The notes under the pieces: model-generated | Told to the model about the DNA's origin: nothing | Database searches by the model: none | Seen by the model: only the letters and a program-made list of their open reading frames with translations | Shown here: positions 1 through 64,000 of the stretch, in pieces | How positions within the stretch are numbered: the stretch's first letter is position 1 | How the letters are laid out: every line of letters starts with the position of its first letter | NCBI GenBank assembly: GCA_017893485.1 | Contig: CM030362.1 | Span: 178,684,166 to 178,748,165, forward strand | Direction of reading: 5' to 3' | DNA: 64,000 bases | DNA from: Hemerocallis citrina | Taxonomy: Eukaryota; Streptophyta; Magnoliopsida; Asparagales; Asphodelaceae | Made by a program: the position numbers and the translations under genes

Positions 1-587
1 GTGGTGAGTGTGGCTCTGGGCATTTTACTGCCAATGCTCGGAGTCGACTGAGTCATTGTACGCTTGCTTAGTGGCACACAGCTGGGCAGTAGTGGATTTC
101 TCGTCCTCATCGAAAAGAGAAAATGCATAAGGAACCTCATCTGCCCACGAGTTTATGGTTCCAGCAAGCAACCTGGCATACCAATTGCAGTCTCGCGGAG
201 GCTGCTTACGAAAAAATGTATCATCAAAGCGTCGTTTTCGGCAACGGCCAAAAATGAAAAATATGCTGCCTAGGGGCCCTCCCTCGGCAAAAGACTGCAG
301 GTTGGTTTGTTTTCACTTGGGAGGAAGGGGGACTGTTTCCATGTATGCAGGGTATGACGGGACAATCCCGTCATGCAAAGTCAGCTAATCGGTCATATCA
401 TGTGTCTTTTTCGGACCCCAAGAATAGATTATTGGATCGAAACGACTTTCCTGCTTGGAAATAAGAGCTAGAATCCGTTAACTGCGAGATAGTTGATAGG
501 AAAGGCGGCTTGCCGGAGTAGCTGCACTTGCCTATCAAAGTAGGCAAACGCTTCCGCCTCCTCTTGCCCTTGTTACGCAACACGGAT
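1..587. other. Unassigned sequence left of the truncated copia element
   Basis: I recognise no family here. On the minus strand a frame without stops runs from about 330 down to a TAA near 48; its peptide has protein-like composition (segments such as NWYARLLAGTINSWADE) but matches nothing I know. The GTCGAC-centred palindrome common in the copia element occurs once, at about 42-52. The copia RT homology stops abruptly near 588, so a rearrangement or insertion junction lies there. The piece could be the tail of an unknown transposon protein or a host exon. Function unknown. Confidence 0.3.
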
Positions 588-811
588 TCTAGTCTAGTAA
601 CAGGAGCATATGTTTCATCGAAACCTATGCCTTCTTCTTGATTATATCCTTGAGCAACTAATCTAACCTTGTTCCTAACGACTTGTCCTGATTCATCTAA
701 CTTGTTTTTGAATTCCCATTTGGTACCAATTATAGTATGGGCAGGAGGTCGTGGAACTAAATCCCATACATCATTTCTTATAAATTGGTTTAATTCATCT
801 TGCATAGGCAT
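588..811 (-). pseudogene. Copia reverse transcriptase, N-terminal fragment
   Basis: This is the beginning of the RVT_2-type reverse transcriptase that would copy the element's RNA. The peptide has the family's opening block: [17 protein letters not shown], then [26 protein letters not shown] and the [14 protein letters not shown] block. After that block, where the conserved fingers/palm region with the YVDD catalytic box should follow, similarity ends at about 588 and unrelated residues continue to the stop near 398. Only about 75 of the usual 240 residues of the domain remain. It is out of frame with the integrase part upstream; the shift lies near 800-810, between FWMNA and MQDELNQF. Confidence 0.85.
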
Positions 812-1745
812 TCATCCAAAATTCATTCTCACAAGCTTCTTGTATAATTTTCGGTTCAAAATCCGACAAGAAAGCCATTTGAGAAATCATATTAACATGA
901 GATCTTGTTTGAATACCACGTGAGATGTTACCAATTATTAAGTCATGAGGATGATCTCTAACTTCAACAAAGGATTTTGGTAAAGTTTGATTCATCACAA
1001 CAGGATCAGTCGACTGGACTAGTCCATCAGCCGACTGATTCACATCGGTCGACTTGATTTCCTTATCGGTCGACTTATCTGCTAGGGTAGTTTGTTCTAG
1101 TAATTTAATTATGTTATTTAAAGGTGATGAATCAGTTTCATCATCTTTAATAACAGTAGATGAAGTCAGAGATTTATTAAATGAAACATGCATGGATTCT
1201 TCAATAGTCAAAGTTGACTTATTGAAGGTCCTATATGCCTTACTCCTTATTGAGTATCCAATGAAGATACCTTCATTAGATCTAGGATCAAACTTATCTA
1301 AATTATCTTTAGTGTTTAAAATGAAACACTTGCATCCAAATACTTTAAAATAAGATACCTTAGGAATTCTATCAAAAAATAGTTCATAACATGTTTTCTT
1401 AAGCTTAGGCCTAATCAAAATTCTATTTAAAACATAACATGCTGTAGCAACAGCTTCAGCGCAGAAGTACTTAGGCAAATTGCTTTCAACAAGCATGGTA
1501 TGTTCACATTCTTGTAAAGTCCTATTCTTTCTTTCGACCACTCCATTTTGTGGTGAAGCTCTAGGAAATGCAAATGAATGTGTTATACCATTCTTGTTGC
1601 AATATTCTGAAAATGTTTCATTCTCAAATTCTCCACCATGATCACTTCTAATAGTGACTATGGTTAGAGACTTTTGATTTTGAATCCGTTTACAAAAATT
1701 TGCAAATTCATCAAAAGCATCATTCTTATGTTTTAAAAAGAAAAC
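798..1745 (-). pseudogene. Copia integrase C-terminal half and IN-RT linker
   Basis: This continues the integrase after an in-frame TGA at 1746-1748, in place of the usual Trp after SRFT. The second catalytic Asp lies in SDHGGEFEN and the catalytic Glu in NGVVERKNRT, giving the D,D35E arrangement with the first Asp upstream. Next come conserved LPKYFCAEAV and YFKVFGCKCFILN blocks and the linker to RT. The linker contains several S-T-D tripeptides, each encoded by a GTCGAC-containing repeat. The role would have been inserting element cDNA into chromosomes. It ends with FWMNA, where a frameshift separates it from RT. Confidence 0.85.
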
Positions 1746-2438
1746 TCATGTGAATCTTGAAAAATCATCTACTAAAACAAATGCATACCTACTTTTATTT
1801 AAAGAAGCGACTCTAGTGGGGCCAAATAAATCCATGTAGATTAATTCGAGAGGCCTACTAGTAGAAATCATTTCTTTTGTCTTAAAAGTAGATTTGATTT
1901 GTTTACCTAGTTGACATGCATCACATAACTTATCCTTTTTATAGGATAGTCTTGACAGCCCTTTAACTAGGTTGTACTTAGATAATTTAGCAATATTTTT
2001 CATATTCACATTGCCAAATCGCTTATGCCAAAGCCAAGAATCATTATTAGAAGATTTTGAGCAAAAATCATTCGAAAAATCATTTGATTTTAAACATAAC
2101 TCATAAACGTTATTCTTCCTAAATCCTTCAAAAATTACATTTTGTATGGTAGAGTTATATATTAAACATGCATCTTTTTCAAAAATAATTTTATATCCTT
2201 TATCACACAATTGGCTTATACTTAACAGATTATGCTGAAGACCACTAACAAGAAAAACTTCTTCTATATTAGGGGTAGTGTTCTTACCGACCATGCATAT
2301 TCTAATAACCTTCCCTTTGTTGTTGTCACCGAATGTGATTGTTCCTCCATCAATCTCTTGAATGGAAGACAGGAGGTTAGCATGACCAGTCATATGCTTG
2401 GAGCATCCGCTGTCAAGTATCCACCTGTTCTCTTTTAG
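1746..2438 (-). pseudogene. Copia protease end, GAG-pre-integrase and integrase start
   Basis: The frame opens with the aspartic protease signature WILDSGCSKHMTG at about 2394-2430 (DSG catalytic triad), followed by the protease body with GGTITFGDN and FLVSGLQHNLLSISQLCDKG. A GAG-pre-integrase domain follows: the pair H..H in WLWHKRFGNVNMKNIAKL and the C..C pair in LCDACQLGK form the HHCC zinc site. The integrase core begins with YMDLFGPTR (first catalytic Asp) and runs to SRFT, where TGA at 1746-1748 interrupts it. The family normally carries all of this on one polyprotein. Confidence 0.88.
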
Positions 2439-3352
2439 GTACCTATAAAATAATCATTCTGAATATGGTACCCTTTTCATTGGGTCCGAAAGGGATTAGT
2501 TTTTGGGAAACCAAACCCAAAGTGAGTTTGATTTTCCACCAAAAGCAGGAATATAATCTATTGAATTACATACATTAATAACATTTGAATTTATATAAGT
2601 ATTTCTATCTTTCTGATTGACTGGAACCCATATATTCTTAGTCTGTCCAGTCGACTTAATTGAACCTTTCAGTCGACTGTTACTTGAAGTCAGTTGACTG
2701 GGAGGTGTAGTAGGTCGACTAATCTGAGGTTTTCATCTCTTTGAATAAGACTCTGAACCTCTCGACAGGCGACTGAAATTGGGGTTCAGTCAACTGATCT
2801 GAACTACAGAATTACTCTTTTCATTGAAAACAACGGTTTTTGGTTTTTCAAAAAACTCATATAATTTATTCTTAACACTAGAAATAGATTCAGTCTTATT
2901 ACCACTAGTGTTCTTAGAAACATGATGTTTTTCAAGAGACTTTTGAAAACCAAGTCCAAATCTCTTATTAGTTTGAACTTGATTTTGGAAAACTTCATTT
3001 AAATTCTCTCTTCCTTTGTTAAATTTAGATACATTCTTGGATATCTCTTCATAAATTTTCTTAAGAGATATAAGATCTATATCTAAATTAGAAAGTCGAG
3101 AATTTAAATATTTGACTTCTATATCTAAGTCAAGATTTTCTTGAGAAAGTGTTTGATTAACTTTCTCTAAGTTTTTAACTCTAATTTTTTCTTTCTTAAG
3201 TTCTTAAAAAATCTCATTGAAAGCATTTAATAAGTCATTTGAATCAAAGTTATCACTTACCACGTTTCGTGTAGCCATGAAGCATACATTCGCAACTTCG
3301 TTTGTCTCTTCATTTTCTTCTTCTGAGGAAGAGTCACTATCATCCAAGTTGC
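2439..3352 (-). pseudogene. Copia gag C-terminal region with coiled coil
   Basis: This joins the gag zinc-knuckle part to protease and has no long clean frame. Conceptual translation shows a Lys/Glu/Leu-rich stretch at about 3060-3190 (minus) with leucine heptads, containing LKKEKIRVKNLEKVNQ and YLNSRLSNLDIDLISL. Further on come Asn/Ser-rich sequence and a block near KSTGQTKNIWVPVNQ that usually precedes protease in such elements. Stops occur near 3206, near 2800 and in 2450-2760. A coiled coil in the second half of gag is a recognised Sirevirus trait. Several GTCGAC palindromes lie at 2640-2790. Confidence 0.65.
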
Positions 3353-3775
3353 TCAATACGCCTTTTTGTTCTTCATGTACTTGTTCTTTGTGTACTTATC
3401 CTTCTTGAAGTTGGAAGCATTTCCTTTAGATTTTGCCTCTTCTAGTGGAAAATCCTTCTTCATATAACCTATTTTGTTACACTTGAAATAAGTGGGAAGT
3501 TCATTAGTATCTTTAAATTTGGAATTAAATTTACCTTTCCTTAGAAACTTTTTGAACTTTCTCGTGAACATGGCTATTTCTTCTTCATCTTCTTCTTCAT
3601 CCTCGGAGTCCAACATGGCCTTGAAAGTGAGTGTCTTTTTCTTTGATTGTTGAGGTTCTAGATCCTTATTGAGTTCTTCAAGTTGTACTTCATATGCCAT
3701 AAGATTTCCCACAAGATTCTCAAGAGAAAGTTGTGTTAAATTATTGGCCTCTTCTATGGCGGTGGTCTTCTTCTC
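3353..3775 (-). pseudogene. Copia gag, middle part with degenerate zinc knuckle
   Basis: This continues gag downstream of an in-frame TAG at about 3776. It contains a helical segment (NLTQLSLENLVGNLMAYE), an acidic patch (DSEDEEEDEEE) and a lysine-rich zone leading to the nucleic-acid-binding knuckle. The knuckle should read C-x2-C-x4-H-x4-C. Here it is YFKCNKIGYMKKDF, so only one of the four metal ligands is left (Y for C, Y for H, F for C). It could not bind zinc. A lysine-rich tail follows and then a stop at 3353. Confidence 0.8.
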
Positions 3776-4288
3776 CTATTCGGGGGTTAAGGCACGAAGA
3801 ACTTTCCTCACCATTTCGGATTGAGTGTATGTCTTTCCAAGAGCCACAAGAGAATTTGTAATATCCGTGAACCGTGTGATCATGTCTGACACATTCTCGA
3901 TCTCCTTCATGCGGAACATCTCGAACCTGTGAACAAGAATAGATATCTTAGATTCTTTAACTTTATTACAACCATCATGAGTTACCTCGAGTGTGTGCCA
4001 TATTTGATATGCCGTTGATGCATTGGACACACGATTGAACTCCTCCTTGGTAAGAGCACAAAATAGAGCAATCATCGTCTTTGCATTGTTCATTGTTTCG
4101 CTCTTCATGGCATCGTTCCATTGTGCATAAGAAATTGTAGGAGCGGTGTACTCGGTCTCCATCATGTTCCATATCTCATAGTTCATGAACTGAAGGTAGA
4201 TCTTCATTCTACACTTCCAATAGTTGTAGTTGGTTCCATTGAATAGGGGTGGCCTTTGTGTGGATTGGCCTTCATGGTATTGGTTCAC
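3776..4288 (-). CDS. Copia gag N-terminal domain (UBN2-like)
   Basis: The peptide of 170 residues starts MNQYHEGQSTQRPPLFNGTN. It shows the copia gag core: NYNYWKCRMKIYLQ, then an alpha-helical block with IWHTLEVTHDG and KESKISILVHRFEMFRMKE, and DMITRFTDITNSLVALGKT. It would form the nucleocapsid/capsid of virus-like particles in the cytoplasm. The start is the first ATG, 20 bp downstream of the primer-binding site, the expected place. A TAG after ALTPE cuts it off from the rest of gag, which continues in the same direction to 3353 and beyond. Confidence 0.85.
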   Translation of the reverse strand: MNQYHEGQSTQRPPLFNGTNYNYWKCRMKIYLQFMNYEIWNMMETEYTAPTISYAQWNDAMKSETMNNAKTMIALFCALTKEEFNRVSNASTAYQIWHTLEVTHDGCNKVKESKISILVHRFEMFRMKEIENVSDMITRFTDITNSLVALGKTYTQSEMVRKVLRALTPE

Positions 4289-4308
4289 ATTTGAAGTAGC
4301 TCAACCAG

Positions 4309-4320
4309 GCTCTGATACCA
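4309..4320 (-). other. Copia primer-binding site (tRNA-iMet)
   Basis: Read on the minus strand the sequence is TGGTATCAGAGC, the standard complement of the 3' end of initiator methionine tRNA used by plant copia elements to prime minus-strand DNA. It sits two bases inside the LTR boundary (LTR end ...GAACA at 4323) and just ahead of gag, which fixes the LTR end and the element's orientation. Confidence 0.92.
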
Positions 4321-4322
4321 AG

Positions 4323-5820
4323 TGTTCGATCCTGTAGGAAAGGCAAGTAACACTAGAGGGGGGGGTGAATAGTGTTGTATAAAAAATAATTAAGAAATTT
4401 AACTTTTCGTTCTGTCCAGTCGACTTAAAAGGAGAATACAGTCGACTGGGGCATCAAATAAGAAAAGTATTTTATACAAGTCTGATCAGTTGACTTATAG
4501 CAAAAATTTAGTCGACTTACCAGACAAGTGTTCGAAGAGTACTTTATACAAGTCTGATCAGTCGACTTAGAGAGGAGACTCAGTCGACTTGCTAGACAAG
4601 TTTTCGAATAAAACACAGAAAAATTGAAATGCAAGTGAAGAAAATACAACCACGGAGAGAGTCAACCACAGAGTATACAGTGATGTATCCTGGTTCGGTC
4701 CTCCCGACCTGCATCCAGTCCCCAAGCAACCCACTTGAGATTTTCCACTATTTTTGAAAAAATACAAGAATACCCTATGACGTTTGACAATAACCTTGCC
4801 AAACCCGTAGACCTCTCTCACCACTAGAGAGAGCACACCCACTCTACAACCTAGAGTGAAATTCCGATTCTACAACCTAGAGCCCTACTCTCCAATCGGG
4901 AGGACCACTCTCACAACCCGAGAGTGAAGAACAATAACAAAAGAGTTACAACAACCTGTAGCCTTATTTGTGATTTGTGATTTTTGTATGGTGGCTAATA
5001 GGTCAACTTCTGAAATCAGTCTAAAACGAATTTAATGTTATACTAAACTGATTTTCAGAGACCAAGACTTAGAGAATATGAATGCTTTTAGAATGCTTGT
5101 TCTTTTCAAAACCAAAAGCTTGAAAACTTAAGAAACAAATGCTTGGAACCTTTTCATGGTGATTCCTATGCTCTATTTATAGAGAGGAATCATAGGAACG
5201 TTGAAGAACAGTTTCTAAAACTGAATTAAAACGGATAGAAATTGTTTTGAAATTGAAAAACAAGTTTTGAAATCAGAAAACTGTCGAAACGACTTGAACA
5301 GTCGACTGGGTTGCCATATTGAGTCGACTGGGCAGAGTTTCAATGAGTTCGGACAGTTTCATACTAGGACAATCCACTAGTGCCAAATAGTGGTCAACTG
5401 GTACATAACAGCTGAACTTATTCAAGCTTGTTTCGATCTTTTTAAGTTTGTAAAACACTCAGTTAAAAGATATGTGTGAGTGTGTGTGACAAGGCTATTA
5501 CAGTATTCCAAGACTCAAAGAATAAAAAGTTACAATTGTTACAAGACACTTAATACAACACATTTGAAGCGCTTGAGTCTTGTCTTGAACTTGAGTCTTT
5601 GACTATAACTTGAGCCAATGTCTTTATATCTTGAAGCTTACTTGATCAATGTGACTTGAACTAAGTTCTTTGTGGCTTGATTAGTTCTCTTTGAAAGCTT
5701 CATTGAATCAACTTTGCCTTTGTGTATTACACCATGGTATTGATCTTTATACACCCTGCAATATATAAGTGATAGCACAACTTTGCATTGTGTCGTAGTC
5801 ATCAAAACCAAGAATCAACA
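4323..5820 (-). repeat. Copia 5' LTR (about 1.5 kb)
   Basis: On the minus strand it begins TGTTGATTCTTGGTTTTG at 5820 and ends ...GATCGAACA at 4323, with TG/CA termini. The stretch TATTCACCCCCCCC near 4355-4370 is a typical tail of copia LTRs. It would hold promoter, cap site and polyadenylation signal. The LTR carries many copies of a GTCGACT-type 9-10 bp motif (4415-4590 and 5290-5330), also present in the coding part. The other LTR is absent, so the 5' end rests on the terminal sequence alone. Confidence 0.8.
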
Positions 5821-6139
5821 CTACACAATGAGTGATGCAATGTTTCTTTTGAAGGTTGTTATTATCCAGTCGACTTTATGTTGAATTGATGAGATTATCT
5901 GATATCTATATAATAACACACAAAGAAAAGCTATCAAGTGGCTCTCCTTCAATAGTAAGGAAATCAATGGTCAACATCTATGCTCCCAAAAGCGATTCCA
6001 CACCCCCTCCCCCCCGAAAAAAAAAAAGTTTCCCCCCAAAACTCAAATTCAAATCCCCCCTTCCCCAAAACAACTATTTTGTTTATTTAATTATCTTTCT
6101 CTCTCTCCCCCCCCCCCCTCTCTCTCTCTCTCTCTCCTA
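5821..6139. other. Flank with first Helitron-like 5' terminus and low-complexity tract
   Basis: From 5905 (TCTATATAATAACACACA) about 95 bp match the sequence starting at 6140, so there are two Helitron-like 5' ends in tandem. The first copy reads without interruption through GCTCCCAAAAG at about 5983, where the second is split by element E. C/A-rich homopolymer runs (6003-6120) and a CT microsatellite (6108-6136) follow. No gene is visible; the apparent frame across this stretch is low-complexity. Confidence 0.5.
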
Positions 6140-6221
6140 TCTATATAATAAAACACAAAGAAAAGCTATCAAGTGACTCTCCTTCAATAGTAAGAAAATC
6201 AATGGTCCAGATCTGAGCTCC

Positions 6222-6829
6222 TGTTGCTGCTGATTTTGGTGTAGGAGCAAACAGATGAATTTGTGGATTCTTTAGGAAACGAATAAGACAAACTTGTTGA
6301 CTTTCACCGGCGTTTGACTAATTCCTTCCCGCTACCGTTAACCTGCAAAAAGTTTGATACACCGGGATGAATCCCGGCGATGAACCCTCCAACGCTCAAG
6401 TCAGTAATCAGGAAGATTATGAAAAAGCGTTTATGTGGAAAAATATTGATTACCTCATTATGGTGGGGGGAGAGGAGTATTTATAGTCGCCTTAAAAGAC
6501 AGTTTAGAGATAATCATTTATCTCTCTGTCTCGGTGTTTTTGGATAAGATGTAGAGTTTAAACTCTTTTTATGATAAGAGAGGTAGTTTAAACCACCTCT
6601 TAGAGAACCATGAATTTCAATTACTCTCTAAATATCTGAATTGGTTTGTAACGGGTTGCTACCCGAACCTAATAGGATAAATCCATTTTTGGATTATAAG
6701 GCTTCGAAGAAAGACCCTAGTTCCCATTTCGGACTCGTTTGTAGGTGAAATTTCCATTTTACCCCTGAGAGCTTTAAGATTCATACCCGATTTGAACGGT
6801 CTTGATTTAATCCCATTTTAGCCATATCA
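6222..6829 (-). repeat. Element E 3' LTR
   Basis: It starts (minus) TGATATGGCTAAAATGGG at 6829 and ends ...CAGCAGCAACA at 6222. It aligns over its length with 43517-44125, including the conserved ACAAGTTTGTC-like, TTATGTGGAAAAATATTG and TTTATAGTCGCCTTAA blocks. The flanking GCTCC (6217-6221) equals the one at 44126. A TATA-like tttatag lies at about 6480 in the plus reading. Confidence 0.88.
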
Positions 6830-6846
6830 CGAGCCCCCCATTCCCG
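6830..6846 (-). other. Element E polypurine tract
   Basis: On the minus strand the sequence immediately before the LTR is GGGAATGGGGGGCTCG, a purine tract that would prime plus-strand DNA. The same GGGGGGCT core precedes the LTR start at 62162 of element E2, which supports both assignments. Confidence 0.8.
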
Positions 6847-7239
6847 AAGACTGGGTTTAACAGCCTTTGGGAAGTAGTTTTTTTGGTTTTAATGGCATAC
6901 AGAATTTTATCGGAGCTCTTTAGGAGCTTTAGAATCACCCACGGAGCTTAACAACATTCAATTGAGCCTACCTCATATTCAAACATGTTGGTGGTATCTT
7001 CAGGACTTTTCATTGATTTTTTTTCTAATTTTTTAATTATTTTTAGAATCATTTATTCAATTTTGCAAAATAACAATCTATTTTCAAAAAGTATTAATTA
7101 CTCATTCTAATTAATAATTATTTATCCATGAGTTCAAAAATATTTTTTCCCAAATTTATAATTATTTTTTTGATTTTTAATTAATTTTCTTGAAAATAAA
7201 AGAATTAATCAATTAAATAATGATGTGATGCAATCTGGA
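6847..7239. other. AT-rich spacer in E between tandem repeat and 3' LTR
   Basis: No coding signal. The stretch is increasingly A/T-rich, with runs such as aattaattttcttgaaaata at 7180-7205, and leads directly into the 109-bp array. Confidence 0.5.
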
Positions 7240-9395
7240 GCGTCGATCGTGTCGCTGGCGTGAATTTTCGAACGATCAAACTATTGATCTGGCGCTAGTT
7301 GACGTGGCTCGATCTGGACGCTCTGATCATGTGCACGCATTGCGAGGTAAGAGTTTTCCACATTTTGATGTTACGTTGCTCGGACGCTCGAATTCCAGAT
7401 CCGAGCAATGTGGCGCAATCAGAGGCATCAATTCAGATCAAGCGCGAATCATGAGGCGATGTTTTTCGCCATTTTCACTCTCGGTAGTTCGGACTCTCGG
7501 ATTTTAGATCTGAACTATGTGACGTGATCAGAGCCTGTTGATGGAGATCCAGCGTGAATCATGAAGCGATGTTTTTCGCCATTTTCATGCTCGGTAGTTC
7601 GCATTCTCGGATTTTAGATCCGGGCTATGTGGCGTGATCTGAGCCGTTGATGGAGATCCAGCACGAATCATGAGGTGATGTTTTTCGCCATTTTAACGCT
7701 CTGTAGTTCGGATCCTGAGATTTTAGATCCGAGCTACGTGGCGTGATCTGAGCTGTTGATGGAGATCCAGCGCGAATCATGAGGCGATGTTCTTCGCCAT
7801 TTTCACGCTCGGTAGTTCAGATCCTCTGATTTTAGATCCGAGCTATGTGGCGTGATCTGAGCCGTTGATGGAGATCCAGCGCGAATCATGAGGCGATGTT
7901 TTTTGCCATTTTCATGCTCCGGTAGTTCGGATCCTCAGATTTTAGATCCGAGCTGCGTGGCGTGATCTGAGCCGTTGATGGAGATCCAGCGCGAATCATG
8001 AGCGGATGTTTTTGGCCATTTTCACGCTCGGTAGTTCAGATCCTCTGATTTTAGATCCGAGCTACGTGGCGTGATCAGAGTCGTTGATGGAGATCCAGCG
8101 TGAATCATGAGGCGATGTTTTTTGCCATTTTCACGCTTGGTAGTTCGGATCCTCGGATTTTAGATCCGAGCTATGTGGCATGATCTGAGCCGTTGATGGA
8201 GATCCAGTGCGAATCATGGGGTGAAGTTTTTTCGCCATTTTCACGCTTGGTAGTTCGGATCCTCAGATTTTAGATCCGAGCTACGTTGCATGATCTGAGC
8301 TGTTGATGGAGATCCAACGTGAATCATGAGGCGATATTTTTCGCCATTTTCATGCTCGGTAGTTCAGATCCTCGGATTTTAGATCCGAACTACGTGGCAT
8401 GATCTGAGTCGTTGATGGAGATCCAGCGTGAATCGTGAGGCGATGTTTTTCACCATTTTCACGCTCGGTAGTTCGGATCCTCGGATTTTATATCCGAGGT
8501 ACGTGGCATGATCTGAGCAGTTGATGGATATCCAGTGCGAATCATGAGGCAGTGTTTTACGTCATTTCCATGCTCGATAGTTCGGATCCTCGGTATATAG
8601 ATCCGAGCTACGTGGCGGGATCTGAGCCGTTGATGGAGATCCAATGCGAATCATGAGGTGGTGTTTTTCACCATTTTCACGCTCGGTGGTTCGAGTCCTC
8701 GAATTTTAAGATCCGAGCTACGTGGCATGATCTGAGTCGTTGATAGAGATCCAGTGCGAATCATGAGGTGATGTTTTTCGCCATTTTCACGCTCAGTTGT
8801 TCAGGATCCTTGGATTTTAGATCCGAGCTACATGGCGTGATCTGAGCCGTTGATAGAAATCTAGTGCGAATCATGAGGCTAGCCATTACCACGCTCGGTA
8901 GTTCGGATCCTCGGTATGAGCCGCTGATGGAGATCCAGCTCGAATCATGAGGAGATGTTTTTCGCCATTTTCACGCTTGGTTGTTCGGATCCTCGATTTT
9001 AGATCTGAGCTACGTGGCGTGATCTGAGCTGTTGATGGAGATCCAGCGTGAATCATGAGGCGATGTTTTTCGCCATTTTCATGCTCAGGTAGTTCGGATC
9101 TAGGGTATACAGATCTGAGCAACGTGGCATGATATGAGTTGTTGATGGAGATCCATCGTGAATAATGAGGCGATGTTTTTCGCCATTTTCACGCTTAGTA
9201 GTTCAGATTCTCGGTATATAGGTCTGAGCTACGTGGCTTGATCTGAGCCGTTGATGGAGATCCGGTGCGAATCATGAAGCGATGTTTTTGCCATTTTCAC
9301 GCTCGGTAGTTCGGATCCTCTGTATATAGATCCAAGCTACGTGGCGGATCTGAGTCATTGATGGAGATCCGGCATGAATCATGAGGCAGTCTGAC
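7240..9395. repeat. 109-bp tandem array in E, two hairpins per unit (about 20 units)
   Basis: The phrase gttgatggagatcca recurs at 7537, 7646, 7755, 7864 and 7974 and onward, a spacing of 109-110 bp, to about 9370. Each unit contains CTCGGAT-TTTAG-ATCCGAG, a 7-bp stem with 5-base loop, and GGCGATGTTTTTCGCC, a 5-bp stem. Units differ by scattered substitutions and small indels; the last few are shorter. The array lies between the antisense genes and the 3' LTR of a Tat element, a position where tandem repeats are known to arise in this lineage. Small frames on either strand here are by-products. Confidence 0.9.
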
Positions 9396-9574
9396 TGGTC
9401 AACGAGTTTTGGGCGTCGTATCATGTTCTTGCCTTCATGAATTCTATCATTTAGCATTCTGATGGGCTTTCTGGCGGTTTTCAGGGGCCCAAAGCTCGCA
9501 GAAGCCCAAGCGGCACCCCCTCTTTCACTATAAGTCTCCATTCTTCCCTTGATTTTCGTATTCTGTCTTTTTAC
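9396..9574 (+). promoter_or_regulatory. Possible leader/promoter of the antisense gene of E
   Basis: This is the last part of E before element A. It contains gggcccaaagctcgcagaag and a TATA-like actataagt at 9528-9536, about 40 bp before the break, facing the antisense coiled-coil gene that resumes at about 33990. Being a promoter is an inference from position and the TATA-like box only. Confidence 0.3.
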
Positions 9575-10108
9575 TGTAACCCCTATTTTTTCTTTTATTG
9601 TATTTTTGTATGTATTTATTTTTCCTGAGTATTTATTCTGAGTGTATTCTTTTGTTCATTTTGAACTGTGTAATTGTTTCTTCGTTCTCAATAAATCCAT
9701 CTTAATTTTTCGTCGTCAATTCAGTTCTGTGATTTTCAATCTTCTTGATTCGAATTCTTCTACCAATTATTAATCTCTGGGTGAATTATTTAATTCTAAT
9801 TCATTTGCTTCATTGCCTAATTGTCTACTAATTGACTTCCTACCCTGTTGAATCCATATTCTAACCCAATCTACCCTATTTAGACCCAAAACCCTATTAT
9901 CCGCCCTATTGGATCCTAAACCCGCTACCCAGTATGCTCTTTTCACCCAGTCTCCCTCAAATTTCTTCCTTACGTTCTTCATATCTGCCTAACAAGAAGA
10001 TCATGTTCCTCATTATCTTCCCTTGATTCCTCAAATCCTAACTTACCCAAAATCCATTATAACCTAACTAAAATTGTTCTCTTTTCCCTACAGTCATTAT
10101 CTCCTAAT

Positions 10109-10154
<46 letters not shown>

Positions 10155-13114
10155 GCATCCCCCCCCTGCCTAGCCCGTCGAACGGAGCAGCCATCGTCGC
10201 ACCTCCCCCTCTCGACCGTCGCTCCGTCCCGATGCCTGTGCCGCCCACGCCGGCATCCCCCCTCCTCGGACTTCATCCTCCAACGCCGAACTCCACCACT
10301 AGCAACCTCTACCCCTCACCCCTATCCTGCACTTCTACCGCCGACGACCCCCATTTTTGCTGCCTACCGCCGCCCTACTGTCCGTGTGCCGCCATCGACT
10401 TATCTCCCCGCAAGCTTCTCTACTTGTTCATGCGTCGTCGTATTCGTGTTCGTCGCCCGGAATCCATTCCCGTTATTCTCTTTCGTCGGATTCATCATCT
10501 TCACCCAAGGCAAGTAACTTTTATATTATTTTTGTTCGTATACAAGTACAAATACCTGCATGTAGTCTTGCTATTATTTTTGTGTTCGTTCTCATGATGA
10601 TCTCTTGATAAATCTTGATCTCATTCATTTAATCCATTCGTAGTCTTGATCAATAAAGATCTAGAAAGTTTTTTTTGATCAATAAAGAAGTTGTCACATA
10701 CACACACTACATGAAAATAAATTAGATCTAGATTGTTTTTCTTGATGTGCATATATACTTGTTCGTGATCTATTGTATGTTGTGGATTTCGTTACATTAT
10801 TGATGTGCTAGATGTGTTATCTCATTGTAGACTTGTTATTACTCATGCCATGTTGATTTGAATATCTAATACATCATGTTTTACATCATGCCCTAATTTG
10901 GATCTATTGTAGATGAGTTGTTTGATAAAATGCATGAAGGAATTTTGTTTTTGCTGTTGCCCTGATTTGGTACAACAATTTAGAACATGTTACGGTCAGT
11001 AAAATAAATTATTTTGTGAACATGATTCGTAGGCCTCATTGTTTATTTTTCAGAACTTTTGACGGATCTCAGTTTCGATTTTGGATGTGTGAGTTATCGC
11101 CGTTTTACTGCAGCTGTGTCGTAGTTTTCAGATTCTGAATTTTAAGATCGTTACACGATCTATTATTGTAAAACTGATACAAAAAGTAAAATTTGGGCTT
11201 AATATTTTTCTGGGTATGTTTAGACATGAATTGGATCAACCCCTAATTTTTGTGGAATTGTTTAATGACTTTTATAATTATTTCATGCTTGTGAAACCAA
11301 TCAATATATTTCCAAACTACATGTTGTTCTGTAAAGAACTCTATTTTCAACCTAATTCCAGTCACTTTTGATTTAAACTTTGTGAATATGAAATATAGCC
11401 TGGTATGTCTATTTTACAAACCTTTTAACGGATTTGAATTCTGAGTTGTTATTTTGTGATTTATCACTGTTTTAGTACTACTGTGTCTGAAATTTCAGAT
11501 TCATAAATTTCCTGTATCATTCTGTTTTCTAATTAAATTGACTCTACTATCTATAATGGAATTTTATGAAATTCTATATGCAGATGCTAGACATGCTAGG
11601 GAACCTTCAATATTTTTTCTAGATTTATTTATGGTGTTTTTATACCTTTTTCATGCTTATAAATAAAACTTTGCAATTTCTGGCTGAACTTGAATTCTGT
11701 ATAAAATGCTGTTTTGAGCCCTGTTTCTATAGTTGTTATATGACTTGTATATATGTGCTGGATTCGACTGAGAGTCCAGTTTCTAGATTTCTTGATGGAT
11801 CCAGATTTTCATTCCTGTGGCAACGGGAATCTCAGATTTGGTGCAGCAATGTCTTGTTGTCCAAAATTAGAAGTTTCGTTGTCCTAATCAATTATGAGTT
11901 GTCTGCCACCTGTTCATGTCTTCTATCCAACTTGAGCTTGTCCCTTGTTTCTTGCCATATTTTTCTTGCCCTATTTGTGCACGTATATGCCTGCTTTGGT
12001 AATAATGATAAATAATCAAGCCGGGGTTAAGGGAAATATCTAGTAGAGGAAAATATAGAAATGTGTACTTGGAAGGGAGCTCATGTTTCCCACCTGTTAC
12101 ATGTTACATGTTTACATGATACATGATCCTGATTACCTATTTACCTGATTACCTGGCTACATAATTCCCTATAGGAAGGTGTACTCGGAAGGGGATCCGT
12201 AGGTCCAACCTGATACCTGATTACCTGTTATATAATTACATGAATACATGAAATATGATCATGTTTACCTGGTACAGGCCTTATACTATCCACTACGAAA
12301 TCCAAACGCAACTGATTTGAATGTAGCAACCATGTGGTAAAATTTGGGACACATGAAGTGCTGCCTAGATATGATTAAATACAAGACTTGAGAATACCTG
12401 ATCACTTGCACATTCCTGTTACATGTTTACCTGTACATGCTACCTGACACCTGTTACTTGTTTACTTGCTTGCATGCTACATGATACATGTTATATGTTA
12501 CCTGTACCCTGTTATTTAATCATGTCACTTAATTCTGTTCCTTGGTTCTAGAGTTAGTTGGTCTATTTTTCTGTCACATTTCTTCCATGTTTACTTCAGT
12601 ACTTGCTTCTTGTTGCTACTCTGCATTTTGTTTCTCTGTTTTTCGTACTTGTTGCGTGCACTACATGCGGCCCGTAACTTGCACTGACGGGCGGGTTGTT
12701 TCTTTTTCCCTTTTCCTACAAATTGTCAAATTTGTAGATTTCGGTGATCAGCTGCCCGAAGGAATGTGACCAAGTGTTCTAGGCTTGGCTAGAGTTCCTG
12801 CTTGAATTATTTTTCTTGTTTTTAATAAATTGTATTTACTGCTACTTGGTTCTTGTATTGGGCATTTTGTCCCGAAACTTATGACTTGTTTCCAGATCTG
12901 GTTTATTTGAGATTAAGTATTCTTGTTTTCAAGTAATTTTGTTGGTTATGTTAATTTATTCATGCATGTTGCGTTGATTATTTCCTGTTTATTTATTGTT
13001 TATCCCTGTGTATTGTTGTAAAGATCCTTATAGCTCATGAATGGTGAAAACCATTCGCTGGACTTTGTCGTGTATCTGTATTTCGTATTCCTTTTTGGGA
13101 AGCGGAGCATGACA
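9575..13114 (+). repeat. Element A 5' LTR (3.54 kb)
   Basis: It starts TGTAACCCCTATTTTTTC and ends ...AGCGGAGCATGACA, followed by the PBS. It aligns along its length with D (30069-33675), for example the aagccgggg blocks at 12019 and 32632 and cattcgctggactttgtcg at 13054. Inside are a CT microsatellite (10112-10151), three degenerate copies of a roughly 367-bp repeat (anchors at 11062, 11428, 11795), and a tract of tacatg/tacctg words at 12090-12500. The GC-rich region 10150-10500 gives overlapping frames but no recognisable protein. Confidence 0.9.
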
Positions 13115-13124
13115 GGGTTTTAAG

Positions 13125-13138
13125 TGTTATCAGAGCCC
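13125..13138 (+). other. Element A primer-binding site
   Basis: TGTTATCAGAGCCC lies 10 bases after the LTR end. It differs by one base from the TGGTATCAGAGC initiator-Met complement at the same relative place in element C. Confidence 0.75.
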
Positions 13139-13287
13139 AGGCTTGGCTAATGTATTAGTTTTCCTAATATATTAGAAAGGTTTGGCTCAATCAGGATTGG
13201 CTCAACAGTAAACAGACCATGCAGTAACATGAACAAATGATAATCAACTTGATCTAGATGCTAATTGTTTTTGGGTTTGTGCAAACC

Positions 13288-14500
13288 ATGGTTCGCAGAG
13301 GTCCCTCCACTTCCTCTCCTCAAGAGGAACAACCTAGGACTAGAGGCTGTTACGCATGTGTTGGAGCAGCTAGTTCACATGTAGCAGAATCACAGTGATC
13401 TTGTAATGGCCGCATTGGAAGCTGCCCGGAACCTAACTCCCATTGTGCCCACTAGGAGGCTCTTCCTCCTCGTCCAGGTTCAGTTGCAGACTTCATGAGA
13501 TTGCACCCTGACAAATTCTCCGGCACTGAGACGCCGCTTGAGGCCGAACAATGGTTCATCATGATGGAGCAGCTGCTATTGGCAGCGAGAGTTTCTGACA
13601 CTGATCGTGTGGATGTGGTGAGCATCCAGTTGGTGGACCTCGCCCACATATCGTGGAGGGCTGAGTCCGAGCGGCTCAAGCGGCTCGTTGCTTGGACCAC
13701 ATTCACCAGGAGCTTCTTAGAGAAGTTCTTCCCTAACATCACTCGGGTTGAGATGGAGCAGCAATTTCTTGCCCTAAAGCAGGTTGGTCAGTGTGCACTG
13801 TGTTTTGGAACTTTGTTACATATTGTTCATGTGATGCTGTAACATGAGACTCTCTTGACACAGGGTGATAGATCAGTGGACGAGTACGCGACAAAATTCA
13901 CAAGGCTTAGCCGCTTCGCAGCCACCTTAGTGGCAAACGAAGAGGATAAAGCCCGGAGATTTCTATTGGGGCTTGATTGAGATATTCAGATGCATTTTGC
14001 TGCCCTTCGCCTTCGTACCTATGTTGAGGCTCTTGAGGCAGCCCGAGCCCAGGAGCTGGCTCGCAATAGGTTGGCTTCTTCCCAGCGGACTATTCAGCAC
14101 TCCGGTGTAGTTGTTAGGCCTTCCGATGGGCTGATTCGGATGCCAGTCCTGGCCCATCCTGTCAGGGCGGCTCCCTACTCTTCTGCTGCTCCTAGAGGAG
14201 TTAGTTTTTGCGACTTCTACCAACTAACTGGGCATGAGCACAGGAACTGTAGGTGAGCCAACTGCCGATGTTTCAGTTGTGGCATTGGCAACCACTCAGT
14301 GCAAGATCGCCTGCAGAGGAGATTGGATCTACCAGCTCGGGGTCTCGTTCAGCCTGGAAGCACCAGTTCGTGGTCCGGTCAGGCCACCGCTTCCCCCTCA
14401 GCATCAGATTGTCGGTCAAAGGACCGCTGCTCCCAGGAGAGGTCAGCCTTACAACCTGACAGCTGAAGAAGCTGAGACGGCAGAAGGAGTCATTGCAGGT
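13288..14500 (+). pseudogene. Element A gag, with intron and two zinc knuckles
   Basis: The start is ATG at 13288 (MVRRGPSTSS), shortly after the PBS. The frame breaks within 40 codons and twice more. The gag core is clear at 13490-13782: DFMRLHPDKFSGTETPLEAE, then WFIMMEQLL, and FLEKFFPN through QQFLALKQ. It continues after an 81-bp intron as GDRSVDEYATKFTRLSRFA. A stop replaces a codon at about 13978. Near 14207-14310 are two knuckles, CDFYQLTGHEHRNC (second Cys lost) and CFSCGIGNHSVQDR (last Cys lost), with an in-frame TGA between them. The role would be the particle core and RNA binding. Confidence 0.82.
13783..13863 (+). other. Intron-like insertion in gag of element A
   Basis: Conserved gag homology passes from LALKQ to GDRSVDEY across 81 bp that begins GTTGG after CAG and ends TTGACACAG before GG. 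The insert is T-rich, has stops in frame, and its removal joins the two parts in phase 0. These are the features of a spliceosomal intron. No direct repeats suggest a transposon. Confidence 0.7.
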
Positions 14501-15070
14501 ATTTTGCATTTTATTGTTTTATTATTTCCTTTGCTTCTTTCATTTGTCTTGCACTGTTCATTCATGTTATCTTTTCTGCATTATTAATCCTTACTCCTTA
14601 ATCGTCATTCTTCTTCCCTTGACGTTGACTCTATCTTAAGTACTATCCTAGTTCGTTCTTTTCCTGCTTATGTCCACTTTGATTTTGGGGCGACCCATTC
14701 CTTCATCTCTTCCCGCTTCGTGGATCGACATCAGTTGGAGTGCAGTGTCATGCCAGTGGCTTGGAACATTACTACAGGTGGCGGTGTTGTCGTCTATTCC
14801 CAGGAGTGCAAGAAGAGTTCCGTGGTTATTGGTGGTGCAGATTTCAAGGTTGACCTAATCGTAATTGGAAATTTTGGATTTGACGTCATTCTCGATATGG
14901 ATTGGTTGGGTGAGTCCCATGCTGTTACAGATTGCCGAGTCAAAGAAAGTCGTATTCAGAATCCTAGGTTGTGCAGAGTTTGAGTTCCATGCTGGGGAGA
15001 CACCCCTTGGCCGAGCTAAGACTGTAGTTGATTAGGAGACTTGTGATATGGAGTTGCAAACAGGCTGTGA
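14501..15070 (+). pseudogene. Element A aspartic protease region
   Basis: After the gag tail (EEAETAEGVIAG at about 14500), about 140 bp are T-rich and non-homologous. Protease homology resumes at about 14668: HFDFGATHSFISSRFVD, where the catalytic triad is DFG instead of D[ST]G, then VYSQECKKSSVVIGGADF and FDVILDMDWLGESHAVTDC. The family's catalytic Ser/Thr is thus replaced by Phe. The frame is lost by about 14960, and element B begins at 15076 within the segment that leads to RT. Confidence 0.78.
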
Positions 15071-17522
15071 GGCTGTGTAACACCCCGAATTCCAAATAAG
15101 TCTAAATTCGAAGTTTCACAGGATCTTTACACTTCACTTTGTACAATTTTACAAGAAATTTAAAACTTTTATTACAACCAAGTCTTTTACATTAACATGC
15201 AGCGGAAAGTAAGTAAAATACAACAATGATAAATGTACAACTGTAACAACTTTAACATTTAAGTAATCATCAACATCAAATTCATCTTTGTATCTTCTTG
15301 TAAATTTCAAGTCCTGCATATGAAAATGTGGACATGTCAATTGCTTACAACCAACACAATATTATACACGGCCATCCTTGCTATGCCAAAAATATACGAT
15401 TTTTTAATACTTTAACAAACACAAATTTGATCACAAACAAAGCTAAAGAGGGACTATCCTGTTGATGTCGTGTGTGCTTGTGCACGTAACCTTAATGCAG
15501 TTATTTATATTTCATGACACAAATGCACACTTGTTAGAACTTATGCATCCCATTCTACATAAATCCGAGGGCAAGCCCTTAACCGTTCTTCATCTTTTAG
15601 GGTTGAATCCCTCATTATGAGTCAAAGTACTACGGTAACTACGGTAAGTATCTGAGGTGTTCTATGAGTTACGAGCCCATGTCCAGACAGCCTGGAGGGA
15701 AATCCCATGTCATGACAAGACACATCATGTAGACAACTTGTGGACAATTTGCCTTCGTCATGGGACAATGGCACTACGTAGTCACCAAGCACCCCACAAG
15801 CATCGCCATGGTCCTAATAATTTCGGAGATGTATTCACGTCATGACATGATGCATCATTGTAACACCTCGAATTTGTGAAATACCGAAAATATTTGTTTT
15901 TATATATTTCGGACAGCTGAAAACTGTTTTTAGGATATTTTGTTTAAATATTGGTACTGGTATGGATATTTGTGGTAGATTGATATTATTGATATATTGG
16001 AGCTACGAGTTGAAATTTTATGGGAATAGATATTTTTTATTTTATTTTATAATTTTGAAGGATTATTACGAGGTAGTTTTAATGTATTTTGTATTGTTTA
16101 TGATATTAAAGTAGAGATTTGGGACTTATTTGAAATATATTGGGATTTGGGGACTTATATGTAATTTTCCCTTACACTATTATTTATTTATTTATTCTTT
16201 TAATAAACCCCCCCCCCATTCTTCTTCCTCCTCCCTTCTTTTCTTTTTTTTCTTCCGATCGCACGTATACAGCCGAACCGATCGGTCGGCATTCTCCCCC
16301 TCCCAAATCCGATCTGTTTTTCGATTGTTTTCAAATTAATTCGGGGGGATAGCTAGGTGGAGGGTGCTCTGGCTCGTGGCGGAGTCCGTTTTTCGAAAGG
16401 ATTTCGAAAAGGTAAACCCTAGATTTTAATTTTGTATAAAAATTAGTGTGGTAACTTTATTTTGAGTAAGAGTATTATGGTAGGGAGATTAGAAGATGTT
16501 AAGAAGGGTAGAGACGAGAAATTAGCAATTTCTTAGAGATTTTGCAAGTTGCTAAAAATTAGGGATTTGGGTTTGCAAATGAGAATTTTATATATATAAA
16601 TTATCTTCCGCATGGTAGTAGAAATTGTAGTTTAGCCATTAGAATAAATTGGGAATGGTTCTAGTAATTGTTTGGGGAATAAAAATCCCTTAGACATTAG
16701 ATTATTACGTGCATCGCATGTGTATCCCAGACGTCCAATAAAACATCTGTGTAATAGTAAGATAATTAGTATTATTGTTTTCCCGTGACTGGTTTGAATG
16801 ATTTGAGCCTTAATTGCTTTGAAACTTGATAATAGGAAATGTTAACAGCTTCATGTGCGGGATGAAGAAGAGATGCTTTCGAGTCTTCCCGGGCTGTTAG
16901 GTGAGTATGAAGGTATTTATGTATTTGTTATTTTAAGAAAATTTTAGTATAATCTGAATGATTGATATGAATCCCGGAATAAGGTTTATGTGTAAAGGGA
17001 AATTAGTGTTCGGTGTTGGTATGCGATATGACGATTAAATACTCGTCTTGTGTATTGATATAAATTTATAGAGGATGGATTAGTTATATATATGTGGGGA
17101 TGAGTTATATGTATATAAGAATGTCGGTATATGGTGGATTGATGTGATTTTAAATATTTAGGGTGATGGTAATGTATTGTGTATATATATCTATGTGTAT
17201 ATGGTGTTGTGATGTGTTAATCTACTGGGCGTATGCAAACGTGTGGGAATGAGATAATAAATAGTATGGTATATTCACGATGTGTGAGGTAATGATCAAA
17301 TAAATAATACAGTACCATTGTGATGTGCAATATTATGATCTGATGATTTTATATATTAATTACAGTGATATTTTCTTTGTGTGATGCATTGAAAGGGTAA
17401 GTGAGATGGTGATCATTGGTTATGCGAATAAGTTAAATCAAAGAGGAGATGCTATGATGATAAAGGGTGATGTTAATATGAAAAGAAAATGTTAATAGCA
17501 ATAATTTCGGTTGACTTGAGTT

Positions 17523-18222
17523 GATACCCCAGGATGGACCTGGGAGAGTAGATACCTCCGCATAGACCGGAGAGAGATATGATACCTCAGGATAGACCTG
17601 AGAGAGAGATGATACCCCCAGGGTAGGCCTGGGAGAGTAGATACCTCCGCATAGACCGGAGAGAGATATGATACCTCAGGGTAGACTTGAGAGAGAGATG
17701 ATACCCCAGGGTAGGCCTGGGAGAGTAGATACCTCTGCATAGACCGGAGAGAGATATGATACCTCAGGGTAGACCAGAGAGAGAGAGAGGATACCCCAGG
17801 GTAGGCCTGGGAGAGTAGATACCTCCGCATAGACCGGAGAGAGATATGATACCCCAGGGTAGGCCTGGGAGAGTAGATACCTCCGCATAGACCGGAGAGA
17901 GATATGATACCTCAGGGTAGACCTGAGAGAGAGATGATACCCCAGGGTAGGCCTAGAAGAGTAGATACCTCCGCATAGACCGGAGAGAGATATGATACCT
18001 CAGGGTAGACCAGAGAGGGAGAAGATACTCCAGGGTAGGCCTGAGAGAGTAGATACCTCCGTATTGACCGGAGAGAGAGATGATACCTCAAGGTAGACCT
18101 GAGAGAGAGTTGATACCCCAGGATAGACCTGAGAGAGCAGATATCTCCGGATAGACGGGAGATAGAGTTGATACCTCAGGGTAGACCTGAGAGAGAATTG
18201 ATACTCCATGCTAGACCTGGGA
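17523..18222 (+). repeat. Hairpin array in C 5' LTR (28-30 bp units, 88-bp higher-order repeat)
   Basis: The units read GATAC, left arm, a loop like RTAGA, right arm, then AGAG. Three types alternate: CCCAGG/CCTGGG, CTCCG/CGGAG and CTCAGG/CCTGAG. Starts of the CTCCG type are at 17551, 17640, 17728, 17818, 17876 and 17964, mostly 88-90 bp apart, so the triplet is the higher-order unit and one triplet is incomplete. The arms differ between types while complementarity is kept. About 24 hairpins. The minus-strand open frames across the array are by-products of its composition. Confidence 0.93.
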
Positions 18223-18473
18223 TAAAATGAATATGATATGAAATGTGAATGAGAAAGAGAAGAAAGTAATTGGTGTAAGATGAAATGAAGTAGTGAAGTA
18301 AGTGTATGGGTCGAAATGAATAAGTAATTACGAGATGAGATTTAGAAATTACGAAAAGTGTATTAATATGGATTAAATGAAGAAAATGTGTTGTGATAAT
18401 GAATACTGGAAGTAGAAAGAATGCATTATGTATCTTATAAATGAAAGTGAAATACAGGAGGATTTGAGTTGAT

Positions 18474-18765
18474 ACACCTTGGAATTGTGTCGAGGTACTA
18501 CCCGCCCGCTATTTCTGTGGAAATAGTGGGAACTACCTGCCTTGACATAATTGCAGGGTGAGTGACATGATATCGGTGATGAATAATGGAAATGAAGAAT
18601 AAAGTAAGTGAAGATGAATAGTGATTTCAGTGAATTAATAACCAAGCTATTAGCTTGAGATGTGATGTGACATTACCCAAACTATGTTTGGGGCGTGGTG
18701 ATTATTACCCAAGCTATCGGCTTTGGGGTGTGATATGTTATTGCCCAAACTATATTTGGGGATAT
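18474..18765 (+). repeat. Second set of inverted repeats in C LTR
   Basis: At 18474-18553 GGAATTGTGTC pairs imperfectly with GACATAATT at the far end; nested within is CTATTTC-tgtg-GAAATAG. At 18640-18765 follow CAAGCTATTAGCTTG, CCCAAACTATGTTTGGG, CCCAAGC/GCTTTGGG and CCCAAACTATATTTGGG. The same set recurs at 24212-24505 in the 3' LTR and in variant form, partly doubled, in C2 (52993-53075, 53165-53232, 53472-53560, 53655-53795). Confidence 0.85.
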
Positions 18766-20260
18766 GGAGTATTAATTGATGTAAATGAAAGTGAAATCAA
18801 TGATAACTTGAGTTATAAGTGAAGATGAAAGTAAGTTAGTCATCAATTAGCTTGAATAATAGCTAAATGATATAACGGGATGAGAATGAGTTATAAAACA
18901 TATTTTTGATGTGATAAGAATGAGTATTTAATAAGTGATATGTTCATGATGTGATGAAATGTGAGTAAATTGCAATGGGCAATGAAGTGTTATATTTTTG
19001 TCATAAGACATGAATTAATGTGGTATTATGAGGATATATGCATACGTGATGATATGGGTTATAAGAAATAAATGAACGCGGTGTTATGAAATATGAAATT
19101 GAGAAAGAAAGGGTTTATGAATGAAAATGAGTATTAAAGAATATGAGTCGTGAGTTCGTAGATGTAAATGAATGGTAAATGAAGTGCGTAGTTATAAAAG
19201 TATGAAGAAAAGAGATAGGGACCTTATGTGAGTATTTATGAAAATAAAGAAACGATGAGGTGGTGGAAATTATGAAATGATGAGTATTTGTGTTGGAGAA
19301 TTCAAAATGAAAAGTAATAGAATGTGGATTAATGTGTTGCTTTGTGATTGAGTATAAAGTGAATGAGTTGTGTATATATGTATTTATATATATGCAGTCA
19401 TATATTAATATGATGCATTTAGCGAAGGGAATGGAGTTATGGATATATAGATGTAGACGGATGCAGACTTGTCGAGTACTTGATACTAAGGTGCATTCTT
19501 GATGCTTTAATGTCCAGATTCGAGTTGAATCTTCTTACCTTGGTATTTGTAAGTTTAATTTATTTTCTTGATATAGTTTGATTTATTTATTAGATTAGTG
19601 AATTATACTCAAACCAGAAATGGTTAACCCCTTAGTGTTTGGGGGGTTAGGGGAGTCCGAGGACTACCCTAGGCACTACTGTTACAGGTCCTCAGCAGTG
19701 CAGAGGTGAGGGATAGATTGGATGGTGCCAAGCTTTTCTTTTTTTTAAATTTTCTATTTAAGTTATTATGTTAAGTGATAAATTTATGATTTAAATTGTA
19801 TTATGGATGTATAAGTATGTAAATGATGAAGATGAGTATAGTGTGGAGTAGTATGGTATGTTTGTGACCCGTACCTATCTCGTTGTGGAGTACCGGGCTC
19901 TGTGGTAGGTTTTACAAAGATTTTTCTAAATTTTTACCTCGTTTTTCATAGAAATTTATAGTTTTTATTTGATATTTGATAATCCGTAATGAGTTTGGCC
20001 CCTAGAGCATTATATTATATTGCCTGTATTTTTCTGCTCATTTTGGCCTGGGGAGCCCGTGAAATGATTGTATGTGTTGTGAGCTACGGAATTTTGAGCA
20101 GAATTCCGTAAGCTATCTGTGTTTCTGGACAAAATTTACAGGGGAAACTCTGCCGAAATTTTTCTTGAAATATAACTTTCTTAGTTTAAGTTTAAAGTGA
20201 TGTAGAAATTGAAATAATTGAATTTGGTGTCAGAAAAAAAAAATTTGGGGTGTTACAGTT

Positions 20261-20272
20261 TGGTATCAGAGC
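20261..20272 (+). other. Element C primer-binding site
   Basis: TGGTATCAGAGC begins three bases after the LTR end at 20257, a perfect initiator-Met tRNA complement. The position confirms the LTR boundary and plus orientation. Confidence 0.93.
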
Positions 20273-20858
20273 CTAGGTTAACTAGGAATGTTATACCCCT
20301 TTCTAGTGATCTTGACTTGTGAGTATGGGTTTCATCGTGCTAAGTAGAGAAGGTGATGTTTGTGTGAAGTTTGTTTTATGCTTTGATAGCATTTTGCTAA
20401 GTATGGATTTAGCTATTGAGTGAAGTGATCCCTATTATTTTTATCTGACTTTGTGTCAGTGATATCTTTTATAAGTCCATGTATATGATCTGCTTTATGG
20501 CACTTTATTGTCCTTTTTAGAATCCCTAGTGAGAATTGTGTGCTATTGGAGTGTTTTATTATATTGATTGTTGTGTGCCATGGAGGGCTATTCCCTGGAG
20601 ATCCTGCATGTGTTCTATAGACCGGAGGGTGATGCGTGACAAGTGATGTCATTGGAAACTGGGGTGATGAGTTGGTTGTGGAGGCCTTATGCATAGTTGA
20701 GGTATGATGCATGAATGATTCGGGTGAGAAGGCCCGATGAGACTCGGTTTCTAATTGTATGAAATGTCTTAGACGATGTGAGTATGTCTGTTGGGTTCGG
20801 TGGTAAAACCCAAGGGGAAGATTAAGGAGGTGGTTGGTAACATACTGATATAAGAGAG

Positions 20859-20924
20859 GATGGTTCCCTGAGATTGAGTATCGATTATCGGGAATTGAAT
20901 AAGGTGACCATTAAGAATAAGGTG
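20859..20924 (+). pseudogene. Reverse transcriptase remnant in element C
   Basis: A single clean block translates DGSLRLSIDYRELNKVTIKN, the RT region that in Ty3/gypsy reads [16 protein letters not shown]. About 22 residues are recognisable. The preceding and following bases do not align with RT, so the palm domain with its catalytic aspartates is absent. The internal region of C was therefore derived from a once-coding chromovirus by deletion. Confidence 0.85.
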
Positions 20925-21268
20925 ACAGATGTCTGAAGTAGAAGAAGAATATTGGCAATTATGACGTCCCAGAAGTGGACAGTACTAGAATTAGTTAGTC
21001 AATTTGGATTTTTCCTCGACCACAGAGAGTGACATGACCTTGTAGGTAGGCAGTTTATTAGTACAGTTGTCTATTCTACAGCTGATCAGTCGAGCTTGGA
21101 TTTGAAATTTATGCTTATTACTGAGGATGCATGATCTAATTTTGGATTAGATTAATGAATGTCCTACCGATTGGTCAGTAGGGCAGTGAAGGAGGTTCTT
21201 GTTATCGTCGTAGATTTGGTATTTTTGATGTGGATGGCTTATGGTAGGGTGAGATGGAGATTGTTTAG

Positions 21269-21595
21269 TTTATTAAGTATGTTGGTTATCCCGGTGACAC
21301 GAAGAGATATCGAGAGTTTAGAAAGACTTTTAAGTAGCCTGGAACGAAGAAGGATGTCAGTTATTTGGCAAGAATGGATAAGCCTCTTTTGAGGTGTGTA
21401 GTCGACAAAAGAATTATGCAGATTAGCGGTGACCAAGACTTCAAGTTGCTCAGTTGCTGAAAGTTCAGTGGTGCGGTATAGTAATTACTATAATTGGGAG
21501 TTTGGGAGATGGTGAGGAGAAAGTGTCCAGGATTGTTTGGACAGTTTTCTTAACCCCTATAGCTCGAGGACGAGCTACTTTTGAGGTGTGTAGAA
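21269..21595 (+). pseudogene. Integrase zinc-finger remnant and polyprotein tail in element C
   Basis: At about 21278-21372 the translation KYVGYPGDTKRYREFRKTFK, stop, PGTKKDVSYLAR matches the zinc-binding region just ahead of the integrase core (family pattern H-P-G-x-T-K-x-Y-x-x-L through W-P-G-M-K). The His is Tyr and a stop replaces the Trp pair. The core D,D35E is missing. At 21560-21590, AGCTCGAGGACGAGCTACTT is the usual end of chromovirus pol before the polypurine tract; the tract itself is weak here (gaggtgtgtagaa). Confidence 0.75.
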
Positions 21596-24500
21596 TGTAA
21601 CACCTCGAATTTGTGAAATACCGAAAATATCTGTTTTTATATATTTGGAGAGCTGAAAACTGTTTTTGGGATATTTTGTTTGAATATTGGTACTGGTATG
21701 GATATTTGTGGTAGATTGATATTATTGATATATTGGAGCTACGAGTTGAAATTTTATGGGAAGAGATATTGTTTATTTTATTTTATAATTTTGAAGGATT
21801 ATTACGAGGTAGTTTTAATGTATTTTGTATTGTTTATGATATTAAAGTAGAGATTTGGGACTTATTTGAAATATATTGGGATTTGGGGGCATATATGTAA
21901 TATTCCCTTACACTATTATTTATTTATTTATTCTTTTAATACCCCCCCCCCCCCCCATTCTTCTTCCTCCTCCCTTCTTTCCTTTTTTTTCTCCCGATCG
22001 CACGTATACAGCCGAACCCATCGGCTGGCGTTCTCGCCTTCCGAAATCTGATCCGTTTTTCGATTGTTTTCAAATTAATTCAGGGGGATAGCTAAGTGGA
22101 GGGTGCTCTAGCTCGTGGTGGAGTCCGTTTTTCGAAAGGATTTCGAAAAGGTAAACCCTAGATTTTATTTTTGTATTAAAATTAGTGTGGTAACTTTATT
22201 TTGAGTAAGAGTATTATGGTAGGGAGATTAGAAGATGTTAAGAAGGGTAGAGACGAGAAATTAGCAATTTCTTAGAGATTTTGCAAGTTGCTAAAAATTA
22301 GGGATTTGGGTTTGCAAATGAGAATTTTATATATATAAATTATCTTCCGCATGGTAGTAGAAATTGTAGTTTAGCCATTAGAATAAATTGGGAATGGTTC
22401 TAGTAATTGTTTGGGGAATAAAAATCCCTTAGACATTAGATTATTACGTGCATCGCACGTGTATCCCTGACTTCCAATAAAACATCTGTGTAATAGTAAG
22501 ATAATTAGTATTATTGTTTTCCCGTGACTGGTTTGAATGATTTGAGCCTTAATTGCTTTGAAACTTGATAATAGGAAATGTTAACGGCTTCATGTGCGGG
22601 ATGAAGAAGAGATGCTTCGAGTCTTCCCGGGCTGTTAGGTGAGTATGAAGGTATTTATGTATTTGTTATTTTATGAAAATTTTAGTATAATCTGAATGAT
22701 TGATATGAATCCCGGAATAAGGTTTATGTGTAAAGGGAAATTAGTGTTCGGTGTTGGTATGCGATATGACGATTAAATACTCGTCTCGTGTATTGATATA
22801 AATTTATAGAGGATGGATTAGTTATATATATATGGGGATGAGTTATATGTATATAAGAATGTCGGTATATGGTGGATTGATGTGATTTTAAATATTTAGG
22901 GTGATGGTAATGTATTGTGTATATATATCTATGTGTATATGGTGTTGTGATGTGTTAATCTACTGGGCGTATGCAAACGTGTGGGAATGAGATAATAAAT
23001 AGTATGGTATATTCACGATGTGTGAGGTAATGATCAAATAAATAATACAGTACCATTGTGATGTGCAATATTATGATCTGATGATTTTATATATTAATTA
23101 CAGTGATATTTTCTTTGTGTGATGCATTGAAAGGGTAAGTGAGATGGTGATCATTGGTTATGCGAATAAGTTTAAATCAAAGAGGAGATGCTATGATGAT
23201 AAAGGGTGATGTTAATATGAAAAGAAAATGTTAATAGCAATAATTTCGGTTGACTTGAGTTGATACCCCAGGATGGACCTGGGAGAGTAGATACCTCCGC
23301 ATAGACCGGAGAGAGATATGATACCTCAGGGTAGACCTAAGAGAGAGATGATACCCCCAGGGTAGGCCTGGGAGAGTAGATACCTCCGCATAGACCGGAG
23401 AGAGATATGATACCTCAGGGTAGACCTGAGAGAGAGATGATACCCCAGGGTAGGCCTGGGAGAGTAGATACATCCGCATAGACCGGAGAGAGATATGATA
23501 CCTCAGGGTAGACCAGAGAGAGAGAGGATACCCCAGGGTAGGCCTGGGAGAGTAGATACCTCCGCATAGACCGGAGAGAGATATGATACCCCACGGTAGG
23601 CCTGGGAGAGTAGATACCTCCGCATAGACCGGAGAGAGATATGATACCTCAGGGTAGACCTGAGAGAGACATGATACTCCAGGGTAGGCCTGGGAGAGTA
23701 GATACCTCCGCATAGACCGGAGAGAGATATGATACCTCAGGGTAGACCTGAGAGAGAGATGATACCCCAGGGTAGGCCTGGGAGAGTAGATACCTCCGCA
23801 TAGACCAGAGAGAGATATGTTACCTCAGGGTAGACCTGAGAGAGAGTTGATACCCCAGGATGGACCTGGGAGAGCAGATATCTCCGGATAGACGGGAGAT
23901 AGAGTTGATACCTCAGGGTAGACCTGAGGGAGAATTGATACTCCAGGCTAGACATGGGATAAAATGAATATGATATGAAATGTGAATGAGAAAGAGAAGA
24001 AAGTAATTGGTGTAAGATGAAATGAAATAGTGAAGTAAGTGTATGGGTCGAAATGAATAAGTAATTACGAGATGAGATTTAGAAATTACGAAAAGTGTAT
24101 TAATATGGATTAAATGAAGAAATTATGTTGTGATAATGAATACGGGAAGTAGAAAGAATGCATTATGTATCTTATAAATGAAAGTGAAATACAGGAGGAT
24201 TTGAGTTGATACACCTTGGAATTGTGTCGAGGTACTACCCGCCCGCTATTTCTGTGGAAATAGTGGGAACTACCTGCCTTGACATAATTCGCAGGGTGAG
24301 TGACATGATATCGGTGATGAATAATGGAAATGAAGAATAAAGTAAGTGAAGATGAATAGTGATTTAAGTGAATTAATAACCAAGCTATTAGCTTGAGATG
24401 TGATGTGACATTACCCAAACTATGTTTGGGGCGTGGTGATTATTAACCAAGCTATCGGCTTTGGGGTGTGATATGTTATTGCCCAAACTATATTTGGGGA

Positions 24501-25995
24501 TATGGAGTATTAATTGATGTAAATGAAAGTGAAATCAATGATAACTTGAGTTATAAGTGAAGATGAAAGTAAGTTAGTCATCAATTAGCTTGAATAATAG
24601 CTAAATGATATAACGGGATGAGAATGAGTTATAAAACATATTTTTGATGTGATAAGAATGAGTATTTAATAAGTGATATGTTCATGATGTGATGAAATGT
24701 GAGTAAATTGCAATGGGCAATGAAGTGTTATATTTTTATCATAAGACATGAATTAATGTGGTATTATGAGGATATATGCATACGTGATGATATGGGTTAT
24801 AAGAAATAAATGAACGCGGTGTTATGAAATATGAAATTGAGAAAGAAAGGGTTTAAGAATGAAAATGAGTATTAAAGAATATGAGTCGTGAGTTCGTAGA
24901 TGTAAATGAATGGTAAATGAAGTGCGTAGTTATAAAAGTATGAAGAAAAGAGATAGGGACCTTATGTGAGTATTTATGAAAATAAAGAAACGATGAGGTG
25001 GTGGAAATTATGAAATGATGAGTATTTGTGTTGGAGAATTCAAAATGAAAAGTAATAGAATGTGGATTAATGTGTTGCTTTGTGATTGAGTATAAAGTGA
25101 ATGAGTTGTGTATATATGTATTTATATATATGCAGTCATATATTAATATGATGCATTTAGCGAAGGGAATGGAGTTATGGATATATAGATGTAGACGGAT
25201 GCAGACTTGTCGAGTACTTGATACTAAGGTGCATTCTTGATGCTTTAATGTCCAGATTCGAGTTGAATCTTCTTACCTTGGTATTTGTAAGTTTAATTTA
25301 TTTTCTTGATATAGTTTGATTTATTTATTAGATTAGTGAATTATACTCAAACCAGAAATGGCTAACCCCTTAGTGTTTGGGGGGTTAGGGGAGTCCGAGG
25401 ACTACCCTAGGCACTACTGTTACAGGTCCTCAGCAGTGCAGAGGTGAGGGATAGATTGGATGGTGCCAAGCTTTTCTTTTTTTTTAAATTTTCTGTTTAA
25501 GTTATTATGTTAAGTGATAAATTTATGATTTAAATTGTATTATGGATGTATAAGTATGTAAATGATGAAGATGAGTATAGTGTGGAGTAGTATGGTATGT
25601 TTGTGACCCGTACCTATCTCGTTGTGGAGTACCGGGCTCTGTGGTAGGTTTTACAAAGATTTTTCTAAATTTTTACCTCGTTTTTCATAGAAATTTATAG
25701 TTTTTATTTGATATTTGATAATCCGTAATGAGTTTGGCCCCCAGAGCATTATATTATATTGCCTGTATTTTTCTGCTCATTTTGGCCTGGGGAGCCCGTG
25801 AAATGATTGTATGTGTTGTGAGCTACGGAATTTTGAGCAGAATTCCGTAAGCTATCTGTGTTTCTGGACAAAATTTACAGGGGAAACTCTGCCGAAATTT
25901 TTCTTGAAATATTACTTTCTTAGTTTAAGTTTAAAGTGATGTAGAAATTGAAAGTATTGAATTTAGAGTCAGAAAAAAAAATTGGGGGTGTTACA
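21596..25995 (+). repeat. Element C 3' LTR
   Basis: It starts TGTAACACCTCG and ends GGGGGTGTTACA, followed by the duplication ATCAT at 25996-26000. It repeats the 5' LTR with scattered single-base changes and small indels, for example in the C-run (21942-21957), the T-run near 21986 and the end (ttgaatttagagtc in place of ttgaatttggtgtc). Confidence 0.93.
23263..23960 (+). repeat. Hairpin array in C 3' LTR
   Basis: Same organisation as 17523-18222, with the unit order preserved and a handful of base changes, some of which break a stem (for example gatacatccgc). It spans about 698 bp, so the array has not visibly expanded or shrunk since insertion. Confidence 0.92.
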
Positions 25996-26739
25996 ATCAT
26001 GTAGACAGCCTGTGAACACTCTCACACCGTAGATCCGAGTCACTCATACTTGTGCTTTTCTCTTACTTTCATCACATCTTCACTACAGTGTTGTCCTTAA
26101 GTTTTAATTTGTTTTAGAAGAAAATCAACACAACCTAGAGCTAGATTACCCTACCAGACTTAAACCAAACAAAAAATACACTCAGCCCAACTGGCTACTT
26201 CTCAAGAGATGCTCAACCCACACTGGTTAGCTCTCAAATTCATTAATAAATACTGTCGGTCGTTAGGGTCTCGCCTAGCCTCTAGATTCCAACAACTATC
26301 TCTTTCTAGAGATCAACAATATGTTATATTCAATTAAATAATATTTCAATTCCTTATTCACAACCTCTTCCTCAAAGAAAATATTTCTTTATAATCTCAT
26401 AACATGAAATAATTCAATTCAACTTCTTTTATCAATTTTATCACTTATAACATTGTGTGCAATTCAAATAATCTTAATCAAATATTAATAACCATAAAAT
26501 ATTATCGAGAGAAATGTAATTGCCTTCCAAAACTTCACCTCTCTTTAATTATACGAGAGCCAGAACTTTGAATATAAAAAATCACTTCTAATACTCACAA
26601 AATATGTCAAAATATTTTAGAAATAATTTTTATAAAGTCTAAACAATTTTAGAAAAATAATAGAATTTTTCCCAATTTTTATTTCACTTAATAACTCAAA
26701 ATATCAACAAAAAAAATCAAAAAGAAAAAAACAAAGTGG

Positions 26740-27022
26740 CAAGGATCAGATTCGAACCCAAGACCATTTCCTCCGCCTATGAACAATAACCGACCCAAAG
26801 CACACCCGTCGACCAGAAAGGCCAGAGTAACTAACTGATATGAAAGGGGCTCGAATTGTACTTAAGTATGGTTTCGGTGAGTTGATTTAAAAATTGAAAT
26901 TTTGTAAAGAAAAGCCCCTTCAAAACTCGAACCCGAGACCAACACCTTCGCCCATGAACTGTAACGGACCCAAAGCGCACCCGAAGACCAATTGGTCTTG
27001 AGTGACTAACTGAAATGAAGTT
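26740..27022 (-). repeat. Two tRNA/SINE-like modules in LTR B
   Basis: On the minus strand two related segments of about 100 bp (26740-26842 and 26915-27022) each contain a pol III B-box-like GGGTTCGA (26752-26759 and 26927-26934), with cagttagt at the other end and a shared GTGCGCTTTGGGTC-like core. They could be a duplicated tRNA-derived SINE fragment or simply an LTR repeat. No cloverleaf with complete arms could be drawn. Confidence 0.35.
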
Positions 27023-28896
27023 GGTTAAGTACCTTTGTATATATCGTATCGTATCTAACTCTTCATTTAATAAACTCGATTACTCAACCAATTTGTACCA
27101 TTCAGAATCCAATTCTTTTCCAGAACATTTCCTTTCAAAAATGCAGTATAGTGCATATACTTAAACTTTATCAAATTCTCATTTTTGACTGTGCAATAAA
27201 AATTTCTCCCAAATTGTATTAAAGAACTCACATTATCAATTTTCAATTAAAGTGTTGTCTCTCATCAAAACATCTTTATAAAAATTCTTTATACTCAAAA
27301 AAATATATACTAATGTGACTATTTTCATATTTCTCTACTATAATAGCATTTAAAAACTATTTTCCATACATGTTACATTATTTTGACTATTATTTTAACA
27401 TGCATCAATTCTTATTCCAACAATTCACCAAATGATATTTTCTTTTTCTTTTTCTATTTTAACAAGGGTCTAGTCATTTATTAAATCACAATATCAATTC
27501 AACCAATCATGATACAATTAAATGAGATCATGCAATCTACTTTTATCATACCAATTAAAATTTAACAATTAAATCATTTATCAACTAGCATGCATCATAC
27601 TCCTAAATTAGAAAGGATTTAAGAAACACCCACCCAAGAAATATGATTTCTTAGCAATTGAACTCCTAGAATGGAAAACTCCTAGTAGCAAAAACTCCTT
27701 CGAAGGCTCTAAGAGAAGCTCCACTTTGCCTCTTCGAATTCCATGCACAAGGAGAAAAATCTCCAAACCCAATTCGGCAGTAACAAGACAGCACCCTCCT
27801 TCTCATTTCATATATATGTATATATATATATCTACATATGTGTACATATGCGTATCTATATATATGTGTGTATATAAATAATATATGTGTATAAAGGTGA
27901 GTAGGTGGAGGAGCAACAGTGTGTGTGTGTGTGTGTGCGTGTGGGGGGGAGGGGGGAGGGGGGGAACATGCTAGATTGGTTTCGGTAGAGAAGAAGTGAA
28001 TGAAGGGGAAGGAGGAAGAATGTGAAGGGGGTGTGGATTTTTATAGAATTTATTTAGAGGGTTATATTAACCAATTGTCCACTAACACCCATTAACTCCA
28101 CTCTCTTAATTCAAAACTTTCATTTTTCCCTCCAATCTTAAAACATTCGGCCCCCCACTTTGAGGTGTGCACATCGCACGTGTGCATGTGCACGTACTTT
28201 GTGTACACTTCACAAAAAATTACTTATTTATTTAAATTAAAACATATGCTTATATATATATATAACATGCATAAAAATTAGTTTAATTAAAAATTATAGT
28301 TTTTCATGCATAAATAAAATAAACACACACACTTCTGAAATTTCACTTTCAAAAGAAGGCAACTAACATGTGCATTGCAAACACGTGCGTCGCACGTAAA
28401 TTAATTATTCAAGTACGAAAAATAGATTAGATCGACGGGAAATGTTTATAAATAATCGAATATAACATACGAAAATATATTTCATTATACATATACAGTA
28501 GCGTAACAAACACGTACACAGAAAAACACGTGCACCACACTTATAAAATATTTTAATTAAAATAAGAGAAAAATGAATTTCCATTTATAAAACGAATTCG
28601 AACACGTTATTAAATAAATAATTGAAATATAGAGAAAATATTACACATAGCGGTGGAAAAATACGTAATTGATACGTGCATAAATAACACGTATAAAGTA
28701 CGTAAAAACACAGAGATTGGAATTTAATATTTGAGTTGACTCAAATAGGATTTTTGAGAAAACGGAAAATGCATGAACAGTTGGAATACAAAATTCGAAT
28801 TAAAATACGTTACGGATATTACCCGTAACAGTACAAAATACACGTGCATAACACACGAGAGCAAAATTGTCATTTCTAAGTTTGCGTGGTGTTACA

Positions 28897-30063
28897 GGCT
28901 GCACCTCTAGTTGTGCAGGAATTTTTAGATGTGTTTCCAGAGGAGTTTCCTGGGCTACCCCCAGATAGGGATGTGGAATTCAGTATTGAGGTTCAGCCAG
29001 GTAGTGCACCGATATCGAAGTGTCCCTACAGGATGGCACCAGTTGAGCTAGCAGAGCTGAAGGTGCAGATCCAAGGATTACGCGATTTGGGATTCATCAG
29101 GCCCAGTGTTTCGCCGTAAGGAGCTCCAGTCCTATTCGTCAGCAAGAAGGACGGAAGCCACCGACTGTGCATTGATTACCGTGAACTGAACAGTGTTACT
29201 GTGAAGAACCGGTATCCACTGTCCAGGATCGATGATTTGTTTGACCTAGTAGGGCAGTGCAGCAGTCTTTTTGAAGTTGTATCTTCACTCAGGGTATCAC
29301 CAGGTCAAGGTGAAAGTGGCTGATGTGCTGAAGACAGTCTTCAGAACAAGGTATGGGCATTATGAGTTCCTAGTGATGCCTTTCGGAGTCACGAATGCGC
29401 CAGTTGTGTTATGGAGTCTGATGAACAGGGTCTTTTCCCCATGGTTGGACAGATTCGTGGTGGTATTAATAGATGATATTCTGGTGTATTCTCAGAACCA
29501 GGAGGAACATGCTGAGCATCTGAGGTTGGTTCTACAGACTCTAAGGGAGAATCAGCTCTATAGGAAACTCGGCAAATGTGAGTTCTGGCTCGACTGAGTT
29601 ACCTTTTTGGGGCATATCATCTCAGGCTAGGAATCTTAGTTGATCCTTCCAAGATTGCTGTAGTGAAGGATTGGCCAGTGCCAAAGTCAGTTTCAGAGAT
29701 GAGAAGTTTCCTTGGACTAGCTGGGTATTATCAGAAATTCGTTCAAGACTTTTCGAAGATAGCTGGGCCACTGACTAAGCTGACAAGGAAGGTTCATAAA
29801 TTTATCTAGGATGGAGCTTGCAGCGAAGCTTTTGCAGAGTTAAAGAGCAGGTTGACATCAGAACCAGTGTTAAATATTCCGGATGGTTCAGGTGGATTTG
29901 TGGTTCACTGTGACGCTTCTAGCAAGGGTTTTAGTGCAGTGTTGATGCAGAAGGGCCGAGTGGTTGCCTATGCATCTAGGTAGTTGAGGACGCATGAGAG
30001 GAGCTATCCAACTCATGATTTGGAATTGGAAGCGGTGATCTTTGCTTTGAAGCTGTGGAGACA
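28897..30063 (+). pseudogene. Element A reverse transcriptase and RNase H (first part)
   Basis: Homology starts [20 protein letters not shown], right after insertion B, and goes on with [58 protein letters not shown] and the catalytic box [10 protein letters not shown] (xDD intact). It then passes through the thumb ([15 protein letters not shown]) and LAGYYQKF into RNase H with VVHCDASSKGFSAVL and THDLELEAVIFALKLWRHYL. Damage: TAA at 29117, a frameshift near 29265 that destroys the SKIDLR block, and stops near 29596, 29627, 29807 and 29982. D interrupts RNase H at 30068. Confidence 0.9.
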
Positions 30064-30068
30064 CTATT

Positions 30069-33000
30069 TGTAACCCTTGTTTTTCATTTTTGTGTATTTT
30101 TTAGTGTATTTTCTTCTTCCTTGTATTTGATTCCGTTATATCTCTTTTGGAACATATATTGGATTTTATTTTCAATATATATATTCTTTTTATTATTTTT
30201 GGTCTATGTTATTTGAATTCTTGATTCTTTGTCCATCTCTTGTTTCGTTCCATTTGATCGAGCTACTATTTTGATCCTCTCAATTTTATTGTTCATACCC
30301 TTTTTTTCCTTAATTTTCTATTACTTCGTTCATTTGCTCTATCTTGATTTTTGAACTCCTTCATACCCATTTACACTCCTAAATCCAATACCCCATTTTA
30401 ATTCTATTCTAATTCAATCCTATACTCCAATATCCATACCCATTTAACTAATACACTAATACACTACACCATACCCTGTTTAATATCCACTAAACTATAT
30501 ATACCCAACCCTATAACTACCTACCCTGTTCATTAAGCCCATACCCGAAAACCACCCCCACACTCTATACTCGACCCGTTACACCCTACACTACTATGCC
30601 GCTTTCTTACTCCCTTAACCCTAAACTACTCCTAACCCAACTATTTAAACCAATGCAACCACCGACTGCTCCCCTTCTCTTCGTGAAACCCTAGCCACCA
30701 GTGCTACCTCCTGCTCTCTCCCATCTATCTCTCTCCCTACCTTCTCTCCATCTCGATCGCCAGCCCCTGTGCTCGCCTCTATCCTCCCGACCTCCCTCTC
30801 ATCCCAACGCCCTGTGCCCTACTGTCATCAACAACAGCAGCATCGCGACATCCCTCCGGCGCCGTCTCGTGGTCTCTCTCCTCGTCGCTTGGCCAGTAAG
30901 CCAGCACCGAAGTGCCGCTGTGGTCGCCATCCCCACAGTCCTGAGCTCTCCCTTGTGTGGTTCCAACTCCCTCTTGCCCTCTCTTGGTGTGAATGTTGTG
31001 GTGGGTGGATCCGTGTGATTGTTTTGGCTCTTGAACTCGCTCATTATTGTGTTCGTTGTTGGGTTCGTGTTTCGCTCGTGGTCCGTGGGTTTTGCTCATT
31101 TTTGGCTCGTGTGTTCGTTGAGTTCGTTGCCTAGGAATCTGTTCCCGTTATTCTTGCTTGGAGTCATTTCCGTCGTCAGTTAAGACAAGTAACTTGTATT
31201 AAATTCCTTTATAAATACAAGTACTAAATACCGCTTGTAGTGTAGTTGGGTTCTAGAGACAATTTGTGTGTGATTCTCCTTGTTGATATTGTCTCTATTA
31301 TGGTGATTCGACCATAGTTTCCTCACGACATACATGACATAATATAACCTAGGATTAACCATATCTTGTTGCATATATGCGTGTTGTTCATATGTTATCT
31401 TATGCTCGTTCGTGTTATTCGTGGTAGACTTGTTGTGGACTTTTGAAATACCCTATAACATGTTGCTTGGACATCTAGTATACTCTGTATCATGTTTGGT
31501 TGTGTTCTGGATGAGTTCCCTGTGAACTGGTGGATTTTGTGCTTATGTGATATTTTCAGTTTTGCTGGCTTTTCAATTTTGATCAATATGTTAAACCCTA
31601 TTAAGGTCAGTATTTGAGAATATTTTGTGAACATGATTTGTAGAGAATTTTGTCTATTTTCCAACCCTTTTGATGGATCTCTGTTTTGATTTACGGTTTG
31701 TGAGTTATGTCTATTTTACTACAGTAGTGTCGAAAGATTTTCAGATTTTGTTTTCTATGAATTCTGAAGAGTAATCTATTTTTATTGTGATGTTTAAATT
31801 ATTATTTTGATCTGGAATTTTTCTTAGTACTTCTAGACATGATTGGGGTTTACCCAGAATTTTGGTGGATTTATTTGAGAAGTTTTACAAACCTTTTCAT
31901 GCTTGCAAATAAAGATTTTACATGTAGAATTTTACTACTGTTCAGTAAAGAACTTGATTTTCGACCTATTTCTACTTGTTGTTTCCAAAATATTTGTGAA
32001 TATGAAAGTTATCCTGCTGTATCTATTTTATTACCCTTTTGGCGGAATTGGATTTCGATTTATGGTTTGTGAGATATTGTTGCTTTTGTATTGCAGTGTT
32101 TGTGATTTCAGATTTACAAAACTACTGCATCTTGCTGTTTTCTTATTTCACTTGACTACTCTATTTTTGTTGGAAAATTATGGAACTTGATTTTCTGATA
32201 CTAAACACATAGGGGAATATCCAGATTTTTCGTGGATTTATTTAATGAGTTTTCATACTATTTTCCTGACTTTGAATACAATCTTCTGATTTCTGGCTGA
32301 ACATATTTTCTGGTTTCAATTCAGTTTTGAGTTATGTTTTTTGTGAAATACTCTATGACTTATATATGTTTGTTGGATTCGGCCGGGAGTCTATTTTCTA
32401 GAACTTTCAACGGATTCAGGTTTGCATATTTGTAACAACGGGAATCTTAGTTTTACTGCAGTATGGTCTTGCTGTCCTGAACTAGAAATTTGATTATTTT
32501 ATCCTTTTATATGTTATCTTGCACTCGTACATGTTTGTCTTGCAAGTTGAACTTGTTACGTGATCATGACATATTATTCTTGCTATGTTTTTCATGCATA
32601 CATGCTTGTTTGATAATAATAATAAATAACCAAGCCGGGGATAAGGGAAAGATCTAATAGTGGATAATTCAGAAATGTACACTCAGAATGGGATCCACTG
32701 ATCCTACATGATTACTTAATACATGATACTTGACACGTGAATACTTGACACTTGCACGCAAGACACGTGATTACTTGCTACTTGCACAACTTGACATGTG
32801 ATACATGATACACTCTACCTGGAGCTTGGAGCTCGATTACTTGATACTTGTCCCTGAGTACATTACCCTCTATGGTCCACTATGAAATCTAAAGGAAAAC
32901 TGTTTGATGTAGCAACCATGTAGTAAAAAGTGGGATGCATCAAGTGCTACCTAGATAGTAATAACTACAAGACTTGATACATGACACTTGAACATGATAC

Positions 33001-33675
33001 ATGCTTACTTGATACTTGACTACATGATACATGATACTTGATACATGACACTTGCTACATGTTTACTGGATACTTGATACTTGTTACTTGTTTACTTGAT
33101 GCTTGTTTCACTCGACACTCGATACATGCTACTTGTACTTGTTCACCTCACCATGCTAGTTGTTATATTTTGTTATCATGCATATTCTATGATGTTAGTT
33201 ATCTTTTCTCATGTACTTGTATCCTGCACTACAAGCGGCCAATAACTTGCATTGACGGGAGTTTGTTTTCTTTTTCTATCCCTGCAATTGTTAAATTGCA
33301 AATTTTGGAGAACAAGTACCAGATGGTGTTGGTGATATAAAATATTAGTGCTGGATTTTACTATGATTATTTCTTGTTGCTTGTTTTGAACAATTGTATC
33401 TTGTACTTGGATTTATTTTGTATCTGGGCAATGTGACCCAGAATATTGACTTGTTCGGATCTGAATTATTTGAGATTAATATAATTTGGTTTCAAGTATT
33501 CTTGTTGGTTTTGACTCATATATGCATGCTTGGTTGATTATTTTGCTTCCGACTCTGACTATTCCTATGAAATATTGTAAAGATTCGTGAACAGCTTATG
33601 GATGATGAAAATCATTCGCTGGGCTTAGTCACGTATCCGTGTTCTGTATTCTCTTTTGGGAAGAGGGACGTGACA
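30069..33675 (+). repeat. Solo LTR D of the element A family (3.6 kb)
   Basis: TGTAACCCTTGTTTTTC to GGGACGTGACA, flanked by CTATT at 30064-30068 and 33676-33680. It aligns with the 5' LTR of A, including three degenerate 367-bp repeats (anchors 31673, 32042, 32410), the aagccgggg block at 32632, the tacttg/tacatg word tract (32700-33150) and the end region (33580-33675). No internal region or second LTR, so it is a solo LTR, formed by recombination between the LTRs of a relative that inserted into A. The proline-rich frames at 30700-31130 match the GC-rich part of the A LTR and are not convincing genes. Confidence 0.92.
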
Positions 33676-33985
33676 CTATTTACATAGAGACCGAGTAGAA
33701 ATCTTTACGGGCCATAAAAGTCTCAAGTATGTCTTCACCCAGAAGGAATTGAACATGAGGCAGAGGCGTTGGTTGGAGTTAATGACTGACTATGATATTA
33801 ATCTGCAGTATCACCCCGGCAAGATCAACTTGGTGCCGGACGCTTTCAGCAGAAGACCAGTCGCCATGTTCCTGACTCAGCAGAGAGAACTTGTTGAGCA
33901 AATGAGGAGGTTGGAATTGGATGTTATCTTGTCGAGTTCTAATCAGCGTTGCATGATGCTTCAGTTATAGTCATCTCTTGCCTAG
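33676..33985 (+). pseudogene. Element A RNase H end and connection domain
   Basis: This continues the RNase H frame broken by [42 protein letters not shown] and [12 protein letters not shown], the standard end of chromovirus RNase H, followed by a short linker (REL to [11 protein letters not shown]). Stops appear at 33968 and 33983 and homology is lost; integrase never begins. The join to element E is at about 33985. Confidence 0.88.
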
Positions 33986-33989
33986 CTCA

Positions 33990-35658
33990 ACGTCCTCCGA
34001 AGTCTTTATCGAATCAATCGCATGAACAAAATGGAGTACTGGTACTATTTATCTCCACGGTGGGGTGTTAAATTGATCGAGAACCCGGACTCCATCAAAT
34101 TTTGGAAAGAGAAATATTTCATGATCCGAGGTAGCAAACCGGGGGATTTTCCTATGAGATTGAAGGAGGATGTGCCGAGGTGGGTGAAGGTCGAGCCCAT
34201 ATTGAATCCGGAGGAAGATAAGGTCGTATCGAAACTCCTCGGTCACCCTACCTTGAGTTGGAAGGATATGACTGTGTAGGTTCTCTTCAGTAGGGGCCTC
34301 AGTCTGGTCGACCCCAGTATGCTTCAAATATTTCTCTTTGTTTTTACTTTCTTCTAATCTTGTTTTCTTCATGCGCTAACTTTCTGGACTATGTTCCTAT
34401 AGAGGCCCTTGATATGGATTTCCAAGCGATGATATTTGACCGAGGAGGAGTAGGTAGGAAGGGCATCAATAGCAAGAAGAGGAAGAGAACGACGGCGGAC
34501 CATTGTCAGGCCGAACTTCAAAGGGCACGGCGGCAGCAACCTCGGTGGTTGACTTGGAATCCCCCTCTTCCACTTTGATTGCCCCGTCTGTCACACTTCT
34601 CCCGTTTACCCCTCCAGAACCCTTAGCCAAAGAATTCACCCTCGGTGCTGCACTGGCACTCGAGGCGCCACCACTTACCAGTCGAGGCGGAGACGATTCT
34701 CACCGAGGAGCACAAGAGGCTCTTCATTCCTAATTGGCGAGTGATGAAGAATGACGGCTTCCTAGGGGACTCTGTCATGAGCATGCATGTGATTCATCAC
34801 TTGCCGACCCTAAAGGATGGAGCAAAGTTGAAGGCGGGAACTGTGAGCGACGATGCCCTCGAGATTGCTAAGGCAACCATGTCGGTGAGTAGTTATTTGG
34901 ACTCTCGAAACATATGAATATCCCTTGCACTAAACTCAGTTTTTCCCTTGTTTTTTTTTTTGTAGATCACGTGCCACTTTAGCCACCTTTTGGAGCAGTT
35001 CACCGAACAAGAGAAGGAGCTCAAAGTGGAGAGTGACAAGGATCGGTCGGAGAGAGCCAAGGTCGTAAAGATGTACGAAGTGGAGCGGTGTCTATTGGAG
35101 TCTCAGGCCGCTCAGAGCAGCCTTCTTGAGCCTGCCTTAGCGAAGGAAAATGAGCAGACCGTTCTGGAGATGTTAAGGGTGGACAAGGAGAGGGAGAGGG
35201 CTGACAAGGATAGCGAGATAGCCGTGAAGGCTGCCGAAGACATAGAGAGAGAAAAGGAAGTGGCAATGGAAGCAGCTGCGGAGGCGATTAGGGCCGAGGC
35301 GAAAGCGCTGATGCACACGAACATGGAACAGTCCTACGCCAGGGCCCTTAAACATGTGGAAACACATGTCCCCGACTTCGACAGCTCGGGGTACAGTTTG
35401 TACACCTTTCTTGAAGGCGAAGTGGCCGAGGGGGCAGAGGGCGCCGGTGCAGGCGAAGAAGAAGAAGAAGAAGAAGAAGAAGAAGAAGAAGAAGAAGAAG
35501 ATGTCATGGCGAATCCTCAGTCGGTGATCGCGGAGCAACCCCCAAGGTGGCTCCTTGACCTTTTGTATCTGCACTTGTTATTTTTTCTTAGCGCTTTTGT
35601 ACTCATGCCTTATTGTGGACTAGCCACCACTCTTGTATCTTCTTTTTGGAAATGAAAT
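33990..35658 (+). pseudogene. Antisense coiled-coil gene of Tat element E (aORF), intron-containing
   Basis: Opposite in strand to the E pol genes. Exon 1 (to about 34330) translates LNVLRSLYRINRM, then WYYLSPRWGVKLIENPDSIK and WKEKYFMI, a domain seen in many plant transposon-encoded proteins. It has a TAG near 34277. Exon 2 (about 34402-34884) is Ser/Pro/Lys-rich with one frameshift. An intron with gtgagtag and ttttgtag ends at 34966. Exon 3 is a long Glu/Lys/Ala coiled coil (about residues 8-120 of EQFTEQEKELKVESDKDRSE onward), a block ARALKHVETHVPDFDSSGYS and a poly-Glu run (35455-35502). Function unknown; extra antisense ORFs are known in Tat elements. The 5' end is lost to element A. Confidence 0.65.
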
Positions 35659-35850
35659 GGGCTTTTTGGACTCAGTGTTTGGCTGCGAGGATTAAATTTC
35701 ATTAGTTTACTAGCACTTGAACTTAGGATCAACTTTGTAGCTCCCCTCGGACCCGGTACTTAGCCTCCTTAGAGTAAAAACTCAGAACTATCTTGTAGTT
35801 CTATTCGAAGTTTGAGTGTTTTACATTTCTCTCTTTGATTAGTTTCCCCA

Positions 35851-36556
35851 GGGAAACGAGGTATCAGATCTTCGCTCTAAACTAGGCGTTACGAAGTTAG
35901 GGCTCACTCGGTCTCGAGAAATGCTTTTTAAAGCGGAGCGGGAGTTAGGTCATTTAAGGTTGACCTTAGCTCACCGAGATATCGAGATGAGGCATCTCGA
36001 AGAGAGAATTCGCGAAGTGCCCCCTGGCGGTGAGTAGGCCTGCTTTTCGAAGGCTGTCAGCCAGGGTTTGAGGCTCATGTTTCTTCGCCACTCATTATTC
36101 GAAGCGAGATTCGAGGGGGACGGATTAAACAACATGGTGCTCGAGAAGAGTCTGGAAGCAGCTCATCTTCGGAGGACTATCTCCGATGTCTCGCGGGGGG
36201 TTAGTTCGGGCCGAGTGCCTCGCTTGAAGCTCAGGGTGATGGATGAATCTCTCAAGGAATGAGTCGTGGAGTTAGAGGTAGAGAATATTCGTCTGCAATG
36301 GCTTTCTAAGGGGAGTAACATTAGAAGCACTTCGTGTCCCCAAGACGAGTATGCCTGAGGAACATTGTTCCACGAGTTAACGCTTCATTCGCCTCCTCTT
36401 TTGCAAAATCCTGGGGATGCTCACAGTGGAGTGGCCAGCTCCTCGAGCGAAGCATCTGTTGGAGCGACAGCTCAGTCTACGGGTTTCGATGGTATCACTC
36501 GACTCGCAGGCTTGGAGATCCCTTTGGAGGCCACGAGGGAGCAGCATGGCGCTCGT
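35851..36556 (+). pseudogene. Second antisense coiled-coil frame of E
   Basis: After an acceptor-like tttccccag at 35850 a frame reads GNEVSDLRSKLGVTKLGLTR, then AERELGHLRLTLAHRDIE and MRHLEERIREV, clearly heptad-like. It has a TAG at about 36036, continues to DESLKE with a TGA, then LEVENIRLQWLSKGSN. The region at 36380-36560 is Ser/Ala-rich. It could be a further exon of the upstream gene or a separate small gene; the intervening 35660-35850 has no coding look. No domain recognised beyond the coiled coil. Confidence 0.45.
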
Positions 36557-36779
36557 CACCCTCACATGTCTTTTAATAGAAGGGTACCACTCCCTAGGAG
36601 GAGTTAGAGCGAGACTTTATAGTTCTGTAGGAGCCTGTAGCCTTGAATAAGACTTGTATCTCCATCTTTGGTGGAACAAAATGTTTGTAGCAATCTTTGA
36701 ATAAGACTCGTATCTTGACTTTTAATGGAATAAAAATATTTGTAGTGTTCGAACAATGTTTTAGTCGAACGAACTTCTT

Positions 36780-37490
36780 TCACCTAATAACATTGTGTTA
36801 AGCAGTTTTCAACAGTTGTGGGAGCAATTTCGAATGGTGAGCCACTTCATACTTGCTTGTTCGCAAGTAGCTAAAGTAGCATCGAACCATGTGTTGGACT
36901 CCGAACTTATTTTTTAAAGAGTTTCCAACAGTTGTGGGAGCATATTCGAATGGTGAGCCACTTCATACTTGCTTGTTCGCAATTAGCTAAAGTAGTATCG
37001 AACCAATTGTTGGACTCCGAACTTGTTGTTTAGAGATTTTCCAGCAGTTGTAGGAGCAATTTCGAATAGTGATCCACTTCGTACTTGCTTGTTCGCAAGT
37101 AGCTAAAGTACCATCGAACCAAGTGTTGGACTCTGAACTTGTTGTTTAGTGAGTTTTCAACAGTTGTGGGAGCAATTTAGAATGGTGAGCCACTTCGTAC
37201 TCGCCTGTACGCAAGTAGCTAAAATAGCATCCAACCAAGTGCTGGACTTTGAACTTGTTGTTTAGACAATGTTCAATAGTTGTGAGAGCAATTTCGAATG
37301 GTGAGCCACTTCGTACTCGCTTGCTCGCAAGTTGCTAAAGTAGCAGCAAACCAAGTGTTGGACTCCGAACTTGTTGTTTATAGTGTTTTCAACAGTTGTG
37401 GGAGCAATTTCGAATGGTGAGCCACTTCGTACTCGCTTATTCGCAAGTATCTAAAGTAACATCGAACCAAGTTTCGGACCCCAAACTTGT
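36780..37490. repeat. 116-bp tandem array in element E (6 units)
   Basis: The anchor gagccacttc (or gatccacttc) occurs at 36839, 36955, 37071, 37187, 37303 and 37419, exactly 116 bp apart. Units start with gaacttgttgtttag and include CTTGCTTGTTCGCAAG, a short inverted repeat. The array is unrelated in sequence to the 109-bp array on the other side of the antisense genes. It lies just downstream of integrase on the E strand. Confidence 0.92.
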
Positions 37491-37706
37491 TGTTTAGAGA
37501 GTCTTGCATTTAGAGTGTACGCTTCGAGGCGAGACAAACAGAACATTTAGACAACAGGTTTTCTAAGAAGTAGTCTGCTTTTATTAAAGATGACTAAGTG
37601 GCTGCTTCTGAGTTGCAAGCCATTATTACATTTGAAAAAATCAACTAAATAAGCAAAAATACAAACTTAGAAATGCTCTAGGATTAGAAATTGCTTGGAG
37701 CGGTGT

Positions 37707-38960
37707 TCAAACACCCTCTTGGTTCTTCAATAAGTGTTCCGCATTCCATATTCTTGGTACTCTCTTGTCCCCCCGGTCTTCAAGTTGATAAGCGCCAGGA
37801 CAGACAACTTTAGAGATCCTATATGGCCCTTCCCAATTAGGTGATAGCTTGCCTTTCTTGCTCGGGAAAGAAATTGATAGCTTTCTAAGCACCAAATCTC
37901 CTTCCTTGAGATTAGTTGGGCAGACTTTGTTGTTATTGGACTGCTCAATCCTACGCTGATAAATCTCCTAATGGATGGAGGATCCTTCTCGAATCTCATC
38001 GATGAGGTCCAAATTGCCCCAATGCTGGTTCGAATTTTGCTCTTCATTGAAGGCAATCAAGCGGGGCGAAGGTAGGCCAACTTCCAGTGGGATGATGGCT
38101 TCGGAGCCGTAAGTAAGGTTGAAGTGAGATTCTCCTATGGGGGTCCTTTTGGCAGTACGATAACTCCAGAGCACATTGGGGAGTTGCTCGACCCATATCC
38201 CATTGGCCAACTTTTCCAGTCTCTTCTTTAGACCTAAGAGAATTTGCTAATCGGCATTCTCCGCTTGGTCGTTCGATTGTGAGTGGGATATCGAGGAGAA
38301 TCATTGCTGGATACCTAGGTCCGTACAAAAATTGCGAAAGGTTGCCCCCGTAAATTGGGTCCCATTGTCCGTTACTAAGATTCGAGGTACACTGAATTTG
38401 CAAACGATGTTCTTCCAAAAGAACCGTTGGACTCTGTTCTCAATGATCGTCGCAAGAGGCTCGGCTTCGATCCATTTGGAGAAGTAGTCGATTGCAACGA
38501 TAAGCAACTTCAGCTGGCCCGGTGCTGAGAGAAGGGCCCGAGAAAGTCCATCCCCCACATCGCAAAAGGGTTCGAACTGGATAAGGAGGAGAGATGGGCT
38601 TGTGATAAATGCCGAATTGTCGAGAACTTTTGGCAAGGGGCACATTGGCGAACGTGCTGTTCGGCGTCGCTAAGGAGTGTGAGCCAGAGGTATCTGTAAT
38701 TTAAGATTTTTTACGGCAAGGGACCTTGCTCCCAAATGAGCGTCACACATCCCTTAATGGGCCTCCTTTAGAGCGTACTAGGCCTCTTCGGGGGAGAGGT
38801 ATCTTAAGTAGGGCCTGCCGTCCACTTGAGTGAAAGAGTGCTTGTACATGACCCCTTTGATGAGCGTGTATCGCTCGGCTCTGGTTCTGATTCTTCTAGC
38901 CTCTTTAGGGTCTGAAGGGAGGATTCCATATTTGAGGAACTCGAGCAAGGACCTCATCCA
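37707..38960 (-). pseudogene. Element E integrase
   Basis: Reading leftwards: the N-terminal zinc domain with remnants YLRYLSPEEA, a His-containing HLGARSLAVK and RQCAPCQKF (38960-38620). The core has MWGMDFLGPF (first Asp), VAIDYFSKWIEAEPL, VTDNGTQFTGATFRNFC (second Asp) and the Glu in SNDQAENAD. The C-terminal part has ANGIWVEQLPNVLWSYRTA, YGSEAIIPLEVG, LKEGDLVLRK and the end WNAEHLLKNQEGV. Stops and frameshifts are present near 38250-38310, 37965 and 38640. All three catalytic acidic residues can be read. Tat elements have no chromodomain, and none is seen. Confidence 0.87.
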
Positions 38961-39450
38961 ATTACCCCGAGTGCTAGGGACAGCGTCTCCATCAGTTCAG
39001 GACCATCTTCCTCGATGCTGGGTTTCAAGAGGACTTCTATCAAGACGGTTTGTTCTAGCCCCTGGAGGGAAGAGGAGGTCAGCTTCGAGAGGGCATCTGC
39101 CAGTGCATTCTCCTCTAGGGGGACCTGTTGGAGTTGTACGTCTTTGAAAGTGGCCAGCAGCTCGTTGACCTTGGCCAAATATTTGACCATGGGATCATCT
39201 CTTGCCTCATACTCCCCCGATACCTGATTCACTACCAGCTGTGAACTACTGAATATTTTGACGTGCTGGATCCCGGTCTTGCAAGCCATACACAGACCGG
39301 CTTTGAGGGCCGCATATTCAGCCTCGTTGTTTGATGCTCGAAAATTAATGCGGCGTGAGTACTGAAGAACGAAGTCATTGGGGCCAGTCAGGATGACCCC
39401 AGTCCCGCTCCCGTCAGCGCATGAGGACCCATCAATATACACGATCTATA
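38954..39450 (-). pseudogene. Element E additional RNase H
   Basis: 162 residues from MYIDGSSCADGSGTGVILTG through NEAEYAALKAGLCMA, IFSSSQLVVNQVSGEYEA and ENALADALSKL. The four acidic positions of RNase H correspond to D in YIDGS, E in NEAEY, S in FSSSQL (Asp usual) and D in ADALS; the third acidic residue is therefore replaced by Ser. An archaeal-type second RNase H between the pol RNase H and integrase is the hallmark of Tat/Ogre-type elements. Frame open until TAA/TGA near 38954. Confidence 0.88.
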
Positions 39451-40940
39451 ATGGGGGTTCCTCTATTGCCTTGTTGGGATCAGGGATAGTGCTCTCTACT
39501 ATGAATTCTATCAGGGCTTGCGCCTTGATTGCAACTCTGGGCTAATAGTTGATATCATGTTGGCTCAGCTCTATAGACCACTTCATGAGGTGCCCCAAAG
39601 TTTTGGGCTTGTGGAGAACTTGCTTGAGTGGCTAGTCGGTAAGAATGACCACTGAGTGAGACTAGAAATAGGGGCGGAGCTTTCGAGCTGCCATGACTAA
39701 CTCATAGGCCATCTTTTCTACCTTTGGATAACAGAGTTCGGCGTCCCTCAGGACCTTACTCACATAGTAGATCGATTTCTATGTCTTATCTTCTTTTCTT
39801 ACTAGGACGGCGTTGAGGGTCTGTTCTGAGGTTACGAGGTATATATAGAGGACTTCCTCGGGCTTTGGCTTGCTCAAGAGTGGGGGGTTGACTAGATAGG
39901 CTTTGAGTTGATCAAAGGACTCCTGCTGCTATTTCCCCCACTCAAAGTCTTTCGCCCTTCTAAGTGCCCTGAAGAACGAGAGACATTTTTCTCCTGACTT
40001 GGAGAGAAAACTCCCTATGGCCTCGAGGCGTCCTGTGAGTTTTGTACGTCTTTGACACTAGAAGGGGGAAGCCATGTTGAGTATGGCCTGAATCTTTTTC
40101 GGGTTGGCTTCTATGCCTCTTTGGCTAACCATGAACCCAAGAAATTTGCCGGATGAGACGCCGAAGGCACACTTGTTCGTGTTTAGTTTCATGTTGTGTC
40201 TCCTCAACGCACCAAAGGCTTTCTGAATATTGGAGACATGATCCAATTTGCTGATGCTTTTTACCAACATGTCGTATACATAGACCTCCATGTTCTGGCC
40301 GATCTGTTCTCTGAAGACATTGTTGATAAGGTGCTGATAAGTTGCACCGGTGTACTTTAGCTCGAAGGGCATGACCCGGTAGCAGTATAGGTCCTGGCCA
40401 GTTACAAACGAAGTCTTCGAAATATCGGGAGGGAATATCCTGATCTGGTTGTACCCGGAAAAGGCATCCATGAAACTCAAGAGTTCGTGTCCGAGGGTCG
40501 CATTAATCAGAAAATCAATGCTCGGGAGCGGCAACGGATCTTTCGAACAAGCTTTGTTCAGATCCATGAAATCAATGCAAATTCTCCAGCTCTCGTTGGC
40601 CTTTTTGACCATCAAAAGTGTTGGACAACCATTCGGGATAGTTGACCTCCTGAATGATCCGAGCATTCAAGAGTTTCTCTACTTCTTCTTTGATTGCCTG
40701 CTAGAGCTCGGGAACAAACTTGCGATGCGTTTGCTGGACAGGTATGGCCCCAGGAGCAACACTAAAGTAATGCATGAGAAGCTCTTCAGAGATTCTAAGC
40801 ATGTCGGTCGATGTCCAAGCGAATAGATCGCGATTTTCCCTTATACTTTGGATAATGTAAGTTTTGACGGGAGGGGGAAGGACCTTACTAATTTGGAATG
40901 TCCTGGTCAGACCTCCTTCTGAGAATGCTACTTCTTCCAA
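39451..40940 (-). pseudogene. Element E reverse transcriptase and first RNase H
   Basis: It begins MEEVAFSEGGLTRTFQISKV and runs through MLRISEELLMHYFSV, MVKKANESWRICIDFMDLNK, SFMDAFSGYNQIRIF and YCYRVMPFELKYTGATYQ. The catalytic box reads VYVYDMLVKS where VYxDDMLVKS is expected, so one active-site Asp is Tyr. Then come CAFGVSSGKFLGFMVSQRGI and, past a stop at 40058, RNase H fragments (LNAVLVRKEDKT, SIYYVSKVLRDAELCYPKVE, RPYF) with several stops (39980-39540). A stop at 40701 and a break near 40666 separate the N-terminal part. It could not act as polymerase. Confidence 0.9.
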
Positions 40941-40976
40941 CTCGTCGACCGGTTATAAGAGGGCTTGGCTACTCCC

Positions 40977-41640
40977 TTATGGGAGTTCGCGGGCTTCAAG
41001 GGAAAGGACTGGCCCTCCCACCGAAGTCATGTAACATTTTTTGGCCTTCTCCTGGCTCCCTCTCACTTCTCCCACCCCTGCTGTGGTGGGGAATTTCATC
41101 TTCATATGGTAGGCTGAGGGTACATCCTGGAGAGCAGCTAGGCCGGGTCGGCCCAGAATGACATTGTAAGCGGCCTTCGTGTCTACTACCATGAAATCCA
41201 TCGGTTCGGTTCGGGTGATCGGGGTTTTGCTAGCGCTTACATTGAGAGTAATCACTCCTTCGAACGTCATTGGCACCCCGGAGAACCCATGGAGTGTGTA
41301 GCCGGCGGGCTTGAGTGGTTCCTAGATAACTTGAGACCCTAGAAGGCTTCTAGAAAAAGGATGTTAACCGAACTGCCGTTGTCGACCAGGAATCAAGGTA
41401 CTTTGAAATTGGCCATATGGGGGTTTATCACAAGAGCGTTACAATGAGGAGTTCGGATGCCTTCCAAATCCTTGTCAGAAAAGGTAACAGGAACTCCAAG
41501 GCCCTTGGGGGTAGGATGGTTCTATACCGAGTTCACCTCTCAGACGAAGGCTTTTCGGGATGAGTTTAAATTTCCCCCCATTGGGCCCCGTGAATGAGGT
41601 GTAGGAAAGCTTTAGCTTTGGAACCTAGGGTCTCGACAGG
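40977..41640 (-). pseudogene. Element E protease region
   Basis: The C-terminal half is clear: MPMTFEGVITLNVSASKTPI, then FMVVDTKAAYNVILGRPGLA and PSAYHMKMKFPTTAG, the conserved end of Tat protease. The upstream part (41300-41560) holds poorly readable fragments that include the catalytic region (VDNGSSVNILFL-like, 41345-41400), with stops. Its role would have been cleaving the gag-pol polyprotein. Confidence 0.75.
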
Positions 41641-43497
41641 TCACTCAGTTCGCTTATTAGCCCCTCTGAGAGGTAGAGGAGGATCTACCTTGTTCTTCCT
41701 TACGAACCCAGAAAGTTGCTCCCTCTGAATGAAGGCTTCAATCTCGTCTTTGAGGGCCCGACAGTCATCCGTGTCGTGGCCATGATCCCTATGGAAGTGG
41801 CACCATTTGTCCTTGTTCCTCTTATTGCCTGGGGTATTCATATTCGGAGGTGGTGGGAGCAGTCCTTCTTTCCCGACCTCCATCAGGATGTCTGAAATAC
41901 TAGCATTAAGTGGGATAAACTTCTCAAAATGGGGGGGAGGGCAGCGCTGACCACTATTATCTTTCTGAAGCTTCTTAGCCCCTTCTTCTTCAACGCTCTT
42001 CCGTTTGTTCCCGGACAGGGGCTCTTTTAGATCAAGTAGGAGGAGGGCCTCCTCTGCCCTAATATATTTCTAGCTCCTCAGTAGGAGTTCCGAGAAGTCT
42101 CGAGGTGGCTTTTTAGCGAGGGATGCCTTTAAGTCGACATGGTTGATGTTGTGTTGGAAAGCAACAAAGGCTACCGACTTGTCTAGGGAGGCGATTGACC
42201 AGGCCTCGGTGGTGAAACACCTGACATAGCCCTTAACCGCTCGCCTTTCCTTTGATTGAGTGCTAGCAAAGATGTGCTTGTCTTTTCAGTGCGATGGCAA
42301 CTCAATAAATGGGTAAGGAAGAGCCCCTCGAACTGATCGAAAGAGAAGATGGAGGCAGGGGCGAGTCGGGAATACCATTCTCTCGCAGGCCCCTTCAGCG
42401 TGGTTGGGAAGGTTTTGCAAAAAAGCGCATCTGAAGCCTAGTGGATCATCATGAGAGTTTTAAAACTCTCAATGTGATCAGCAGGGTCTGACTCCCCGTT
42501 ATATGACTAAAAGTGAGGGGGTTTGATGTTTTTCGAGACCAGGGCTTCCATGATGGTTCGGAAGAACGGAGGCCTGCTTGGGTGGAAATTCCTCGTCCGT
42601 TGTTCCTCTTCTCTATCAAGTCTACCAAGGCGCCTCTCCATCTCGTGGAGATGGCGGTAGACCAAGTCCTCCCTCCGGTCAAATCTTGCTGATCTCCGGG
42701 ACTCATCCCCATGCGAAAGGAGACTGGGAGTGCGGTGGTGATGGCTCGGGGCAGGTTGAGGACTAGGCACCCGTTGATCGTGATTAGGAGCGACATTGAG
42801 GGCCTGCAGAATGGCTTCTTGAAAGTCCTAGAACTCTGCTCTATGTAGGTGCCTCCCGATCTCGGTGGTCCCTTAGAGCGGATCGATCGGTCGGGGTGCG
42901 GCTCCTCCTCTGACGGTGCAGGGGTGACTCCCTCTGCCTCCTGGGAGAGTTCGATCTTCTGCGGTCTGGCCTACGGGGGGATCGGGCTCTAGGGGACCAA
43001 ATCGTGGGATCCTTTTGATGTTCACAGCGAGGGATTCCGTCATGGGTCTGCCTCTCATTCAAGCAGGTCCGAAGATCTATCCCATGTTGCCGATTGACAA
43101 TAACGTATAAGAGATCCTTTGGCGTTGGAGGACTGTGAGAGGCAATGGAGTCGGACGAGGTGTTATGCACTGAGAGATGGTCGTGAAGAGGAGGTTGCCT
43201 TTGACGACTTCGAGGGGAGCCCCCGGGGCAGCCCTTTGAGGCCCTTAAGGGGCCTGCTGGGGGTGACGTTGTTGAGAAAGAGGCTGTCCAAGCTGCGGTT
43301 ACTGGACAGGATGAGGGAGAGGCTGTCTAGGCTGCAGTTGCTGGACCTGCTGGACGGGTTGAGGGAGAACATCATGAAGTGGAGGAGGAGAAGGGATGAG
43401 AGTTGCTGTGCTGCTGGAGCGCAGCCTTCCCCTTCTTTGGAGGCATAGCTTGGGAAACAACTTCACCAGTGCAGTAAGGCTGGATTGCTTTTCGTTT
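41641..43497 (-). pseudogene. Element E gag
   Basis: The N-terminal part (43480-42520) is Arg/Pro/Ser-rich, with SPRRPDRRRSNSPRRQRESP and RREDLVYRHLHEMERRLGRL. The gag core lies at 42520-42290: YNGESDPADHIESFKTLMMI, then PTTLKGPAREWYSRLAP and FDQFEGLFLTH. The zinc-binding-like block is at 41640-41880: DKWCHFHRDHGHDTDDCRAL, KDEIEAFIQREQLSGFV, the C-H-H-C-type motif specific to Tat/Athila gags. The coding is split by at least four stops or shifts. The start is unclear; the PBS is directly upstream. Confidence 0.8.
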
Positions 43498-43513
43498 CCC
43501 ACAGACGTCGCCA
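43498..43513 (-). other. Element E primer-binding site
   Basis: On the minus strand TGGCGACGTCTGTGGG, one base off the TGGCGCCGTCTGTGGG typical of Tat-group elements, three bases after the LTR end at 43517. Confidence 0.85.
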
Positions 43514-43516
43514 ATC

Positions 43517-44125
43517 TGGTGCTGCTAATTTTGGTGTGAGAGCAAACAGATGAATTTGTGGATTCTTTAGGAAACTAATAAGGTAAACTTGTTGACTTTC
43601 ACCAATGTTTGACTAATTCCTTGCTGCTGTCGTTAACCTACAAAAAGTTTGATACATCGGGATGGATTTCGGCGACGAACCATCTGACGCTCAAATCATT
43701 AATCAGCAAGATTATGAAAGAACGTTTATGTGGAAAAATATTGATTACCTCATTATGGTGGGGGAGAGGGGTATTTATAGTCGCCTTAAGAGACAGTTTA
43801 GAGATAATCATTTATCTCTATGTCCCAGTGTTTTTGGATAAGATGTAGAGTTTAAACTTGTTTCATGATAAGGGAGTTAGTTTAAACCATCTATTAGAGA
43901 TAACCATAAATTTGAATTACTCTCTAAATATCTGAATTGCTTTGTAACGGGTTGCTACCCATACCCAATAGGACAGATCCGTTTTTGGGTTATTGGGCTT
44001 CGAATAAAGACCCAGTTCCTATTTCGGACCCGTTTGTAGGTGAAATTTCTGTTTTACCCCTGAGAGCTTTAAGATTCGTACGCGATTTGAACGGTCTCAA
44101 TTTAATCTCATTTTTAGCCATATCA
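43517..44125 (-). repeat. Element E 5' LTR
   Basis: It starts (minus) TGATATGGCTAAAAATGAG at 44125 and ends ...TTAGCAGCACCA at 43517. Matches 6222-6829 throughout with many substitutions. The flank GCTCC at 44126-44130 completes the target-site duplication. Confidence 0.9.
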
Positions 44126-44130
44126 GCTCC

Positions 44131-45307
44131 CAAAAGACATTTTTCACTCAAGAACTTTTAGTGTATGTTTGGATATATAGGATTGGGTTGACTGGAGTTT
44201 ACCAGTAAAGGGTGCAAACTCTTCACTAAAGAAAGACAGCTAAAGTAAACTAATAATATACACGTGCGATGCACGTATTAATTTTTTTTAAAAAATAAAG
44301 TAAAAACTCTGATTTACACGTGCGATGCATGTCTTAATAAATAGGATTATATATTTTTAAAAGTAAATGTGAAGACTATAATGGGAGTTAGAGTTGCACG
44401 TAAGTAGGTAGATTTACAACTCCAACTCTTCCATTAAAATAGTAGAGATTATATATTATATTATAGATAGATAGATAGATAGTAATTTACACATATGATG
44501 CACATTTAATATATTAAAAAACAATAAAGTAAAAAATTTGACGTAGTGAGAACTCGAACCTGAGACCTCCTTCAATTTAGTTATGCACATGCAATGCACG
44601 TGTTGGTAGATTTACAAATGACACTAAGTCCTTCTCCCATTATAATATTAGAGATTTGTTGTTGATCCATTTTGATTTTTTTTTATAAAGGTGCAATATG
44701 GAGACAAAGTAGATATAAAAGAAATGATTAGCATGGACTAGAATTTTGAGAACTTCATGTATTACATTTTAGTTGAAATAGTAATAAGAGGTATTTCAAT
44801 TGCAAACTGAGTCTCAGACAAACAAATGTTTAGATTATTGGTATTATAGATACCTTCACACCTGCACTTGGGTTACCATTGTATTTATACATGCTCATAA
44901 TGGTTATGGGATTAGAGTAAGCTCTATAAAACCTATATGATCATGTCCTTGCATAACTATATTACAAGCATCTAAAAGTGATGATGAAGTTAAAAAAAAA
45001 ACTCTATGCAGTGTTTCTAACAAACTATATGCATTCCTGGTAAATTCAAGCTAATGATCAAGAAGGTGATTGTTGAGCTTAAAGGTAGATATGTTGGTTC
45101 CTCATATAATATGTTTCCTACTTCAATTAATTTGCTAGACCTCTAAAACTATTTTATATAATCAAACCAGGTGCACAGTTCCGAAGACGTGTCGTAGGCA
45201 CGTGTCAATGGGCAAACCTAGTTGCTTTATATATTGAGAATATATGAAGAAATTGTTGAATATATTGATATATTTTCACTATATACATAATATTATTTAT
45301 ATAACAG
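44131..45307 (+). other. Rest of Helitron-like element, with other Helitron-like termini
   Basis: No gene seen. On the minus strand two segments start TCTCTACTATTTTAATGG (44455) and TCTCTAATATTATAATGG (44655), typical Helitron 5' ends, each followed by an ACGTGC-type hairpin (44400 and 44600). Plus-strand hairpins ACGTGCGATGCACGT at 44261 and 44319 look like Helitron subterminal structures. A B-box-like ggttcgag (minus) is at 44561. A GATA tetranucleotide run lies at 44465-44482. The element end CTAG is at 45218-45221; 45222-45307 shows nothing. Confidence 0.4.
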
Positions 45308-45566
45308 GGTAAATTGTGAAAAACACCCCCATCTATGGGGTCAAAGCAATAAACCCCCTATACTATAGGACAACGCGATAAACCCTCCCAACTACTAATC
45401 GCAGTCAACAAAAGTACGGAAACCCTAAAAAACTATATGTAATGTCAAAATTGCTTTAAAAAATCCAAATCCAAATCAAAATCCCTAAAAAAACCCAAAA
45501 AATTCATTGTCTCTCTCTCTCCCAAAATTTGACTTTTTTCCAAATCAAAATCAAAATCTAAAATAC

Positions 45567-45622
<56 letters not shown>

Positions 45623-46330
45623 GCTCTGTCTATATTCCAAATCCAAATCCAAATCCAACCCAAATTCCAAAATCCAAATTTCAAAATCCAAATTCAAATA
45701 CAAATCAAAATCCTAGTCCAAAAAATCTGCCTCCTCATCACCACCACCACCACCACCGACCTCTTCATCTCCATCATCATCAAAACTAATGCTTCTTTTT
45801 AACCTTTTTGTTTTTTTGCTTTGGTCGATGAATCTATAGAATGGTGTTGAATGAGTTTCTTTGGGGTTGGAGAAGATGAAGAATAAGATGATGAAGTAGG
45901 TGAAGATGAAAGGAAGATGATGACGAAGGAGGTGAAGATGGTGGGATGAAGATTGGGATAGAGACTGACAGAGATCGGATTGGAGGCCGAGTGGTGATGA
46001 TGATGATGGTGGTGGATGTCGAGATGAGGGTGAGATGATAGAGATGATGAGGTTTGGTGGTGGTTTGGATCTTGATTTTGATTTGAATTTTGATTTTGGT
46101 TTGAATTTTGATTTTGGTTTGGATTTTGGATTTTGATTTTGGAGAGAGCGAGAGAGAGTAAGTGAAAATTTGAAAATTTAGGGTAATTTGGACATTTCAC
46201 ATAGTTTCTGTACACGAGTTGACTACAATTCTGAGTTTTTTTTTTGGGGAGGGGGGAGTTGACCGATAGTTTATGAGGTTTATTGCTTTGACCCTACAGA
46301 TGAGGGGTGTTCTTCGTAATTTTCCCTTTA
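45308..46330. mobile_element. Terminal-inverted-repeat (fold-back, Mutator-like) element
   Basis: The left end GGGTAAATTGTGAAAAACAC...GGGGTCAAAGCAATAAACC and the right end, inverted, AGGGAAAATTACGAAGAACA...GGGTCAAAGCAATAAACC match over about 55 bp. The subterminal parts are also mutually complementary (CAAATCCAAAT repeats at 45625-45715 against GATTTTGATTTGAATTT at 46070-46140), so it can fold back. A CT microsatellite lies at 45571-45620 and a CAC/CAT-rich middle at 45735-46060. No transposase. Flanks ttatataac and ttataatat are a possible but imperfect 9-bp duplication. Confidence 0.75.
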
Positions 46331-47233
46331 TAATATTATTGTATGGATAACAAATGTGTTGCACATACTACTTGTTTGGAGGACCAAGGTTGAGTGGACC
46401 TAGAGCCTAATCCCTAAATTAAAATTTATCTTATATATACTGGCCAAGGTAGCTAGTAGTCTGTGTATTCTAATACAAATACTCAGAGTATAATATCTCA
46501 AGCAGGAATGATATTAATCATAATCATTCTCTCTCTTCTTTCTCTTACTCCTCATAATAGTAACAGTTTATACACACAGCCTCATTAGTCAGAATTATTT
46601 TTTCCCGAGACTGTGTATCTAATGCTTAAAATACATATGACTAACTTTTTAGTTTGAGATGGAAAAAATCTTTTTAATACTTCATTTGTGCTTGGCATCT
46701 ACACTTGAATTTTGCAATATTAGTTGTTAAGAAGTTTGCAAAAAGTTACTTTAAAAACAATTATCATAGTTTTAATTTTTAAGTAGTGGAATACAATGAT
46801 AAAGTCCTAAACTTCTTCTTGGTGTGTTTTCCCGCCCTTTCTTGAAGTTGAAAATTTTGTGCAACCTTCTCAAATTTGTTCTTTTTTTGTTAATAGCACA
46901 TGTATGATGTTGAAACAAGTTTTAGAAAATAGAGGCAAACGAGCATATGTATCTAGCAATCAAAGAAAAAGGGCACAATTTATGTAGAATATGATATAAT
47001 AAGGAATAACTGAAAGCAATTTTGATTTCTATTTTTTCACATGACCTTTGATATAAAGAGTATTTATTTATTTGTTTGTTGTTTCTTTTCCTACCTTTCC
47101 TTGTCTTTTTATTTTACCTCTACCGATACATGATCAAAAGGTAAACTTTGTACTTAGTATGTTGAACCTGAGCACATATGGCCAAGTCTAACACTCCACA
47201 TTTTCATCATTATGCTTCTACTATAGATATAGT
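46331..47233. other. AT-rich sequence without recognised features
   Basis: No frame above 60 codons with protein-like composition. No LTR ends, hairpins or tandem repeats seen. It may be old, decayed repeat sequence or host intergenic DNA, the only sizeable stretch in the window that belongs to no element I could define. Confidence 0.5.
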
Positions 47234-48821
47234 TGATATGGGTAAAAATTTGGGCTAATCTCCTCCGTTTGATCACCGCATGAATCACGAGATAAATAGC
47301 TCGTGGGCTCTCCATAAGCCCGCCGACTTGCAACTCAAGATTCGTCCCAAATTGCAACTCAAAGACTAATCGTTAATAAAACAATTGACTTTGAGTCTCG
47401 GAGGAATATACCGGAAGCGGAGCAGAAAATGTAGGAATTTTCATTAAATAGAATTGTAGCGCCCCGGATCCCACTACAAGAAATCCGTGATACAACCAGA
47501 ACCGTTTCCTTCAAATGCATCTCAATCCAGTAATAATACGGGAAATTAAAAACTTTTATTGCCACCAGAGTTATTACAATAAACATCTTGTTCTATTACA
47601 AGAGATACATTATACAGTTATACCTTCAGAAGATTTACATCTACATATTACTGCTACTGATACCACTTTGTAACGGTTACCGTTTGTACCCAGCATGGTA
47701 GTCAACAGATCTCTACTGGAAGCTCCGCTGAGTGGTCAAGCTGCTTCCCCGAGATGCGCCACCTAGTTCAAGTCTTCCACTGCGCTACTCTAATTTCGCA
47801 ACTTCTTATTGGTAGGAATGTACATTGGATACTCCACTTGGATGCTCTGCTTGCCTTGAGTCCTTCCGCACTCGCGATTCAACATTCAGCACCTAATTGA
47901 GTGGGCACATCAGTAAGAATACTGACATAATGCTGATAAGAAACAGCGATTTCTAAACTTGTACAATCACAATCAGTCTTGATGAAAACGGAAACGTCCA
48001 TCTTAATTTCCTAGTGTCTGTGAATGCCATTACCTGAGGTCTAATGCAAGTACACAATGTACAAAGAAACATATGCACTAAATCTAATGTCAGCAAGACT
48101 TTGGAAACGCATGCATCCCATACTAAATACTCTCCAAATCAAGTTGTCTTCTTCAAATTCAGGATTTTGAACCCTCGCTATGCATTGCATTCTACTTTTG
48201 CACTCATCCTGTTTTCGACAAATACAACATGGATGGTGAGGCCTACAGTTATTCGGTGTAGTCCCGTCACTTCAAACACATAGTAGCGCCCCAATCCGGG
48301 TCTGGATTATCTCACCAGAAGCCGTGACAAAATACAAGGTACAACCAAATGGCACCGAAGACTCATAAGGAACCCCACATATGGCCCGTTCATCACCAAC
48401 ATAGAACTGTAACACCTCGAATTTGTAAAATACCAAAAATACCCGTTTTTATGTTCCTGGAGTGAGGAGACTATTATTTGGTGTATTTTTATTTTAATTA
48501 TTGATATTGGTGTCTATATTTGTGGTAGATTGGTATTATTGATATATTGGAGCCATGAGTTGAGATTTTATGTGAAGAAATATTGTTTACTTTATTTTAT
48601 AATTTTGGAAGATTGTTATCAGATAATTTAATGTAATTTGTATTGTTAGTATTATTAAAGTATAAAGTTGGGGTTTATTTGAAATATTTTGGAGATTTGG
48701 GGGCTTATTGGTAAATACTCCTTTATATATATATATATTTATATTATTAAAAAAAAAAGAAATTTCTAGAAAATCCCTCCCCTCTTCCTCCTTCCCTTCT
48801 TTCTTTCTTCCCGACCGTAAC

Positions 48822-50549
48822 TGTTGTAGGTCTCAGCTATCTAAATAAACAGATAAACTAGACACAAATTAAAACCTCGCAAGTGTACGAATCGTTTATA
48901 GAAGCGTAGTGAAAAGCAAGGGTCGATCCCACAGAGATTGTAGAAATTAACTCACTAATCAATAAAACAAAAACACAAATCATAAAGTCTTGTTCTAAAA
49001 GTCTATTTGAAAGGAAATGAAAAGATTAAAATCTAGATCAAGTAGAATCACAATTGGAATCACAAATATTTATTAAAGTAGTTGGGCTTGATTTCCACCT
49101 ATAGTCAAGAATGCTAAATTACCTTCTACACTACTCTAATCACTCAAGTTTGTTCCTCTAAGGGCATGGTATCTACTCCTTAAAGTTAAGATTTTCCTAT
49201 GCCAAGAATTAGGCATGGTATCTACTCTAATTCGTTTCTTTCCTGAAGTATTTAGCATGGTATCTACAAAGTTGCACTTGAAGAAAGCATGAGAACAATG
49301 GAAATGAACAAACACTCAAAGCTCTAGAAGTTGGTATCAAATCTAGATCCTTCAAGTTGATTAAACCAAGAACCTAAATGATTCCTGTGTTACAAGTATG
49401 AGCACAAGATATGGGTCATCTCTATACTCATCTAACATAGTCAATTTTATAATAAGCTAACTTGATAATATCAGGTTCTTCAGATCAGTCGACTGTTGCT
49501 AGCTCTCAGTCGACTGATTCTACGAACTTTCTAACAAATGTTGATTCATATTATAATTTTGATCAAGATAACCAGGTTTAATCAATAAGTGATAGAAATA
49601 GTGTTTTAGAAGATTATAACATTACATGACTATGGTTTCAATCTGCCCAACAATGAAATTAGTTGCACATAATAAAACTTTTATTGATTAACAATTCAGA
49701 ATTCATGACTCTAACAATAAAAACAAAAAAAAACTAGAAAGAGAAGAAGTAACACTGGTGATGTTCAGCCGTGAAGTTGACTTGAACTGCTTCTAAGTCG
49801 ACTTGATCTCGTTCTCCAGTGGCACTCGATCTCCTTCTTAGTTTGATTGTACTTGATCTTCTTTCATTGATTCCTTCTCTTCTTTCGATCTGATTCTCGA
49901 TTCCAGAAATCCAGAGATTGTGAGATGTTTTCTAAACTGCGTATTCCAGCCTTTTTATAGTTTCTTTTGCACCCATCCTACAGATCTCAAGTTCCAACAT
50001 TCCTATCTCTTCACGCATCGGATATGGATTGAGTTGATCTTAATACTTGCCAAACCCGGGTTTCTAAGTTGATTTGTTGGGAAGTTGTTATTTGCAGTTA
50101 TCCCATATCTGTTTCCTGGATTCTAGCAGCTCACTTTGATTCGGATTTGGAAGAGGATGAATCTTCAACTATCTTTATCCTTTAGCTCCCTCTGAATGCC
50201 AGTCGACTGGTTTTGGAATCAGTCAACTGTGTCGTGAATTCTGGAGATTCAAATTAGTCAGTCAAGTCGACTGTCTTTTGGGTAAGTCGACTGTACTGCG
50301 CAGCTTCGGAAACTCAACCTCCTCTGTTTGGTCGACTGTCATTGAAGGACCAGTCGACTTGTGTTCTGCAGCTTCCTGTGTATCATCCTCACAGTCTGGA
50401 GTAAATCTTGAATCTGCTTCGTTTAGTTGCTTTTGGGCTGTTTCCTATGGAAAAGAGAAAAGAAGAGTAAATTACCACATATAGAGAATTTAATTGTCTA
50501 ATTGCATTCAGATTATTGCTCCAAAATGTGAATATTATTGGATTTATCA
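48822..50549. mobile_element. LTR-like insertion G (1.73 kb) in C2
   Basis: TGTTGTAGGTCTCAGC to GGATTTATCA, flanked by GTAAC at 48817-48821 and 50550-50554. It interrupts C2 between ttcccgacc and the ccagcaccg sequence. TG/CA ends with a 5-bp duplication suggest an LTR (solo) or short LTR derivative. The block caagtgtacgaatcg with gggtcgatcccacagagatt is common in plant LTR-like repeats. At 49480-50370 it holds many GTCGACT motifs as in the copia element. No coding sequence recognised. Confidence 0.65.
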
Positions 50550-51707
50550 GTAACCAGCACCGAAAAGAAACCCACTTTCGGCATCTCTCTTCCCCGCCTA
50601 AATCCACTTGGTTTCTTCATGATTTTCAAATTAAATTGAGGGGTATACTAATTGAAGGGTGCTCTAGCTCGTGGTGGAGTCAAATCGAAGAAACAACAAC
50701 GGGAAGGTATACCCTATTCTGTTTTATTTGTATAGAATTAAGTGATTTTAATTTTTATTAAATAGAACTGTTATGGTAGGGAGATTAGGAGATATTGGGA
50801 ATAGTAGAGGCAAGAGATTAGCAAATTATTGGAGATTATGCAAGTTTGCTAATAAATTAGGATTTTGGGTTTGTAAAAGATAATTACATATGTGAGAATT
50901 ATCTCTTTTATAATAGTAGAAATTCCTGTTGAGCTATTAGAATAATTTTGGGTGTGATTTTAGTAATTGTTTGAAAATAAAAATATTGCAGGAAATCGAA
51001 TATTACGTGCAATGCACGTGTGCATCCCAGGCGTTCAATAAATTGTTGGTATGATTTGTGGATGAGGTGTATTGAGATAAAGTATATAGGTATAAATTTA
51101 TGGACAATGGATTAGTTATGAATATAGGGATGAGTTATATTTATATGATGATATCGAAATATGGTGAGTATGATTATACTAAATATATGTATATTGTTGT
51201 GACAAAAATCTTAAGCGGTTTGAAGCGATCATTGTTTAATTCAGCCAAATGAAGTTTTAATCTAAATACGAAAAGTTCTTATATGTTAAAAGTTGTTATA
51301 TGGTAAATTGGAGTGTATCTGGGGAATTGATGTGATTTTAAATATTTAGTGTGATGGTGATGTATTGTGTAGATATATATATATGGTGTTGTGATGTGTT
51401 GATCTAGTGGGCGTATGCAAATATGTGATAATGAGATAATAAATAGTATGGTATACTCAAGATGTGTGAGGTAATGATAAAATAAATAATACAGTACAGT
51501 TGTGATGTGCAATAATATGATGTAATGATTTTAGATGTTAACTACAGTGATATTTCTTATATGTGATGCACTGAAAGGGTAAGTGAGATGGTGATCATTG
51601 TTTATGTGTCAGTAAGTTTAAATAAAAGATGAGTTGCTATGATGATAAAAGGAGAAGAAATTATGAAAAGAAAATGTTAATAGCAATAATTTTGGTCGAC
51701 CAGAGTT

Positions 51708-52642
51708 GATACCCCAGGGTAGACCTGGGAGAGCAGATACCTCCGGATAGACCGGAGAGAGAGTAGATACCTCAGGGTAGACCTGAGAAAGAGTTGATAC
51801 CCCAGGGTAGACCTAGGAGAGTAGATACCTCCGGATAGACCAGAGAGAGAGTAGATACCTCAGGGAAGACCTGAGAGAGAGTTGATACCCCAGAGTAGAC
51901 CTGGGAGAGCAGATGCCTCCAGATAGACCGGAGAGAGAGTAGATACCTCAAGGTAGACCTGAGAGAGAGTTGATCCCCCAGGGTAGACTTGGGAAAGCAG
52001 ATACCTCCGGATAGACCGGAGAGAGAGTAGATACCTCAGGGTAGACCTGAGAGAGAGTTGATACCCCAGGGTAGACCTGGGAGAGCAGATACCTCTGGAT
52101 AGACCGGAGAGAAAGTAGATACCTCAGGGTAGACCTGAGAGAGAGTTGATACCCCAGGATAGACCTGGGAGAGCAGATACCTCCGGATAGACCGAAGAGA
52201 GAGTAGATACCTCAGGGTAGACCTGAGAGAGAGTTGATACCCCAGGGTAGACCTGGGAGAGCAGATACCTCTGGATAGACCGGAAGGAGAGTAGATACCC
52301 CAGGGTAGACCTGAGAGAGAGTTGATACCCCAGGGTAGACCTGGAAGAGCAGATACCTTCAGATAGGCCGGAAAGAGAGTAGATACCTCAGGGTACACCT
52401 GAGAGAGAGTTGATACCCCAGGGTAGACCTGGAAGAGCAGATACCTCTGGATAGACCAGAGAGAGTGCAGATACCTTCGGATAGATCGGAGAGAGGGTAG
52501 ATACCTCAGGGTAGACTTGAGAGAGAGTTGATACCCCAGGGTAAACCTGGGAGTGCAGATACCTCCGAGGAGACCGGAGAGAGAGAGAGTTGATACCTCA
52601 GGGTAAACCTGAGAGAGTTGATATCCCAAGATAGACTTGGGA
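51708..52642 (+). repeat. Hairpin array in C2 LTR
   Basis: Same 88-bp triplets as in C: CCCAGG/CCTGGG, CTCCGG/CCGGAG (fully paired here, with one mismatch more in C) and CTCAGG/CCTGAG, with loops such as GTAGA or ATAGA. About 32 units in 935 bp. The last unit has a fourth stem, CCCAAG-ATAGA-CTTGGG (52624-52640), changed on both sides. Another, CTTCGG/TCGGAG, pairs through two G-T wobbles. Confidence 0.93.
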
Positions 52643-55600
52643 CACTGTGGCTCACTAGTCGACTAATTAATAAAATGAATATGATGTGAAATGTGAATGA
52701 GAAAGAGAAGAAAGTACTTGGTGAAAAATGGAATGAGATAGTGAAGTAAGTGTATGGGTGAAAATGAATAAGTAAAAGTGAAAGAAAATGAGTATGTGAT
52801 GATGAGCATGAAAGAATGTGATTTACGAGTATCCAAGCAAAAAGGTTTGGTAAAAGAAGTATGTGATTAAATATGAGAAGTAAAGTAAAATGATAAGTGT
52901 GATATACTATTAGATGAATGGAATTAAAGTAAAAATAAAATGTACTGTGAGAATGGTTGCGAAACGAGAAATATGACATGATATGAGTTGATGCACCTTG
53001 GAATTGTGTCAAGGAACTACTCGCTTGCTATTTCCATGGGAATAGTGGGAACTACCCGCCTTGGCACAATTTCTAAGGCAAGTTGGCAGGTCATCGAGGT
53101 AAATGTTGTATTGTGAGGTGAAAGCGAAAGTAAAGAAAATTGTGAGGTGATCATGAAAATAAAGTAAATTATTACTCAAGCTATCGGCTTTGGGGTGTGG
53201 AGTATATTACCCAAACTATGTTTGGGGTGCGGTGTATTATCTAAAAAGAATCAGAGTTAATGTGAATTGTATTATCAGATGGAAAATGAAAGGTAGAATA
53301 CCTTGTGTTATGAAATGAAAATGAGAAAGTAAAGATATCGTATGATATAAAATGAATATGAGAAAGTGGAGAACGCAAGTGTATTATGAGATGAGAATAA
53401 AGAATAAGATGAGATTGAGGTAGTAAATAAACTGAATTAATAAGGATGAAATGAAGAAATTGTGTGGTGAGTTGATGCACCTTGGAATTGTGTCGGGGAA
53501 CTACCTGCCTGCTTTTTCTATGTAAATGGTGGGAACTACCTGCCTTGGCATAATTCGCAGGGTGAGCTGGTGGGTTGTTAATTTAATATCGGTAATATGT
53601 AATGGAAATGAAGAGTAAAGTAAATTGTAAGATGAAAAGAAAAGTAAAGTAAATTAATAACTGAGCTATTAGCTTGAGATGTGATGAGCTATTACCCAAG
53701 ATCTACTTGGGGCTGCAGTGATTATTACCCAAGCTATTCGGCTTCGAGGTGTGATATATTATTACCCCAAACTATGTTTGGGATGCAGAGTATAAATTGA
53801 TGAGAATGACTATAAAGTTAATTGTAATATGAGAATGAAAGTTGATGTATTACGAAATATTATGATAAGTGTTATAAGAAATGATTGGATGTGGTAATAT
53901 GAGAATGACCGCATATGGACATAATGCCCTGAATGCAAAGGGATGTAAAGATTTACGATAGAACAATTATGTGTGATAAAATACAATAATTTATGATGGA
54001 ATAAATATGAAGTTACGTGAGTATAATAAATATGATAGGAATAAGTATCCGTGTGTTGCAAGATTGATGAGTGTGATGTGATGTGACATGAGAAGAAGAG
54101 AGAAAACGAAAATGAATGAAGATGAGTATGAAAGAATATGAGATATGAATATTGTAACTGAATTGAAATTGGTGCGGTGAAGGTAATTAGAAAAAGATGA
54201 ATATATGTGATATGTGATTAAAAATGAAGAGTAAGCAGAGTTATACGTGAATTAAGTTAGTGTTTTGTATTTGAGTATAAAGTGGAAGAGTGGTATACAT
54301 ATAGTAGTATGATGCAAAATCTATGAGATTAAATATTAAGGATTGTGTGTATAATAATTTATGTGGTTAACTCACCTAAATTGGGATATGGAAAGGAGAA
54401 TAAGAAATAAAGAAAGCGTGTATGTGTGATATAGTATTATGCGAATGTAAACTAAGGATTATGTGAGGTTAGTGTGATGCGGAATGTGTGAAGTTATGGA
54501 TATGTATATAGTTGGATGCATATTTGAAGAGTACGCTGATATAAAGTCGTATTGGTGATGTTTTTATGTTCATATTTCCGATTAAATCTTCTTATCTTAA
54601 TGTTTGTAAGTTCAATTTATTTTCTTTATACAATTTATTTATTTATTAGACTAATAATTTATACTCACACCAGTAATGGCTAGCCCCTTAGTGTTTGGGG
54701 GTTAGGGAGTCCCTGGACTACCTTAGACCCCTGCTGTTACAGGTCCTCAGTAGTACAGAGGTGAGGTGTAGATTTCGTAGAGTGGATTTTTTACTTTTAA
54801 AAAAAAATATATGTATCACTTTAGTTAGGTAAATAGTGAAAGTTATGGTTTAAATTGTATTTTGGATGTATAAATACTTGGATGACGATGATGAGTATAG
54901 TGTGGGGTAGTATGGTATATTCTCGTCCCGTACTCATCTCGTTGTGGTGTACCGGGCTCTGTGGTATGTTTTATAAAGATTTTTCTAAAAATTTTACCTC
55001 GTTTTCAAAGAAATTTATGGTTTTTATTTGATATCTGATATTCTATTATGAGTTTGGCCCCCAGAGCATATATATTGATTGCCTGCATGTTTCTACTCAT
55101 TTTGGCCTGGGGAGCCCGTGATATTATTGCATATGTTGTGAGCTACGAAATTTTGAGCATAATTCTGTAAGCTTTTTGTGTTTCGGGGCAAAAATTTCAG
55201 AGGAAACTCTGTCAAAATTTTATTTGATATATAACTATCTTAGTTTATGTTTAAAGTAATATAGAAATTGAAAGAATTTATTTTGGAGTCAAAAAAAAAA
55301 ATTTGGGGTGTTACAAGAACCTCCAGGTAACCTTCCCGTTCTTACCATGGCACTTCAGGAATTGACAGAGCGAGGTACGCAACTCAGCATGTATCCCTAC
55401 AATAGGAAGAGACAACCCTGGTAATCACCGCCTAGTGCTCGCCCTTAGAATAAATCGGATTATAGGGTATCACCCTTAACACCAACTTGGTCCTTAAGAG
55501 AAAATAAAGAAATACAATCTAGTTACCAAAACATGCTATTCATCCAATCTCGTATAAAGTCTAAGCGATTGAGCCCAAACGAGTCTGTCAACACAAAACC

Positions 55601-58600
55601 AAATACGGCGAATCGATATTCCTCGATTGCCAATGCCTCTGTGGTCCTTAACCGTAATGTCCCCCGGCCCGCAACCCTCAGCGAGCAGTACAACGACGCC
55701 CAAGGGAGTGCCTCATACCTGGCAAATGAGGTAAAACACACAGTTTACTAATATCCAGTCATTGACAGACCTAGGGCATCAACACATTTTAGACGAGGTA
55801 GATAATTAGATCAGATCATTCAGTGGCTACAAGTAGATCAAATATCCAGTTATATCAGACCCAACCTACCAACCCCAAACACCGGCTACCCGTTCTCCAT
55901 AGTTCGCCACCACCTCCAACTCGGATCTCATCCAGTATCCTGGCTCATAGTCAACCTTCTCTCGGTAAACGATCCGACGGCGCACAAGAAATTCACAATT
56001 TCTCGAGATGGAAATCAATTTCAATACATGCCTATTGGGTTGATAGTCCTAATCACAAGCTATACATACGACAATCAGTCGTACAACTAAACCTCAATTC
56101 AATTATGTCAATCATGACTCCATCATGAGTTATAAGCATAGAGAATCAAATCTAAATCCAATTGAAAGTGCTTAAAAAGAAAAGAATATTTAGTCATCTT
56201 AATTTCATCAAATTCAGTCTTCAATCATACTTACTGTCGCATGTAAAAATTTCCATATCACATCGTCTACTAACTCAAATCTGACGATTTCAGAACTCAC
56301 AGAGAGATATAAACTTCTACTTCATTTCTTTAGTTGACGACTATCTCAAATTCAGTCCATAACGATTAGAAAATTCCTTACCAATCAGCTAGAGTAATCA
56401 GTTCAACAATTGTGCAGTGGCTGCACCTAAAAAAATTCATAACACATGACCCACTTATTGGAATCTCAAGATCCTGGGCTTTATAGAAAGGTATGAGTGT
56501 GCACTACAACTCTCTAGTTGGTCGCTTCCTCAATTTCAGTCATTAAAATGCTATAAAACCCCTATTTCCATCAGATGTGCACAATCTCAACATGCATACT
56601 TCAATGGTATCAATACAGTTGCTGCAACTTGCAATGAGCATAACTAATTACTCACTTATTGGAATTGCGTGATCCCGATTTCTATGGAATGCTATGAATG
56701 TCTACTACAACTCTCCAGTTGATCACCTTTCCAAATTCATCCATTAATGTACTATAAAACCTCCATGTCTATCAGGTATGCACAAGAACTTACTTACTCT
56801 ACAAAACAGTAACCCCTCTCTTCTTGGACTGATTCTATCCCAAGCTTAGAAAATTCATAACTTCCATTCTACAAACTGGAATTACATGATTGTAGATATT
56901 TCTAAAAGCTATGAGTCTCTACTTTATTTCTCTAGTTGATCATTTCCTCAGATTTAGCTTTTAAAGTGATATAAAATCCTTGTTTTCTTTAGGTGTTCAC
57001 TTCTCAACCTGCAGATTCACCTTAGCAATCTGTTGCATCTTGCAACTAACATAACAATTCATCCATTTATCGGAATTGTGTGATCATGGGTTCTATAGAA
57101 ACACATGAGTGTCTACTACAAATCTCAAGTTGATCACTTCCTCCAATTCAGCCATTAAATTGCTACAAAATATCTATTTCCATCAGCTGTACACATCGTC
57201 AACCTGCAGACTTTTCTTAACAATCATGCTACATCGATAATTGTTTGATCCCTCAAACTTCATCCAATAATTTTCAAACTTTGTGGAATCCAAGTAGACA
57301 TATCCAACCACCATAATCCAAAATTTCTACTCTTAACTCAAAATAATTGAAGAGATGCGGATTTTCAAACTTCGATCGAATTCATCCCCAAACCAAACAC
57401 AACTGCAGTTATAACTTCCTCGCTACGATGTTTTGGAACGATCAAAAGAAGTATTAAAACTCTTCCAAAAATTATCAAACTTTTCACAATAGTAGAAGAC
57501 AAATACAAGAACGCTACATTTCAAGTTTCATCCCAAAATCTCATACCACTTGAGAGATACAATTTTTCAAATTTCAGTTCCCACTCCCAAAACAGAACAT
57601 CCTCAGCTTCAACCAGTCGAACGAACTAATATAGTAAAAATAGCAAATATATTCCAAAAAATTTAAAATTTAGAATACATGTTGCTAACATATACATCTA
57701 ACTTTCCATTTCAGGTTCCAACTCAAAATTCTTTATAGATGTTGAGTTATGAATTTTTGAACTTGACTCGCTGTTTACCCCCAAACTGCAGATTCTCAAT
57801 TCTTCACTGTTTTCAATTTCTAATTTAGTTATCCCCTCAAATAAAATCCGAAAATTCCGAAATAATTCTAGGTTTTCCCTAACATCATCATCAACATCCA
57901 GTAAAAGTGTGAAGTCAAAATTCTAACATACGACCAATTTATAAATTCTCTACCATCATCAAAATCTTAAGTTGTACTAGCAATTTCTACCTCTACTTCA
58001 AAATTAAGCCAAACTCAACATAATAAAAATTCTACTACTCACAAGCATTCAAGCAAGCATTAGAAACTGTTCACATCACGTAGAAATTTTAATAAGCTAG
58101 ATTTTAGGAAACACCCACAAAAGAAGAATTGAAATTCTTCAAGCTCTTGATTGCTAGATCCTCCTCCTTGTAGCATCTCCTTCTTCTTCACCCTCTCCTA
58201 GTTTCAAGAACACCATGAGCCCTCTTCCTCAATCTTTCTTCTTGCTCTCTTTCTTTCTCTTGCACTTACTTTTCTTGATAATAGAAGAAGTGGAAAAAGA
58301 AGAAAATGGAGATGAGAATGGAGGGTGGGGGATTTAGGTGAGATGAGATGGAGATGGGAGAGGGGATTGGGTTTCGGCTGCCATGAGAGAGGGGAGGGGG
58401 TGTGTAGGTCGGTGGATGAGAGGAGAGGAAGTGAGGATGAGGGGTATAGATAGGGGAATTTATTCATTCTAGACCCAAGAACATTCAAGTAATATTAGAG
58501 AGTTGAAGTTGTTTGCATTTGGGAATTGATCCTTGCCCTAGGATCTTGTATGATGATCAAGCAATGAGGGGCTCTTGGTTTGGGTTTCAGTGCAATTCAA

Positions 58601-59055
58601 TTAAATATATATACGTACAAATATATATAAATACATACATATACATATACATATAAAAATACATACAAGTATTCATGTGTATACATTATATACAATCCAA
58701 TCAAAATATACATACATTCATATATACATACTTACAAATAAAAATATTCATTTGTAGAATATAAGAATATATTTTATAAAAATATTATTTCTCAAAAGAT
58801 TGTTTGTTTAAAAATCGGAATAATATGCAAAATTTTAATTGAGAGGATATCCCGAATATATCTCATCGGGTTCAGAATATATAATATATACAAAAATTCC
58901 TCAATTAAAACTAATAACCATGAAAAATATATATCACATGCAATTCTCAAATGTGCACGGATTAATATGCAAAATAGTTATATACTATTTTGCGGGGTGT
59001 TACAAGAATGATTACAAATGGTGGTGGCCAGTCCGCAACAGGCGTCGATACAAAT

Positions 59056-60090
59056 ATAACTAAAGGAACAGCTGGGGTGAAGGTGACACCTCCCCCAATG
59101 ATAAGTGAGGATCCTCGTCCCCAACTATCCCACGTTCACAATGGTCGTTAGGGACATTCGAAGGCAGCTCCACACCATCCAAATCGAAAGGTCGGTCTTC
59201 TAAGAGGTCTGAAGGTATCTCAGGCGGGGTTGGAGGAGTGCGGCCAAGCCCCGACTCAAAGTGAAGATTGCCGAGGTCAATGCCAGAATGCATTTGTCCT
59301 ATGTGCTCGAGAGCCTGTTTGTAGCCCCAGTCATCTCTGGCAATGATCTGTTCTGCGTCATCCACATGCTCCGACCTCACTTTTGCCAGCTCCGCCTTCT
59401 CGGCCATCAAGACCCCTGGTGGAAGGAACCGTCCTCGAAATACTTTTCCACTTATTTCACCTTCTTCTCCAGGGCCACCGTGCGATCCGCTTGTACAGAT
59501 CTACCCTCCGATCTGCTCATTTGACCATGTGCTCATACTACCTCTTCACTTCAGCTCCATATAGCATGGCCTGCAGATAGAAAACACTTAGAAAATTATC
59601 AAACTAAGAATGCAAAACCCAGACTAGACACCTACCATGACTAAACCTTGGGCGAACCAAAGATAGATTGAAGCAGTGGTTTCCCTAGTAAGAGCCCTCT
59701 TATCCCTTGGTGGAGTGATATTTTCCACCACTTCGAGGGCTACTCGCGACCCCATCATGGAATCTTGCACCTTACAGACCAGTCGGGCCAGAAGGTCTCT
59801 TGGGTCTGATTTGGCAGAAAGGCCTGCAGAGTCTGGTAGAAGGGCGGTAGCGCAGACTCGGCCAACTCTGTGGCCCTCAACGCCATTTCACTAGGCTGGC
59901 CCCTCGGAGACTCCTCCGCGTCGTGAATGGTCATGGACTTGGACTTCTTCATTTTTGTCAGCTGCTCCCTTAGAGATGCCTCGGCCACCCTCTTTCCTTT
60001 GTAATCTATGATCGCCACTTCCTCCGACTCCGGTATTATAGCTGCCACATCGTCAACCACCACTACAAGGAAACGAACATCGTCAAGTCC

Positions 60091-60133
<43 letters not shown>

Positions 60134-61480
60134 TGACTAAGAGAAGAAAGGAAAAGACTTCCGAGAGACGAAAGGGCTCATACCACTCTCCGCCAGGATA
60201 CCTTCCATCACCTATGTCTAATCAACATTGATGCCACCCGCAAATAGCCTCGAAAATAAACCTGCTCCTCCGAAGTTAGGTCTCGAACCTTCGAGGTCTT
60301 CTTCGACGGGAGACCGTACGACCACCTGGTAGGTATGTCCCATGCTTCGGGACTATAAACAATGAAATACTTGGTCTTCCACTCCTTAATGGAGTCGGGA
60401 TGGTTGACAACACCTTATATCCCTGATGAAGGGAGTTGTACCACCGATTCTGAAAGCCTGCGAGGGACCTCAACCCCAGTCATATTCGAAAATACTTGAG
60501 ATTCAAGAGAACTTTATGCTCATTACAAAACATGATGAAGCAAATCAGTTGCTTCGAGGAGTTCGACCCATACTGTGTTCATCCCCGCCCAATTCAAAAC
60601 CTCATTTACGAGAGGGTGAAGAGGGAGGCGTAAGGCCGAAGCTAAAGCATCCGGGTTGAACATGCAGAACCATTCATGGAGAATATCGGTGGGTTAAACA
60701 CCATCATTGGGGAGAAATAGCTCGAATTCTCGAAATGTGAGTCACCGCCCAAAGCAAATCAAGGTCACTATTCACCATGACGTTCTTCGTCTCGTCTGCA
60801 TCAATTTTTGGTTTGTTCGGCAACAACAGCAAAATGCCAAAGCGAACCTCATCCTTTAAATCATCCGGATATATATGCATGGGCTTTGTGTGCATGGACG
60901 ACTGAGATGGGTTCATTTCATGCTAATATGCCATTGACACTTACTCCTTGTCACAGGAAAATTTGTGTTTCCAATTCTTCACAACTCTGGGCTCTCAACG
61001 AGGAGGAACCGTCAAGATGTCGCCTAGCAATGGGGTCTTCACCTCCCGGCTACGGACGACATCATGTCGCTCCGCTCTCGATGTCACCTCCCGATGACTC
61101 CCGTCAGCTTCCTTTTCGTCCCTTGTCACTTTCCCACGAATCTCCTGATCTCCATTGGAATTGAGTACTGAGGGAGTTCATGTACCTCCCCCTCGACGCT
61201 CCCCCCTATTTCACCAGTATCAATCGCCCCTTTAGTACGAACGGGTTCTTCCCTGTCGGAATTCGAAACCAACTCGATCTCTGCATCTTCTTCCTAGGAA
61301 GGATTGCACGCAGGTCTCGAATATGGAGGCACATCCTCCCATGAGATTGACTGGCTCGAAGGGTCTAAAGCCTAATCACCTCGATCGGTGGAAGAGGATG
61401 AGTTGCTAAATGGAACAATCGACATATCTGAAGTTATGGTTCTGGGAACGAGTAACTCAGGGTGAAGAAAAGATAACCCC
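59056..61480 (-). pseudogene. Antisense coiled-coil gene of E2, homologous to that of E
   Basis: Opposite to the LTR direction. In order on the minus strand: an acidic N-terminal part with stops (61480-60700); ALRLPLHPLVNEVLN (about 60620); NHPDSIKEWKTKYFIV (about 60390), matching the NPDSIKFWKEKYFMI of E; a Lys/Glu-rich exon (60040-59880); RETTASIYLWFAQGLVM; an intron from gtaggtgt to tctgcag (59637-59573); then AEKAELAKVRSEHVDDAEQI and WGYKQALEHIGQMHSGIDLG, corresponding to the end of the E protein, and a stop near 59060. Several stops and shifts, so not functional. Function unknown. Confidence 0.62.
60085..60135. repeat. AT/AC dinucleotide microsatellite
   Basis: About 13 AT repeats pass directly into about 13 AC repeats, within an intron-like stretch of the E2 antisense gene. 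It generates a spurious Cys/Val and Tyr/Ile run in translation. Confidence 0.95.
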
Positions 61481-61674
61481 ATAATATGAGAGGGGGAGAT
61501 GGATTTATATATGGGTCAGCGACTTCTCCAATGACCTCTACCATATGCAGCCTCTTCGAATTCTACAAGATCATCAAATGACCACTCAAAGGGCGCGGGG
61601 GGCTACGTGAGTGGCGAATTTGGCGTCATCCATCCACTCCACTGTAACCATAAATCTAAACAAGTATAATGCCT

Positions 61675-62060
61675 CAGACAGAGATATCGAAATGACGCTT
61701 CGACTCCGAGTCCATCGTGGATTTCTCTGCAAAACATGGCTTACACATCGCGCCACTGCATCGAAATGACACTCGGACCCCGAGCTCATCGCGGATTTCT
61801 TCGTAAAGCCTTGCTCAAGCCTTAGACAACTGCCACAAAATGGCTTTCCGACTTCAATCCCAACGTGGATTTCTTCGCAAAACATGGCTAACACATCGGG
61901 CCACCACCTCAAAATGGCACTCTGACTCTGAGCTCATTGCGAATTTCTCTGCAAAAAATGGCTCACACCTCAGACAATTGCCTCGAAATGGTGCTCCGAC
62001 TCCAATTTCATTGCGGATTTCTCCACAGAACGTGGTTCACGCAGTTCAGAATGGACCCAA
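61675..62060. repeat. 74-bp tandem array in E2 (5 units)
   Basis: The anchor gatttct(c/t) occurs at 61720, 61794, 61868, 61941 and 62015, about 74 bp apart; units contain tcgaaatg and aaaacatggct. It lies between the antisense gene and the polypurine tract, as the 109-bp array does in E, but with unrelated sequence. Confidence 0.88.
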
Positions 62061-62145
62061 CTCTGTCACTATGGACCATCCCTCATGTCGGTGCATTTTC
62101 CCCTACGAGTTAACTACTCCTCGGAGACATTCGCAACTCGCCTCC

Positions 62146-62480
62146 AAGAGTGGGGGGCTTGTGATATGGGTAAAAATGGGTTAATATCCTTGGTACGATC
62201 TCCACACGAATCACGAGATAAATAACTGGATGGCTCTCCATAAGTGACTCAGCTCGGCCCATCAAGGGTGGTCACCCAGTCAGTTATTGAACAAACAAAT
62301 CCCTTAAGATCAAGGGATAAATCAGCTCCCTGAGATCCCTAATCAATATAAGCTAATTAGGCAGTTGGGAACCTTCTACTAATCAACCTTCTACTAATCT
62401 CTGAGATCCCTAATCAACGGAAGCTAATTCGTAAGTAAAATAATTATACATATCTTCATTAATTTATTGAGAAAGATACG
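62146..62480 (+). repeat. E2 polypurine tract and truncated 3' LTR
   Basis: Purine tract aagagtggggggctt (62146-62160), then TGATATGGGTAAAAATGGG at 62162. Contains a local duplication of ctgagatccctaatcaa (62330 and 62401). Homology to known E2 sequence is lost near 62480, where a B/F-type LTR fragment begins. Confidence 0.7.
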
Positions 62481-62741
62481 ATCAATACGTGCAATGAAAA
62501 CACTTGCATTGCACGTATTAGCAAAATATATTTGAGTTGGCTAAAAAAAGAGAAATAAAATAAATTTAAATACAAAAATGAGTTCGAAAGAACGGAAAAC
62601 TATACAAACAATCGAAATACAAAATAGGTAGCATATTTGTATTTAAAATATGTTACAGATATTTTCTGTAACAATATAAAATACATGTGTGTAACACATG
62701 CGCTACAAAATTGTAATAACTCAATTTTGCGAGGTGTTACA
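62480..62741 (-). repeat. B/F-type LTR fragment (5' end only)
   Basis: On the minus strand it starts TGTAACACCTCGCAAAATTG, matching the B start at 28896. Blocks such as tgttacagatatt and aaaatacatgtgtgtaacac align with 28800-28855. It includes an ACGTGC-type palindromic pair (62490-62518). The remaining part of the LTR is missing, so it is a truncated copy. Confidence 0.75.
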
Positions 62742-62764
62742 GCTTTGTCTCTCCCTGATGTCGG

Positions 62765-64000
62765 TGTCACGCCCCTGCTTCCCGGAATACAGGAACACAG
62801 GCACGTAACTGAGGCCCAGCGAATGATATAAGTATGCCAACTCATATCATCCATAAGCTGTACCAGTCTTAGCTCAACAATATAAGGAAAATGAATCACA
62901 ACCACGCAGGAATCATAATCACATAAACGAGAATGAAATTCAATAACCAAATCTGGAATATAAGAACTTACCAAATAGCTCGAGAGACTCATGCTCCAAT
63001 TGTAGAAGAACTGCTCACCAATGCCTTCTGAAAATTCTTCTTGTACACCTGTACTTGTTCATCTAAAAAGAAAGAATAATTTGTCCTTAGAGCAAGTACG
63101 GACAACAAGTAGTGAAAGCAGAGAGTAAAAGAGTAAGGTACGTGTGGGAATATGAATCAAGATCAAATTGCAAGATCAATAATGGTACTAATAGCAATGG
63201 TCTTAATCAAGTATATATACATGTCAACTAGGTCTATTATCAAGTTGTTTCTCCTATCTAGTGCACGTACTACTGCATCCCATACTACAGGTTCAATGCA
63301 CGCACAACAATGTTCGTTTTAGACTTCGTGGTGGGGTCTACAGAGCGTGTACTCGGTGTCAATAACAATCAATTACCATTTGCAATCAATCAATTTCTAA
63401 TTTACAATCAATCATTCACAATCAATACTTCTCCTTCCATGTCAATACGATATCAATATAGGCCTTACCGAGTACATTTTCTGAGACTATCCACTACTAA
63501 GTCAACCCTTATAAACCCCGGCTTGTTTAGTATTTTATTGTTAAGTCATTCATGTCCATGCAAGTGTGTATAAGGATGTCAAGGGAACAATGATAATGCA
63601 ACAATATGACGTATTACACAATAATAAGCAAGAAGTAACGAATCTGAAATAGCTGACATAGTTACACTAAAACAGGGGTAACCCCTAGACTAAAACTCCA
63701 AATTCAAACTTCCAGGATGCTATGGACATCTAGATAGATAGAGCTACAAGTTACATTTAGTAACTTTCTGCTAATTCGGACTGTATCTAGGTCAAATATA
63801 CTGTTCTTTACGGTTCAGCTGTTCTGGCAGCAACTATATATCAATTTCTAAGGAGTGGAAACATGGTCTAAATATATTATAAGAATCTACAAAAATTTGA
63901 CGTGAACCCTTAGCATATGTGTAAGGTTCCTAGAAAATTTCAGAGCATTCCAACACTATTTGCATGGTATTTCACTATCAATTATGTCGATGGCACTATA
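62765..64000 (-). repeat. A-family LTR, reverse orientation, running off the window
   Basis: The plus reading begins TGTCACGCCCCTGCTTCCC, the reverse complement of the A and D LTR end, followed by cccagcgaatg (compare cattcgctgg at 13054). The accccggctt block at 63515 corresponds to aagccgggg at 12019. There is no PBS beyond its end (62742-62764), so it is a 3' or solo LTR. Small frames here are incidental. Confidence 0.85.

Follow-up and report, generated by a model that had tools for sequence, protein, structure and literature searches.

A tandem array of short palindromes occupies a fixed slot in the long terminal repeats (LTRs) of a retrotransposon family of Hemerocallis citrina, where it forms a C-rich island between C-starved flanks. 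Comparison with described elements suggests that this array, whose three alternating unit types we call P, Q and R, is of the palindrome-array kind known from Sireviruses, found now in another kind of long LTR. What is new here is the fixed C-rich slot, the presence of other palindromes in that slot in some sister LTRs, a nearby 33-pair hairpin, and a short internal region that recurs between the LTRs.

The window, i.e. the whole stretch of 64,000 nucleotides that was analysed, is repeat-rich, and contains an element, designated C, that comprises two 4.4-kb LTRs (C5 and C3) and a short internal region, as well as a solo LTR of the same family (C2). The features to which we refer, with the basis on which each was delimited, are the following:

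15859..20257, plus strand: 5' LTR of C (C5), TGTAACACC...GGTGTTACA (direct reading, sequence comparison)
17523..18222, plus strand: array of 24 units in C5 (unit calling)
18223..18470, plus strand: linker between array and long hairpin, 2.8% C (composition)
18475..18560, plus strand: long hairpin in C5, 33 pairs of which 5 are G-U (predicted fold)
18636..18770, plus strand: second palindrome cluster, with CAAGCT/AGCTTG, CCCAAAC/GTTTGGG and CCCAAA/TTTGGG (hairpin scan)
18771..19430, plus strand: linker, 4.4% C, one CHG site in 660 bp (composition)
20258..21595, plus strand: internal region of C, 1,338 bases (PBS-like start, broken pol remnants)
21596..25996, plus strand: 3' LTR of C (C3) (LTR-LTR alignment)
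23262..23960, plus strand: array of 24 units in C3 (unit calling)
48408..55315, plus strand: solo LTR C2 (sequence comparison, direct reading)
51708..52640, plus strand: array of 32 units in C2 (unit calling)
52994..53080, plus strand: long hairpin, first copy in C2 (predicted fold)
53478..53564, plus strand: long hairpin, second copy in C2 (predicted fold)
53644..53790, plus strand: second palindrome cluster in C2 (hairpin scan)

The LTRs of C differ from each other at 78 of 4393 aligned bases; they have TG...CA ends and are flanked by ATCAT (15854-15858 and 25997-26001), a target duplication of 5 bp. Such ends and duplications are features of the (Tekay-like) chromovirus type, and 5-bp duplications are also described for beet chromoviruses (PMC3605345). 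C2 is flanked by the target duplication AGAAC (48403-48407 and 55316-55320) and is split near 48816-50560 by some 1.7 kb of inserted DNA. Directly 3' of the 5' LTR of C lies the PBS-like sequence TTTGGTATCAGAGCC, which appears to resemble the primer site for initiator tRNA-Met. The internal region contains broken remnants of pol, spotted by eye, in which the reverse transcriptase and integrase motifs look gypsy-like; it holds no intact coding region, and a Pfam search with five pieces of it returned no match. The host element of the array probably belongs to a Ty3/gypsy-type family.

In a genome search with the internal region, in which 40 places were scored out of 3,500 first-look candidates, 32 of the 40, C included, covered almost its whole length (from base 1-4 to base 1338) with 81-100% identity. 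Furthermore, among the matches listed in a search with the long hairpin, at least four same-strand pairs, C included, lie 5.2-6.1 kb apart, as if they were the LTR pairs of short elements. As the short internal region recurs, non-coding, in dispersed copies and such match pairs exist, the family seems to spread without coding. It would accordingly be non-autonomous and carry its signals in the LTRs, the LTRs examined being those of C out of C and the other 31 internal matches. Long LTRs, no usable coding and a structure that recurs in many copies are likewise typical of large retrotransposon derivatives (LARDs) and other non-autonomous long-LTR elements. Classic LARDs have a longer conserved internal domain; here the LTR has 4.4 kb and the internal region only 1.34 kb.

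Each unit of the array opens with GATAC and closes with AGAG and a short tail; between these stand two 6-bp arms around a 5-bp spacer. The arms are CCCAGG/CCTGGG in P, CTCCGG/CCGGAG in Q and CTCAGG/CCTGAG in R, and the types alternate as P-Q-R with lengths of 28, 30 and 30 bp, i.e. 88 bp per triplet; the order is broken by the absence of an R between units 11 and 12 in C and by one additional Q in C2. The description given in the earlier note on this DNA was therefore accurate as far as the layout is concerned: it had reported about 24 hairpins inside an LTR of C, with these three pairs of arms in a fixed 88-bp triplet order, the same array in both LTRs of C and a longer one in C2 (24, 24 and 32 units by our calling), and the arms CCCAAG/CTTGGG in C2, whose array has them once. 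Perfect hairpins with 6-bp arms number 8 in C5, 11 in C3 and 15 in C2, against a mean of 0.9 in dinucleotide shuffles of each. The centre-to-centre spacing of the units, 28-30 bp, is out of helical phase. On the plus strand the predicted fold of the array is better than that of 20 shuffles (z -3.9 in C and -11.8 in C2; -2.1 for the minus strand of C), and with pairing considered over 700 bases the probability of the local hairpin exceeds 0.5 in 11 of 24 units in C5, 17 of 24 in C3 and 20 of 32 in C2. Rfam gave no match at the gathering score, and none was obtained in scans of viral_contigs and genome_contigs with the array pattern, of viral_contigs with the long-hairpin pattern, or of plasmids with the LTR. 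That the array codes for protein was considered and rejected. A minus-strand open reading frame over the C2 array, used in a protein search, yielded 828 candidates, none with E <= 10, and we take this frame to be a chance by-product of the repeat.

The earlier note had also maintained that whenever a stem base changes its partner is changed too, and had read this as the mark of selection for base pairing or for a DNA cruciform. The observation stands for differences between types, as P, Q and R differ on both sides at stem pairs 2 and 4 (the chance of this by random placement being about 2e-4 for the 26-base core and 1.6e-3 for the arms only), for the last C2 unit (CCCAAG/CTTGGG, pair 5) and for C2 unit 26 (CTCTGG/CCAGAG, pair 4). 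It does not stand for Q in C, whose majority form CTCCGC/CCGGAG contains a C-C mismatch, nor for individual units compared with their own type, in which the changed pairs are one-sided in 20 of 22 cases in C2 and in 21 of 21 in C (changes common to both LTRs of C being counted once), and in which the changes are mostly transitions. Over 78 of the 80 units in the window (two with an extra C were left out), 30 double-changed cells were counted against 11.3, a signal that stems from the three types themselves; within types, doubles come to 2 against 1.11 in C2 (P 0.30) and to none in C5 and C3.

The question was extended to the 3.78-Gb genome, in which one narrow unit pattern has 7,818 exact matches and its backward control has none. 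The sample comprised 61 loci, the window's own C5, C3 and C2 among them: L008 came from the pattern listing (L001-L007 overlap it and were dropped) and the other 60 from two long-hairpin similarity searches with 40 places scored in each, of 2,521 and of 2,434 candidates, so that the presence of the long hairpin in these 60 is not an independent result. Units were detected by a tolerant rule that misses some (it found 23 of 24 in C5), and several of the tests were picked after the data had been seen. Forty-five loci carry 8-38 units each and the remaining 16 carry 0-2; of the 1,019 units detected, 6 could not be typed, being too distant from all three types, and 487 of the 1,013 typed units are perfect. 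Complementary doubles among the typed units number 15, against 12.0 (P 0.22) and 14.5 (P 0.49) in two shufflings of the 3' arms, the first confined to each type and the second to each type and locus; neither comparison shows an excess. Watson-Crick cells number 5437, against 5413.4 within types (P 0.002) and 5433.7 within types and loci (P 0.31); since the small excess vanishes in the within-locus shuffle, it is explained by locus. Among single-sided cells, G-U (214) and A-C (182) are about equally common. Selection on individual units by compensatory change is rejected accordingly, as doubles within types are no more frequent than by chance, and the double-sided changes lose, at the level of the unit, the meaning that the earlier note had given them.

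That note had conceded that its idea would suffer if arrays were absent from most family members, or if the types had arisen once and were only copied. Units are in fact present in thousands across the genome; as to the types, copying from a single origin appears to be what the sample holds. The types are common to 45 of the 61 loci, with nearly identical arms (the locus majority is CCCAGG/CCTGGG for P in 41 of 44 loci and CTCAGG/CCTGAG for R in 42 of 43), and for that reason they look old and of single origin, copied afterwards. The majority form of Q has CTCCGC, with its closing pair lost one-sidedly, in 20 of 42 loci. When the majority units of 42-44 loci per type are compared, the sites that vary between loci are 5 of 15 in the loops, 3 of 36 in the arms (all in closing pairs, two in Q and one in P), 1 of 15 in the leads and 1 of 12 in the tails, which suggests that everything except the loop may be constrained, or else that the copies are recent. 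With only a few old unit types, changes that merely appear compensatory can thus pass for covariation between tandem units.

Outside its islands the plus strand of C from about 16741 to 19430 has only 2.8-7.2% C, and C2 is alike at 51041-54480; these stretches have a GC skew of +0.55 to +0.80 and few CHG sites. The islands in C are the array (20% C), the long hairpin (23%) and the second palindrome cluster (15%), the last of which has CCCAAG-ATCTA-CTTGGG in C2 in place of CCCAAA-CTATG-TTTGGG in C. CHG sites number 6.3 and 7.1 per 100 bp in the arrays of C5 and C2, against 0.15-1.5 in the C-starved stretches. The same contrast was found in the 50 loci of the sample with both slot anchors (11 of the 61 have one anchor missing): the slot has 17.3-23.1% C (mean 19.9%), the sequence downstream of it 1.1-8.6% (mean 3.2%), and that upstream, in 47 loci, 2.8-11.1% (mean 5.1%), the slot being richer than its downstream flank in 50 of 50. 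In bins of 100 bases, C and C2 are 83-93% identical from 17141 through the array to 18340 and 74-85% over most hairpin islands, against 44-63% at bin 18341 and at 18741-19440. Between C5 and C3, the arrays differ at 26 of 700 bases and the C-poor stretches at 10 of 1690, a roughly sixfold difference in rate. Ongoing C-to-T pressure was considered as the cause of the C-starvation and rejected, as these differences in the C-poor stretches are few and only one of the 10 is C/T.

The slot is not always filled by P-Q-R units. Units are present in 43 of the 50 anchored loci; in the other seven the slot is 401-481 bases long and of different sequence. In a hairpin comparison that took nine of the 43 anchored loci with units and six of the seven without, five of these six slots contained 3-8 hairpins against shuffle means of 0.8-1.1, only L063 and L067 exceeding the highest of 40 shuffles, and the sixth (L065) contained 1 against 1.1. 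The motifs in these sister slots include CCCAGC/GCTGGG, CCCAAAC/GTTTGGG, CCCAAGT/ACTTGGG and CCCTAGT/ACTAGGG. One of the slots was followed through the genome (40 places scored of 2,271 candidates, 37 fetched), and in the alignment of 38 copies, listed directly, CCCTAGT/ACTAGGG occurs in 12, three of them with altered arms, while most others have CCCAGC/GCTGGG. Double-changed cells number 32 in this alignment against a shuffle mean of 19.7, a value that none of 1000 shuffles reached, and 28 of the 32 come from the one swapped hairpin; paired cells number 1764 against 1734.7 in shuffles, and G-U and A-C cells 56 and 66. It may be, then, that pairing rather than exact sequence is kept at the level of whole modules. 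Of the selection for pairing proposed in the earlier note, the part concerning units has to be given up, and a part concerning whole modules possibly survives in the other palindromes of the sister slots and in the adjoining long hairpin. A sister LTR also contains, at L060:288-1244, a 127-bp tandem array with subrepeats of 22-24 bp (ATGGTGGGAGATTATCACC).

The long hairpin downstream of the array is preceded by the lead GAGTTGATAC, which is common to some array units. Its predicted fold in C has a z of -6.9 on the plus strand and -2.4 on the minus strand, and the two copies in C2 have z of -3.8 and -2.5. Of 75 places found in the genome 70 are distinct, and 69 copies were aligned after omission of the partial L044. 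The pair structure, taken from the predicted fold of one member and therefore favouring G-U, is matched by standard pairs in 90.9% of cells, against 38-45% when it is slid along the alignment, with 389 G-U cells against 99 A-C cells. Pairs polymorphic for G-U outnumber those polymorphic for A-C by 11 to 7 (P 0.24), and double-sided changes show no excess over shuffles (5 pairs against 4.9; 6 cells against 6.8). To judge from this modelled structure, the long hairpin leans to a possible RNA role. In seven copies (L008, L045, L046, L049, L051, L053 and L061) that have GAAGTGTGTC or GAAGTATGTC together with ...CACAACTT or ...CATAACTT, a T-A pair of other copies reads as G-A, or by eye as G-C with a bulge.

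The earlier note knew of no described LTR element with such an array, which does not hold. Sireviruses (Ty1/copia) come closest: their LTRs are reported to carry palindromic repeated motifs in 13 elements, with 8-32 copies per element and 3-14 boxes per LTR (PMC2829016). According to the same source, each element has one palindrome, located upstream of a TATA-like promoter, and all but one of the 13 have a CGG-CCG core (PMC2829016); an excess of small RNAs at the palindrome clusters of maize Sireviruses is attributed to Bousios 2016 in PMC10760457. As in Sireviruses, many copies of a short dyad-symmetric motif are clustered in the LTR (8-38 units in 45 of 61 loci), and the dyad symmetry, which in Sireviruses occurs with or without intervening bases, is here that of 6-bp arms around a 5-bp spacer; there are CpG islands there and a C-rich island here, and cis-regulation has been proposed and secondary structure predicted. 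In contrast to Sireviruses, the CGG-CCG core is found only in the Q form CTCCGG/CCGGAG, P and R having AGG-CCT; each LTR of the 45 array-bearing loci has 8-38 units, in which three palindromes take turns to make up a higher-order repeat of 88 bp; and the surrounding strand is C-starved, the long hairpin lies close by, and the host element is non-autonomous and probably gypsy-like. Ty1/copia elements of the Tnt1 type have tandem activator boxes in U3, in two or three copies. They share with the present family the tandem cis-elements in the LTR, which here number dozens of copies, and to our knowledge alternating palindromes are not known in their activator boxes. Retand elements, which are also plant Ty3/gypsy elements with family-specific tandem arrays, are described as carrying these repeats between pol and the 3' LTR, i.e. 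in the internal region and not in the LTR, and the word "hairpin" is absent from the main text of that paper (PMC11963269). A literature search of titles and abstract openings, mostly without subscription papers, found no report of this P-Q-R array.

Tentatively, we prefer to regard the array as a cluster of palindromic protein-binding sites in the cis-region of non-autonomous long LTRs. It is a higher-order minisatellite of three palindromes that fills a fixed place in the LTR and changes its copy number by whole units, and its clustered palindromes, with half-sites about one helical turn apart, would be bound by a dimeric protein of the host or of the element; a regulatory role may be assumed by analogy with the Sirevirus motifs. 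For an element without proteins of its own the palindromes could provide a strong cis-signal, and a transcript through the LTR could also form hairpins at the array. The conserved arms, the half-site spacing, the Sirevirus precedent and the lack of a G-U preference argue for protein binding, the ratio of G-U to A-C cells in the array (214 to 182) suiting DNA dyads better than RNA stems. The hairpin excess in all three arrays, the C-rich slot, the other palindromes in most unit-less slots, the recurrent internal region and the CGG-CCG core of Q also speak for this reading. However, the arms are not specially protected: lead (1/15) and tail (1/12) vary as little, which lowers the weight of protein binding and raises that of an array without function, and the conservation may simply mean recent origin. 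A transcription start near 16230, if it exists, would place the array downstream of it, unlike the Sirevirus boxes; the units do not follow one another in phase with the helix; the closing pair can be broken in Q; and a degenerate site does not require both half-sites to change jointly, yet P, Q and R show just that. The next alternative is a structured RNA domain, in which array, long hairpin and second cluster would fold as hairpins, set on C-poor linkers of weak structure, in a plus-strand LTR transcript and serve packaging, dimerisation or another RNA step of a family mobilised in trans. We consider this alternative rather unlikely, even though the plus strand gives the long hairpin a much better fold than the minus strand (z -6.9 and -2.4), with 90.9% standard pairs, many more G-U than A-C cells (389 against 99) and a GAGTTGATAC lead in common with some units, the plus-strand arrays beat their shuffles, the slot of some sister LTRs retains hairpins of another kind, and the C-starved linkers are capable of few G-C pairs. 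Against it, the units show neither covariation nor a G-U preference (214/182 in the array, 56/66 in the sister slot), the long hairpin has no more double changes than shuffles (5 against 4.9) and 11 G-U against 7 A-C polymorphic pairs (P 0.24) in a structure that comes from one member's fold and favours G-U, and fewer than all units form the local hairpin with a probability above 0.5 (11/24, 17/24 and 20/32 in C5, C3 and C2). A variant, which we find doubtful, is that the slot is modular and can be loaded with one set of palindromes or another: GATAC P-Q-R arrays in the majority of the LTRs sampled, and elsewhere series of CCCAGC/GCTGGG, of CCCTAGT/ACTAGGG, of CCCAAAC/GTTTGGG and of CCTCG/CGAGG. 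Palindromy itself, whatever the sequence, would then be what is retained as a cue for trans-mobilisation and would be recognised, along with the downstream long hairpin, in the form of RNA hairpins.

The array could also be a functionless selfish minisatellite that grew from palindromic seeds through slippage and unequal exchange. Its types would then be accidents of one old trimer, and template switching at hairpins can transfer a change from one arm to the other without selection. We judge this quite improbable. It would account for types common to 45 of 61 loci in arrays of 8-38 units, for unit changes that are almost all one-sided and mostly transitions, for the loss of the Q closing pair and its subsequent spread, and for the high divergence between the arrays of C5 and C3 (26/700 against 10/1690). 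It accounts poorly for a slot whose place and C-richness persist where its sequence is unrelated, mostly with palindromes, for arm sites that are less variable than loop sites between loci, and for an array that, like most islands, can be aligned between C and C2 where many linkers are beyond alignment. Least of all do we expect the array to exist as a substrate of host silencing, with hairpin transcripts feeding small RNAs and symmetric CHG sites in the palindromes attracting methylation: the density of CHG sites in the arrays of C5 and C2 (6.3 and 7.1 per 100 bp, against 0.15-1.5 in C-starved stretches) and the small-RNA excess at maize Sirevirus palindrome clusters (PMC10760457, citing Bousios 2016) are consistent with it, but silencing would then follow from the array and give the element no cause to retain it. 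With candidate copies in the thousands and a fixed palindrome slot whose content is naturally swapped, the family offers ready variants for tests of which LTR signals are needed. How non-autonomous plant retrotransposons without proteins of their own are recognised by their helpers is a poorly understood field.

Several other features of these LTRs and of the window were noted. The stretch 16150-16260 is AT-rich, with AATAAA at about 16202, and is followed by a C/T-rich patch; a similar run from AT-rich to C/T-rich sequence is present in C2. It is a candidate promoter and poly(A) signal, which would imply a very short U3, and the part that resembles a TATA box and Y patch by eye, near 16200-16250, would place the array downstream. 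After a T/C-rich stretch, what looks like a 5' splice site common to both LTRs is found at 16410-16419 in C (AG|GTAAACC) and at 50705-50714 in C2 (AG|GTATACC), and the LTR leader might be spliced, with the array within an intron. The palindrome ACGTGC-N3-GCACGT, whose core is presumably G-box-like, lies at 16707-16721 in C and at 51005-51019 in C2; C2 and C3 have it without change, and C5 departs from it by one base. Elsewhere in the window, a 109-bp tandem array at 7435-9387 has three units with palindromes of 6-8-bp arms and 5-nt loops (e.g. CTCGGAT-TTTAG-ATCCGAG), and a 116-bp tandem array at 36804-37502 has six copies, two of them with a TACTTGC/GCAAGTA palindrome.
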